Source: Dryococelus australis (lineage: Eukaryota; Arthropoda; Insecta; Phasmatodea; Phasmatidae). Taken from it: a DNA stretch of 64,000 nt. Positions within the stretch are counted from its first letter, which is position 1, and every line of letters begins with the position of its first letter. Positions 1 to 64,000 of this stretch are shown piece after piece. The stretch lies in contig CM057003.1 of NCBI GenBank assembly GCA_029891345.1, positions 11,820,709-11,884,708 of the forward strand, written 5' to 3'. The translations under genes and the position numbers were made by a program. Below the pieces are notes generated by a model. It was not told the origin of the DNA. It saw only the letters and a program-made list of their open reading frames with translations, and made no database searches.

Positions 1-146
1 GGCACAGACGATTCGTACACTGCTGCAAGCTGGCGTGAATGCAATGACATTGCGCATGCGCGGGAAGTGTCCCGTGGATAGAAGGAGAGTCGAGGAGTGC
101 CTTAGACGGCCGTACAGGCTCTGTACCTCACGAGAACTACAATGTG
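1..146 (+). CDS. Possible 3' end of a host exon, cut by the window edge
   Basis: Frame 2 is open from base 2 to base 145 (48 codons). It runs into a near-consensus 5' splice donor, GTG|GTAAGT, with the GT at 147-148; the frame closes soon after the donor, as an exon-intron junction would. The peptide begins with an ankyrin-like stretch (IRTLLQAGVNA) followed by a basic, cysteine-containing tail (RMRGKCPVDRRRVEECL). Base composition is more GC-rich than the AT-rich DNA downstream. What is seen is the open frame and donor; the ankyrin reading is inference from one helix-like motif and no family is assigned. No partner exon was found downstream, so if real, its intron covers much of this window or is interrupted by repeats. 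Confidence 0.35.
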
Positions 147-203
147 GTAAGTAGGTCGGGCTTAACTTCTCAACAGAGAGGTCATCAGAGACGGGGCAAG
201 CTG

Positions 204-953
204 CACTCAGAGAAAATCGAACAGAATATTTGTTTGTATAGGGCCAACTAGTTGCCCTAACAAATTGTTGAGCAAACAAAATTTGAAAAGCAACAGTATA
301 ACTTTTGTTTGTCTAACAAAATATATGTTTGAGTAAACAAAATCTCTGTGTTGGGCCAAAAAAAAAAAAAAAAAAAAAATTAGACTGTCAACTGTGTTGG
401 TGAATCCACTGTATATATTTGTTTGGCCACTCGTTTGACTGCCTGCCTTCGTTCGAAAATACAGCTCGAGAGTTTGTTTGTGTTTTTCGTGACAATTAGG
501 ATAGTAACCGTGTTTGTTAGTGCATCTATTGCTGCTTAACAATCGTATAAACACATTAATAAAACAATGCAATAAGAAACTGACAAGTAAAGCTGTAAAA
601 CTTGAAATATTTCTTTGTACACGTTGCCCAATATTTGTAATATATCTATGTAAAAGCTTTCCGGTGTTATCAGTTGTCATATTAGTTGAGATTACCAATG
701 CGTAGCGCTCAGACACAGATGATATTGGTTCGTATCTCGGTCGAACTTATGAATTTCTTTACATCGGCCCAAACTGTTTAATGTACATATAGCGAAACAA
801 ATATCTAGTTCCACAAACCAAATTGTACAGTTTGAGGCAACAACGAAATAATTTGGTTTCAGTAACAAAATATTTCATTCCTCCTGTACAAAAGAAATAA
901 TTTGGTTGCACCAAACAAATCCTCTTTGATACAACAAAACCTTTTTCTGAGTC
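204..953. mobile_element. Non-autonomous CACT-ended DNA element (family F), 750 bp
   Basis: The element begins CACTCAGAGAAAA and ends TTTTTCTGAGTC, an inverted match apart from its last base. It is flanked by TG on both sides (202-203 and 954-955), a 2-bp target duplication. Both ends carry many short AACAAA/TTTGTT repeats in both orientations; such subterminal repeats are typical of EnSpm/CACTA-type elements. The middle holds an A(21) tract (about 359-379). Weak open frames on either strand show no transposase motif. Assignment to CACTA-like is inference from ends, duplication length and subterminal repeats. Confidence 0.6.
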
Positions 954-955
954 TG

Positions 956-1255
956 CTCAGAGAAGAAATCACGGGGGATGTATTGCCCACGACTAGAGAC
1001 CTGCAAAATTCGCGTTATCAATTGAGGACATTTTAAGCTTAAAAACACTTTAACCTATGCAATACGTTTGTCGTTGGACAACTCTGTATTTGCACGCCCC
1101 GCACGACTCCGTGCCAATAAATGCACCCTTCACAATTGTGTGCCGCAATCACGTGCAGTTCACTGAGGAAGGGTGTAATTCCACATTTATGCAGCAGCCA
1201 GTGGAGAAACGACGCCGGCTCGAGTATATACAATACTGTGAATTTTAACTTGCTA
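956..1255. other. No recognised feature
   Basis: Ordinary mixed-composition DNA. Short opposing frames at 1039-1314 lack family motifs and typical coding composition. Confidence 0.5.
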
Positions 1256-1261
1256 CCAAAA

Positions 1262-1456
1262 AAAATAACGAGGATTTTGCAGATCCACGACCACGACCTG
1301 GGGGAAGGATCCATCCCAGCATTCGCCGGGGGTGATTTCGATAAACCGCGGAAAACCGGAACTTGGATGGGCGGTTGTGGATTCGAACCCAGGTCCTCTC
1401 GGATGCGAGTCTCGGAAGTTTTGCCTCAGAGCTGCCTCGCTCGACAACCACAATAT
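1262..1456 (-). mobile_element. tRNA-derived SINE (SINE1 type), minus strand
   Basis: On the minus strand a Pol III B box (GGGTTCGAATCC) lies near 1380-1392. It is followed by a body with a TTTTCCGCGGTTT segment and a CGAATGCTGGGATGGATCC segment, a layout common in insect tRNA-SINEs. The 5' tRNA-like part is degenerate and the 3' end is an A-rich tract read on the minus strand near 1258. A probable second member is at 33698-33900. Confidence 0.6.
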
Positions 1457-1499
1457 AACACGTGTCCACGCATGCACGTTTTCTTCACTAGGCCAGCAA

Positions 1500-4400
1500 A
1501 ATTTACGATTTTTATTTTTATTTTTTCATTTTGCGAGATTGCCGTGGAGATAAATCAAACACAGAAACGTGCTTTACTTGTTCTGTGGCCAAAGCTGATT
1601 ACGGACAAAAATACCGAAATCAAATTATTTCTTGAGTAAAAACACTCCAACTAAAACCAATTAAAACGCAATAATAAAAATGCATTAATTCCAGAACAAA
1701 GTTATTACATTCTTATTAAATCATTTTAATTGGTTTTGAATTTAACTTTTTATTTGGATATTATTATACTTTTATGTGCTCTCGTAACCAGCTTCGGCAA
1801 TAAAAAGGGTAACAAATTTCTGAGTTTAATTTGGAAACGTTAATTTTTTATTATGAGAAAGCAACCGTATAACGAAACTTATATACATACGGTTTATTCT
1901 TTCGGACCTGTGTCAAACTGTCATAACTGCGCTGGTGTAGACGAGATGGTAATGCGCGAATTCAACATATTTTTAAAGGTGGGTAACGATTTGGCTGTTG
2001 GGCTCGAGTGTTAGTACAAACACTACGATGCGACATATAATATGGTTAAAAATTTTAATAATTTGCAGATTAAATACAAGGGTTTTTATGTTCCACATAA
2101 GCCGTACACAATACCCTAACTTGATAAACAATTCCTAACTTGATAATACACTCGAATATGTGAGTTAAAAATATCCATAAACAGTTATACAAATCCAGCA
2201 GGTAAAAGACATTTTCATATTATACTTTGTTATCGATTGGTATTATAATACTCAATGTTAATTTATGAAAAAATAATACCGCTTATGGTTTTATAATTAA
2301 TAATAGCTTAAAATGCCTTATGAGTCGAAGTTAACAAAACACACTGAAAATAGTTAAATTAATAGTTGTGTGTAAAATTGTTGCATAATAATAAAATAGC
2401 ATTTATTGTTAGCAGTAAAAACAAATATCGAATAGCAATGTTTTACTGGGGCTAGCAATTGAAATGACGCTGGAAATAAACGTGCAGTTGAGTTAATAAC
2501 ATTGTGATATATGCTCAAAATACTGGTTCCGACACCAAATAAATTAGGTGCATGTGTCGAAGAAACAGAAGCTTTCGCGTTGTTATTCTCTTTCTCTTAA
2601 GTAATCACCACCTAGGAGTTATTTTTCTCCTGGCCACGCTATTTGTTAGGGTGTGGCGAGTTTTAAGTTTATCCCAATCTACACGGAGATTTCAAATGGC
2701 TCGACATCAATAAAGGCCCACGAGTATGCCATAATAGCAAGTCAATCCTGAGTTGACCGGACAAGCAGGAAGTGAGAACAGGAAGAAGGGAAACCAGATT
2801 GAATAAATGTTTCCTATCGGCTTCTTGAGCGTTTCGTGTGTAACTCTCCCTTAATGACAAACTGGTGTAATTATTTCACGCCCTCCTCTCTAATGAGGCC
2901 ACCATACACTCGACGATTCGAGGAGCCCTAGTTCAACAGTTAACACCAGAATGGTTGTCAGTGATATTTCGTTCTGCCAGACGTGAACGGAACCGATCGC
3001 CGTTGTGAAAACTGGTTTACGATTCGTTCGAACCGCAGTTCGAAAATACGAGTGTTAATTAACAATTTGTCATATGTCCTTATGGAACATTACACGCAGC
3101 TTGTTCCGAAACCTCGTATAACTATCGTGATTTGTTTTTAGCATATGTACGCGGTCGATTATTATCGATGTTGGTTCTTAACAGCTTCACTAATAAGCCT
3201 ATCAACTATTCTTCCGACATTATCAAGTACTTCAACTGCACCTGCTAGGCATACTGTTATGTTTTCTCAAAGACTTAAACTGTGCAGTTTATCCTAATTA
3301 CCAACTGAAGAGCACTCATTAGCCTGGAATATACAGCAATGACAGCCACTAATGGACAGCCGCGTCATGAGATCATGCCGTTATTTTAAAAATATCCGAG
3401 TCGCCTGTAAATCCATTCAGAGAAAGATGAGAGCCCGTCATATTTGACTGAATATTATAGATGATAAATATATAAGCCATTAAAAAATGTGAGTGTCGTG
3501 TTTCTTGAATAATTACAGTGACTGACAAGAATGACATGTGTTACAGTTTGTTATCACGGTTTGTTATTACGGTAGATCGAACCGCTATGATTCCTCTCGA
3601 AGAGAAAAAAATACGGCTGGGGAGTTTAATGCATTGGTTCCCGTTACAAAAAATAAATATACTGTCCATTCCGTCATTTTAATAGGTGTTGATAGAACAA
3701 GTCTGATAACAAGTCCTGTAAAGAATTTTAAGGTTGATTTTGTCCGTGAGTGCGGCAACATATCTTAAGGTGTGTATATATACGTAAACATATATGCATA
3801 TCTAAAATATTTATACACGTATGTACTATTATATAGTAATCTACGAATAATAACAATTATATATAACATATAATGCGAATATTATAGACACGAATTACAG
3901 CTTATATTCACACGAAATAAGGCGTTATCCTGCAGTGTTTGGAGTTAATTTAGTGGGAGATTACTGTTGTCCTCCAGTGTATTTACAAATATCAACTGAG
4001 ACAGTCGACTACACCAAATTCCTGACCTACTTCAAAGTGAAATACTGTTATTCTTGTGTGTTTAAGAACAAAACCTTCATTTTCTCTTATAAATTTGATC
4101 GTGGAAGCGCATTATTTTGTTCAAAGATTACAGGTATCTTCAGCGTGTTTTACATTGGAAAGGAACGCACCACAAAAACAGAAATACTAGGAACGAAATG
4201 GACTGCTATTCGACGCGTTTGAAAGTGGAATTAATCACGATACAGTCGTCGTAAATTTTAAATAAAGCATCTTAGGTATCTCTTTGGTTTCTTTTTAACG
4301 TCAGCGGAACCATAATACTCGCCAGGAATCGTAAATAACGTACGATTTCTTTTAAGTTGCGTGATTTATTTTAACCCTTGTTAGTGTGATTAACATGCCT

Positions 4401-4860
4401 GTGTAATGTCTTGTTATGTAAATGTGTGTAAATAAAACATCCTTAATGTTTATGCAGGTAGGGCTATAGGGTAAACGAATAAATTTCTTCCGCTAGAACG
4501 CTGTATGCGACCATGAATCTGAGTTTTCAAATGAAGTCTGCGATTACGCTTCCAGCTGTGGCACAGCGGTTTAGTTTGCCAAGCGTACGCTTAATTGCCT
4601 GACACGCACCGCTCTTGTATTTACTTCTCGCGAATGTTTATTTGTCGTTTATCATCACCAAGCATTAATATCTCCGTTTATAGTGGCGCGGTTATTGCTA
4701 AGCGTATAACGCGTGTATTTTTTCTTACGTGTGTTGCTCGTTAGGCAATGGTAGTAAAAAACTGTCCAATGGAAAGCCGATTGGCAGTAAGCCATGCCCA
4801 TTCGAAGAATCCCGGCATGGGGCAGCTGTCATTTTCTCGGCCGCTTCACTGCAGAGCAGA
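1500..4860. other. AT-rich intergenic or intronic DNA, nothing recognised
   Basis: About 3.4 kb with no convincing coding frame, RNA gene or repeat termini. It includes A/T-rich runs (1640-1760 and 3775-3880) and short chance frames (3538-3768 and 3935-4222) without domain motifs. Confidence 0.5.
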
Positions 4861-4867
4861 TAGGTAA

Positions 4868-5088
4868 AGTCCATTCACGGTTAATTCACACTTTTCTGAA
4901 GCCCTGTGAAGTTATACTTTCAGAACATTCCTCCACCTCATGCAAACAAAGCTTTTCCGAGTTTAGAAAACGCACCGCATTCGTGCCTCGCACTCGGTGT
5001 AGTAATATTTTCCATGCGAACTATTTCTCACTAGGCATTACCAACACACCTATTTTCCCACTGTGTTTATTCACGTTAGTTAACAACA
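4868..5088. mobile_element. Family D MITE-like repeat, left part
   Basis: This matches 15205-15410 and 19165-19400 over about 200 bp, sharing blocks such as ACTTTTCTGAAGCCCTG, CCGCATTCGTG and GAACTATTTCTCA. The similarity stops where TCAGTGA-rich sequence begins and resumes at 11235, so the copy is split by element E. Its start resembles the terminal motif of MITE family A. Confidence 0.6.
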
Positions 5089-5409
5089 CGCTAAATCTGA
5101 ATCAGTGAGAAATTTACTGTTTCAATCAGTCAAACGTATCTGTCTGATACAACAGTCACTTCAGTGAATTTAACTGATGAACCAGTGAAAAAATGCCGTT
5201 TTTCCTTCACTGATTGATTCAGTGACATTTCCCTCTGATTCGTCAGTTATTTTTTTCCCACTGTTTTCTCAGTAGTTTATTTTTTGACTGATGGACCAGT
5301 GAAACATCTGAGCTACTTGCTCCGTCTCTAATTATTTTTGACTGGTGTATCAGTGAAACTGCGTGTAAAAATGGCCGTCGAACATCGTTTAAAAATGAGC
5401 GTTAAACAG

Positions 5410-5790
5410 CGTGTATCGAGTTAAGTAATGACAAATGAACGAATAAGACAAATACAAAATAATTTCTAAAATGAGTTTCATCTTTCAAAACGCCATTTTA
5501 CCAGGTAATATGAACACACAGACTTTCATTCCGTTTTTTTTTTTTGCGTCTTTCATTTCGTCTTTACGTCTTTCATTTCGTTTGCATGTAATCGTCACAA
5601 CACTCTTTAAGGTTTCAACTGCATGTAATGCGGCGAAGAGAGTGCACTCATATGTACTATTCTTTTTAACAATCCCAACGGTACCAATCAAACCAGAAAC
5701 GAAAAGTATGAGCAAAGAATTTCACACTAGACGATTTCGCAGCGATACTATAACACATATATTTTCTTCTAACAATTTCAGCTTGAATGT
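5410..5790. other. Inner part of element E, no gene recognised
   Basis: AT-rich sequence with a T(13) run (about 5533-5545) and a short duplicated segment (GTCTTTCATTTCGTCTTTAC, then again). Opposing short frames here look fortuitous. Confidence 0.4.
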
Positions 5791-5924
5791 GGTAGCTCAG
5801 TCGTGGCCGAGCAGCGGCGGAGTTAACATCGCGTCCGGTGTGCGGAGTTTCTAAATGGGGCTCTGTTCCGACGCAAGTAGTAATAGTTCTATATTAGGGT
5901 CAGTCACGTCTAGGTTTATCCAAC

Positions 5925-6532
5925 ATGTCTAATATGCGCGTGAATACCCTGCGTATCGTGTTTGCTGAACGACATTCGGCCATGGAAATACGTGGATGGA
6001 TTGATACGGGTTTAACTGTAACAGAATATCAAATTGAAGCTATTCAACTGGATGGTCACCAGGACTGTTTGTTTTTAAAACTTGTTTCTTCTGGACGCCT
6101 TCGACAACTTAAAACTGGTAAGAATTCTAAATTTACCTGTAGAAATAGACAACCATAAAAATCAGACTGGGTTAGTGAATTATGGTCGACTTGTTACATT
6201 ACAAGATGAAGTATGGAGTCATAAATACGAATTGCAAGTAAAAACATTCCATCTTACATTTCAGTTGACGGCTTTCGGGCTGTAATGATATATCCCGGAC
6301 AACCACGAACATGCAGTTACTGCGTCTCCCACTCATGAACGAATTGCGTGTCCTAGTTTGCGAGAAAAGGACGCACGTGCAATACGCCTCTGGGGGATGG
6401 ATATGGCAACGGAAAATCCCGCAGCTGACACGCCTACACTGTCCACCCCCTGCCCTGCACTCCCCCTGAGCGAATTACCCTCCACTTCGCAGAGGCGAGC
6501 AGCAAGGTCCTGTACAAACACCTGTTGGTGAC
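5925..6532 (+). pseudogene. LINE ORF1 (gag-like, nucleic-acid binding), frameshifted
   Basis: The start MSNMRVNTLRIVFAERHSAM leads into a conserved arthropod LINE ORF1 pattern: WIDTGLTVTEYQIEAIQLDG, then FLKLVSS. A second frame holds VNYGRLVTLQDEVWSHKY, an RRM-like segment. Further on, ISVDGFRAVMIYPGQPRTCS precedes a zinc-knuckle start (C-x2-C near 6312-6321). The matching H-x4-C (HERIAC) lies in a neighbouring frame near 6337, so at least two frame changes separate the parts. ORF1 proteins of this type bind the element's own RNA. The segment after the knuckle is proline- and serine-rich and ends at a stop near 6532. Confidence 0.7.
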
Positions 6533-6766
6533 TCATCTTCAGAGCATGTGGTTAACCTCAACACCTTAGTGACCGCGCCACGCCAGATGCACAAGGAGAA
6601 GGCTCAAAATACTGTTGCTGCTCGCGCAGGGCTACTACCACACACACACAGGATGTCCCGCCGCTACACATTCATTTGTCCCCTGCTTTATGGGTGGACA
6701 GCATGGACGTGGAGAGCGTAAACAATGCAACCACACTACAGGAGCATGTAAACTGCGGATGAAAAT
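6533..6766 (+). pseudogene. LINE ORF1 linker region, degenerate
   Basis: This lies between the zinc knuckle and a later ORF1-like frame. Frames are interrupted and no domain is recognisable. A short CA repeat (ACACACACAC near 6641-6651) is present. Confidence 0.4.
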
Positions 6767-7105
6767 ATGCCCGTAAGAGAAAAGCGACCTTACGAACCCG
6801 ACGCCCGGGCCACAAGAGTAAGTCCTGTTCGCAAAGTGAAGGTGTTATCACAGGATGAACAATCCCAGCTACAGGAGAGGCAGGAATCTTTGGAACTAGC
6901 AAAGGCCGTTATAAACAAAATGTGTGCCTCTAGCCAAGGACGTCCTGATAACCCAACTAACTCACAATACGACCGGCACATGTGTGCATCCCCACCTGTA
7001 TGCCCTATTACCGGCCCCCATTTTTCTTTGTCCACTTTTCCTTTTTGCCTACCTTTTCATTTCCTTCTCTCTGATAATATAACTACATTTTTTAGGTACA
7101 CATGA
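6767..7105 (+). pseudogene. LINE ORF1 C-terminal tail
   Basis: A 112-residue frame begins MPVREKRPYEPDARATR with a basic, polar N-terminus and a Gln/Glu-rich segment (SQDEQSQLQERQESLELAKA), likely helical. It sits exactly between the ORF1 zinc-knuckle part and the endonuclease, which is the basis for calling it the ORF1 tail. The final 40 residues are hydrophobic and may be non-coding spacer. It ends at the ATGA junction with ORF2 (stop and start overlapping near 7104), a typical LINE arrangement. Confidence 0.45.
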
Positions 7106-7680
7106 TAGAGCTATTGACAATTTTAACTTTAAATATTTGTGCAGTTTCGGCCAGTGCGCGCTTGGCAGCGCTAGAGACACTGATTCGAACACAGGCAGTT
7201 GACATAGCATTCTTGCAAGAAGTAGCGATTCAAGATTTTATAGAGTTCCATACCACCCGTCAGGCCGAGTGATGTCAGGACGAATAAACAATGTGTCGCT
7301 AGTCAATGTTTATGGTCCCTCCGGCTCCCAAGCGAGATATGAAAGAAACCAGTTTTTCTCCGTGGATTTGATTCCGTTTTTCCATCCACCCTGTAATCAG
7401 TTCATACTCGGTGGACATTTCAACTACATAGTTCATCCCCATGATCATCAGGGTGGCATTTATCCTACTAACGCTGCCTATCTACTTTAATCACTCGCTT
7501 AGACTTGTGTGATGTATCTAATTTCCAAGGAATTCATTACAGCATCTATGTGACTTCACAGAGTCGGTCTAGGATTGACCGATTTTACGTGAAAAAAAAC
7601 AGCATATACATAAAGTACATCGATTTGACGTTCTTCCGGTAGCTTTCAGCGATCACTCTGCAGTGATATTTACGTATGGA
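7104..7680 (+). pseudogene. LINE ORF2 APE-type endonuclease domain, broken
   Basis: The ORF2 start is put at ATG 7104, which gives LTILTLNICAVSASARLAAL and then DIAFLQEV; its glutamate is the expected catalytic residue. A frame change follows, then VSLVNVYGPSGS, QFILGGHFNYI (the GDFN motif with Asp replaced by His), SRSRIDRFYV and FSDHSAV (the SDH motif near 7646-7668). The segment between LQEV and NVYGPSG is shorter than usual, suggesting an internal deletion. The domain nicks target DNA to prime reverse transcription; the lost Asp and the frame changes make this copy inactive. Confidence 0.75.
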
Positions 7681-8265
7681 AAGTTTGCGAATGTAACACG
7701 GTTTGGCAGAGGGACATGGCGTCTAAATACGTCTTTATTAGACAGCTCAGAAGTAAAAGAGGACTTCCTAGCTAATTGGGTACGTTGGCATAACAAGAAA
7801 TACCAGTTCCCCTCTGTGGCGATGTGGGAGTATGTATGTGGAAAACCGAACGCCATGAGGCTCTTTAAAAGGCATGCTTACCGACTGGCAGAAGAACGTA
7901 GGGGAACACGTGCATTCTACGAACATATGCTACACGAACTTCAACTGCAGACAAACAATGGTGCACACGTAACTCCACGTATTAGATACACGAAACAGAA
8001 GCTTATGCATTTATTCAGTGAACCGTTTAAAAATCGTCATATTATGATAAACGATAAAAGTCTATTCGCAGAAGAGAAATTTAGCATGTTTAGTCTCATT
8101 AAGGAACAACAGCAAACACGACGCAAGGTTATTGTTCGGGACCGGCTGGAAATAGTGCAAACGCTTTGCAGTTACTCTGCCTATTTATACTTCCGTCGGT
8201 TTTACAGGATTGTGAAAAAAGAGTTAGCTGTGACAGCAAGACGGGAATGGAGGTTTCATGTTTAG
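7663..8265 (+). pseudogene. LINE ORF2 linker between endonuclease and RT
   Basis: A 200-residue open frame follows the SDH motif and contains FGRGTWRLNTSLLDSSEVKE, the post-endonuclease GxWRLN pattern usual in L1/Tx1 ORF2. It continues with basic, Glu/Arg-rich helical sequence (RRGTRAFYEHMLHE, KEQQQTRRKV). It ends at a stop just before the reverse transcriptase N-terminus. Confidence 0.65.
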
Positions 8266-8289
8266 ATACGGAAGTTAATACAATAATAC

Positions 8290-9490
8290 AGTAGTTGTAT
8301 CTAAAAAAAAATCCCCTGGTATTAATGGTATTCCATACGAATTTTACAAAACTTATTGGGATATTATTGGCGCTGAATTCTACGAAGTTGTTCGTGATGT
8401 GCTTGAAAGAGGGAAGTTATGCAAGTCTCATAAAGAAGGGATAATTGACCTTATACCCAAAATGTCCCGTCCACTTAAACCTACGGATTATAGGCCAATT
8501 ACACTTCTATGTGCCGATTATAAAATAATTGCTCGGTTTTGTGCGACCTGATTAACCACGGGATTGTCAGATATTATCGGTCCCGGCCAGACATGTACTG
8601 TTCCAGGACGTTCCATTTAACAAGGCGTGCTTGCCCTAAGGGACATTCAATTACTTTCGTCAATACAACACAGTAAAATGGTCATCTTGAGTACTGATAT
8701 GGATAAGGCATTCGATAGAGTCGATCATAAATTTTTATTTCATGTTATGAATCATTTCGATTTTCCAGCCAATGCAGTACAGTGGGTGCGGATGGTGTGT
8801 ACCGGAATTTGGTCACGGCTGATGGTTAACGGATTCCTTACCCCACCTATTGAGAGTTCAGTTCATCAAGGATGCCCGCTATCCATGATTTGATATACTA
8901 TCGTCATTGACCCTCCGTGCAAAATGCTCAGCGCCCGCTTGCAAGTATTCCCTGTAGCGAACCTGTCCTTTAAATTAAATGCCTATGCTGATGACATAAC
9001 ATGTGTCGTTCGTTCAGAGCGGGAAATTACAGAGATGGCAGAATGCCTGGACCTTTTTCGCAGTGTCTCCAATCTGCGAGTGAATGCTAACAAAACTGCC
9101 GTACTGGAGCTCAGCGCGACCAGCGAGCCATTTGACGACGTTTTTTCCTTTCGGAGGGCCGAAATTGTGAAAATATTGGGCATATACTTCCATGCAGACG
9201 CCACTCATATGTTGCATTATAATTGGAAGATGACAATAAAAAAACTCCGTGCTCGTCAAATAGAAATGAATTATCGTCGTACAAGTATTATACAGAGGGT
9301 TACTTTAATAAGTGTATTATTACTTGCGAAGCTGTGGTATGTGTCACATATATTCCCACTACCACGTCAACAAAGTGCACAAATACTACAGATTGTTGGC
9401 CGCATGCTGTGGAAATCTTATATATTTAAATTGTCTAGGCCGCAACTTTATCTTTCCTTGCAAGATGGAGCCTTATTAATCACGTTTTGA
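8290..9490 (+). pseudogene. LINE ORF2 reverse transcriptase domain, broken
   Basis: RT blocks appear in order: SPGINGIPYEFYKTYWDIIG, DYRPITLLCADYKIIARF, GPGQTCTVPGRSI, STDMDKAFDRVDHKF (first catalytic Asp), SSVHQGCPLSM and LNAYADDITCVV (the YADD catalytic box near 8977-9000). The thumb follows (VKILGIYFHADATHM, then RVTLISVLLLAKLWYVSHIF). Internal stops lie near 8550, 8620 and 8892, and there is a stop near 9490. The PGRSI and YADD surroundings match L1/Tx1 elements better than CR1 or Jockey, from memory of the family. Confidence 0.85.
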
Positions 9491-10227
9491 AGTGTGAGGC
9501 CTTATATCAATCTTTAGCAATTGCAACAATTTTGCGCCCAGAGGACATTTACGCAGCATTACAGAAAATGATGTGGTCTGAAGTTAGACCCATGCCACTT
9601 CAATACCGTCAGGCAAAGGAAGCACTCGCAACTCTAGTAGAACACTTACCGGAAGGGACAGTCGCATCAGCGAGATATTTGTACATTCGGGCTTCCAAAA
9701 TGTCGGCAGTCATACCATCTGTTGTAAATCGCACCCCAACCATCCGCTGGAGGCACCCATGGAAAATACTTTCCGATCCTAACCTTTCCTCGGATCTTCG
9801 AGCTGCAGCATTCGGCTTCTACAATAATATCGTGGCAACTCAGCAGCGTAAATACAGAATTCACCTGACAGCTGACCCTACATGCCCGCTGTGTGGCAAC
9901 ACCGACACGGCCCTTCATAGGGCAATTTCCTGTGTTTATGCAGCACCCATCTGGCAGTGGTGTCGCGTACGAGTACGAAAAATTATTCGCGATGAACGTG
10001 GAGATGTCAGCGACACGCACATGCTTCATTGCGATTTCTTCACCTTCCCCTCAGTTCGACGAAGAGCTGCGGCCTGGTTTGTACTTCATGCGATCGGTTT
10101 TTTGGTGGACCATTCGAAACCGGTGACAGTTCAAGACTTTGTCCAGCTTCTTCGTCAAGATAGGTGGAACATGGCGCGGCGTGGCACATTGCGTCAGTGG
10201 TACGGCAATTTTTTATTTTCATTCTGA
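9487..10227 (+). pseudogene. LINE ORF2 C-terminal region with zinc finger
   Basis: A 246-residue open frame follows the RT thumb. Near its residues 137-153 it carries CPLCGNTDTALHRAISC (C-x2-C-x7-H-x4-C), the C-terminal zinc finger of L1/Tx1/R1-type ORF2 proteins. Trp-rich helices follow, ending DRWNMARRGTLRQWYGNFLF, before the stop at 10225-10227. This is the best preserved part of the element. It overlaps the previous frame by a few bases, consistent with a small indel. Confidence 0.75.
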
Positions 10228-10453
10228 CGTTCACGCCTACAGGAAGTGCGTGTATATTACCGAGGTTGGGTGTACGCCGTGCGCTGCCCACCCCTCGGTC
10301 CTTACAAGTGTACAATTTAATGTTCTAGTAGTAATCGGCGATAGGTGGTAGTGTTATAAGTCAGTGTCACGTGTCGGGGTGTACGCCGTGCTCTGCCCAT
10401 CACGTTAAATAATTTTGTGTGTGTATATCTATATTTGTGTATGTGTGTGTATT

Positions 10454-10457
<4 letters not shown>

Positions 10458-10496
<39 letters not shown>
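10458..10496. repeat. (TA)n microsatellite after LINE tail
   Basis: A run of alternating T and A of about 39 bp with TG/CATA-rich flanks. It may be the element's 3' simple-sequence tail or growth on it. Confidence 0.8.
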
Positions 10497-10499
<3 letters not shown>

Positions 10500-10559
10500 C
10501 ATACATATATATGTGTATGTATATATAAAGTGGTTATCATACAATATAGATATTTAATA

Positions 10560-11040
10560 CAAAAAAGTGGTTAACACGTGCGCCTCACATGCTCAAGGTC
10601 CTCGGTTGTGCCATGTAGTGGATTGTGAGCTGCCTACAAAACTGGGGCAGTTTTCAACACCAGAGGATACCTAAACAATGGCATTCCATTATTGTCAGAA
10701 AACACTGAAGTTTGGTTCTTCGACTTTGTCAGTAACACCAGTTCACCAAATGTTTATATAGTTTTGTGCCCCCATGTAAGAATTGTGTAGATATTTTGTT
10801 GAGTATTTTGTTATTGTTTATATTGTGTGTTTGAATGTTTATTAAAAACAATGTTTATTTAAACAAAAGATGGTAAGGCAACGGTGTCGAGGTGAAGGGT
10901 GCACGAGTTCAATCCCGGCCACCTGCAAAAAATTTTTTACTTTTTTTTATAATACGGTAAATTGCACAATATAGATAGTAAATGATCGTAAATATGTTTA
11001 TTTAATGTAATTGTTCGCGTACAATCAATAAAATCAATAC
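10560..11040. other. Inner right part of element E, with tRNA-like fragments
   Basis: Holds no gene. A B-box-like GAGTTCAATCCCGG near 10907-10920, in a context resembling the 3' half of a tRNA, and GTGGTTAACACGTGCGCCTC near 10566-10585 suggest a degenerate SINE. The rest is AT-rich. Confidence 0.35.
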
Positions 11041-11234
11041 TTAATTCGCCACTGCAGTCAGCCGTCATTTATTCAATCAGTGAAATTATTTCACGTCACT
11101 AATTCAATCAATGAAATTTTTCACTGAAACAATCAGTGGTTTTCCACTGATTCTAAGTGGAGCCATTCTAACTGATTATAGTAGTTGAATTTCACTACGA
11201 ATCAGTGATTTCCCACCGATTCGAATTTATAGCG

Positions 11235-11420
11235 AAGGAAATCATAAATGAAATATAAGTTAATGTTTAATTTAACCAAAATGAAATTAGTTTTATACTA
11301 ACACAAATATAAAATGCTTATGGTATATTTAGGGAACAACTAGACACGTCATATATAGGGTTATTTTTCAAAGGCATAATGCGCATGTGCGAGTGTTCCA
11401 ATGTTGTATTGCTTTTATGT
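11235..11420. mobile_element. Family D MITE-like repeat, right part
   Basis: This continues the copy interrupted at 5088. It shares AATTTAACCAA, AACACAAATATAAAA and the GATTTTTCAAAGG-like block with 15440-15600 and 19870-20030. Confidence 0.55.
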
Positions 11421-11537
11421 CAACACTGTCATAATTGCCTTCGATATAATTTGAGAGTAGAACACTGGTTCTGTAGCTAAGTGTTTGTACACGTCCTCTA
11501 ACCTAGTTTTAATGTTGCTAGAATAAACTGATGTTAA

Positions 11538-11955
11538 AGGCTGTTCACGATAAAGCGAGCACTTTTGAAATCAATCTTAAAAAAAAGTCGCTGCCCTGCA
11601 TGCATATATTTTAACTCATGCACTGAGTGACATGCACCTAGTAAAGTTGGTAACGATGGATAGAAAGTAGTTCCATGTCTTAACGTCGAATATAAAGAGT
11701 TAGGTAACCATTTGTGATAACTTAAATTATTTCGTTTTGCTTTCTGTTTTTTTTAAATGCATCGAAGTGTAAAAATGGGCAGATTAGTAAAATAATTACT
11801 TTTAAGAGCTTCACAGTTTCGCTTGACCGACGTAGGAATAAAGTGATGAGGCTCATCGCAATGTTAATTTAACATAAGGCGAAAGAATAACAACGTGCAT
11901 AGAAGTAGATCTTAAGCAGGTCTTTCAAAAGTGCTCATTTTATCGTGAATAACCT
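11538..11955 (+). mobile_element. MITE family A copy, complete
   Basis: Inverted ends AGGCTGTTCACGATAAAG and TTTATCGTGAATAACCT enclose about 418 bp. Conserved interior blocks are GTCGCTGCCCTGCATG, AAAGTTGGTAACGATGGAT, CATCGAAGTGTAAAAATG and AGATCTTAAGCAGG. The flanks are TTAA and ATAG. It has no coding potential. This copy defines the plus orientation used for the other family A entries. Confidence 0.8.
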
Positions 11956-12201
11956 ATAGTGAAGGTATTTTATTCATGTAAGCTAAAAGAAAAGGATGTG
12001 TCGGTTGTAAATTCGAATGTAAACCAACATGTTCATCACTGTCGACCACGTGACTTTGACAACTGGGTGGGATATGGACGAGTCAGTCAATGTTGGAGAC
12101 ACGCGCAGTAGACTTAAGCGACCTACCTCATCTTTAATCTATGATGAGAAGGAGCATCAAGTGAGGTGTCCACCTTGGATGTGGTTTATTGTCGGAGGAG
12201 T

Positions 12202-12463
12202 TTCATTCATCGGCAGTTGACAGGCCCCCCGGCCCATTAGCAGTCTGGATGTTGTACGGGGCGGCCAGGTGCGCTATGGAGCTAATTGAAATTGCCGAGG
12301 CGGGCTCCTGCGCAACGTGAGATGACACGCTGGCGAAGAAGCCCGACTGCAGTACGATGTAGTACGAGGGGGCCGCTACAAGCAAGACTCGCCAAGCGGT
12401 CGCTGGTTTGTAAACTGAGATACGCGCGCCCGATAACTCACCAGCCAGTCCCTGACATCACAA
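12202..12463 (-). CDS. Possible terminal exon (uncertain)
   Basis: On the minus strand an open frame runs from an acceptor-like TTGTGATGTCAG (exon start about 12463) to a TGA near 12203. It has GC-rich third positions and a credible peptide, with VLLVAAPSYYIVLQSGFFA followed by SISSIAHLAAPYNIQTANG. The GC content stands out from the AT-rich surroundings. There is no initiator Met, no recognised family and no upstream exon located. The opposite strand also has an open frame (12286-12564), so the call rests on peptide character only. Confidence 0.25.
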
Positions 12464-12830
12464 TAATGTCCCGGCGAGCTTTTCGTACGATGCAATCGCA
12501 CCTCGTCCCTCATTCCATCCAGCTACACGATGTGTCGCAGATAAAAAATTATCTTCGGCGGTGACAAGAGGTTAATGCACTACCGCTCCTTTGAGGCGAG
12601 AACTGCTCGTTCCGTTGAACATCTTCATTTCCCTCACTTTTTTTTTGCGTTTGAGTACAGCTACTGCTTAGATACCAAATCGGAAACCTAATACATTTTA
12701 ATTTTGCTGAAAATTGTACTATACAACATGTATTTCAAAACGGCCTTGTATTTAAAAAAAAAAAAAAAAACCTTATGGCGTACAATACCGCATTCATTTT
12801 CACGTATTCTAAGTTTAATACGGACAAATG

Positions 12831-12831
<1 letters not shown>

Positions 12832-12904
<73 letters not shown>
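12832..12904. repeat. (TA)n microsatellite, about 73 bp
   Basis: Uninterrupted alternating TA. The unit is self-complementary and could extrude as a cruciform. Confidence 0.95.
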
Positions 12905-12907
<3 letters not shown>

Positions 12908-12929
12908 TGTCTTACATGAATTAATTTTT

Positions 12930-13364
12930 GTCTTTTTTCCGTGTTTAATTAGTTATATGCTGTGATTTTCTGTCATTCAGTAATCCTTAAAATAAATGTA
13001 AGTTTTAGAACTTTTGCTAGTCAATGTTATTGTGTAGTTTAATTTTATAAATAGTAAAATTATATGTATATGGATATATGTCAGGTGTGTATATGGTTTT
13101 ATGTATGAATGCATGTGTTAATCGTGTAAGTTCACTATTAAGGTTAAATTTTATTTTATGTAAGTTGCTTTTATATATTTCATGTAAGTCCCTTTCTAAG
13201 TTTATAGTAGACATTAAGTTTCGTGTCATTGTTTTATTTATTTTTCTTTTAAAAAAATAAGTGTTATGTTTTATTATGCAAAGTGGTTAAGTGTAAGAGA
13301 AGGTGACAATACCTTAACTTCGCAATAAAAAAAATAAAGACCTTTATTATTATTATTATTATTA
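12930..13364 (+). mobile_element. 5'-truncated LINE 3' tail ending in (ATT)n
   Basis: The 3' boundary is a small stem-loop (AAGGT / ACCTT near 13298-13316), an AATAAAG motif and then (TTA/ATT)n to about 13363. Stem-loop plus short tandem tail is the usual 3' end of several insect LINE clades. Upstream is TG-rich, UTR-like sequence. No coding remains; the clade is not assigned and the left limit is arbitrary. Confidence 0.45.
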
Positions 13365-13591
13365 ACATAAATATTTGGTATTGCACCTGTATCGTACTAG
13401 TTTAGCTTTATAATCAAGTTCATACAAGAATATGATAAACGTTGATTTGCTCTCCGATTATTAGTATATTTTACGTCTCTTACCTAAAAATATCACTCAA
13501 GGGGTAGGGGGGTCCGTTTCAGAGAACATCATATGTAGTCTGAAATTTGTAAAGAATTTGTGTGAAAATTTTTGATATGAACTACAGTTAG

Positions 13592-13975
13592 TCTGTTCAC
13601 GGTTAACTGAGCATTGTTGGATTCCCTTCTTAGGATCTACTTTCTTCTCATTTTGTATCTTCTCGCCGTATGTGAAATGTTAGTTGCCACGGGCCTGATA
13701 ACTTTATTCGTGCGTCATCTACATGACGGCGTGGATATGTTTAGAAGGAAAATGAAAGTTTTACTATTATGCAAGTTCATAGTCTAATGAGTATAAACAA
13801 ACTTATGGCAACTTCAGTTGCCATAAGTGTTACATTAGCAGCATGCTAATTCATAGAACTATCTTTGATAATTCATTACCAACTTAACTGGGGGTCTGCA
13901 TGCCAGCGTACCTGCTATAGCTTGTTTGGGCAATCAAGGGTTGGTTTCACAAGTACTCACTTCACCATGAACAAA
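13592..13975 (-). mobile_element. MITE family A copy, minus strand, with internal palindrome
   Basis: Starts CTGTTCACGGTTAACTGAGC and ends CAAGTACTCACTTCACCATG, with the family blocks GGATCTACTTTC, CGTGCGTCATCTAC and TTACCAACTTAACTGGG in minus order. It contains CTTATGGCAACT and AGTTGCCATAAG (13802-13827), 12-bp perfect arms with a 2-bp loop, absent from other copies. Confidence 0.65.
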
Positions 13976-14091
13976 TGTTTTATTGCATGCAGTAGCGAAG
14001 CATTTATATTGCTACCTTAACTAAGGAATATTTATTTGCACCTCAATGTACTCTCTGAAGCATATGCATTTAAGTATTTAAATTTTGATGT

Positions 14092-14307
14092 AGGTTATTC
14101 ACGGTAAAGTGAGCACTTTTTTTATGCCCTCTCATTTAAATAATATTAAATATATATTATTTATCGTAGCCTTAAGCGTTAACTTTCGAGTACGGTGAAA
14201 TAACGCTGTGTTTATTAATTACATTGTAAATTTTTTAAGTATAAAAAAGCTGATAGGGAAATAGGAACATTAGGGCCTCAAAAGTGCTCACTTTACCGTA
14301 AACAGCC
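14092..14307 (+). mobile_element. MITE family B copy, complete
   Basis: A 216-bp unit with the same ends as family A (AGGTTATTCACGGTAAAG and CTTTACCGTAAACAGCC) but a different interior: CCCTCTCATTTAAATAATA, GTTAACTTTCGAGTACGG and TGGG/AGGGCCTCAAAAGTG-like blocks. Orientation is set by those blocks. Confidence 0.75.
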
Positions 14308-14309
14308 AA

Positions 14310-14905
14310 TACGGAAAATATTACTATTCAGTACTTCAATAAACTTAAAGAAGTATATTGTAGCAAAATATTATATGCAATAAAAAATAAAGGTATATTT
14401 TAATTTTGACTTTATCTGCGGTTGTTTTTTTTTTTTCAAGACATGCAGTCACTATAATGTCAAATGCAGTGTCGGTGGAGGAGGTAAATAAATCCACTCT
14501 CTAACTGATTTCTACTGCAAGACGAAGTTTGACGACCTTACGGCCTTCCCAGAAGCCTTCACTTCACGTCTGTGGCGTGATGAGGTATTTGACAGCGTGA
14601 CACGGCCCTGTCTGAATCCAGTAGTGAGGGTCCGCACGTTAATGGGCGGTAATCGAACACAGGCTGGTCATTAATTATTCACTGTATGTCTCCCCCGCTT
14701 TTGGCTTACGCGCGACCCCACTTAGCGTGCTGGAGCCTGTGAAAGGAAATGAATATAAGATCATTAATTTTTGTCTCCTGCACGTGTACCAAACGCCAGC
14801 TCAAAATTTGCCAAAACAACTCTCGAGTTCAACCAAATTTTTACGAAAAGAATAACTGTTTTCTTTTTTCTTAGCTTGATCACAGAGTATGTAAGTACAC
14901 GCAGA
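14310..14905. other. No recognised feature
   Basis: AT-rich at first, then mixed composition from 14470. A T(12) run lies near 14427-14438. No coding frame or repeat ends. Confidence 0.4.
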
Positions 14906-14907
14906 CA

Positions 14908-15170
14908 AAATGACGTGTCGGTTCCTTTTATGTGGGTGTAGCCATTCTCTGATTGGCTAGGGAGACTCTGGGAACAGGCTTTGTGACTGAATCTCTACTG
15001 CGTGTTGCGAAAGGTTTTCCTATTGGTTGGGCTGCCAGCTGGCAAGTAGGTTACCAGGCACTAATTGACGAATGGCGCTCCGACATGTTTATGGCTTGTG
15101 CCGCCATATGTTGCTGACGTATGTATGTGGTCGGAGTTGGCGGTCCAAGCGGCTGTTCCGCCTCTGTATA
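14908..15170 (+). repeat. Interspersed repeat J, carrying inverted CCAAT boxes
   Basis: This matches the reverse complement of 57728-57955. Shared blocks include GTCGGTTCCTTTTATG, ATTCTCTGATTGGCTAG and a TTCCTATTGG-type box. GATTGG is the inverted CCAAT box (NF-Y site). Copy boundaries are approximate and the class is unknown; it could be promoter-containing mobile DNA such as part of a retroelement or MITE. Confidence 0.5.
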
Positions 15171-15199
15171 CTTAACTACTCTGTGGTTTGATGTTATTC

Positions 15200-15610
15200 C
15201 ACTCACGCTTACTTCCAACTTTTCTGAAGCCCTGCTAAGTTCTACTTCTAACATACGCCTCCGCCTCATGCAAAGAAAGCTTAGCCGAGTCTAGGACAAA
15301 GGGACAATGCACCGCATTCGTGCCCACTCAGTGTAATAATATTTTGCATAAGAACTATTTCTTATTAGCCATTACTAATACACATATTTTTTCTTTGTTT
15401 TCATTCAAAGTATTTATAAAATAAATATTATAGTTTATAAATAGGACTTAATTGAACCAAAAATTACTTTTTATGTTAACAGAGATATAAAAAGTTTGTG
15501 ATGCATGACAAACTTAGGAAAAACTGAACAGGTCATACACATAGGATGATTTTTTTAAACGCTTGTTTCAAAAAGTGTGAACAAACCGCGAATAGACTAT
15601 ATGCGGTATT
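15200..15610. mobile_element. Family D MITE-like repeat, uninterrupted copy
   Basis: The most continuous copy in the window, from CCAACTTTTCTGAAGCCCTG to AAAAAGTGTGAACAAACCGC. Comparison with it reveals the insertions in the copies at 4868-11420 and 19165-20040. Its ends are related to those of MITE A (CTTTTGAAAGCCCTGC and TCAAAGGTTGATTC-like blocks). Confidence 0.6.
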
Positions 15611-16980
15611 TACGTTGCAAATTAGTCTACAGCAGTGCACTGGCATATTCAGATCACACTCGTTTTAGTTACCAGTGTGCTAGCCTTAATCGAATCCACC
15701 GACAGCTGTGTGGGAAGAAAAGAAGTTCTTTGTTAAGGTGGGGTGACAATTACTGTGGCACTGCCATTCGAACTCCAAGCCAGATTCGTTCCACGAGACA
15801 GCCTCGACAGTGATACGCCATGAAAGTGGTGATCACCAATTTCGGGACTCGAACATCGGCTCAGGCATTTTTAGATGGAAAATTCGCTCAGCTAGATATC
15901 CCAATGATATATGTAATGCACTTTACCATGCAGATGTCACCGGAACCACTCACATAACATGATCATTACCGATTCAAACTTGTCCAGAATATCCCCTCAT
16001 GAATAAGTGAAAACTTGTAACTTACGTATCAACAATTTGCACGATACGGTTGCAGAAGTCATGCTTTCCTGTCATGAATTTGTTAATAAGGCTGCAACGC
16101 ATTTGCATAATCTACATTCTTTTCTCCTTGCAATGTCCTCTGTGGACACCAGGGTTCCCCACATTGCAGGTTAACGTTATACGATCATCACTTACGTTTG
16201 TGTGTCTGTGTTAGAGGTAAAACGTGACGTCGAAACTTTATTGAAACGGCTAGTAAAGTGATAAGAGTTGACGTAGCATCATTCATATTTGGCCATTGTG
16301 ACGTCCGGCAACGTGCCACTGATAGGATCAGCTGCACGCCAAGGTTCTATTTGCAAATAATATTTCTGCTATAGAAGTTCGCCGTCGTCTGGCACAGTAC
16401 AAAAAACGCTAGGGCAAGACATTCCCTATTCTGAAAATTGGAAGAAAATTTGCCACATATGGAAAAATCCTCTACGCGTAGGGCGTACGTGGTTCGAATC
16501 CACCGCCTTTCTTCTATCAACAAGGGAGCAGTTGTCTAAATAATCGTAAAAATACGATTATCCAGAATTCGCAACACCTTTTTGCAGTGTCTGAGGACTG
16601 GAATAAAATCTCAGTATTATTTTTAGACATTACAAATTGTGACACGTGAGTCTTAAAGTGTGACATCCTGATTGAAGTGCATGGGGTTCTCTCGCAGAAT
16701 TGCGAATTGTTATACCAACAGAAAGTAATGATGTGTTCGATACACTTTATGTATTTCGTTTGCAGCTTTCACAGCACATCGAAAAATATCTGTGGAAAAA
16801 ACTGCGAAGACAGATTACTTTTATTATTTTATTTTCAAAAGAACAAATTTATTGATATTCCGCTCGATAACAAGGGGCTTAGTACGGTATCACTTACTTG
16901 TAATATTCTGGCTATTGCGTTGGCAAAAGTCCTGTTTAACATTCCCAGCTGGATGCTGTGAAATATGACGGAGACAGCAT
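15611..16980. other. Unassigned DNA with one tRNA-like fragment
   Basis: No gene. Near 16468-16512 the sequence GTACGTGGTTCGAATCCACC resembles a tRNA T-arm with its B box; the rest of a tRNA is absent, so it is likely a SINE fragment. A frame at 16677-16961 has no domain motif. Confidence 0.4.
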
Positions 16981-16984
16981 GTGC

Positions 16985-17110
16985 ATAGCGAAGTACGTAT
17001 GCTGGGTTATGTGGCGTGCGTATTTGACTCGCATACTCTTGGAAGGTCGCGAGTTTTAATTCCAACCAGGAATAGCGGGAATGTTTTGATTCAACCAGTC
17101 ACACGCAAAT
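16985..17110 (+). mobile_element. Possible tRNA-like SINE fragment
   Basis: ATGTGGCGTGCGTATTTGAC followed by TCGCATACTCTTGGAAGGTC and GCGAGTTTTAATTCCAACC has the spacing of Pol III A and B boxes with a degenerate B box. No family partner was found. Confidence 0.3.
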
Positions 17111-17189
17111 CACGCAGTTATTTAGCGGGTTCGAAGATGGGTTATCTAACGACATATGTAACATGCATCACTAATCTCTAGGGACATCT

Positions 17190-17440
17190 GGGCGCCGCAG
17201 TGGTGTAGAAGTCATACAGACAGCTCACCTCTTACCAAGACGTATTGGGTTCGATTCTTGGCTGCATGGATTTTCTCACGTGGGAATCGTGCCGGACGAT
17301 GCCGCTGGCCGGCGGGTTTTCTCGGGATCTCCCGTTTAACCCGCTCTTGGATTCCGGCGCTGCTCCATATTCACTCACTTCATCCTCATCGGATCTCAAG
17401 ACACAGATGATAAGACCCGCCCAAATCTCTCCACTCTACA
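17190..17440 (+). mobile_element. SINE2 copy, near complete
   Basis: tRNA-like head (GCCGCAGTGGTGTAGAAGTC) with B box GGGTTCGATTCTTGG, body CGTGCCGGACGATGCCGCTG and TTTTCTCGGGATCTCCCGTT, and tail AAGACCCGCCCAAATCTCT. About eight copies or fragments occur here, making it the main SINE of the window. Confidence 0.85.
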
Positions 17441-17785
17441 TAAGTCGATGCATTTCCGTAACGCCCTTCTACTTGCACTTACCCAAGCAAACACTCGCTG
17501 AATTTGCGAATCAAAAAAGCTGTTCATGAAAAATTTCACGGTTCCCGTAATTTGTGAGCGACACGTTACACAAGCTGAGCACAGTGTTCAGCATCCATTA
17601 ACGCCGGGTGCCTGTTGGACACGCCCCACATGTTAAATAATTCACCTTGCAGGTAAAACAGGTCCGAGGGGGGCTCGCCCGTCATTTGCGTAACATGTTT
17701 CTGCATGCATTACACCCACAGCTCGCAGTTTCGCGACTTGCCTCGCAACTGCCGACGAACGGTCGAGCAGCAAGTAGGTGTAGGC

Positions 17786-17925
17786 TATTCTCGGTGAAGT
17801 GACCTACACTGGGTTTATTACTTACGTGGAAGTATTCATTTAAAAAGGTGGTTAAAGGATTAAGCATGGCTGATATAAAAAAGTAACTAAGGCCTCGAAA
17901 CTGCTCACGTTAGCATGACCAGCCT
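17786..17925 (+). mobile_element. MITE family B copy, diverged and shortened
   Basis: Left end AGGCTATTCTCGGTGAAG, interior ATTTAAAAAGGTGGTTAAAG and right end CTGCTCACGTTAGCATGACC AGCCT match family B with internal loss. Its right terminus is the start of the 52-bp triplication that follows. Confidence 0.6.
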
Positions 17926-18058
17926 ATACCTCACCTACGCCTAGAGTCGCCCGTGCTCACGTTAGCATGACCAGCCTATACCTCACCTACGCCTAGAGTC
18001 GCCCGTGCTCACGTTAGCATGACCAGCCTATACCTCACCTACGCCTAGAGTCGCCCGT
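17903..18058. repeat. Three tandem 52-bp units made from a MITE end plus flank
   Basis: Three apparently identical units start at 17903, 17955 and 18007. Each has GCTCACGTTAGCATGACCAG, then the CCTATACCTCACCTACGCCT block and AGAGTCGCCCGT. The first part is the right terminus of the MITE B copy and the rest is neighbouring DNA. Confidence 0.9.
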
Positions 18059-18956
18059 GCGCAAAAAACTGGCTTGAAAACATGAATTCTCTTTTAACCA
18101 AATTGCAAATGTCTTCGTCTTGAGTTTCAAATTGCTGCCAATTAAAATCAATCAAACGCCAATTTAAAAAAAAAATGATAATGAGGAGAGAAAGTCTCAG
18201 CTTTATCTTAAATGTAGCTAAACAGCGACAAAAAATGAATCATTAAATTCAGGTAGACAGCAGATTCCCCTCTCCACCCACGGTGCTTACAATTTTTTTT
18301 TTTGCGAAGTCAATTTTGTTCACCAGTTCCGCCGCTCTTGCTGATGATGACTTAGTGAAGCGATACTGGCGTTCATGGGCTACAAAAGGTGTTTCGAATT
18401 GTCGACCTCCAACTTCAACACAAAACGTACATCGGTGCTGCAGAGATCGGGACTCGCCGTCAAAGGCGCCAGGTTGTGTGATGAGTATTTCAGCCGCGGT
18501 GTGGTTTCGTGTGATAAGATACCCCTCAGATGATACTGGGGTCTCGCAAGCCTTGTTTACCCAACTTTGTCGCCCGAAACGACTTAGCCACGCAATACCG
18601 CGATTGAGTCCTCTCTCATAAAATGTTCAATTCCTTTTCTTGTATCCCACACTGTACGTTGTCCTTTTTCCTCCACCAAAAGGTTTCCTAAACAAACGTT
18701 TCTTATAACAGGTGACATAAGGAGTGTACGTGTTCGATCGCACATGCTCCACCCTGGGATGGCCATGAAGTTACATCTAACCGAGCATCAGATTTACTAC
18801 AGTCGATTGGCGTCACGGTGCCATTGCCATCTTAGCAACTAGCCAAACTTGCTTCACCGAGGACACAAAAGATAGTCTTCTACAGTTCTCAAAAAAAAGG
18901 TCGAAGTAATTTTTCAAATCTGAATTATGTGTGACGTTCAAAAGGTAGATCGCCTA
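18059..18956. other. No recognised feature
   Basis: Mixed-composition DNA. A 112-residue frame at 18283-18621 and a minus frame at 18584-18766 show no family motifs. Confidence 0.4.
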
Positions 18957-19078
18957 GCAGTGGCATCGCCCGGTACGATTCTCTCGTGCGAGAGTCTGGG
19001 AATGGCACCGCCGGGAAACGATCCCAGTTCGCTTTGGTGGGAGTTGATCGCTCTAGTCGCTGCGCTACCGCGGCCCCT
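18957..19078 (-). mobile_element. SINE2 fragment, minus strand (head end)
   Basis: Reverse complement reads GGGGCCGCGGTAGCGCAGCG, then AACTGGGATCG and CGGTGCCATTCCCAGACTC, the tRNA-like head and early body of SINE2. The 3' part is absent. Confidence 0.6.
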
Positions 19079-19164
19079 ATTTACATGTCTTGACTTTGTA
19101 TTGCAAGTGTAATGTTGAAATTTATAGCAAACTAATTACACTTGTGCGAAATGGCTGTTATGTT

Positions 19165-19411
19165 CCATTCTCGGTTAATTACAACTTTTCTGAATCCCTG
19201 CTAAAGTTCTACTTTTAGGATATTCCTCGGCCTCATGCAAATGAAGACTAACCAAGTCTATAAAATTACACCAAATGGATAAAGCACTGCATTCGTGCGC
19301 ACTCGGTGAAATAATATTTTGCACGAGAACTATTTCTTATTAGGCATCACCAACACACACACTTGCTCTCTCATTGTATTCATATTAATTATAAATGGAA
19401 TATAATAATTA
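19165..19411. mobile_element. Family D repeat, left part, split by MITE A
   Basis: Aligns with 15205-15430 (TTTTCTGAATCCCTGCTAAA, GCATTCGTGCGCACTCGGTG, AGAACTATTTCTTATTAGGC). It resumes at 19846. Confidence 0.6.
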
Positions 19412-19413
19412 TA

Positions 19414-19839
19414 AGCTGTTCACGGTAAAGTGAGCAGTTTTGAAAAGCCCTGCTTAAGATCTACTTGCATATAAGTTGTGTATTATTCCGCCTTATGTAA
19501 GATTAACATTGTCATGGGTCTCATCACATAATTCATGCGTCGGTCAAGTGGAACTGTGAAATTATTAGAAAAGTAAATATTTTACAAATCCGCTAATTTT
19601 TACTCTTCGCTAAATAAATAAATAAATAAATAAAAAGCGAAAGAAATAATTTAAGTTATCAGAAATAGTTACATAACACTTTTTATTCGACGTTAAGATA
19701 CGAAACTACTTCCCATCCATCGTTACCAACTTTACTGGGCGCACATCACAAAGCGCGCCAGTTAAAATATGTGCAGGCAGGGGCAGTGACTTTTTTCTAA
19801 GGTTGATTACAAAAGTGCTCACTTTATCGTGAACAGCCT
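19414..19839 (-). mobile_element. MITE family A copy, complete, minus strand
   Basis: Starts AGCTGTTCACGGTAAAGTG and ends CACTTTATCGTGAACAGCCT, with the family blocks in reverse order. It is inserted in a family D copy. An expanded (AAAT)n run lies at about 19612-19637 inside it. Confidence 0.8.
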
Positions 19840-19845
19840 TCTTCT

Positions 19846-20040
19846 ATATAAAATATAGGAAAAAGTCAATTTAACCAAGAATAAGCTACCTGTATGTTAA
19901 CACAGATATAAAACGTTCGTAATACGCGTCCTATTTAAGAAACCACAGAACAGGCGTACATGGTGTATGATTTTTCAGAGGTTTGGTTAAAATGTGTGAC
20001 GAAATCTCGAATAGACTTTAGTAACACATTTATGTTCCTA
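19846..20040. mobile_element. Family D repeat, right part
   Basis: Aligns with 15440-15600 (TCAATTTAACCAAG, TTAACACAGATATAAAACG, GTGTATGATTTTTCAGAGG) after the MITE A insertion. Confidence 0.55.
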
Positions 20041-20084
20041 ACGATTCCTCGTTTTCACTTGGTTGATAGATGAATGAAGTCATT

Positions 20085-20195
20085 ATGTCCATGGCAATGT
20101 TAAATTCACATAGATATAGCGGAAGGATACAAATGAGGAGTAAAGTAGATCTTAAGCAGGACTTTCAAAAGCTCTCAGTCAACAGTGAACATCGT
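20085..20195 (+). mobile_element. MITE family A 3' fragment
   Basis: TCCATGGCAATGTTAAATTC, AGCGGAAGGATAC and AGATCTTAAGCAGGACTTTC match the last 110 bp of family A. The left part is missing. Confidence 0.6.
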
Positions 20196-20216
20196 AGAGG
20201 TACTGTGTGTTAGTGA

Positions 20217-20376
20217 GTGAAGAGATTTGGGCGGCTATCAACAGCGAGGTATTGAGAGTCGATGAGGGTGGGGGAGAAAACCCGCTGACGAGCAGCACCG
20301 TCCGGCACGATTCCCACACGCGAAAAATCCGCCTTCGTAGGAGAGCATGCTAACCACTCAGACACCGCTGCCCCAT
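20217..20376 (-). mobile_element. SINE2 copy, minus strand, shortened
   Basis: AGAGATTTGGGCGGCTATCA is the tail in reverse, followed by GGGGGAGAAAACCCGC, CCGTCCGGCACGATTCCCAC and a degraded tRNA-like head ending GACACCGCTGCCCC. Confidence 0.7.
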
Positions 20377-21455
20377 CGCATAAGTACTGAAACCATAAAT
20401 TAAAGTAAGCCTAGAAGTGAAATAACAATATGTACACGCTAGAGCGAATGCTCTGCCATTTGTCGCTGGCACGAGAAGAAACGACCAATGCCAGAGAATG
20501 CAAATAAGCTGCGCGGTTGCAGTCGACCCGAGGCTAAGGTAAAGGAGTGGGAGAGGGGGAGACTACGCAATTGGGTCATTCTCGTGCACGCGTGCACGCG
20601 GAAGTCTTGCGGTTTTACGTAACGCAGCCTTAAGGAAGGCAAAAAGAAATGTGCTAGCGCAAATACAGGAAATGCGCGTAAAGAACATTATGTGAGGAAG
20701 TCAGCGATCAGTCAGAGGACACAGGTCTCTTTTGAACCTCCGTCACCTGGCTTCGACAGGAAGAGAGAAAAAATGTTTCCTGCGTTGCAAGGGTGACTCA
20801 GGGAGTTAGTCGTATGGCTGGAGGTATTCAGCTTATCCGAGCCTATAGTGCAGTCAAACTCATGTGAAAATTAGTTCAGTTTTTAGCCCGTGAGTGTATT
20901 GGCATCGAGTCACGTAAGATTGCTCTTGTGACATTGCAGTAGACCAAGTGTGTGAATATAGGTTATTCCAACCTTATTGTCTCTATTACTTTAAAATCCT
21001 GTACTGTTCGAAGATTCCCGCGGTAACAAAATTCAACAAATATTAGTTGCTTACTGATTTGTTGGAAACGGACCAATTCGTTAAGAGCTGCACTGGAAAC
21101 ATATGCTCTGCTCAGGCCGTCGCAAGACCAAATCAACGTGGCCCGTGGTTTTTGCACTGCCCGCCACGGGTTTCCTTTCACTGCAACTTCACTGTTTTTG
21201 TATTCAACGTCCGTCCACGTGCAGTTAGAGAACAACTATCTCCGCCACACAGTGTGAACTTACCTGGATGTAAAATTTTACTCTGCTGGATTGCTGATGA
21301 GCGCCCTTTATTTTTTTATTTATTTTTTGAGTTCGCAGCGGGCCAAGGCGTCCGATGTAAAAAAAAAAATAGTAGCCTTCCTAAAACTGTAATGTAAGTG
21401 ATTATCCCTTTAATCCCCACATTAGTTTATAGTTTCTGGTGTTGTAAATAAGGAA
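20377..21455. other. No recognised feature
   Basis: Mixed composition with short opposing frames (20963-21235 and 21047-21397) of no recognised family. An A(11) tract lies near 21359. Confidence 0.4.
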
Positions 21456-21459
21456 TATT

Positions 21460-21665
21460 TGGTTTCGTGCTGTACTTAAGTTTGCAACGAACTTGTTACG
21501 TTCTCACAGCCAATAATCTGTAGGTTTTGTTTTGGGTTATCGTTGGTACGACTTAGTCATAATGTAAAGGAGTAGCATGGTTTACGAATCATTTACACCC
21601 AAGGAAGATCATTGGGTACTGAGTCTTGCAATGCACAGTACTTGGCAAATACAACCTTCCTGTGC
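21460..21665 (+). repeat. Interspersed repeat H
   Basis: Aligns with 57105-57165 plus 57590-57700: AACTTGTTACGTTCTCACAG, TTTACGAATCATTTAC, GAAGATCAT and GAGTCTTGCAATGCACAGTA. The class is unknown. The copy near 57 kb is interrupted by a MITE A. Confidence 0.5.
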
Positions 21666-22045
21666 AACATGCAGACAATTGTCTACAATGAGTACGGACT
21701 TCCGTATGAGTATACACAGTGCGTAAAACTGATCACATGCCAGGATGCAATCTGAGGAATTTTGAACATTGCTTCTGCACAAAGGTTACATGGAGTCCAC
21801 ATTCGACTGTATTCTATACGTAAATGTAGTAAAGCTACCATGGTTGTATGGAAAAAATTACTTTACTATTCGTGTTTTCTCAATACGCGCACACGCTGAC
21901 GTAAATCCACGAACTGTATCTTAGATTGTGGAAACTCTGATACCGAGATATTTTTTTGCGAAGGCGAAGGAGAAAATCACGCGTCGTTCCCTACCCCAGT
22001 TCGAATCCTAACCTTTTATTCCCATAGGTAGGGCAGTCACCTGCC
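21666..22045. other. No recognised feature; one B-box-like site
   Basis: CCCAGTTCGAATCCTAACC near 21999-22017 resembles a tRNA or SINE B box, but nothing else of a SINE is visible. Confidence 0.35.
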
Positions 22046-22047
22046 TA

Positions 22048-22718
22048 AAGCCCCTGTCACACCACCAAATTCTTGCCTTCAACTATATTTGACAATAATA
22101 TTTGAGGACAAAATACCGCCATCAAATTTTTCCTTCCAACAAATTTTATCAAATAATCTTGAATGTGTTTGAAAATGTGCCATACTGTCCTTTTTTTTTA
22201 TTGGGAGAATATAATTTGAAATAATATTTAAAAATTATTTTCAAAGTGAGATATTGCTTTTGTTTTTCCAGGCGGCCCATTACAGGAAGAAATGTAAGTA
22301 ATATTGTAATTTATTTCCGATTCTGTACTAAATTAAAATTTTATTTATACGATATGTTTCCTACACAGTGAAATAAATGCCTCTGAGTTCGTAATATTAT
22401 GTGCAATATTAACTTAAAATAGCATTCATGTCCAGACAGCTTCTACATAAATTAATTATCTTCATAACTTATCTCGTTTCCGGCAGTTGTTCGTTATTTT
22501 AAGTTTCTTGTCGTCCATTTTTGTCGTGCACTATTATGATTGGCTGAGACCGCCACATCAAATAAATTTTAGAATGGTTTAATTGTATAATGTTCGATAG
22601 AAACTGAAGCCATCCAACTTTCTCAGATAAACATAGCGGCGTTTATGACTTTTCGATGACGTCATAACTGTCCAACTTTATTTCACCGAACATATTGAAA
22701 GTAGTTTAACAGGGGCTT
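22048..22718. mobile_element. TIR element, 671 bp, TA-flanked
   Basis: Perfect inverted ends AAGCCCCTGT and ACAGGGGCTT are flanked by TA at 22046-22047 and 22719-22720; counting the TA gives a 12-bp palindromic match. Interior repeats such as ATCAAATTTTT and AACAAATTTTATCAAATAA occur near the left end. No transposase. A TA target fits Tc1/mariner, and a TWA target (PIF/Harbinger) is possible. Confidence 0.65.
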
Positions 22719-22720
22719 TA

Positions 22721-23103
22721 AGGCTGTTCACGGAGAATTGAGCACATCTGAAATCAACCTTTGAAAAATGTCACTGCTCCTACCTGCGCGTATTTTAAAA
22801 GGGGTTAATGACTGGCATGCGCTCAGTGAAGTTGGCAACGATGGAGGACAATTAGCTCCATATATCAACATTGAATTAAAAAGTGTTTGGTAAATATTTG
22901 CGAATACTGAAATTATTTTTGTTTTGTGTGTGTGTGTTTTTTTCAAGTGCATGTAAATGTAAGAATTAGTAAATTTGTATAATATTTCCGTAGCTGACGC
23001 CATAGCAATGTTAATTTTACACGTGGTGGAAGAATACACAATGCGCACACAAGTAGATCTTAAGCAAGGATTGCAAAGGTACTCAGTTTACCGTGAGCAG
23101 CCT
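22721..23103 (+). mobile_element. MITE family A copy, complete
   Basis: Begins AGGCTGTTCACGGAGAATTG directly at the TA that ends the preceding TIR element, and ends TTTACCGTGAGCAGCCT. Interior blocks are conserved, including a short TG run near 22925. The abutment means one element probably used the other's terminal TA as its target. Confidence 0.75.
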
Positions 23104-23520
23104 ATAGTAACATTTGAGATATAGAAACGCGGAAGCGTTAAGGCCTACACTGCCACGCGCACCAAGTATGTCATCGCCGCTATGGTCAAGGTTCTGAACC
23201 GGAGTACGGTGTTCTCGTTGTGCTGAGGATGCTGTAATTATATTGATGGGGATTCTGTAGCAAAGTTCACTGCAGGCACCTATCGCAGTTTCGCTCGTGT
23301 CAGGATAGTGCGTTTGAAGATACACCAGTCTGAAAAAAAAAAAAAAAAAAACTTTTTAAAGACGTCGGAGGAGTTGAAAATAATATTTACATGACGCGTG
23401 ATACCTTGAAAGTACAATTCCCTTCCCGTATGGGATATGTTCTTTTCATAAGTAAACATGTCGGGCGCCGATTTAATATTTTCGTCACAAAACCCGTACT
23501 ATAAACATGCTGTATATCAG
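23104..23520. other. No recognised feature
   Basis: An A(18) run lies near 23333-23350. No coding frame or repeat ends. Confidence 0.4.
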
Positions 23521-23524
23521 GAGA

Positions 23525-23664
23525 ATAAATAATTTCAGTACATATTTACAAATGTCTGCCGAAGGCTTTTTATTCGACGTTAAGACATGGAGCTACTTTC
23601 ACTTCATCATCGTTCCCAACTTTACTGGCTGGATTTAAAAATGCTTCACTAACCGTGAACAGAC
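23525..23664 (-). mobile_element. MITE family A fragment, minus strand
   Basis: TATTCGACGTTAAGACATGG, CATCATCGTTCCCAACTTTA and CTAACCGTGAACAGAC match the family, which is internally shortened near its end here. Confidence 0.6.
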
Positions 23665-23669
23665 ATTAT

Positions 23670-23877
23670 AGGCTATTCGCGGCAAAGTGAAAACTTTTGA
23701 AAGTCCTCTCATTTGAAATAATAATCAATAAATATGCTTTATTTTAGCCTTAGACGTTAACTTCCGAGTGCGGTGGAATATACACACTGTGCTTACTATT
23801 TACATGACAATTTTTATTTAAAAAGGTGTTTAAAAGGTTAAAAAATGGCCTCAAAAGTGTTCACGTTACCGCGGGCA
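23670..23877 (+). mobile_element. MITE family B copy, complete
   Basis: AGGCTATTCGCGGCAAAGTG to GTTCACGTTACCGCGGGC, with interior CCTCTCATTTGAAATAATAA, GTTAACTTCCGAGTGCGG and AAAAATGGCCTCAAAAGTG. It lies a few bases from the family A fragment before it. Confidence 0.75.
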
Positions 23878-24171
23878 ATTCTCTTCCTCCCGATAACCAA
23901 TGTTCGTACTTCAGTGTTGTCTAGTTAGAGATGTGCTTCCAGGGAATGTTAGCAGGTCCCGGGGAGGTGAAAGGAGCATGTGTTAGGAATCATTTTCCTC
24001 CGGGTACAAATATTTGCTGTCCGTTGGCGCGCTCGGCGGCTACCACAGGTACCTGTGTTTACTCGCCTCGCCGGATACGAGTCCACCATTTGCACAGCTG
24101 GCAGCGGGACACTAGAGTCCTGCTAGCGCGTGGGCGACTCTCTTGCCCTCTCACTCCAGGCTGTTCTATTT

Positions 24172-24443
24172 GGGGGGGGGGGGTACGTTTCTGAGCAGTT
24201 AGCCCGCTCGTCTCCCACCAAGGCGAACCGGGCTCAATCCCCGGCCGGGTCACCGAATTTTCGCATGATGTGGGAATCGTGCCGCACGATGCCATTGGTC
24301 GGCTGGTTTGCTCGAGGATCTCCCGTTTCCCCTGCCCCTTCATTCCGGCGCTACGCCATACTCACCTCGATCACCCTCATCGGCTCTCAAGACCTCGCTG
24401 TTAAGAGCCGCCCAAATCTCTTTATTCACTCCAGGCTGTCCTA
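24172..24443 (+). mobile_element. SINE2 copy, near complete
   Basis: Head CGTCTCCCACCAAGGCGAAC with degenerate B box GGGCTCAATCCCC, body GGGAATCGTGCCGCACGATG and GAGGATCTCCCGTTTCCCC, and tail TGTTAAGAGCCGCCCAAATC. A G(11) run at about 24173-24183 precedes the head. Confidence 0.8.
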
Positions 24444-24445
24444 GA

Positions 24446-25955
24446 GCTGAGAATGAGTTTCCAGGTTTCCTGGATTTTTTAATGGTTTTACGACACAATT
24501 CTGATGGTAATTTCACTATTCCTTTCATGCCCATTGTAGACATTGTATACGTGTTGCACAGGAAAGTTACACGAACTTCCGCTGCGGGTTAATCACGAAA
24601 AAGAAGGCGAAACACCTATATACGTCCTATGGCTGAAAGTGAAACCTAAGGGCGGTATAGGGCCTATATCATTAAAGTTGAACCTGAAGCACGATTGTGT
24701 TACAAATACTGGAGATGGAACACTGAGGCCGTGTCCGAAATGGCAGATTTTGTTGACAAAATGATCACGTGACTCAATTTTGTATACAAAAATGGTGACG
24801 TGTTTGGTAATTTCTTATTTCGTATTTTGCATCTGGTACATGATACAAAAATAAAAAATGGCACAATCAGCGCCTTGTTGGGTTTGACATTCAGAAGACA
24901 TCCCCGAATGCGTAATTAAAACGTGTTTTTTTGTAACAAATAACTGTTCATTAAACACACTAGGCATGTTTTAAAAAGCGAGTAAGTGCTGTGTCGTGTT
25001 TATATATTTAGCAATACATTTTTTTTTAAAGTCGACATTGCATAATTTATTATTTTATTATTTATTAACATATTCGTAGCACTCCAGTTATGATTGTAGA
25101 AATATTACGTCAGTTTTAACCATTCAATTTAGTTTAAATTAATTTTCACTGTTAATGTAAAAATGCGTTGCTGCGAGTGATATGCAAGTGACTGTCGACA
25201 ATGTCAGAATTGAAACTTACTAAGTGGCAAATTACAAAACAACGCATTTGTCGTTTCGGTCACGACCTGAGTGTCTGGATAATGTGTTAAGTTAATTGTG
25301 ACACGCGCATTAATAACGCATTATTTTACATCCCAAAAACGCTACAGCATCATGGGGACTAAGTCGAAATAATGGTAGTAAACGTGATAATTTCCATCAC
25401 ATAACATGATGACAGCTACATACAGGTGGTGTGGTGTTTGAAGATATTTGCTCCGTAGCACATTTTCCGGACACTCACTATTTCATCTTTAAAAAATTTC
25501 TCCGCTATTTGGAATAAAATGGTGTTTCAGGCTCGACTTCATATGTGTGTACCGCACTTGGAATTAACTTTAGAACATAAGTCGCATTCACGTTTTCACC
25601 GCCCTTTCCCGTGAATTACCTACAGCCGAATCTTGTCGGTATAGTTTAGGTACATCATGTATAAGCTGGTAGCTTACTCTACACTGCGAAGCTGGATGTC
25701 CAATGATTTTCTATGTGGGTAACTGATTCGTAAACGTCGACATTGTTTCAGGTTATAAATGTTTCCATTGGTTGTGACGGAGAAACAAGTGCTATGCCGA
25801 CTCAAGTACACCAGCCATTATTGTTTGCAACATCTTAAGCCATCAATTAATCCATTCGGTCACCCATTACTTTGTGAGCAGAAGTGTTGCAATGGTGTAA
25901 TATTTTGGTGTTTGCTGTTCTTGTGTCTGCTGTCCATTTTACAACCAGTCACCAA
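24446..25955. other. No clear feature
   Basis: AT-rich. GAGGCCGTGTCCGAAATGGC near 24725 looks like a transposon terminus, but no inverted partner was found. Confidence 0.35.
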
Positions 25956-25959
25956 CGTG

Positions 25960-26140
25960 CTGCGTTATTATATAGACGCTATCATCATCCATTCATAAAC
26001 GAGAGACATGATGAATTTCACAAATTACGATACCCATTAGAAGACTCTAAATACATTGTGTACTGTTTCCTCGCTGTGTACGGCACTGGTCATAAATACC
26101 CTTCGTATGCAACATGTCCACGATCGTGGGCACAGTGACT
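25960..26140 (+). pseudogene. Possible Harbinger-type transposase remnant
   Basis: One frame of a short ORF (25884-26138) reads LLYRRYHHPFINERHDEFHK and then LRYPLEDSKYIVY. This resembles the N-terminal HPIN-R-x-EFHxL-x-L-x-D-x-KF segment preceding the nuclease domain in PIF/Harbinger proteins. No DDE residues are seen, and the following sequence does not continue the family. It is a weak call from one motif by memory. Confidence 0.25.
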
Positions 26141-26518
26141 GAGCAGGTTAAAGAGCCTCTGGAAGTGTTGAGACAAAGTTTGGTTTCAACTGATGAGTGT
26201 ACTGAGGTCCGAAGGTTGGCGTGTTGCAATTTCTGTGAAACGTGAGTCTTACGTCACCTGCGGGAACGGAATTTTACTTATAACTATTTTACTTTAAATT
26301 TTGTCACCACAGTTAAAATTGAATGTCAGGCGAACTGCTTTAAATATTTCTAATAAATAATCTTTATTTACATTTTAATAACATAATCAATTATTTTTAG
26401 CTCTTGTCTAATGTTTTACTTTTGTTCAAGTTTGAAATTTGTACGAAAAACTACATGCATTTTAATTAATATAGCTTGTTCCGTTCTTTTTTTAAAGTAA
26501 TTTTCCACCATTGTTGTA

Positions 26519-26649
26519 CACAACAAAATGTTATCCACTATGCTGAAAACATAGAAAATAATTTCAACCTCTTGAATGCACTTCAGGCTGTTGAAGAGTT
26601 GGAAATTATTTTCTAAATTTTGAACAAATTACACATTTTTTTGTTGTGA
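26519..26649. repeat. Foldback (hairpin) repeat, 131 bp
   Basis: Inner arms 26553-26573 and 26594-26614 pair at about 19 of 21 positions (AGAAAATAATTTCAACCTCT versus its complement) around a 20-base loop. Outer arms ACAACAAAATG and CATTTTTTTGTTGT also pair. It could be a small MITE or a structured-RNA source. Confidence 0.6.
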
Positions 26650-26742
26650 CATGAATAAGTTAATAATCTGACAAAAAAAAATTATACCAGTTGTGTGAAA
26701 TTACTCTTCAAAAACTAATAAAAGAAACTGTAAGAGTTTCAA

Positions 26743-26745
<3 letters not shown>

Positions 26746-26776
<31 letters not shown>
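26746..26776. repeat. (TA)n microsatellite
   Basis: About 31 bp of alternating TA. Confidence 0.9.
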
Positions 26777-26779
<3 letters not shown>

Positions 26780-26901
26780 TTTTCGTAGAAATATTAAAAT
26801 TGACTTAATTAATACGTTCGGTTACATTTAAAAAAAGTTCATCTCATCAGAATGTAATGAGAATATTTCTTGGATTGAGGGGTTTTATTCCAAGCTCCAA
26901 G

Positions 26902-26902
<1 letters not shown>

Positions 26903-26940
<38 letters not shown>
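26903..26940. repeat. (CT)n microsatellite
   Basis: About 38 bp of TC/CT dinucleotides followed by C-rich sequence. It can form triplex DNA. Confidence 0.9.
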
Positions 26941-26941
<1 letters not shown>

Positions 26942-26942
26942 C

Positions 26943-28020
26943 CCTTCTCTCTATCTATCCCTCTAAGGGTTGCCTCCTCTGAAGGTGCAAAACTACGAAT
27001 GATAGGGATGATAATGAGATTAGAAAGAAACTAGGAAAACAGATGACCACAGACAGGGATGGGCAAGGAAAAAAAAAAACCGCGGCACTAAAAGCTATTG
27101 AGTATTTTAGCAGTTCTATGTTAAACAAAATTAGAATTGATATTCTGTCTTGGTGGATTACTCTGCAGTCGGCAACAGCTGCTGGCATTCTTCCGAAACA
27201 TATTGTAAAACAACTTCTATCCTTTTTAAGTCATCAACCTTAACTAGATTATATATTCTGGTCTTTAACTTTGAAAATTAATTATTAATTTTGATGTTAG
27301 AGGGTACACATTATAACAATGTATGCATATAATATATGTTATATATTTATGTATATATTATGTACAACCAATCAGAATGTATTTTATATTTTCTTTAGTG
27401 AAAGTTTATTCAGTATTTACCAAAAACTTTTTAAAGAGGAATGCAAATGATGCTATATTTTTTGTAATTTATGAACGTCACTACTGTAATTAGTGAAGAA
27501 TAGCTATAATCACCGATAACATTTAAAACAACTTAGAAATAATCTTTTCCAATATTATGTGAACTATTTTCGTCAGTTATTCAGAGCAATGAACCACATG
27601 TCTATGGTGAGATATTTGTGTAACGGATTAACGTCTCCTCCCACGCTTCATTCAGTATTCCGGCCATTCAGTCCGTCCTAACCACTGCTAAGGTCTAACG
27701 TCAATATTTTTATCCCAGCCAACCAGTTTTACGCCTACGTGACGATTTCTCACCACACCTGTTTCACGTGTTTACGCCCTTGCACACGCGAGTCACGAAA
27801 TGAGGAGGAAGACATCCGTAGTTTACAAACTCCACAATATTCTTATCAAGACAGCAGATATGCCATTTAAAAGTTCCCAGGACTTACGCAAGTGTAGTGT
27901 TATGCATGGCAGAAGTCACTGAGATGGTTTCCATGTGTAAGTCTTTTCTATAAATGTTTGTGCAGGTATATTTAGCTTTCTAACTCAGTTCTCACTACCT
28001 ATTTGTTTTTGTTTACATTC
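26943..28020. other. AT-rich, no recognised feature
   Basis: Short frames on both strands at 26955-27243 lack family motifs, and the rest has no coding signal. Confidence 0.4.
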
Positions 28021-28025
28021 TACCT

Positions 28026-28281
28026 GGAGCCGCAGTGGTGAGTAGTGGTTAGGCTACTCGCCTCCCAACTGGGCGAACCGGGATCGATTCCCAGCGGAAT
28101 CGCTCCCGGATTTTCACATGAGGGTATGGTGTCGGACGATACCGCTGGTTGGCTGGTTTTCTCGGGGGTCTCCCGTTTCCCTCGCCCGTTCATACCGGCG
28201 CTGCTGCATACACACCTCGCTTTACCCTCATCGGCTCTCAAAACTTCGATGTTAAAAGTCCACTCACACCCGTTCAAACTC
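28026..28281 (+). mobile_element. SINE2 copy, near complete
   Basis: Head GAGCCGCAGTGGTGAGTAGT, B box GGGATCGATTCCC, body GGTGTCGGACGATACCGCTG and GGGGTCTCCCGTTTCCC, tail TCGATGTTAAAAGTCCAC. This is one of the fullest heads in the window. Confidence 0.85.
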
Positions 28282-28632
28282 ATTTTTAGCGTTACTTTAA
28301 AAAAAAGTGCAATAAAATTAACCGTCTTTTTTGGGAATTATATTTTGTTCCACAGTGATACTCTACAACACATTTTGTAAGAAAAATGTTTGGTGGTAAT
28401 GCTTGCAAAGACATGTAACACTTAGCACATAGTGCATCTAAAAGACGCGAATTTTTATCGTTGGCTTTCAAAATATAAAAATTTCTAACGTCTATAGAAT
28501 ACATCATGTAAGTCTATGTCCGTATGTTCTGATTAAATGAAGTGCCTAGAAGAAATTCACAATGCTGCTGTGACAAAAGTTTAGGCTTCGTTCTGAATAA
28601 TATTGATTGACATTACCATATTACACTGTGGT
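28282..28632. other. No recognised feature
   Basis: AT-rich, with only chance frames. Confidence 0.4.
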
Positions 28633-28636
28633 CTTA

Positions 28637-29140
28637 TACCGGAATCACATAGCCCCGACCACAAGCACGACACGACGCTTAAAACTAAACAACCAATGAA
28701 ATACAAGATAGATCTGACGTAAGCCCGACAATTCTGTCGTACGACCATAAGTTTTGGATTATAAATTATTTTTATTCTTCGTCGTGTCGTGCGGCACGAC
28801 GCACAGTGTGTACAACCTTGCAAAATGAAATTGTATAATAAGCTTAAAATAAAACAAATTAGGAAGATTATTGTATTTAACTCATATAAATAATCATTTT
28901 ACCTTTGTATGCATTAGCTATAAAACTTTGTCACCATCATGTATTCCAAATTTCCCGTCTGCCCACCGCCTTTGAAACTAACATAGTTAATCAGCGTCTT
29001 CTAAAGGGATCCAAAAAATTCTACTCGTGTCGCGTCAGTAAACTGTCGGGCTGTAAATTCGAGCAGGCACATTGAAAATGGTCGTGGTTGCGGTTATTGT
29101 CGTGTCGTGCTGTGCTCGTCGGGGATATGTGATTCCGGCA
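28637..29140. mobile_element. Harbinger-like MITE, 504 bp, TTA duplication
   Basis: Inverted ends of about 40 bp begin TACCGGAATCACATAGCCCC on the left and TGCCGGAATCACATATCCCC on the right (reverse complement), continuing with AGCACGACACGAC. TTA occurs at 28634-28636 and 29141-29143; a 3-bp TWA target is typical of PIF/Harbinger. Extra CGTCGTGTCGTG copies lie inside. No transposase. Confidence 0.75.
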
Positions 29141-29314
29141 TTAAACTTTTGACCGGTACTATAGAGGAAAATTCAGCTTCTCGTGAATGCATGTTGCAGT
29201 TTTTGGAGCGTCCTTCGCAATGATTCCTTATAACCAGACGTAACCTTGAAACCTTTAAAATTCTTTACTGGTTATTCCCCTTAATTTACTCTGCCCCAGA
29301 GACCGGGATGGTAT

Positions 29315-29539
29315 AGCTGTTCACGGTAAAGTGAGCACTTTTGTGGCTCTAGTTACGTTTTACTTTCAGCTATTTTTTATCCTTTAACTATAATTCAATA
29401 TAAATATCGCCATTTAAGTAATAAACACAGCGTATGTATTTCACTGCACTTGGAAGTTAACGTGTGTGGTTAAAATAAAATATATTTACTTACTATTATT
29501 CCGAATGAGGAAAAGTGCTCACTTTACCGTGAATAGCCT
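29315..29539 (-). mobile_element. MITE family B copy, complete, minus strand
   Basis: AGCTGTTCACGGTAAAGTG to CACTTTACCGTGAATAGCCT. The interior GCACTTGGAAGTTAACG and TAATAAACACAGCG blocks are reversed relative to 14092-14307. Confidence 0.75.
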
Positions 29540-29884
29540 ATAGGGGGAAAAAAAGGAGGCGAGTTTGACGAGCTGTGAGGAGGGGAAATTCATGCACGAT
29601 CTCCAACGCAGATCCACCGGTATCAAGTGTGGAAACGAGGGGAGATGAAGAGGGTGGATGAAGAGAGGGGTGGGGAGGGGACGAAGGAGTGACAGATCGT
29701 GATTGGGAGGTGCCGTCTGTGATGCTGCAACTTTCACTTCCACGCCGCTAGCGCACGCACGCTAAACGCGAGGCACGCGCTGGGCTCCAGCCGGGAGTTC
29801 GGAATAATGATCAGTTTCCTGTCTGCCCGATATAGGCTGTCCACGATAAGTTGAACTGTTCTGAAGGCACTATCCAAAATCTAA
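29540..29884. other. G/A-rich segment and a MITE end fragment
   Basis: 29600-29700 is purine-rich (AGGAGGGG, GAGGGGTGGGGAGGGG). At 29832-29880 a stray end (AGGCTGTCCACGATAAGTTG) of the A/B superfamily directly precedes the next complete copy. Confidence 0.5.
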
Positions 29885-30295
29885 AGGCTGTTCACAATAG
29901 AGTGAGCACTTTTGAAATCAACCTTAGAAAAAAGTAACTGCCTCTTCCTGTATATATTTTAAGGGGCGCACCGAGTGACATTCGCCGCGTTAAGTTGGTA
30001 ACGACGGATGGAAAGTAGTAATATATCTTGACGTCTAATAAATAGTATTAGGTAAGTATTTGTGATATCTTAAATTATTTCTTTGGCCCTTTTTTTTTTT
30101 TAATGCATCGAAGTGTGAAAATTAGCAGATTTATACTTTCCTAACAATTTTGCAGTTTCATTTGAGCGACGTATCAATGAAGTGATGAAGTCAATGGCAA
30201 TGTTAATTCTACATAAGGCTGATAAATGCTCAATGTGCATACAAGTAGATCGTAAGCAGGGCTTTCGACAGTGCTCATTTTACCTTGAACAGCCT
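29885..30295 (+). mobile_element. MITE family A copy, complete
   Basis: AGGCTGTTCACAATAGAGTG to TTTTACCTTGAACAGCCT, with all interior blocks. A 154-residue minus frame (30174-30638) starts beyond this copy and runs into it; it has no family motif. Confidence 0.8.
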
Positions 30296-31015
30296 GTACC
30301 TGTATGCACGACCCGAAATTAACTTGATTTTCGTGATGTAGTGATTTATGAAGAAAATAATGCAGCCCAAGCTTCTTTTTAAAGGATGTTAACTGAAATG
30401 AATGCGTAAGCCTTTTTGCAGTAAAAAAATCTTCTGATAAATGTAATGAATTAATTTTATTCTTAATTTCTACGCTAGTCCCACTAGCGGAATACCTTAC
30501 TCGCACGACGCGAAAGAAAATACCGATTTTCCGTACACTTGTGTACAGTAAAAATCTTCTGCACCTGTTACAAACTATTGTTCGGAAACTTAGTTGCTCA
30601 AGAATTACTTGTAACTTGATAGCTGACATATTGTACATTTACAGCACATTACTTTAGAAAACATGCAGAATTGTCTACGTGGCTCAATGTTTACAGTAAA
30701 GTGTGTTTGTCGGGCCTAACAAAACGTACAATCCATCACGTAATTTGAGTTATTTGCACTCTTGGGTTCTGCCAATGTAATATTAGATTACAGAGAAGTA
30801 CGTGGAAACAGCTGGCGATATAATATCGCGTCACTGATATCTTCCAAGGACTGCGGACGTCATAATGTCTACGAAAATTTCCTCAAAACTCTGTTGAGTT
30901 CAGGAGAAGTGAGGAACAGGAACAGGATCAAACAGACACAGGACAAAAAAAAAACCCGTGCATGAGAAATGGAGTCTTCTAATACGATGAGAAACATTTC
31001 TTGAGTGAGTTAGGA
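30296..31015. other. No recognised feature
   Basis: Mixed AT-rich DNA. The minus frame overlapping here was judged fortuitous. Confidence 0.4.
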
Positions 31016-31017
31016 AG

Positions 31018-31105
31018 GGCCCATAGTTTCACACCTGAGCGCTCTTGAAATCAACCTTCAAAACATATCACTACCTGCATATATTTCAACTAGCACAGTG
31101 TCTGG
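31018..31105 (+). mobile_element. MITE family A 5' fragment
   Basis: TGAGCGCTCTTGAAATCAAC, CTTCAAAACATATCACTACC and TGCATATATTTCAACTAGCA match the first quarter of family A. The terminal bases are degraded. Confidence 0.5.
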
Positions 31106-31409
31106 GTGGAAGAACACAAACTTTAAGTTCACAACACTCGCTTGTTTAAATTTAATATTAGTTTTATTCGTTCAACACTAAGGTTTTATGGAATTTATTC
31201 TAATTTCATTGTAGTGTTATAAAAACATCCTTGGCAACTATTTTCCGAAGAATTCCATGTACAAAAACATATTTTTTTTACAATGTGTATGATAAGACTG
31301 ATGTAAACACAACACGTATAGTATAAGATGGATCATTTATGAACAGTACCGCAGAAATACTCACTTGCATGATATTACGTAGACGTGTTGCATCTTACGG
31401 CGTAGCTGA

Positions 31410-31596
31410 CCTCCCGTGGCGCAGTCGGTTGGTGCGGGAGATACTGGGTTCGAATCCCAGGTAAGACATGGGTGTTAGTTTAAGGTAGGTCATAAGTCTT
31501 TATTGTATGTTAGCTGTCCGCTGATAAGCCTTCATACACAATGCCGGGGTCACGTTAATAAGCACTTTCCAATCAATAAATCTATCAATCAAGTCT
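31410..31596 (+). mobile_element. SINE3 copy (second tRNA-SINE family)
   Basis: CCTCCCGTGGCGCAGTCGGT, B box CTGGGTTCGAATCCCAGG and GACATGGGTGTTAGTTTAAG match 41085-41262. The tail has AATCAATAAATCTATCAATC repeats. It ends next to the target site of family C copy 1. Confidence 0.7.
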
Positions 31597-31598
31597 CA

Positions 31599-32472
31599 CA
31601 CTCTAATTTTTTCGTACAGCAAGAAAAATCATTGGAAACCCAGTTACCAAGAAAATCCTTTGTAAAAATACAAAGAGTTTTATTGCGAAATCTGCTAAAC
31701 ATTTCTTTGCAGTATTACAAACGGTAGCCTTGTATTACAACTGACATTATTGAAAAGTGTAAATAAAATTACTTTTTTTTTTATTCTAAAACACAAATGT
31801 AATGGAATAGTAACAGATAACAACTAAAACATAAATATTCAAAATGTAATTTACAAAAACAAAACAATTATAACCGGCCGGGATGGGGGTTATAACTCAC
31901 ACCCCTTGTATTACTAGCCTGCACCTTTATCCACAAGAGCAACTTGACCTGGGAAACTATCGCTTATTTTTACTGTAAATATATGTACAAGTACATATAA
32001 AATAAAGTTTAAGTTACACCGTTAAGAAGAATAGGTTTTTTTTTTTTTTTCATTTCCGTTGTTAAGTTAAGAAATTTGGACGGCTCTTAACAACGGGGCA
32101 TTTAGAGTCGATTTAAGAGTTATATGTAGCTAGGAAACACTAATAAATAATTAATAATACGGTCAAGTTTTATTGAAATTGTCGTTTTATTATGATTATT
32201 TGAGTTGTTTTAAGTGTTTTGCGTAATTAAAACTTGCAATACATCTCCTTTTGCACCCATAGTTTTTGCACAAATAGCTTTATACGGTTTTACGTTGTTG
32301 AGTGTCCGCCATTTTGCTGAAGATCGTGTATACGGCTCAGTATAGTGCAAACATTTCCTAAGTCCTATAACGCGGACCTTGTAGTTCTACAAGAAAAATC
32401 TTTGTACTGTTACAAGCATTTGTAAAATTACAAAGAATTTCTCAGTAAAAATCACCAAAAATTTTTAGAGTG
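31599..32472 (+). mobile_element. Family C CACT-ended element, copy 1 (874 bp)
   Basis: Starts CACTCTAATTTTTTCGTAC and ends AAAATTTTTAGAGTG. CA at 31597-31598 and 32473-32474 is the 2-bp duplication. Both ends are packed with TTACAAAG/CTTTGTAA-type repeats in both orientations. The interior includes GTGTCCGCCATTTTGCTGAA (32305) and a SINE2-tail-like segment (TTGGACGGCTCTTAACAAC, about 32076-32094). No transposase. EnSpm/CACTA-like is inferred from ends, duplication and subterminal repeats. Confidence 0.7.
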
Positions 32473-32474
32473 CA

Positions 32475-32866
32475 CGGTGTATGTCGTGGAGTGACCTTCA
32501 CTCGAGCACCTCACGGGCCGCAGAGAGACAGCAGCTGTGGTCTGTTCATTCATGTCGCAGCCATCACACGTGAGAAAACTTATGCGTCGCGCGTGAGAGA
32601 ATTCCTCATTCATCGGCGCATGAGAGGTGAGGTCACGTTGTGGTGATGTTGGCGGACCACAAGCTCGCGGGACCCCCCGCTCTGCCAAGAACTCACAACG
32701 AGGAGCTCGCACTGCGACCAACTGGACTGAAACCGCCAACAGCATGCAAATTACTGCAACCTCCACACTTTTCAACTTCTCTTTTTGCTCCAACTTCGTA
32801 TGCTTTGCACCCTCTTCTCTCCAAGCTTCTGGTCGGGTGAATGTGCCTTCTGTCGTATGTACAACC
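32475..32866. other. GC-richer segment between two family C copies
   Basis: With its flanking CA pairs this is 396 bp of distinct composition between same-strand copies. Overlapping frames on both strands (32452-32871, 32627-32878) have no recognisable family. A fragment of a gene, an unrelated insertion or ancestral DNA are all possible. Confidence 0.4.
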
Positions 32867-32868
32867 CA

Positions 32869-33692
32869 CACTCAATAAATTATTATTTTTTTGTTATTTA
32901 ACAAGAAAAATTCTTGGAAACGCCAAGAGAATCCTTTGTAAAACTACAAAGAATTTTCTTGTAAAATCTGCAAGACATTTCTTTGTAATATTACAAATTA
33001 TAGCCTTGTATTAGAACTGACATTAATGAGAAGTGTACAATAAATTACTTTTTTCTCTTCTAAAAACCAAATGTGATGAATTAGTAACAGAGAGAGAAAA
33101 GAAATATATATATATATATATATAATTTACAAAAAAAATACACTTTGCCACCAGGGGTATCAGATCTCACACCCCTTGAATTCCTGGCCCGCACCTTCAA
33201 CTACAAAACCATCTTAACTTTAGATATTAACACTTATTTTTATTGTAAATATAGTTGTAAGTACATATAAAATAATATAAGTTATTTGTTTAAAAAAAAT
33301 AGATAAAAACGGGGTATTAAGAGCCGATTTAAGAGTTCTGTGTAGCTAGGAAACATTAATAAATAATAAATAATATGGTCACGTTTTATTATGGTTATTT
33401 GAGTTGTTTTAAGTGTTTTGCGTAATTCAAACTTGCAATACATTTCTTTTTCTACGCACAGTTTTTGCAGAAGCAGCTTTATACGGTTTTACGTTGTTGA
33501 GTGTCCGCCATTTTGCTGAAGATCGTGTATACGGCTCAGTATAGTACAAACATTTCCTAAGTCCGATTACAAACAAGGACCTTGTAGTTTTACAAACGAG
33601 TAGTTTTACAAGAAAAATCTTTGTACTGTTACAAGCATTTGTACAATTGCAAAGAATTTCTCAGTAAAAATTACAAAAATTTTTTTAAAGTG
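32869..33692 (+). mobile_element. Family C element, copy 2 (824 bp)
   Basis: CACTCAATAAATTATT at the left and TTTTTTTAAAGTG at the right are diverged family ends, flanked by CA at 32867-32868 and 33693-33694. The interior follows copy 1 closely, including AGCTAGGAAACATTAATAAA and GTGTCCGCCATTTTGCTGAA, but lacks most of the SINE-tail-like segment. A TA run lies at about 33105-33123. Confidence 0.65.
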
Positions 33693-33697
33693 CACTG

Positions 33698-33900
33698 AAC
33701 TCGCATTCGGGAGGGCCCAGTTTCGTTTCCTGGTCCGCACATCCTGATTTCTCTTTTATATGTTTTTTTTTTATCACTCCAAGTGAATTATGGGATGGTT
33801 GTCACGGCCGATTCCATCCCTGTTGCTACATCTGAGAGCAGCTTGCTTCCTGATACCTCGCTGTGGATGAGAAGTTTAGTCCTACCTACCTACCTACCCT
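33698..33900 (+). mobile_element. SINE1-type tRNA-SINE, plus strand
   Basis: A degenerate B box (CAGTTTCGTTTCCTGG) is followed by TATCACTCCAAGTGAATTAT and GGGATGGTTGTCACGG, the body layout of the SINE at 1262-1456. It ends in CCTACCTACCTACC, a short tandem tail. Confidence 0.5.
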
Positions 33901-33968
33901 GCACTAAAGCCATATTATTGTTCTTGACGAGGTAGTTCATTCATTTTGCATGCCAGTATAGATGGTAT

Positions 33969-34204
33969 AGGTTGTGCACGGTAAAGTGGGCACTTTTTGA
34001 GGCCCTCCCAACAGGCATGAACCAATAATAAATATATATTATTGTAGACTGAGGCATTAAATTTTGAGGGTGGGGAAATGTATACACTGTGTTTATTGGT
34101 CACATTGCAATGTTTATATTAAAAAGCAGCAGGAAGATGGAAATTGGATGAAAGGAAATATTTAGATGGGCCTTAAAAAGTGTTCACTTCTCCGTGAACA
34201 GCCT
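33969..34204 (+). mobile_element. MITE family B copy, complete
   Basis: AGGTTGTGCACGGTAAAGTG to TTCACTTCTCCGTGAACAGCCT (ends paired imperfectly). The interior has CCTCCCAACAGGCATGAACC and ACACTGTGTTTATTGGTCAC. Confidence 0.7.
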
Positions 34205-34211
34205 GTGTTGT

Positions 34212-34348
34212 CATGTAAGTAATAATCAGTGTGTGGAAATTCCACCGCACTTGGAAGTTAACGCCTAAGTCTAAAATATAACATATTTATTGGCTATCAT
34301 TCCAAATGAGAGAACTTTCGAAAGTGCTCACGTTACCGTGAATAGCCT
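34212..34348 (-). mobile_element. MITE family B half copy, minus strand
   Basis: CCACCGCACTTGGAAGTTAA to GCTCACGTTACCGTGAATAG is one half of family B, lying next to a complete copy in the opposite orientation. Confidence 0.65.
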
Positions 34349-34384
34349 ATTTATGCGTTTCTCCGTTACTCGATAATTTTATTA

Positions 34385-34772
34385 ATAAACGTTTCAAACA
34401 TGTCGCTGCCTCTGCCTGCATTAATTTTAACGGACACACTGCCTGGCATGGCGAGCGTCCGGTTAAGTTGGTAACGACGCGGAGAAGGTAGTTCCACGTC
34501 ACGACGTTGGATTAAATGTGTTAGGGTAACATATGTGAATACTGAAATTATTTATTGTGGTTCACTCGTGCAAGAATCAGGTAATCCGTAAAATATTTAC
34601 TTTTCTAATAATTCCACAGTTTCATCTGACCGACGCATGAATAAAGCGGTGAGGCCCACGGCAGTGTTTATTTTACATAAGGCGGAACAATACATACACA
34701 ACGTGCGTACAAGTAGAACTTACGCAGGGCTTTCAAAAGTACTCAATTTACCGAGAACAACTTCTACCTCAG
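34385..34772 (+). mobile_element. MITE family A copy lacking its left end
   Basis: ATGTCGCTGCCTCTGCCTGC, TTAAGTTGGTAACGACG and CGGTGAGGCCCACGGCAGTG to CTCAATTTACCGAGAACAAC. The first 30 bp are absent or unrecognisable. Confidence 0.65.
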
Positions 34773-35510
34773 CAGTGGCCACAGAGGTTGTATACTGAAG
34801 ATCACGTCGTGTGAATAAAAGCCGATATTCAAGGGCGTATCTTGAATGTTAGTCAAAAAGGGAAAACAATAATTTCAGGGGAAAATATTTAATTTGTACG
34901 CATTTATTCTGTTATTATTTTAATTCTGTCTGACTCAGGAAACACGTAATGAAATTGGTGCACTATGTATATCGTAGACTGTGGACTTGAGGGTTTTTCG
35001 GCCCACACGTAAGGAAGCTATTCAGTCTACGATCCATTAGGTAACTTGGCGAAGAAAAAGGAGGTAGGAAAATATCGCCATTGCTCTGCATTCGGGTCAG
35101 TATTTCTGGCCGTGACTAGGCGGTCTCATTGACACAAACGTGATTTTCCTCGGCCTTCTTCGCCTCTTTTGAAACCCATTGCTGCCGCCCGAAAATTACA
35201 GACCATGATTTGCTTTTTCCGCTCGCACCGAGCTAGGCATCTCGTGAACCAAATTGTGGGGCTTTCCATCTGTGTCACTCCGCTTGTCTTCTCTTTATAG
35301 TTGGAAAAAAATGTATATGCCGGTTTTTCCGGAGCTCTTTCGGGAACATTAAATTTTTTTTTATCGGTAATTTAATCGGAATCGTCGCAAGCTTGTGAGG
35401 CGATTGCACTTCGTGTCCTTCCAAGAAAATGGTCACTTTTCCGAGTCCTACTTTCCGCTTAAAAATTTACTAATCAGGTTTTTACGATGGATACACAGTA
35501 CTATAAGGAC
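34773..35510. other. No recognised feature
   Basis: Mixed composition with no coding frame or repeat ends. Confidence 0.4.
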
Positions 35511-35511
35511 G

Positions 35512-35749
35512 CACTGAGAAAAATATTTAGAATATTTAACAGCGACCACCAAATACTTTGTTGGTATTCGTCCCGCTAAATATTTTCCGTGGCGAACACA
35601 AAAATTTTTTGTAGCCACCACAAAATAAAATTTTAGTGGCCACATAAGTTTAGTGGGGACAACTAAATAATTTTATGCAAACCACAAAAAAATTTGGTAC
35701 CGTGGATACGAACAAAACACTTTAAGGCTGAAACTTTTTTTTTCCGGTG
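35512..35749. mobile_element. Small CACT-ended MITE (family G), 238 bp
   Basis: Left CACTGAGAAAAATATTTAG and right TTTTTTTTTCCGGTG, with CG at 35510-35511 and 35750-35751. The subterminal repeats are CCACAAA/TTTGTGG-like (for example CCACCACAAAATAAAATT). The termini pair only partly, so the right end is provisional. The design matches families C and F. Confidence 0.45.
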
Positions 35750-35751
35750 CG

Positions 35752-36684
35752 CCATTGCTAATAACGCAGAAGTATTGTGAATGTGTGTGGGCATAGTCTA
35801 CAGCTATCGCACAGTGTGCTAAATAATGAAAACCAGAATTATTTTATTTTATAATACATAACACTGTATTTCAATCAGATTACGAAATTTCTCACAGCAA
35901 TTGAAGATAACTTTTCTAATATGTATGACTGTGCGTATGCTCTATACTAGTATTTAGTACCGGTTAAAGAACTACAGAATTATAAAAAAAAATTCTAAAA
36001 CGTTGTCGAACAATCAATATACAAAGCACATAAAATTGTGTTTGGGATCGCAGAACGCAAAAAGCTGTTATTTTCAGATGGAAAGTTTAACAAGTTATGT
36101 GAGAAATAACATCAACAAGTTTATGGAAGAGAGGAAAATGTTCTGACCAGTGCTTTTCAATACAAATGGGAGATTCTGTACGGAACTACCAAGAGAACAA
36201 ATAACGAAACGAGTATAAGTTAACAGCTGAAACTGCAAACTACTTACATATTTTGTCCCCATGGTACCTTACAGGACCGCAAAAAAAAAAATATATATTT
36301 ATTTATTTCGCTCGAATTTCGCAATGGGAGACGTCACAAAATGGCCTATTTTCTAAGGCAAGATTTGTTCACCATAGGTCATTCCTAAAACCTTTAACAG
36401 GAAACGGAGTATGTATTGGTGGAGCCAGACCGGATCACAGTATGTCAGAAGGTCAGTTGTATTGGTGTCAGGATCGTATCCCAGATGGCATGGGGAGGAC
36501 ATGAAGGGAGGTGGATAAAACAAAAAACGAGCCCAAGTGCAGTGACCCGGTTCGGAGGACCGGTCCGTCGGTATGCGCATTGTATTGGCGATGTACGACA
36601 ACTTGCCTGGACCGGATGTGTTGTTAAGTCTCGCCTGGAGTTCGCAAGTTCTTTACGTAGCAGGTTAGACTTCAAAAACATATA
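35752..36684. other. No recognised feature
   Basis: AT-rich to about 36300, then mixed. Overlapping frames at 36253-36712 on both strands have no family motif. Confidence 0.4.
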
Positions 36685-36685
36685 T

Positions 36686-37254
36686 GCCCGGTTGCACCAA
36701 CATCTTCCCTGAGTCGAGATCGAATTATCCTAGTTCCGAACCAGGATCCAGTTTGATCTGGGTGCCAATGTAAAAGTGTTGCACCAACGAAGTTTCAGGA
36801 TTCTGGATCGCCGATTCGTTGATCTTAGTTCCAAAGTGAGAGATCGAGATTAAGTATGAATTAAATTTTGCTATTGGTTCGTAATATATGACGTCATGGA
36901 AGTACGCGTAATTTTCACTATAGATAGAACTAGATGTGTGATGTTTTATCTGTTTTAAGTGAATTATTGTTGTACGAATTTTAATTAATAATATTCAAGT
37001 ACGTATAAAGTTGTTTTAATTTCCCAAGAAAACAACAGAAAGTAGTTCTATCTGTTGGCGTATTTTCAAAGTACTTTTGTCGACGATGGCTACCGATCTC
37101 GGATCGAGATTTCTAACCACCAATTTCGGCGGTTCGAAATGAACTACATCTCGATCTCCAGTCCAACTCTGAAATAGAATGGTGAAACAGTTTTCTGTGT
37201 CGATCTTAGATCCGATCTCGAATCGAGTTTCGAATCACGATAGTGCAACCGGGC
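36686..37254. mobile_element. TIR MITE with GCCCGGTTGCAC ends, 569 bp
   Basis: Perfect 12-bp inverted ends GCCCGGTTGCAC and GTGCAACCGGGC are flanked by AT on each side. Many ATCGAGAT/ATCTCGAT and GGATCG blocks in both orientations lie inside. GTTGCACCAA ends are common among invertebrate MITEs. There is no coding content and the superfamily is not assigned. Confidence 0.7.
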
Positions 37255-37291
37255 ATTAGTCGTATGTTCCCGTTCATGATTGGAGTGGAAT

Positions 37292-37532
37292 GTGGATTGG
37301 AGAGATTTGGTCGACTCTCAACATCGAGGACTTGAGGGGCGATGAGGGCGAAGCGAGGTGAGTATGGAGCAGCGCCGGACCACAAGGGCGGGGGGAAACT
37401 GGAGATCCCCGAGAAAACACGCCGACCAGTGACGTCGTCCGGCACGGTTCCCACGTTTGAGAAACCCACCGGAAATCGAACCCGGTTCGCCTTGGCAGGC
37501 AAATGATCTGGCCGCTACACCACCGCGGCCCC
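37292..37532 (-). mobile_element. SINE2 copy, near complete, minus strand
   Basis: GGAGAGATTTGGTCGACTCT (tail reversed), GGAGATCCCCGAGAAAACAC, CGTCCGGCACGGTTCCCACG, GAAATCGAACCCGGTTCGCC (B box) and head GCTACACCACCGCGGCCCC. Confidence 0.85.
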
Positions 37533-38116
37533 TTCATGGTTGGACTACAGTTGTTCAGACACACGTGAACGGCACTTCTGCCGGGAATAAATAGAGATAA
37601 ATGTTGTGAGCATATCACGTGCAACGAAAGTCGAATACAAAAACAAACCTCTCGACAGGATAGCAGCTAATGAATAGACACACGGAAATTTTGCGAATTT
37701 ATTTGAGGACAAGCGAGATTTTAAACATACATGCATTTAACTTTGTTTCCCAGTTGGGCCGCAGTTTGTAAGACACGCCCTAGACTAATTTGAGCCAATA
37801 ATTAACCTGCAAATCTCGTGCTACAAGGGCTGGGGTATCAGCCAATGAACTACTAACTGAGGCTCGAGTACACAAAGGATTGTGGAGTTTAGCTTGTTGC
37901 CGAATTGAATCCCCAAAATTTCCAGGTCTCTACTAATGAGTAAACGGCTGTGGCCCGAGCAAACAAAGAACTGAGGAGTTCAGTTACTGTCAAAATATTT
38001 CGCAAAATTCACGTAGACCTCGAATCATCGTTCACCAGTACAGAAATCCCTCTGGTCTAGTCCAACCTTTTCTAATCTAACCTTTAGAAAAATCACCCCA
38101 TGTAAAACGCTTGCAT
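37533..38116. other. No recognised feature
   Basis: Mixed-composition DNA, chance frames only. Confidence 0.4.
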
Positions 38117-38329
38117 AGGCCGTTCACGGTAAAGAGAGCACTTTTGAAGCCCTAGTTACTTTTTTCTTTCAACTAATTTAGATTCTCCCACCACTTGTTA
38201 ATGTATACCCTGCCATGTGAGTAATAAATGTCCAAAACCAAAAGTCCGAGGCCACAATGAAATTTATTTGTTGATTATTATGCCTGACGAAACAGCTTCA
38301 AAAAGTGCTCACTTTATCGTGAACGGCCT
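38117..38329 (-). mobile_element. MITE family B-like copy, complete
   Basis: AGGCCGTTCACGGTAAAGAG to CTCACTTTATCGTGAACGGCCT, about 213 bp. The ends share a compensating change (GGCCG/CGGCC), which preserves pairing. The interior is diverged but keeps GAGTAATAAATG. Confidence 0.7.
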
Positions 38330-38344
38330 ATAATATGATACATT

Positions 38345-38425
38345 TAAGCAACTGTACACGTTATGCATGGGTTGATTTTTCAAAGGTGTGATTCAAAAAG
38401 GGCCAAGGTACTCGGAAGAGACTAT
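38345..38425. mobile_element. Family D repeat, right-end fragment
   Basis: GCATGGGTTGATTTTTCAAA and GGTGTGATTCAAAAAGGG match the right part of family D (compare 15540-15590 and 45090-45160 reversed). Confidence 0.45.
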
Positions 38426-38439
38426 ACCCATGGCGGTGG

Positions 38440-38700
38440 TAAGAGAGTCAGCGGGCGCGTATTCCTAGGGCGGACAGGGGCTCCTGCCACGTCGGACAAA
38501 GAAGCGACGACTGCCGGTCTGCCCTCGGACATCCAATTACGCGGCTGGTCCGGGTATGCGTGCTCCGGCCAGGGGGGGGGGGGGGGCCTTGATCAAGCCT
38601 CGGCAGCATGAGAGAGCCGTCGACGGCCTCCTTCGCGGACCGCCACTGCAGGCAGTTGGCAGGCCTGGCGCCTACAATCTTCAGCCCCAACCGGTTTAAA
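38440..38700. other. GC-rich, CpG-bearing segment with a G(15) run
   Basis: GC-rich against AT-rich flanks, with a G run at 38572-38586 and the palindrome GCCGTCGACGGC near 38618. Frames are open on both strands but no family is recognised. It might be a CpG island or a SINE-like piece. Confidence 0.4.
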
Positions 38701-40590
38701 ATGTGTTTACAGTAGAAAAATTAAGCGTTAAATTATACAGTATGACGTTTACACATTAACTAAATGTGTGTTATCTTATGCGTTGGTTTCCAGTGGAACT
38801 TAGCTGGTCGTGTGCTTTGTTGTGATTTCCTTGAGCGTTTAAAGAAATAGTTATATTTTACATCATAAGTAAAATTTTGGGTGACGGCGACCAATCAGAA
38901 TAGAGCAATTGGTGTTGCTGAAAGGAAACTGTTATTTCCAGTATTGTAAGTATAAAATATATAAAGAATTTATGCGTATGCATGTGTTTTCGATTATATT
39001 TGTTTATTAAAATAAGCTTATCTGATAGTATAAAACATTGAAGTATGATCTGCTTAAATATGGTAGCGTTATGCGATGTTAGGTTAGAAGACAAAGTAAA
39101 CAAGACACGCTCTTCCGCTGTGAAGTGGATGCTTCTATCTATTTCTAACCACATTCAAAGATTTGCATGCAATTTTTTTTGACAGTATAGCATTTAGAAC
39201 TGTGAAATTTGTTAAATAGAGTAGAAACCTTGTTGCGTATACTAGCAGTGATGTGTACTTGTCGTGTACTTGTTGAAACTATTCGGACAGTTCATCCTCT
39301 TCATGTTAGACTGGCGGAAATATCAGAAACTACGTGACAACAGAAAAATGCGGTGCATGGTGTAATATATACGTTACGGCAAATTCTATGGCTATGCATA
39401 AAGAAAACACATAATGATATAAACATTTGTTATTTATTTTTGTGTCATGTACCTTGCCATCTTACGAGTTTACGCTCTGAAACATGGCTTTATCCGGGAA
39501 TAAGGAATTAATAGGAGCATTAGTGGGCGCGTATTATTTACAGGATGGAAATGAAAGGCGTAGGAAATATTGTTGTACACTGGTTGCTTGGCAGAGCAGC
39601 AAGACAATAAGTGTGTGTTGTTTTGAACGAAAACTAATACACAAAAATATGCAAATATCATTTCTACTTTTGATCGTTGTACACTTTGAGTACAAATTGT
39701 ACAGCAGGAAAAACAATTGATAGAAAAAGAAAGAGAAATACAATTCAGTGGGGTTTGTAATAACTTGGAAATGCGGATTCCAGTATGATATTATTTGTAA
39801 GCATAGGCCTACATCTGGGCAACATATGTCTATAAAACGCTCAGAATTCTAATCATATTGGAAGCACATTTATTAAAGTGACAATTATTTACACATCCTA
39901 TTCACGGAAATAGGTGACCTAAAACTGTTTGCATACAAGAGAATTAAATTTTGTAAATACGTATTAACTTATAAAACTTGAGAGCTTAATAACCCTAAAG
40001 CGCACACGTTAATTTTCCCGACTGAAATAAATATGGCGAATACTGTATGCCCAACAAGTATGCAATTTTGAATACTTGCCAAGTATAAAGCCTGTGCGCA
40101 CGATACTGGGGATTCGGACAGCGCTAGTATATACATGATGATGTCACTTTCGGGGACAGGTACGCACAAGTATGCATTTCTTGAGAATTCCGAAACAGCC
40201 TGAATGTCATTCAGATTTGCCAAAATAACGGTTATCCGGAAGTTTAAGGGGGAGATAATCGAAAACAATGCCACGCGATTTTGTTATTTTACGCATCAAT
40301 TGAATATAGGTAAATTTATTTCAGATACCTACGTATTATATATTGAATGTACATTAAGAGTTTATGATACATTTAAATATTAAAATATAGTGTAAATGTT
40401 TGCAATTGTAATTTCAGATAAACCATAAATTCAGTTTTAAATAAGCCGCATAGCGGAGGCTTTATGGAATTAACGGAGTAACATTCCTTCGTGCCCGTTT
40501 GTCTCGTAAATAAAAACTACATTTATGAATTTTCACTTAACAGTTATAAGGAAATACTTTATGGATTGGCAATGAAGGAAAAATTAGCGG
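38701..40590. other. AT-rich, no recognised feature
   Basis: Opposing frames (39484-39743 on both strands, 39969-40274 minus) have no domain signal. Confidence 0.4.
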
Positions 40591-40594
40591 GGGC

Positions 40595-40750
40595 TGCTGA
40601 GATCGTGTGGCCAGCGCATCGACCTTCCAGCAGCGTGATAGTGATTCGATTCCCAACGAGGACATTCCTAATTTCCTGGGATACTACCGTTTATCCTGCA
40701 CTTCGATCACATCGTCTCGCCCTCAAACTCACTTCACGTTCGTAAGGACA
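40595..40750 (+). mobile_element. Possible degenerate tRNA-SINE
   Basis: GTGTGGCCAGCGCATCGACC followed by GTGATTCGATTCCCAACG has A-box and B-box-like spacing. The 3' part (CGCCCTCAAACTCACTTCAC) matches no other copy here. Confidence 0.35.
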
Positions 40751-41084
40751 AAAAACCTTGGTTAAGGTGTACGTTTACTCGATCTATTCTCCGCGTTAGA
40801 GGCACGGAAGCAAGATAAGGGCCACAATGATACGAACTTCAAGTGCTCCATCAACCCTACGCGCAGGGCTCTGAACTGGCATGCAGTGTCTGTGTGTCCC
40901 CGCGAGGCTTTAAGCGGCTACCCTATCATTTTGTTGGTGTAAAGTCTTTTAGCAATGCTCTATGTAGGAGTCTTGAGTATTTGTGTCTCTAGCTGTGTTG
41001 GAGTGCTCTGAGATGGTGTTTCTAATGTACGGACGTCTTGAAAGCCGTTGACTGAAGAGTGTGGTCTTTTCGTAGATCAGCCGA

Positions 41085-41262
41085 CCCCCCGTGACCCAGT
41101 CGGTTGGTGCACCACCGATCTGGCGTGTGGGAGGCTCTGGGTTCGAATCCCGGGTAAGGCATGGGTGTTAATTTAAGTTATAAGTTAGTCTGTAATCCGT
41201 CCCCTGCTAAGCTTTCGAGCATAAACTAGGGGACGTTAAAAATCCCAATACAATACAATTTT
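41085..41262 (+). mobile_element. SINE3 copy, complete
   Basis: CCCCCGTGACCCAGTCGGTT, GTGCACCACCGATCTGGCG, B box GGGTTCGAATCCCGGG, AAGGCATGGGTGTTAATTTA, and an (AATAC)n-like tail (CCCAATACAATACAA). Confidence 0.75.
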
Positions 41263-41649
41263 CGTGGCTCAGCACATTTGGAGCACGATTAATAGAGTCG
41301 TAAAATAAAATTAAGTACTTCAATAATCCTGTGCAGGAGTTCATTTGCCATGTAGGCTGACCTCCAGATCTCTCTGACCAATCGTTGAAGTGATGAGAGG
41401 AGAATATGTCCTTTGCAAGCGATGGCAGTTTGTACGCGCAACCTGGCACTGTGAAACTACACAGTAAATATATTTCTGGTAAACTTACTAAACTGTAATG
41501 GAAGTATTTAACCTATACAGTGTATGGTAATAGTACCACGTATCAGGCTGGATATCTGGGAATGTCTAGCGTCTCTAGAATACAAAGTTGGGAACTTCCC
41601 TACGCATTTGACCCTTTCCTGAGCAACTGTAGGAACGTTACCTTGTATG

Positions 41650-42060
41650 CACAGGGAAATATTTGACCATTCGCGCTTTGTCAGTGCACGTTTACACTGA
41701 AATGGTAAATTTACGAGTCTACATCTTACAGTTTGCATTCGCCCAAGACACAGGACAAGCCCCTGGCATCATTGCGTGGGGTACTGTGTTTAAAACACTC
41801 TCACTCTCGCCTTTTGCGTCTGTTGAAGTAACAGCGGCCAGCACCAGATGTGTCCTAACATTTATAAACCCGTTTTTTCTGCCGTTCCAGCAACATTATG
41901 GTGATGCGCTGTTCGAGCAAGACATCGTCTGCTCAAGTGATGTCCGTGTTTCTCAACGTGCTATTAACTGGCCGAGAAGATACCCCGCCCTGTATCCTGT
42001 TGAGCACGTGTGGAACACAAACGTAACTACGTGATTTGATCCGATAGCTCCACTACAACC
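41650..42060 (+). pseudogene. Tc1-like transposase remnant (C-terminal part)
   Basis: A 123-residue frame (41663-42034) carries the final third of a Tc1-type DDE transposase in order: GQAPGIIAWGTV, a spacer, FLPFQQHYGDALFEQDI (the second catalytic Asp context, normally FQQDNAxPH), RVSQRAINWP and PALYPVEHVWN (normally SPDLNPIEHVWD). The Asp expected in SPDLNP is Ala, and the His after QD-N is lost, so it is inactive. No inverted ends or N-terminal helix-turn-helix domains are seen. The copy ends close to the family C element at 42073. Confidence 0.7.
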
Positions 42061-42072
42061 CTTGCAGTTCTA

Positions 42073-42693
42073 AACTCTAAAAAAATTTGTAATTTTTATT
42101 GAGAAAATCATTGTAATTTTACAAATGCTTGTAACAGTACAAATATTTTTCTTGTATGCCTACTCGTTTGTAAAACTACAAGGTCCGTGTTTGTAACAGG
42201 CCTTAGGAAATGTTTTTACTATACTGACCCGTTTCAATAAGCTCCAGCAATATGGCGGACACTCAACAACGTAAAATCGTATTTTGCTGTTTGTGAAAAA
42301 ACTATTGGTGACGTAAAGTGTAGCTGCGTGCAAAAAGAAATGTATTGCAAGTCTGAATTACGTAATGCACTTAAGACAACCGTATTATTCATTATTTGTT
42401 AGTGTTTCCTAGCTACACAGAACTCTTAAATCGGCTCTTCATACCCCGTTGTTAAGAGTCGTCCAAATCTCTTAACTCAACAACCGAACTCTTAACAAGA
42501 AATAAATGTACCTATTCTTCTTAACCGTATAAGTTCGATATATTTTTGTATGCCGTTGTACGTATATTTACAGTAAAAAAAAAAGTCCTAAACTCGTTAG
42601 TCAAGTTGGTTTGAAGGTTAAAGGTGCCGGCTGATAATGCAAGGGATGTTTGCGGGGTTTGAATTTTTTTCCGTTAATTATATTTTAATTAAT
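42073..42693 (-). mobile_element. Family C element, copy 3, left part
   Basis: Starts AACTCTAAAAAAATTTGTAA; TA at 42071-42072 is the 2-bp duplication, matching TA at 50564-50565. It follows copies 1 and 2 in reverse, with TGGCGGACACTCAACAACG, the TTGTTAAGAGTCGTCCAAAT module (SINE2-tail-like) and AGCTACACAGAACTCTTAAA. It is interrupted at 42693 by the LTR retrotransposon. Confidence 0.7.
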
Positions 42694-43895
42694 TGTACTG
42701 GCTCGTCTGACCAGCCCATGCCTGAGTGTCTGGCTGTTATTAAGACCCCACGTAAGGGTGCAAATTTCTGTAACAGTCAGTGATACTACCCTGAACTGTT
42801 ACAATAAATATGGCACAATCTCCAACAAAACAAATGTGCTCAATAATAAGACGGAATGTACAAATTATTATATGTATATATATTTAATTATTACTATTAT
42901 TCATTATTTACTTGCCATGGCTATGGGAATCTTCCATATAAAGTGCAAAAGTCAATATTACACGAAATTATGAAATTAAAATTAAAATCAGCATATTATT
43001 CAGGAGATATGAAATAATACTACAAGAAAATTATTCTACCACGTAAGCATTCATAGATAAGAAAGAACTCCAATTAATTGTTAGAAACACACATCGAAAA
43101 CATAGTACTAATTAGCCTTCGCAAAAGGTTCATGAATAATATGGTGTATGTTGGACTAATATGTAGACGAGAAAAAAAAGTAGTCCACAGTTAGATCTGC
43201 GGTTCTCCTCCTGGGTTCGAATCTGGTACCTCACAACTCCCTGTCGACTGCGATTCCATGACGGCGTAGGTACTCCGACATCCTTCCTTCATTCACGGTC
43301 CTGGGGTCGACCCCCGACTCAACCACTGAAGCGGTGACCGTGTTCCCGAAGGTTGAGCTATTCCTCATGACGTACCTCCTTCAGGAAATTGCTGATAATG
43401 TCTGACCAGAAGTTACTCGAAGAACCAAACGACGAGGTTCTCAATCCCTTTGAAAGTTCGTCGTCGACACCTCTGTTACTGACGACTCAATATTATGCAG
43501 TTACTTTCTTCTTTTGTATACTTCTGTTTCTTAAACTTGACAACATTTAATCATAAGAAGAACACTTCTTGAAATCAAACACAAATATTAAATTAACTTC
43601 AGCAAAAACTGATTAAATCGGAACCTCTTACTTATTTTAATTCATTAAACTAATACCTTTTAGAACAACCTTAAAATGTTCCAAACATTACATAAAAAAT
43701 ATTGCAAAACAAAACATTATTATAGATTAATACAGGGTTAAATATCACAAATTTACAACTAAGGGATCTGTTTAACATTTATACAACTATTTTTTCCTTT
43801 TGAACTAAATAAAACTTTACATATATGTACCACTTGTGATATTCAAATTACGCTAACACCATTAATCAAATTAGGAAGAAAAACCAGGTGTTACA
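42694..43895 (-). repeat. LTR (3' LTR in element orientation)
   Basis: Direct partner of 49177-50323. It contains a tRNA-B-box-like GGGTTCGAATCTGG near 43215, also present in the other LTR. Confidence 0.85.
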
Positions 43896-44261
43896 GACTA
43901 TCCGCCCAAATTTAAAATATAACAAATATTTTACTCTTGAAAAATTTCACTTAATGCTTGTAATACCTGTTACTTATTTAAATACTTAAATAGTTATCTT
44001 ATATTATTCATGAATATTGATTACTTTACAATTAAAATTACCAAAGAGCGCCAGCTAAGGAACATTCAATGATTTCACTTTCAACACAAAATTAATACAG
44101 AAAATATACACTATTTACAAAGTAGCCCTTACAATTGGTTAAAGAGTTTTTAAGTTTTTGACCTTTTAAGGTAACAAGGATGGTCACCCATTTGATATAA
44201 TGACGCAGTAGATGTTACTGTCTCTCACGTCGTTGGGTGGCTACTTCTCGCAGTGACACTC
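43896..44261. other. Interior of LTR fossil next to its 3' LTR
   Basis: AT-rich, with no recognisable domain. Confidence 0.4.
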
Positions 44262-44320
44262 CTGTTGACATCGTGGCTTTGGAGTACCGAAGTGGTACTC
44301 CAAAGCCACGATGTCAACAG
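44262..44320. repeat. Perfect 27-bp inverted repeat with 5-base loop
   Basis: Arms CTGTTGACATCGTGGCTTTG (plus GAGTACC) and their exact complement surround GAAGT. It abuts the following minisatellite. Confidence 0.95.
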
Positions 44321-44568
44321 TAGCGTAGCATTTCCTCTGCAACACTGTCCCTGCCAGTAGCGTAGCATTTCCTCTGCAACACTGTCCCTGCCAGTAGCGT
44401 AGCACTTCCTCTGCAACACTGTCCCTGCCAGTAGCGTAGCACTTCCTCTGCAACACTGTCCCTGCCAGTAGCGTAGCACTTCCTCTGCAACACTGTCCCT
44501 GCCAGTAGCGTAGCACTTCCTCTGCAACACTGTCCCTGCCAGTAGCGTAGCACTTCCTCTGCAACACT
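44321..44568. repeat. 37-bp minisatellite, about 6.7 units
   Basis: Units start at 44321 and every 37 bp to 44543 (TAGCGTAGCACTTCCTCTGC plus AACACTGTCCCTGCCAG). The first two have GCATTTCC and the later ones GCACTTCC. The last unit is partial. Open frames on the minus strand are a by-product of the repeat. Confidence 0.95.
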
Positions 44569-45085
44569 TATAAATATCTATGTGGAGCAGTCTAATACGT
44601 TTCACCAACCAACCGTTTCAATTGTTAGCTCCTGTCTTTATTCAGCAGGAGTCCAAATAATTTTTCTCATAGGAAATAAAAGTTCACTTTGGGTGATGTA
44701 ATACATGGCCCAAATAAACACTAGTGAGTGTCCTTTTTCTTTCAAGTCATTATCACTTATTTTAGTCCTAAGACTACGCCACTTCAAAGTGTCCTAGTTA
44801 CAGTTCATATTCGCCTTGTTTTTTCACCTTGCACTATATTCCAGAGCGACCCTGACAAATAAACTGGGCCCCCAAACTCACTCACCAATGCTCACAGTAG
44901 TATGATAGTTAAATTATTAGAGAATGGTTTATCAACCATAGCATCGATTAGAATTATGAATAGGTGTAAAGAAGACTCTCGACCCTCTAAAGAGGTAACT
45001 TCAGAAGACCCTACCTAGGAAAAAGTATTTGTTTCGTTATTGTACGTTCACATCAGCCAGTACGAAGTATTGTATATAGTCCATT
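44569..45085. other. Interior of LTR fossil, nothing recognised
   Basis: No domain visible on either strand. Confidence 0.4.
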
Positions 45086-45089
45086 CATG

Positions 45090-45330
45090 CTTTCTTTGGC
45101 CTTTTGGAATCGAACCTTTGAAAAATCACCCTAGGCGTATTATGTCAACCTGTTTTTCAATAACTTGTATTCCACAAATATTTAACACTGTGATTAACTT
45201 TAGAATACTGTATTATTGAATAAATGAAACTTTGCCTTAGTATCTTATATAACTTGTAATATTTATTTCGTATTAAATGCGAATTAATAACAGTGAGAGC
45301 AGCGACGTGTTGGCATTGGCCGGTAAGAAA
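45090..45330. mobile_element. Family D repeat fragment inside the LTR fossil, reversed
   Basis: The reverse complement carries GGTGATTTTTCAAAGGTTCG and GAAAAACAGGTTGACATAAT, matching the right part of family D. Confidence 0.45.
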
Positions 45331-45334
45331 TAGT

Positions 45335-47376
45335 TCACAGTTACAATATTTTTTAACCTCGTTTTATATATAATATTTGTAAGTTAAACGTTGCCAATTG
45401 ATATATTCGTATTTCTAGGCAGCACTGACGGAAACACATTTCATTGCTGCAGTTAAAAATATCCGCGCAAATTCCCGTGTGTAGGCTGGTGTTTTTTTCC
45501 GCCCGGAATAAAGGTTCAATAAGCGAAGCAGAGCTTGTCGCTCTCGTTCTCTCTGTCTCTCTTCTCTCTCTCTCAGGAAGATCGTACCACCTGTGTAGGA
45601 AAGGTATAAATTTTGTTATTTCTAATTTGAGCACATCTCATACTAATTACAGTAACAGTAATGATGTCTGAGATTGTAATTTACAACTGAAACGAGATTT
45701 TATTGTTTAAATACCTATTATATGTTATTTAAATGCAACGGCATATTTTAGATGCGATGGCGCGACACAGCTCGTTACGCGACACTTACAAATCCAGCAA
45801 GTTGGCAGACGTGGTGTGGAAAGCGTTCCCAATATGGCGGCGGCAAGCGACATACAATGATACGGCGTGTTTCTCAATGAAGCGTCAAGTTCGTACTCGT
45901 GTTTTTTTTAAACATCCTACGGAAGTTACAATGTTGTGATAAATATGTGTTTCCACGGCAGAGAGAAATGTGTTATGATCGTTGCATATGAAAGGGCGTG
46001 GTGGCTGCGTTGTAATCGTTACGCAGGCCAGGTGTGTGTGTTGATTTCAAATACGTGCAAAATTTATACGTTTTAACCATGAACTGATGTTATGACGAAG
46101 TTAATTATTTACCTTCACGTCTGTTTATCACAACGTTGTACCTTTGCGCTAGGTGTTTGGAAAACAGTTGTGTAACGAGCTTACGTTTCTGTGATTTGAA
46201 TGTCTGCAACAATCCCAACGAAATACTAAGCCCACCCAGATAAGATTAAATAAATAATAAAATAAACGTACAAACCAGTAAGTACCAATGCATGTAAATA
46301 TTAGCGGAATAAATGTTACGGCAGGCCTATGTGTTTGTATGTTCAACACTATCTTTTACATTTGTCGATGTACAATAAATAAGCGACACGAGTTGCGTGC
46401 TTGAATTAACTGCGTCGTTTCGCTGGACTGGTTGTCCCTTCGTTTTAATTTTTATTCCAAACACATATTAATAACAACAGGTTAAATACTACTGTTGTTT
46501 ACGCCACAGTTGTAACAAACACCGTCATGGCAAAATAGTAATGTGTATTATGTGTAAAATGCTATATCGTGTGTAACAAATAGTTATAAAGCTGACCTAA
46601 ATATTGTTATAGGCCTACATTGTGAACATTCGCAGGAAATGGTTTCCGCAATATGACACAGTTCTTTGAACAGCTGTAAACAGCAACCAACGCATTTGAC
46701 AGTTATAAAAGTAGAAGTCACATGGCAGTATTTATGTTTACGTGTGGCGGAAGGATACGTAATCAGTAACCAAAAGTATAAATTTGGCAGGGCTTTCAGA
46801 AAAGGCCGAAGTTATCGTGAATCAACTATATTAACTCATTTAATTGCTGATTTTACTAGCGATGGATTCTTTTTAATGACTTGCCATCTTATTTACTGTA
46901 AATTAAAATTGGTTAATGGTCTTTGTTAAACATCGTTACCAATTTTTTTCCCCCTTGCTGTTTAGTTTGTCCTATTTAGGCAGTTTACATGGCTTGCGAT
47001 TCAGACTCTGAACTAGGCCGAACATTTCCTTATGTCACACAATTACCCCTCCATATTGGTAGGAAATTTTAAGTATTTTGCCGCAAAATATACTACTATA
47101 TAACCAATTCCTTATACGACTTCGTCGTTCACGTGGCACATGTTCAGGGCACAATAAAATATTATTAGATGTGGAACAAATTCTTATCATCACCTGGCGG
47201 CATTTATCTTTGCCTTATTATTCGTTACACATCATGTACATAAACTCAAGCCCCAAACATTAATTAATACAACAAAATTCCACTTTTACGACAGTAATTC
47301 TCAATAATCACATCTCAAAATTACTTGCTTCTCATTTGGCAACTAAATTGTACTTGTTAATTTTCCAACATCTTTC
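45335..47376. other. Interior of LTR fossil, unassigned
   Basis: About 2 kb without recognised coding parts. A pyrimidine-rich tract ending in CAG (TCTCTCTTCTCTCTCTCTCA, about 45552-45571) precedes a GTATAA about 28 bases on, resembling splice signals by chance or otherwise. Frames at 45353-45671 and 46666-46929 lack motifs. Confidence 0.35.
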
Positions 47377-47808
47377 CTAAACTGACGTAATTGGCTGTTG
47401 GACCTCTCTTAAAGCCATGGTGTTGTACTTGCCTATGACTTTTCCTGTCTCAGGACAAACTGCTTCGTAGCAATCATGATTACAGATCTTCCAAATTCGC
47501 ACTGGTCCAACGCAAAGTGGTATCAATTTCTTGGAAAGATATTCCCAAGCTTTGGAAATGCAATGAGCTCGAACCAACACTAGCTGCCCGACAGTTAGGT
47601 CCTTCTTCCGAGATTTCTTCGCGTACTTGTTTCTTCGTTCAGCGGCTAAGATTATTCTTTTTCTTGTGAATTCCAATATTTCTCTCTTCCTTTCTTCGGT
47701 GTCTTCTTCATTTTCCGTTGATTTAGTGTAGGGCGGAGGAAGTAATTTTGATATGTCAAATACTAAGGATCGCTGACCTGATAGCACTTCCAGAGTTTCA
47801 TGGTTCAA
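47377..47808 (-). pseudogene. Integrase C-terminal tail of the LTR fossil
   Basis: A 143-residue minus-strand stretch has a charged helical part (ERRNKYAKKSRKKDLTVGQL) followed by VLVRAH and a GP-centred motif (PLCVGPVRIWKI) resembling the GPY/F module of Ty3/Gypsy integrases. It then reads YEAVCPETGKVIGKYN. This module helps multimerisation and targeting in the family. It is a fossil part of the broken element. Confidence 0.6.
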
Positions 47809-47859
47809 AGTCTTGGATATAGGGTCAGTTGGTGCCTCCAGAATCCCACAGCTTTTGGT

Positions 47860-48015
47860 TCTAGTTTCTTCTTCTAGTTACTTTCTTTCGCATCTTTATC
47901 ATTTTGTTTTTCCTCTTCTTTCTCATTTTAGTCCTTTTCTTCTCTCCTCTCTTCTTCCTTCTCTTCTTTCTTGTCTTCATTTCTTTCTTCCTCCTTATCA
48001 TATTTATCTTCATCC
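47860..48015. repeat. Pyrimidine-rich tract inside the LTR fossil
   Basis: About 155 bp of T/C-rich sequence with TTCTTCT and TCTCTT variants. Confidence 0.7.
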
Positions 48016-48030
48016 ACTTCCATTTTCTCA

Positions 48031-49037
48031 TCACGATGTTTTTTTTTCCAACTTCACGATGACGTAATTTAACAGCAAAGCTGAGTGCGACTGTTGTGGC
48101 TTTTTAACACTACTTCCTTCGAACGAAAGCATCTGGTCTGCCCAAAGTTTACTGGCGTGGTACAATAATGAACTCGCCAAGCCAATTGACTGTGTAGGGT
48201 TGTCAATGGCGTGAATGGGTTCGTGTCTGTCCAGCGAACTTGTACTCAACGACAGATTAATGCAATTAGTTTGACATGCAGAATTAGGTCTGGTATTTCT
48301 GAGCTGTATTTCCTCTACGGATCTAATGACATCGTTTTGCTTGTTCACTACTAATTTTATTTCGTCGCCAACTTGGTTTAATTTAATTTCTGTTGTGGTT
48401 ATCTCACTGTCCAGTTTATGCTCTACATGGTTTCCAAAAACTTCAAATTGTACAGATACTCTTTCCTATATGCGGTGGAATTGCGTTCGATCGCCGTAAA
48501 TCGCTGTTCGAACCTTTCTGAAATGGATTCTAGTTCGGTGCGCGTATGGGAAATTTCTCCTCGTAAATCCTCGGAAGTTTGTCCCAGTTTATTATCTATG
48601 GCCTCTACTTCTCTCTGCACAGAGTAGAATTGTGCGGAGCATGCCTCGGTTAACTGATTGAACTGCGTGTTAAAGTTATTTACCAGTTCACCTTTCATTT
48701 CACGCATGTCGCGAGACTCTTGTTCTTGGCGTGCACTAATTTAACATACTAGTTCGCCTTTCATTTCATGTACCAGTTCGCCTTTCATTTCACGCATGAG
48801 CTCCGCCAATTGTGCAAATGTGAATGTCGGGAAAAGATTAGCATTTACGGGTTCTTGTTCGTTAGTATTCTCTACGTTAGTTCCGTTTTCGGAGGTCGTG
48901 TTATCTATGTTTGCCTGCAATTCTATGTCTGAATTTCCACTCGTATTAGTCATTGCATTATCTGTGGGAATTGACATTTTGTTATCTATGTCTTTAGTCT
49001 TCCTAAGAAAATATGCTGACCTCGTTTCGCTGTTCAT
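48031..49037 (-). pseudogene. Gag-like region of the LTR fossil
   Basis: Minus-strand frames lie directly inside the 5' LTR. The N-terminal part is acidic and Asn/Thr-rich (DIELQANIDNTTSENGTN) and is followed by repeats of MKGELV, then a long coiled-coil-like part with heptads (VEAIDNKLGQTSEDLRGEIS). Position next to the 5' LTR and the coiled-coil character suggest gag; no zinc knuckle was identified. Fossil, broken. Confidence 0.5.
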
Positions 49038-49176
49038 AAATTGTAAATGTCATTAACATAGATAGCTTACTCTATGGAAGTTCTTATTGACCATAACTTG
49101 CAACTTTATCTATGGCTCTCAGGATTTATATGGGTTAAAATTATGTCGAAAGCCCCACGATTTAGGTAGACAATTC

Positions 49177-50323
49177 TGTACTGGCTCGTCTGACCAGCCC
49201 ATGCCTGAGTGTCTGGCTGTTATTAAGACCCCACGTAAGGGTGCAAATTTCTGTAACAGTCAGTGATACTACCCTGAACTGTTACAATAAATATGGCACA
49301 ATCTCCAACAAAACAAATGTGCTCAATAATATGACGGAATGTACAAATTATTATATGTATATATATTTAATTATTACTATTATTCATTATTTACTTGCCA
49401 TGGCTATGGGAATCTTCCATATAAAGTGCAAAAGTCAATATTACACGAAATTATGAAATTAAAATTAAAATCAGCATATTATTCAGGAGATATGAAATAA
49501 TACTACAAGAAAATTATTCTACAACGTAAGCATTCATAGATAAGAAAGAACTCCAATTAATTGTCATAAACACACATCGAAAACATAGTACTAATTAGCC
49601 TTCGCAAAAGGTTCATGAATAATATGGTGTATGTTGGACTAATATGTAGACGAGAAAAAAAAGTAGTCCACAGCTAGATCTGCGGTTCTCCTCCTGGGTT
49701 CGAATCTGGTACCTCACAACTCCCTGTCGACTGCGATTCCATGACGGCGTAGGTACTCCGACATCCTTCCTTCATTCACGGTCCTGGGGTCGACCCCCGA
49801 CTCAACCACTGAAGCGGTGACCGTGTTCCCGAAGGTGGAGCTATTCCTCATGACGTACCTCCTTCAGGAAATTGCTGATAATGTCTGACCAGAAGTTACT
49901 CGAAGAACCAAACGACGAGGTTCTCAATCCCTTTGAAAGTTCGTCGTCGACACCTCTGTTACTGACGACTCAATATTATGCAGTTACTTTCTTCTTTTGT
50001 ATACTTCTGTTTCTTAAACTTGACAACATTTAATCATAAAAAGAACACTTCTTGAAATCAAACACCAATATTAAATTAACTTCAGTAAAAACTCATTAAA
50101 TTGGAACCTCTTACTTATTTTCATTCCATAAACTAGTACTTTTTAGAATAACCTTAACACGTTCCTAACATTACATCAAATTGACAACTAAGAGACCTGT
50201 TTAACATTTATACAACTATTGTTTTCATTTTCAACTAGATAAAACTTTACACATATGTCCCACTTGTGATATTCAAATTACGCTATCACCATTCAACAAA
50301 TAAGAAAAAAAACAGGTGTTACA
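49177..50323 (-). repeat. LTR (5' LTR in element orientation)
   Basis: Direct partner of 42694-43895, beginning TGTACTGGCTCGTCTGACC and ending CAGGTGTTACA, with TAAT following. Confidence 0.85.
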
Positions 50324-50563
50324 TAATATTTTTTAGTGGTTTTCTGTTATTAATTCATCACATTTGTTTTCTAGAAGAAAAAAAGCATTTTTAAGTACAC
50401 TTCTCAATATGTCAGTTGTAATACAAAGCTATAATTTGAAATATTACAAATAAATGCCTTACAGATTTTACAAGAAAACTATTTGTAGTTTTACAAAGGA
50501 TTTCCTTGGCTATTGGGTTTCCAAGGATTTTCCTTGCGAAAGTACAAAAAATTGTTTAGAGTG
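50324..50563 (-). mobile_element. Family C element, copy 3, right part
   Basis: Begins at the TAAT duplication and continues CTTCTCAATATGTCAGTTGT, TTACAAATAAATGCC and GTAGTTTTACAAAGGATTTC to the end AATTGTTTAGAGTG, followed by TA (50564-50565). Confidence 0.7.
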
Positions 50564-50587
50564 TACGTAAACAGGTACGAGTAGCGT

Positions 50588-52500
50588 CGAATGTTACATA
50601 GCAATGTGATACTCGCTAGCTGTGAAAGTACAGGCCTGTGTAGGAGCACGAGGATGTTACATAGCAATGTGATACTCGCTAGCTGTGAAAGTACAGCACG
50701 AGGATGTTACATAGCAATGTGATACTCGCTAGCTGTGAAAGTACAGGCCTGTGTGGGAGCACGAGGATGTTACATAGCAATGTGATACTCGCTAGCTGTG
50801 AAAGTACAGCACGAGGATGTTACATAGCAATGTGATACTCGCTAGCTGTGAAAGTACAGCACGAGGATGTTACATAGCAATGTGATACTCGCTAGCTGTG
50901 AAAGTACAGGCCTGTGTGGGAGCACGAGGATGTTACATAGCAATGTGATACTCGCTAGCTGTGAAAGTACAGGCCTGTGTAGGAGCACGAGGATGTTACA
51001 TAGCAATGTGATACTCGCTAGCTGTGAAAGTACAGCACGAGGATGTTACATAGCAATGTGATACTCGCTAGCTGTGAAAGTACAGCACGAGGATGTTACA
51101 TAGCAATGTGATACTCGCTAGCTGTGAAAGTACAGGCCTGTGTGGGAGCACGAGGATGTTACATAGCAATGTGATACTCGCTAGCTGTGAAAGTACAGGC
51201 CTGTGTGGGAGCACGAGGATGTTACATAGCAATGTGATACTCGCTAGCTGTGAAAGTACAGGCCTGTGTAGGAGCACGAGGATGTTACATAGCAATGTGA
51301 TACTCGCTAGCTGTGAAAGTACAGGCCTGTGTGGGAGCACGAGGATGTTACATAGCAATGTGATACTCGCTAGCTGTGAAAGTACAGGCCTGTGTAGGAG
51401 CACGAGGATGTTACATAGCAATGTGATACTCGCTAGCTGTGAAAGTACAGCACGAGGATGTTACATAGCAATGTGATACTCGCTAGCTGTGAAAGTACAG
51501 GCCTGTGTAGGAGCACGAGGATGTTACATAGCAATGTGATACTCGCTAGCTGTGAAAGTACAGGCCTGTGTGGGAGCACGAGGATGTTACATAGCAATGT
51601 GATACTCGCTAGCTGTGAAAGTACAGGCCTGTGTAGGAGCACGAGGATGTTACATAGCAATGTGATACTCGCTAGCTGTGAAAGTACAGCACGAGGATGT
51701 TACATAGCAATGTGATACTCGCTAGCTGTGAAAGTACAGGCCTGTGTGGGAGCACGAGGATGTTACATAGCAATGTGATACTCGCTAGCTGTGAAAGTAC
51801 AGCACGAGGATGTTACATAGCAATGTGATACTCGCTATCTGTGAAAGTACAGGCCTGTGTAGGAGCACGAGGATGTTACATAGCAATGTGATACTCGCTA
51901 GCTGTGAAAGTACAGCACGAGGATGTTACATAGCAATGTGATACTCGCTAGCTGTGAAAGTACAGGCCTGTGTGGGAGCACGAGGATGTTACATAGCAAT
52001 GTGATACTCGCTAGCTGTGAAAGTACAGCACGAGGATGTTACATAGCAATGTGATACTCGCTAGCTGTGAAAGTACAGCACGAGGATGTTACATAGCAAT
52101 GTGATACTCGCTAGCTGTGAAAGTACAGCACGAGGATGTTACATAGCAATGTGATACTCGCTAGCTGTGAAAGTACAGCACGAGGATGTTACATAGCAAT
52201 GTGATACTCGCTAGCTGTGAAAGTACAGCACGAGGATGTTACATAGCAATGTGATACTCGCTAGCTGTGAAAGTACAGGCCTGTGTGGGAGCACGAGGAT
52301 GTTACATAGCAATGTGATACTCGCTAGCTGTGAAAGTACAGCACGAGGATGTTACATAGCAATGTGATACTCGCTAGCTGTGAAAGTACAGCACGAGGAT
52401 GTTACATAGCAATGTGATACTCGCTAGCTGTGAAAGTACAGCACGAGGATGTTACATAGCAATGTGATACTCGCTAGCTGTGAAAGTACAGCACGAGGAT
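50588..52500. repeat. Satellite-like tandem array of 50- and 63-bp units (about 34 units)
   Basis: The 50-bp core runs CACGAGGATGTTACATAGCA, ATGTGATACTCGCTAGCTGT, GAAAGTACAG. Sixteen units add a 13-bp module GCCTGTGTGGGAG or GCCTGTGTAGGAG. Writing S for 50-bp units, and G or A for 63-bp units by that base, the order read by eye is A S G S S G A S S G G A G A S A G A S G S A S G S S S S S G S S S S. The cores look almost identical; one change (CTATCT for CTAGCT) is near 51838. The last nine units contain only one long unit. Confidence 0.97.
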
Positions 52501-54200
52501 GTCAAGAAGTATGTTGATATGGTAACGAGTGCTGTTGGTTAATCATTTACTGTTATTACAGAACATTTGCTGGATTATATTTACTATAGCCCAGCAATTT
52601 ATTATCTGTGAGGAGCCTGTGACATGCAGTTAAATAAAACATAGGTTCAGGGCGTCCTAAGTATTTTCCTGTCAGTATACTGCAATAAATATGAAACATT
52701 ACGCATACCTAAATATAGTTTTGAGTTGTAAATAAGGGAATTGTTTCCTTGTCTGTGAAAATATTGTATGAATGTACTAAACATTTTTCTATTACATACA
52801 GGGGAATTACACTCATTCCCCTTCCCGGGGAACTATAAACAACTATAAACGTACGCGGTGTGATTCCTTTAAATATCCCGTCTTCATTCTGCCGTGTAAG
52901 TCATCTCGTCTTGCCGTATGTACTGTACATAAATTTTGGTAGATAGTTTCTAACATGCGTACAAGAATGCAACACTGAAAATTAATATTTTTTAGTCACT
53001 ACTACACAGGCTTATTCTGAACTACAGTTTAAAAAGCAGTGATATGATTCTTAATGCGAAATGAGAAACAGGATATTATACGACCTCTGACCTACAATGA
53101 TTGCTAAAGGAAATCGCGTCCTAGGAAATCGAAATTTAATTTTTTTTTCTAATGGTAGGAAGTAGTATTAACAACGTTTTCCTGGATAGTGCTTTACTGA
53201 ATGAATATAAGTAGCCTGTGAAAGTTTGGTAATATCACACTCTGCTACAAAAAAAAAAAATTATTGAAGTTTCGTGTTATTGTACAAAACTTAGAAACCC
53301 TACACTTGATCAAAATTTTAATGATGGATTTGAATTGTCGTGTTTAAATTAGCAAAACGGCAAACAATTCTCAATTCTCAAGGGGGGAAACCTACAAAGT
53401 TTGACCTTGCCAACTATGTAACCTGTATGACAGCGTTTTATTATTAATAGTTTTAATGAAAGGAGATCATATTAATAACCGATTCGTTTGGACTTAGTCG
53501 CCAACTGGGTTGCACTTTTAGATTATTTTATTGCCAGGTGTTCGTTTTTGGTTAGTGTTGATCCTGCATGCGCTAGTATAACCACGATTTGCTCACATAG
53601 ACAACAAATTCGTGCGAATGTTTGAATTAAAAACTGGTGACGATTAATTTTCGACCTCTCCCGTTCTCTGCGTTAAGTGCAGGGCTACCTTTTATTATCA
53701 TGCCATAAAATAATAGGGTCACCTCTTAATTGTATTTTCCAGCGATTTAGAGGCACAATGCAACCCATAATAACCACGTTTACTTCAAGGAGATTGAGGC
53801 ACGGGCCTCATAAAAATACGTTCCTCCACTCCCGCTATGCCTGCCCGCTTTGACATCGGCGCGACGAGGAAGACAATATGTGCAGAGGGGGACCTACAGC
53901 CAGCATAAAACGAACTTTTTACATTAAAAAAAAGTGTTTCTATCTATCCACAATTATTTAAAAAATTTACTTAGTGACTTTACTTACTCATATTATACAC
54001 GCTCGTGATGGTCTAGGACGAAAAGCCTTCCCCAGCAGGCCTACGTACGTGCGACAGCAAGGTGTCGCCCAGCAATCAGACATAGCTTCCAGCTGCGGCG
54101 AGCACCCGAGGTAGACTGGCCACTGAGTGTAGGGGATAGTTTGATCCGCCCGCGCCAGACCGCGCTGCTGTAGCGGCGGTTGTGTGGCCGGATGGTTAAC
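52501..54200. other. AT-rich, no recognised feature
   Basis: An A(13) run lies near 53250. Short minus frames near 53988-54203 have no family motif. Confidence 0.4.
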
Positions 54201-54275
54201 CACGTGACATGGAACTGTGGCGCCGGAAGTGGCTGTTCAGTAATAGTTTCGAATTGTATAGAAGCTTTCCGAGAG

Positions 54276-54400
54276 TCTCTTGGGCTCTGATTGGCCGGAC
54301 TCTCGTTGCTCCCTCCCTGCGAGGGGTAAAAGTTTTGTATATAACGCCAGGAGTTTGGTTGTGTAGGCAGAGACCAGCACTCCTGGACGTCCAGCTTACA
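54276..54400 (+). promoter_or_regulatory. Possible Pol II promoter (inverted CCAAT box, TATA box)
   Basis: CTCTGATTGGCCGG (54284-54297, inverted CCAAT) is followed about 40 bp on by TTTGTATATAACG (54333-54345, TATATAA core). A start would be expected near 54365-54375 (GTGTAGGCAGAGACC). A 115-residue frame (54209-54556) spans the site and is probably fortuitous. The CTCTGATTGGC context resembles repeat J, so this may be a repeat-borne promoter or a solo retroelement end. Confidence 0.35.
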
Positions 54401-54556
54401 GTTAAGTACAAAAACAATGTCGTAACAGAAATAATATTTCTGGCCCCTCTGACCATTGTCAGGATGACGACTTTTGCGTCATGGGAGATAGAAAAAAACT
54501 TAGGAATTTCCGTATTCCAAGACAGAAAATTTCTGTATGAACTATCGGCTGATTAA

Positions 54557-55835
54557 AGTTATCATTCATGTTTTTAATGACAGCCGAAGATTCTTAAAGT
54601 GTAATAAAATGAGAAAATTAGAGTAATTTGTGTCTTTGTTAGACTTTACTAAAATATTGACTCTATTGTAAATGTCAGTATTGTGAGTGCAATACTAAAA
54701 GAGCACGCCTACATTAGAAGTCAGGAAATACTCCAAGTTTAGATTTTGTATCTAGACAGTATTAAAGAAAAATGTTTAAGTATTAAGAAAATTGCTAGGA
54801 AAATGCTAAACATGAAAATATAGCCGCGGGGGCCTATAAAAGGAGTTGCGAGTATGTTTTTTCTATTTGTTCTGAAAGCGACATATCACCCAGACATGTT
54901 TTATATCTTTAATATTTAATGATGATACCCTTAAACCTGGAGTAGGAGTTCAGTAGTGTGACATGGATTTGTGTTAAGGGACACAAGAGAGACATAAAAT
55001 TTAACTTGGAATTGTTTCAAGCAACACTTATATGTGGAATTCCAGCACAGTTTTTAATGGGCATTTGTAGTTTATATTTGGAAATCGTATCATTGTATAA
55101 ATTTCTGAGCCCATTTGATATTTAATCAGTGTCAAATTTTTTTGGAAGACTGGGAATATAGATAAATAATAAATTATGAATATTCTCCATAATCCTGTGT
55201 AAACTGTGAAACATTAATACAAATAAATCATACATATTATGCCAAGGAAGTCATATGTTTGTCCGTCTTTTTAACCAGAAATCTTTTAAATCGATTTGAT
55301 ATTTTTCTTATCCTCTTGTGGATTGGTTCTTGAAGGGCTGTATATACGTTCTGCTTGCCACGCCCTTTAGAAGGGCGTCGCAATATATTTGTTATTGTTT
55401 AATAAACAAAAGTGGTACACTACTAGAATTATTAATTTTTTTTATTAAAATAGCAGTCGCTTAAGTTTGAAATGCGTTCTCCGAAATCAGCCATAATTTA
55501 TGTTTCCATCATAAACTTGAAGAATAAGAACAGTTTTAAACATTATGATGAAATCATTCATTATCCATTATTTTTAGAACTAATTTCAAATAAGAGTGCC
55601 TGCATCTTTAACATAATGCAAACATAACTCTTAACTATTTATTTATTGCTACAACAATAACAACATCATGTAAGGAGAACTGCGTTATTGCTGAATGTCC
55701 TCTTCAAAAGTCCTACGATTCCACTTCTCCCGACTGCTAATCTGCATGCTGGTACAGTGCCTTGGACGTAGAGGCGATCAGTGGTTTTATGCGCACGGCA
55801 ATATCGCCCTTAGCGCTCCCTTATTTCAATGCAAA
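54557..55835. other. AT-rich, no recognised feature
   Basis: No coding signal; it could be transcribed non-coding DNA downstream of the possible promoter. Confidence 0.35.
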
Positions 55836-55837
55836 TA

Positions 55838-55948
55838 AGCTCGAGGTAGGTGGATGGATGGTGCCCTAAATAGGACCTTCCGCGTAGTACATCTAAGACA
55901 ACAACTCCACATAGCGTCGATTACCGCCTGAGCTACCAGTACCAGGTA
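55838..55948 (-). mobile_element. Possible degenerate tRNA-like SINE, minus strand
   Basis: The minus strand reads TACTGGTAGCTCAGGCGGTA (A-box-like) and then TACGCGGAAGGTCCTATTTA with GGATGG near its end. The B box is not clear and no second copy was found. Confidence 0.25.
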
Positions 55949-55949
55949 A

Positions 55950-56168
55950 TTACATGTCTTCGGGCTGGATGAAGGGGAGATGTAAGAGGTCGTCGAGCCA
56001 ATCTTCCATTAACCACTTTCGGTCGTTAATAACCATCGACGTGACGTCGTAAAACACAGGGTCGCTTACGATCGATAGCGTATGTATTAGGTGCGGCCCT
56101 CCATTTACCCGCACATCCAACTTCGCAGGAAAAGTCTCAAGTGCTGCTGCGAAATTTATGGATACAGG
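55950..56168 (-). CDS. Possible host exon (terminal), strand uncertain
   Basis: The minus strand gives 72 codons, from an AG acceptor (56170-56169) to a TAA at 55952-55950. The peptide is protein-like: FAAALETFPAKLDVRVNGGP, HTLSIVSDPVFYDVTSMVIN and RKWLMEDWLDDLLHLPFIQP. The acceptor lacks a strong pyrimidine tract and no upstream exon was found. The plus strand is also open across about 56065-56275 and ends at a fair donor (TCTAG|GTAACT), with MDTGYAIDTCMVKQIYSAMN. One strand may be a shadow of the other. No family is recognised. Confidence 0.3.
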   Translation of the reverse strand, partial: PVSINFAAALETFPAKLDVRVNGGPHLIHTLSIVSDPVFYDVTSMVINDRKWLMEDWLDDLLHLPFIQPEDM

Positions 56169-56289
56169 CTATGCCATCGATACCTGCATGGTGAAACAGA
56201 TTTACAGTGCAATGAATATGGCCAAGAAGAGATCAAATACCGAGACCATGAAATATCGTGATTACTTGTCTAGGTAACTTGTGCAAAAT

Positions 56290-57100
56290 GAGCGTGCGTT
56301 CAAATACGCCAGTGACTGTTGTTTTGCAAAGTTTTATGAATTTTATGACTGTTACAAATTAAATTCGCTTGATACTTTATGCATTTTCGCATTACTTTTT
56401 TTATGATTGAGTTCTGATTTTTCTAGTAAATTGATAGTGCATTTGGGTTAAAATTCCTGTAAGTCAAATACAACTCAATTCTCTATTTCAAAAGGACTGA
56501 ACCTAACTTTTTATCAAGTCAACACAGCTGCAAGTGCTTTGTAAACCCAGACGGTTTGTAGAAGTTAAAACCTACTGATATGAAATATTGAAGAGTGAGC
56601 ATCTTGCCCAAGAAAAGTAAATAATAATAATGATGATATATTTATATGTACTAGTACCAAGTATAAACATATAGTACCGCTTAAGAAAAAACGTGTGATA
56701 ATAGTTGAGTAAGAAATTAAAAAAAAATGAAATATAGGCGAAACATACGATTACTATCCCAGTCTTCTTGAAAGTTGGTGTATTTATGACAACGTACAAA
56801 ATAATGTATCTCTTTCTCTTTAACACCCTTAGTATTGACACCTATGAGGCTCTTGTCTTTTCCTCTAAATAAAAATTACCATTACTCTTGTAGTGATTTT
56901 TTTTCATGCTCTAAATACCAAGGGTTTCTTCCTATCTTCAAATTAAATAGAGTAATCAAAATTTGAAGACTGATTATATTGTGCACTGTTAGGTGTATGA
57001 AATTCTTGTTCTTATAGGCTGTTTCACATAATCATTGCCAAATTAATTTATGGTTTGGAGTGTTACAACTAAAAAAAAACTGTTTTGATCTGCGCTAAAG
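56290..57100. other. AT-rich, no recognised feature
   Basis: The minus frame at 56572-56841 is low-complexity Ile/Tyr/Phe-rich and judged fortuitous. Confidence 0.4.
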
Positions 57101-57104
57101 TTAA

Positions 57105-57165
57105 TTTGCAAAAGAACTTGTTTCGTCATCACAGTCAATAAACTGCAGGCTGTGTTCGGTGATAA
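57105..57165 (+). repeat. Interspersed repeat H, left part
   Basis: AAAGAACTTGTTTCGTCATC and CAGTCAATAAACTGCAGG align with 21485-21530. Interrupted by a MITE A. Confidence 0.45.
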
Positions 57166-57585
57166 AGGCTGTTCACGATAAAGTGAGCACTTATGAAATT
57201 AACCTTAGAAAAATGTCACTGCCCTTAACTGGATATATTTTAACGGACGCACTGAGTGACATGCGCACAGTAAAGTTGGTAACGATGGATGGGAAGTAGT
57301 TCCATATCTTAACGTCGAATAAAAAGTGTTAGGTAACCATGTATAAGGACTTAAATTATTTATTTCGCTTTTTGTTTTTTTTAATGCATCGAAGTATTAA
57401 AATGATCAGATTTGTAAAATATTTAGTTTTATAATAACACCAGAGTTTCACTTGACTGACGCATGAATAAAGTGATGAAGCCGATGACAGTGTTAATTTT
57501 ACATAAGGAGGAAAAATACACAACCTGCATACAAGTAGATCTTAAGCAGGGCTTTCAAAAGTGCTCATTTTACTGTGAACCGTCT
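57166..57585 (+). mobile_element. MITE family A copy, complete, inside repeat H
   Basis: AGGCTGTTCACGATAAAGTG to CATTTTACTGTGAACCGTCT with all family blocks; flanks GATAA and ATAGT. Confidence 0.8.
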
Positions 57586-57589
57586 ATAG

Positions 57590-57700
57590 TAATAAACGAG
57601 TCATAACGTAATGCAGTAGTACGGTTTACGAACCAGTTACCCCCGGGAAAGATCATGATGCTCTGAGTTTTGCAATGTACAGTAAGAATACAGAGGTGGA
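57590..57700 (+). repeat. Interspersed repeat H, right part
   Basis: GAGTCATAACGTAATGCAGT, GGTTTACGAACCAGTTACCC and TGAGTTTTGCAATGTACAGT align with 21555-21650. Confidence 0.5.
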
Positions 57701-57727
57701 ACAGCCTTGTATTCCGCGAACTCCAGA

Positions 57728-57955
57728 CGCACACGCCACCAAAATGGCGTCACTTGCCATCAACATTGTCGGAATGACGTTCGCCAATCAGCGTCCAGCA
57801 ACATACTGTCTTTCCCAGCCGGCGGTCCAGACGTTAGGGAACTATTCGCGACACACTGTAGCCAATCAGACGCAAGTCCCCATTCCAGAGATACGCGCGG
57901 CCAATCAGAGAATCGGTATGCCCGCATCAAAGGAACCGCCACGCCATTTTGACTC
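57728..57955 (-). repeat. Interspersed repeat J copy with three CCAATCAG boxes
   Basis: Reverse-complement partner of 14908-15170. CCAATCAG occurs at 57784, 57862 and 57901, together with TGACGTT (57776). These are consensus NF-Y-type sites, so the segment could act as promoter DNA whatever its origin. CpG-rich. Open frames here show no family motif. Confidence 0.5.
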
Positions 57956-57956
57956 A

Positions 57957-58116
57957 GGGGTCGCGGCGGCGTAGTGGATAGACTACTTTCCTCCCACCTC
58001 AGCGAACCTGGTTCGATTCCGGGCGGGGACAGACGATGCCGCCGGTCGGCGGGTTTTCTCGGGGATCTCCCATTCCCCCACCCCTTCGTTGATGACCAAA
58101 TATCTCCACTCTCCAT
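57957..58116 (+). mobile_element. SINE2 copy, internally shortened
   Basis: GGGGTCGCGGCGGCGTAGTG head, B box TGGTTCGATTCCGG, body TTTTCTCGGGGATCTCCC, tail CCAAATATCTCCACTCTCC. Confidence 0.75.
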
Positions 58117-58550
58117 TTAGTCTCTGTGCTCGATCTTCTCTCTGGCATCATCGCGTGAAAACGACTTTTGTTTGCATCGAAGGGTATCGTAGGGGCTGGC
58201 GCGAGACGGTATTTTGAAACACAGGATCGTAACGGAACGGCCACCTTGGCAACCTTTTGCCGATGGAATCACACAGTCCCAGTAGCGGCATAAGCTGCAG
58301 TAGCGCCCTACTTGCACAGTTATCAGTAGCTCCATCGAGTGCGGTCGTGAGGCACGGTAGCCGCCAACCTCGGGCGTCGCTCGTTGTGTTTTATCATTAC
58401 CGATTCACCGCGGCGACCGCCACTGGTCTTGGCGGCTCCGCCCACTCCACTTCCTTTCACAAACTCCGTCCTTCGTCGCGAGCCCTCACCTAACAGTCCT
58501 AGTGCCAACGGCTTTTTCTTTTTTTTTCCGACATACATGTGATATTTTGA
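58117..58550. other. GC-rich segment, no gene recognised
   Basis: CpG-containing DNA open on both strands, without family motifs or splice context. Confidence 0.4.
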
Positions 58551-58555
58551 GGTTA

Positions 58556-58625
58556 AAGTCAGTTCACGCGGTTACTTCAATTTTTTTCTGAATCCCTGCT
58601 AGTGCTCCCGAAATACGCTATATAG
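58556..58625. mobile_element. Family D left-end fragment
   Basis: GTCAGTTCACGCGGTTACTT and TTTTTCTGAATCCCTGCTAG match the start of family D. Confidence 0.45.
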
Positions 58626-58892
58626 GGATCGGCCTCCGGCAATGGAGGTGGCGTGGCCAGTTGCAGTTCCACCAGGAATCTATACTGCGAGCCTCAGTGA
58701 GCAATTATCTCACCTCTGGTTAACTTCTCTAGCACATGAATGGTCCTTATTTCTATAGCCTGCTCCTCGTAGGTTGCAGTAACGAACAAGTGCTGCGTCA
58801 GTTTAGGGGGGAAAAACTGTTTACAAAAACCGTATTTTTATATCATTTTTGTCACTACTTGTTTTACAGAGGGGTTTTTTTTTTTATTTACA

Positions 58893-59081
58893 GCTCGACA
58901 AGACGTAAATAACAAATACGTTGTTACAAATTCACTGCGTTCGTTATCCTCGGAGCACTGATTGAAGGTAAGAGAAAAAATTCTTTCTCTTCTTCCATCA
59001 GTGCTCCGAGAATAATGAAGGCAGTGAAGATCTAACAACGTAAAAAAGGTGTCGGAAAATATTATTTACGTCTTGTAGAGC
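58893..59081. repeat. Long foldback element (about 189 bp inverted repeat)
   Basis: Outer ends GCTCGACAAGACGTAAATAA and TTATTTACGTCTTGTAGAGC pair almost fully. The centre (about 58943-59013) pairs CTCGGAGCACTGAT with ATCAGTGCTCCGAG and then AAGAGAAA with TTTCTCTT around a small loop. Middle blocks (AACGTTGTTA-like, CACTGC/GCAGTG) also pair. A transcript would make a hairpin similar in size to a microRNA precursor, though it is more likely a MITE. Confidence 0.8.
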
Positions 59082-59164
59082 CAAGAATTTCGATAAACCA
59101 TTTGGAAAACGACTTACATAGAAAATCGGGTAAATATACTGCTTTCGTGCACCATTCGCCTTAA

Positions 59165-59222
59165 AGTGTGTGAGTGAAGAGATTTGAGCGGCTCTTAACA
59201 GCGACGTCTTGAGATCCGAGCG
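59165..59222 (-). mobile_element. SINE2 tail fragment, minus strand
   Basis: GTGAGTGAAGAGATTTGAGC and GGCTCTTAACAGCGACGTCT are the reversed SINE2 3' end only. Confidence 0.6.
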
Positions 59223-59470
59223 TCAGCTCAAAGTACAGTACGCGTAGAAAAAAAGTCTTATTCGCAACACCTGAATACATAAATTATGTCAGGATTGAAC
59301 GTGTCAAGGGAAATCCTTACTAAACAGCATTAAACGCACTAAGGTCACATCCAGCCTTAAGGAATTACTGCGATGGCGATGGAAAATTTCATAAACTAGG
59401 CTTCGCGTATTTTAAGCGGCGACTGTAGGGTTTTAATACAGTAATCTGTTCAGAAAGTATACAGTATGGC
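59223..59470. other. No recognised feature
   Basis: Short AT-rich interval. Confidence 0.4.
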
Positions 59471-59476
59471 CACTAA

Positions 59477-59892
59477 AGGCTGTTTACGATAAAGTGAGCA
59501 CTTATGAAATCAACGTTAGAGGAAAAAACAATGCCCGTGCCTGCATATACTTCAAAGGGCGCACTGAGTGACATTCGCCCGGTAAAGTTGGTAACGTTAG
59601 ATGGAATGTAGTTCCATGACACAGAATAAAAAGTTTTAGGTAACCATTTGTGATAATTCGAATTATTTATTTCGCTTCCTGGGTTTTTTAATGCATTGGC
59701 GTGTAAAAATTAGCAGATTTATAAAATGTTTACTTTCCTAATAATCTCACAGTTTCACTTGACCGACGCATGAATAAAGTGACGAGGTCCATGGCAATAT
59801 TAATTTAAAATAAGGCGGAAGAACACACAAATTGCATACAAGTAGATCTAAAGCAAGGCTTTCAAAAGTGCTCATTTTAACGTGAACAGCCT
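59477..59892 (+). mobile_element. MITE family A copy, complete
   Basis: AGGCTGTTTACGATAAAGTG to CATTTTAACGTGAACAGCCT, flanked by TAA and ATA. All interior blocks present. Confidence 0.8.
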
Positions 59893-60065
59893 ATATAGTA
59901 TATAAAACAGTATTACAGTATTACAGGACAATAAGTACGGCAAAGAAAGTTCTATTTAACAGTTGTTTTCGCCGACTATATATCGGCTTTCATTTCTGTC
60001 CTGAAAAAAATATTTACCTTAAAATATCCCATAGATTTTTTAAATCAAGGAAATACACAATTGAT

Positions 60066-60796
60066 TACCATCTCGCTCTCTGACATCCATCGTGAAATAC
60101 TTGTCGGTGCCCTCTGCCGCCGAATACCATCTCGCTCTCTGACATCGTGAAATACTTGTCGGTGCCCTCTGCCGCCGATTACCATCTCGCTCTCTGACAT
60201 CGTGAAATACTTGTCGGTGCCCTCTGCCACCGATTACCATCTCGCTCTCTGACATCCATCGTGAAATACTTGTCGGTGCCCTCTGCCGCCGAATACCATC
60301 TCGCTCTCTGACATCGTGAAATACTTGTCGGTGCCCTCTGCCGCCGATTACCATCTCGCTCTCTGACATCGTGAAATACTTGTCGGTGCCCTCTGCCGCC
60401 GAATACCATCTCGCTCTCTGACATCGTGAAATACTTGTCGGTGCCCTCTGCCGCCGATTACCATCTCGCTCTCTGACATCCATCGTGAAATACTTGTCGG
60501 TGCCCTCTGCCGCCGAATACCATCTCGCTCTCTGACATCGTGAAATACTTGTCGGTGCCCTCTGCCGCCGAATACCATCTCGCTCTCTGACATCGTGAAA
60601 TACTTGTCGGTGCCCTCTGCCGCCGATTACCATCTCGCTCTCTGACATCGTGAAATACTTGTCGGTGCCCTCTGCCACCGATTACCATCTCGCTCTCTGG
60701 CATCCATCGTGAAATACTTGTCGGTGCCCTCTGCCGCCGAATACCCTCTCGCTCTCTGACATCGTGAAATACTTGTCGGTGCCCTCTGCCGCCGAT
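60066..60796. repeat. Minisatellite of 55- and 59-bp units (13 units)
   Basis: Unit TACCATCTCGCTCTCTGACA, TCGTGAAATACTTGTCGGTG, CCCTCTGCCGCCGAA or GAT. Units 1, 4, 8 and 12 have an extra CATC (59 bp) and the others are 55 bp. A/T at the unit end (GAATACC or GATTACC) and GCCGCC/GCCACC are further variants. Minus frames up to 212 codons are repeat artefacts. Confidence 0.96.
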
Positions 60797-61640
60797 TCTT
60801 GCCGAAGGCTAACGAATAGACAGAGTATATTTACTCTCACTCGAAAGTGACGTCAGAGAGTGTTGTTCCGTAAGACACAGTGCGAGTGCACGAGTGCGTG
60901 TTGATGCATGCTCTACGCGTGCTCCCGGGATATTGTTTGTGTATTTTCGTTCGAACCCTGTCGTCATGTCATCCACACGATGACAGACGAACAAAACAAT
61001 TTTTCACTGTAAGTAAATGTTTGCAGTAGTGGAAAAAAAAAGTTTCTTTATAATATATAATGAGTTCGTTGTTGTATATCATGTTCATCATGCATCGAGA
61101 TAGAAGTTTTATTTCAATTGTATGATAAGCGAGTGCAGCTTCTGGTTATTTGGGAAGACGCGGTACTGTACTACGTACGATGGCATGGTATTCTTGTTCT
61201 CTATTCGCCGAGGATCTCCGCGCTCCCACGTGTCCCTCTCCCGTGCGCCTTGCTCTCGTTCCTCTCGCGCAGCCGCGTTCCTCCGGAGCGGCCAAATCAG
61301 AGGACTTTCCCCGCAGTGGGAACCACACGCAGCCGGTATCGCAAGGAGCTCGGTGCGTCGGTGCGTAAACAGGTTTACCATCGCACACGTGTATTTTTTT
61401 TTATCGAGCCTTTCGTGGGGGTAGGTATTCGCGACTGCTAAGTGGTGCCGTCCCCTATGCAAGGTGCTGGTTTATAAGTTATGGTATTTAGAGTAGAATT
61501 GTAACTAAACATTAAACGGGAGATTTAAAAAATTATTAATACGTATTTTACGAACAAGATTTCTGTCGGAAAAGTTTCAGCATTTCATATGTAATTCCAT
61601 GTTCTTGTTGAGTACTAACTACGAAACAGGAAGACAATGC
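60797..61640. other. GC-rich segment then AT-rich, no gene recognised
   Basis: 61180-61400 is GC-rich with five overlapping frames on both strands; none has family motifs. It could be a CpG-island-like element. Confidence 0.4.
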
Positions 61641-61648
61641 CATGAGGA

Positions 61649-61669
61649 GGGGGGGGGGGGGGGGGGGGG
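61649..61669. repeat. G(21) homopolymer
   Basis: An uninterrupted G run; a second G(11) lies at 61865-61875. Such runs can form quadruplexes and are prone to sequencing error. Confidence 0.9.
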
Positions 61670-61875
61670 AATGCCGACAAGAGATGAAAATCTCCGTGAA
61701 AACAAAATTAACTGTTTTAAGGCGAGTAAAAAGTTTACTATACGGCAAAATAATATTATATTTGAAGAATAGTTATAAATAATAATATGTGAATGGTAAG
61801 TAGTTCTTTAAAAGAAATGTATAAAATGCTACAAAATAAGTTACAATAAAACCGGTGAAAAAAAGGGGGGGGGGG

Positions 61876-62700
61876 TATAAATTGCCGGAAAATAAACATA
61901 AAATATTCTGGGTTTCTGGCACCGTACAAAAATCTAATACACAAAACAAGAAAAGTCGTATGGATATAAAATCGACAACACAATATCGGACAATAAACAC
62001 GTGGTAATGAATGTAGGAATCAACGAACTTTGATCGAGTCCGACTGGTTTAGCGTAAATTAGCAACATCCCCGTAATGTATCAGAGCATTAGGAACAGAA
62101 CATAAACAAGAAAATGTGTTAGAACTTTCAGTTTTAATTTTGCGTTAGACAAATATGGCGTAGGTTCCATTACTGCCCTGTCATAAAAGCGGGATTTAAT
62201 GAAAATTATAATAAGTTTAATTAAAATATACCGTTGCCTTTATGATATATAGTAAATATTCGTATTTAGCACTGAGTGCTTGCGCTTATGGGAAATCCGG
62301 GAACCTCAATTAACGGCACCGAAACCTACCTCACTGCTATTATAACAGTTCCCGAGTTAAGTGATTCTTTTTTATTTATCGGCAACGGAGCCCAGAGTCC
62401 TAAGCTCTTGGCATCACCACCTTTCAGCCAAAAAAAAAAAAGTTGAAACGACCTTCCAGCAGGTCCTACGGGAGTCCAGGTAAGAAGACAATTTGTTACA
62501 TTAGGCGAATTTACCGCGCCGCTCTCGGCTCGCCCCAGTTAAACTGCCAGGGCTGATAAAGAACGACGCAGGCGGCGAGCGGCATAGGAAATGAGAAATA
62601 CTGCGATGCGAAAAGACACGAGCACTCTAAAAACGTTTTTAACTCGCGTTGCCCGACTCGTTGCAAGAGGTCTGGCGCCTAATGGGACGAGTTTGTCTTC
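61876..62700. other. No recognised feature
   Basis: AT-rich, then mixed. An A(12) run lies near 62431. Chance frames only. Confidence 0.4.
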
Positions 62701-62718
62701 GACGCCTCCTTCTATAGT

Positions 62719-63386
62719 CCATTCCACGAACGAGTGCACTTTTTTTAACAGGTCTAGTCCTGCGCACTGTACTTTGTTGGAAACAACTTTGTTGCAATTT
62801 TTTGGTGGCCAGCTGTAGGGATGTTGAAAAAATGCCGATAAATCGAAATGACAATATTATATCAACTTTGTATCGATGTAAATAGTCGTTATATTTTAAC
62901 GTAATTTTATCGAGATCAATATCTTTTTCCAGGAATTCGGAAGAAAATATTTTAAAATTGTTTTTCAATAATCTCTGTTTTTGAAACAAAAATTGAATTA
63001 AAAAACTGATATGTTTACTTTGGAAACATGCACCTAAAACAGGCACCACATATCTTCTGCATTGCCTCGTTTTTTTTAATATGTAATATTCCAAACAATA
63101 TTTTACATTTGTCAAGTCCATTAATATATAAAACATCGAATTCCGATGTACCAAAAATCGATGTTTTTCTTTCGATATATCGTTTCATAAATAACCAGTA
63201 TAAATAATATCGATATATTTTTCCGATATCAACATTCCTAGTCAGCTGATTGTTTCTTTTTGTTATAATCATGTGATGAGACGGAAACACAGCTACTGCC
63301 ACGGAAACAGCTATACACGCGACTACGTTCAGAGCTGTAAATGAAAAAAAAAAAAAGTGCACTCGTGTTCGTGGAACAGGCCATAC
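62719..63386. repeat. Inverted repeat enclosing the hAT-like MITE
   Basis: TTCCACGAACGAGTGCACTT (about 62723-62742) has a reversed partner at about 63356-63379 (GTGCACTCGTGTTCGTGGAA), differing by a 2-base gap. The arms lie outside the hAT duplication, so the pair predates or is independent of it. Confidence 0.6.
62816..63240. mobile_element. hAT-like MITE, 425 bp
   Basis: Ends TAGGGATGTTGA and TCAACATTCCTA (inverted, one mismatch, extending into GCCGATA/TATCGG). Flanks GCCAGCTG (62808-62815) and GTCAGCTG (63241-63248) match at 7 of 8 bases, the 8-bp duplication typical of hAT. The interior is rich in ATCGAT and ATCGATAT-like steps. No transposase. Confidence 0.75.
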
Positions 63387-63650
63387 CCGCGTCGTGATTG
63401 CCACTTCACGGAGGATTTGGCGTCGGCGACCCCCCTCGCCTGGTCGTGTGATCTGGCGATGATCCTCCCCTTCTTCGGGGCTCCTCCCCAGTACTGGGTC
63501 GTGCACGCCAGGCGAGGGATGCTGCCGACTCCAGCAAGTGGTCTTCTCGCCTTTCGAATCAACAACCCGGGAGACAAATCGACTCGTTAACCTCGCCGCT
63601 ACTGTAAGCTTCCTTTGCTACGGCTGTGCGCGAGCCCAGTTACGTGATCA
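63387..63650. other. GC-rich segment, no gene recognised
   Basis: Frames on both strands (63329-63590), no family motif. Confidence 0.4.
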
Positions 63651-63653
63651 GGT

Positions 63654-64000
63654 ACGCTGTTCACGGTCAAATGAGCACTTTTGAAACCAACCTTTGAAAA
63701 ACGTCACTGCCCCTGCCTGCATGTCTTTTAACGGGCACACTGTTCGGCAGGCGTCCAGTAAAGTTGGTAACGACTGAGGGAAAGTACCTCAACACCATAA
63801 AATCGAATTAAAAGTCTTAGATAAACATTTGTGAATACCGGAATGATTCCTTTTGCTTTCTGTTTATTTGACGCATAAAGTGCAAGAACTAGCAAATTTG
63901 TAAAATATTTACATTGCTAATAATTTCAAAGTTTCACTCGACCGGAGCATGAACAAAGTGATCAGGCCGACGGATGTTCATAAAATGTTCATAAAGTCTC
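63654..64000 (+). mobile_element. MITE family A copy, cut by the window edge
   Basis: ACGCTGTTCACGGTCAAATG, CGTCACTGCCCCTGCCTGC, TAAAGTTGGTAACGACTG and TGATCAGGCCGACGGATG follow the family order. The right end lies beyond 64000. Confidence 0.75.

Follow-up and report, generated by a model that had tools for sequence, protein, structure and literature searches.

A likely variable, probably neutral single-locus minisatellite with two unit lengths in Dryococelus australis

The 64,000-bp window that we analysed (positions 11,820,709 to 11,884,708 of contig CM057003.1 of Dryococelus australis) carries a tandem array of 1912 bp at 50591-52502. We consider, with a probability of about 0.88, that this array is a neutral minisatellite restricted to a single locus, likely a VNTR, which grew mainly by turnover of blocks of several units. 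It consists of 34 head-to-tail units whose 43-bp core is identical in 33 of 34 cases (Table 1). Short units (S, 50 bp, n = 18) have the linker CACGAGG, the linker after core 34 being counted as short. In long units (63 bp, n = 16), CACGAGG is preceded by a 13-bp module that exists in two states: GTGGG (G, n = 9; module GCCTGTGTGGGAG) and GTAGG (A, n = 7; module GCCTGTGTAGGAG), the full linkers being GCCTGTGTGGGAGCACGAGG (n = 9) and GCCTGTGTAGGAGCACGAGG (n = 7), respectively. From left to right, the unit map reads ASGSSGASSGGAGASAGASGSASGSSSSSGSSSS. Only three features vary among the 34 units, two of them interspersed at intermediate frequency and the third found in a single unit. The array is far beyond chance expectation since TRF detects a 113-bp period over 50758-52502 (score 1989) and a perfect 313-bp period (2.0 copies, 51864-52502, score 1278). 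A previous sequence-only reading had announced about 34 nearly identical cores and two unit lengths set by a 13-bp module with two states, at 50588-52500; all of this holds, the coordinates being within 3 bp of ours.

Table 1. Coordinates (positions in the window) of the array, its parts and its flanks
Feature	Position	Strand	Description
Whole minisatellite	50591..52502	+	34 units: 18 short (50 bp) and 16 long (63 bp), followed by 4 bp (ATGT) from one more unit
Mixed part, units 1-22	50591..51872	+	All seven A modules, seven of the nine G modules, eight short units
Core of unit 22	51810..51852	+	One G>T (core position 29), all other cores being identical
Units 23-28, map SGSSSS	51873..52185	+	Perfect 313-bp duplication, copy 1
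Units 29-34, map SGSSSS	52186..52498	+	Perfect 313-bp duplication, copy 2
Right part of dispersed repeat	50324..50566	+	Stops some 25 bp short of the array's left edge; left part at about 42300-42693, across the LTR-flanked insertion
Right flank	52503..52900	+	One genome match (itself); no significant degenerate edge unit

The 3.415-Gb assembly (646 contigs) was searched for copies of the unit, the repeat counts given by the tool being lower bounds. A 34-bp word of the core, allowing up to three mismatches, gives at least 34 matches, 34 of 34 inside the array, and the reversed control word gives none in the assembly. A 71-bp query from the array likewise finds one place. Since all core-word matches fall inside the array, it is a single-locus minisatellite and not a satellite. 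The sequence-only reading had called it a satellite and had envisaged dispersed single units; the label does not suit one 1.9-kb locus for whose unit no further array was found in the assembly, and no dispersed unit turned up outside the array at ≤3 mismatches over 34 bp. For the same lack of outside copies at this threshold, we rejected a transposon-derived tandem repeat as the nature of the array. The locus lies near 11.87 Mb of C11 (127.35 Mb), in the interior of the contig and not at its end.

According to an excerpt of one publication (PMC2674676), minisatellite units range from 7 to 100 bp and their few variant types can be coded as a symbol string, minisatellite variant repeat (MVR) maps being an established way to string such variants along a minisatellite. 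Part of another publication describes minisatellite alleles with two similar unit types randomly interspersed (PMC2363947). The array has head-to-tail units within the 7-100 bp range, a single locus and interspersed variant units. Like MVR-mapped minisatellites, it has units of 50-63 bp in tandem and few variant types; it differs from them by its main variant, which is a 13-bp indel and not a base change, and by being seen in a single assembly. With satellite DNA it shares uniform head-to-tail units, but it is one 1.9-kb array at a single interior site, and the assembly search found neither a long array nor several arrays of this unit family. The unit map is an MVR map, and the array is a further example of an established kind, the minisatellite with an MVR map. 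Its VNTR status and length polymorphism are likely, as judged from one assembly. Among ten sampled stretches of 5 kb (50 kb), one tandem repeat (72 bp x 2.1) had a period of at least 10 and a score above 200, a sample too small to give a background rate of minisatellites.

To the left, the array neighbours a dispersed repeat that is split by an LTR-flanked element (42694-50323). The terminal direct repeats of this element, of about 1.2 kb (42694-43901 versus 49177-50329 as aligned), are 92.3% identical over 1209 columns with 5 gap openings; their first 707 bp are 99.2% identical and the later part is far more diverged. TAAT is present on both outer sides of the element and is read as a putative 4-bp target-site duplication. 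Since the insertion splits the dispersed repeat and the element ends at about 50323, the array is outside the LTR-flanked element: it is DNA of the older locus beside a transposon insertion. When 40 of the 2479 first-look candidates for the dispersed repeat were scored, the 39 besides itself were 87-91% identical, and its left part (aligned at about 42300-42691) was 83.6-85.2% identical in the five of five copies compared. We rejected the idea that it is a copy without its head, the left part being located beyond the LTR-flanked insertion. Partial copies on the opposite strand occur at 31598-31833 and 32887-33091 (79% and 84% identical), and in copy L011 a stretch upstream resembles a tRNA B box.

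Other tandem arrays are present in the window. About 8 kb away, the array at 60066-60797 comprises 13 units; four measure 59 bp and nine measure 55 bp, the difference being a CATC indel. The last base of the units is A or T, they carry a G/A variant, their order is mixed and the last unit is followed by an extra T. This neighbour also occupies one place in the genome. It thus resembles the studied array by its single place, two unit lengths, base states and mixed order, and differs from it by its unit sequence, its 13 units and its 4-bp indel (versus 13 bp). Hence, two-length units and base states are not peculiar to the studied array. A perfect 52-bp repeat (17902-18060, 3.1 copies) likewise has a single genomic location. 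Within the LTR-flanked element, a 37-bp array (44318-44568, 6.8 copies) has a unit similar to a portion of a tandem repeat with a 166-bp period at C14:82.97 Mb; at C10:126.69 Mb, too, the distances between matches of this unit are multiples of 166 bp.

The order of the units was compared with that of shuffled 34-letter maps (5,000 shuffles for words; 20,000 for runs and for the short-unit excess of the right end). The longest word repeated without overlap is the six-letter SGSSSS, which covers units 23-28 and again 29-34 (p = 0.37), and the numbers of distinct words of 2, 3, 4 and 5 letters do not depart from those of shuffled maps (p = 0.43, 0.33, 0.37 and 0.49). There are 24 runs of like units against 21.6 +/- 2.5 in shuffles, and 18 against 17.9 when short/long order alone is considered. 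Compression of the map yields 13 phrases, and 99.7% of shuffles yield as few or fewer, i.e. a deviation in the opposite direction. The A and G states of the 16 long units form 12 runs versus 8.9 in shuffles, a slight excess of alternation (one-sided p = 0.08). The A-G-A-S motif, pointed out in the sequence-only reading, does occur twice (units 12-15 and 16-19), but word content matches that of shuffled maps, and such motifs do not stand as a signal. The same applies to the claim of a readable order in which the module records the history of the array, as both repeated words and runs match shuffled maps. Since words and run counts match shuffles, this single allele shows little history beyond chance, the right end alone giving some hints.

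These hints concern the last 12 units, a stretch that was picked post hoc: 10 of them are short (p = 0.0096) and none carries the A state (p = 0.032). The statement that the right end is made almost purely of short units is thus correct as a count, with a p value that is weakened by the choice of the stretch. This excess of short units (p ~0.01, post hoc) speaks against uniform mixing. A polar turnover, in which the right end has recently gained short units by duplication of a block (SGSSSS having been copied once) whereas an older mixed map persists in the left two thirds, is conceivable but rather unlikely. Polar mutation is a feature of human minisatellites, and polar turnover, if true, would make the array comparable to them.

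How the array grew was explored by simulations in which two variants were placed at 1-14 units, block sizes were uniform and arrays were cut to 34 units. Acceptance was based on broad unit counts near those observed, and the simulations, run without recurrent mutation, separate only single-unit from multi-unit copying. Duplication of single units leads to a mean of 3.6-3.8 runs, and in each of three settings 0 of 300 accepted arrays reach the 24 runs observed. Blocks of up to 5, 8 and 12 units lead to means of 23.4, 23.9 and 24.5 runs without later turnover, and to 18.0-23.2 runs with 30 or 100 turnover steps. With smaller blocks, limited to 2 or 3 units, the means are 15.8 and 20.2 runs without turnover, 24 runs being reached in 8.7% and 24.7% of accepted arrays, respectively, and 7.7-15.2 runs with turnover. 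Multi-unit copying is therefore favoured, because simulated single-unit duplication leaves like units clumped. Growth solely by replication slippage of single units, as in a long microsatellite, could account for the runs of short units, SSSSS and SSSS, of the right end, and part of one publication reports mostly single-variant steps at the human loci MSY1 and INS (PMC2674676). Given the shortfall of runs under one-unit steps in all three settings, modelled without recurrent mutation, we nevertheless find this mode of growth very improbable. The perfect 313-bp duplication of six units is consistent with the copying of multi-unit blocks. Furthermore, since two variants are mixed and only one further substitution is found in about 1.9 kb, rearrangement seems to be fast relative to point mutation; the high uniformity, earlier taken as a sign of recent expansion or conversion, fits turnover that outpaces point mutation.

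Under neutral block turnover, an ancestral single unit would have been duplicated in tandem, and growth and turnover would then have proceeded mainly by copying, loss or conversion of blocks of neighbouring units. This may have happened through unequal exchange between sister chromatids or through gene conversion in the course of break repair, two processes between which a single allele does not discriminate. A 13-bp indel and an A/G transition would each have arisen in a single unit and been spread and mixed by block copying. The lone G>T of the core is confined to one unit and presumably has not spread.

The perfection of the 313-bp block (units 23-28 and 29-34) could also be viewed as the trace of an assembly error that duplicated this block or, more generally, gave a wrong number or order of units. 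This is very unlikely, since the interspersed variants of units 1-22 fix much of the order, an array of 1.9 kb would fit inside one long read and both flanks adjoin the array within a 127-Mb contig. Even less plausible is a functional element, regulatory or RNA-producing, that selection would have kept uniform. That 33 of 34 cores are identical, a very high uniformity, is what such an element would show, but turnover predicts it equally well, the unrelated neighbouring array at 60066-60797 looks alike, and there are 0 copies outside the array at ≤3 mismatches over 34 bp. The array also displays no Rfam match, no unusual DNA folding and no Pfam match above the cut-off in the two frames scanned. 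A unit length of 50 bp is not divisible by 3, and the open frames of the array of at least 75 codons stop within it; in two of these four frames, the only Pfam match is KIAA0319_N (22.5 bits, below the cut-off of 27). Folding and hairpins of the DNA are no better than in shuffles (z -1.2 to +0.8). In the window as a whole, no Rfam family reaches the gathering score and ARAGORN (bacterial code) finds no tRNA gene. Thus, as far as coding, RNA-family and DNA-folding predictions can tell, the array bears no sign of function, and function is not needed to explain it. The window has 153 open frames of at least 75 codons, and one of the 20 scanned passes the Pfam cut-off, with a reverse transcriptase match at 8621-8890. 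This frame belongs to a series of open frames (7579-10224) in which two of its neighbours have sub-threshold matches to reverse transcriptase and RT zinc-binding domains; the series is probably a decayed non-LTR-like element.

The edges of the array fit neutral block turnover less well. Old arrays often have decayed outer units. Here, local alignment against 2000 shuffles reveals no clear degenerate unit at either edge, and our impression by eye that the flanks are decayed units is not supported by this test. Shuffles score at least as well in 513 of 2000 cases for the left 60 bp, 520 for the right 150 bp and 1590 for the right 60 bp; for the left 150 bp the figure is 91 (nominal 0.046), with an alignment located at 50441-50546 across the dispersed repeat and not at the edge. 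Such abrupt edges without clear degenerate units count against an explanation by neutral turnover.

Regarding the founding of the array, the model of Haber and Louis, as given in parts of two publications (PMC4232551, PMC3389668), has an array start from short direct repeats (5-10 bp) on its two sides, by slippage or unequal exchange between them. The edge overlap found here is 4 bp only (ATGT), short of that range, and overlaps of at least 4 bp occur at about 2% of random breakpoints. At other arrays the overlap is 3 bp (17902), 2 bp (L048), 29 bp at 44318, where it represents a partial unit, and -1 bp at 60066, where the comparison suffers from the base state. Since these overlaps vary, founding by microhomology has no general support. 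The 13-bp module has AG on both sides, but because matches of at least 2 bp are common at random breakpoints (18%), these borders do not tell an insertion from a deletion.

The locus is an ordinary one. The neighbouring two-length array indicates that an indel and a base state within a minisatellite unit are no special signal. The practical value of the array is that of a marker: a single-locus array of 1.9 kb, with three easily scored unit types and a single-copy right flank, could be genotyped with long reads or by PCR.
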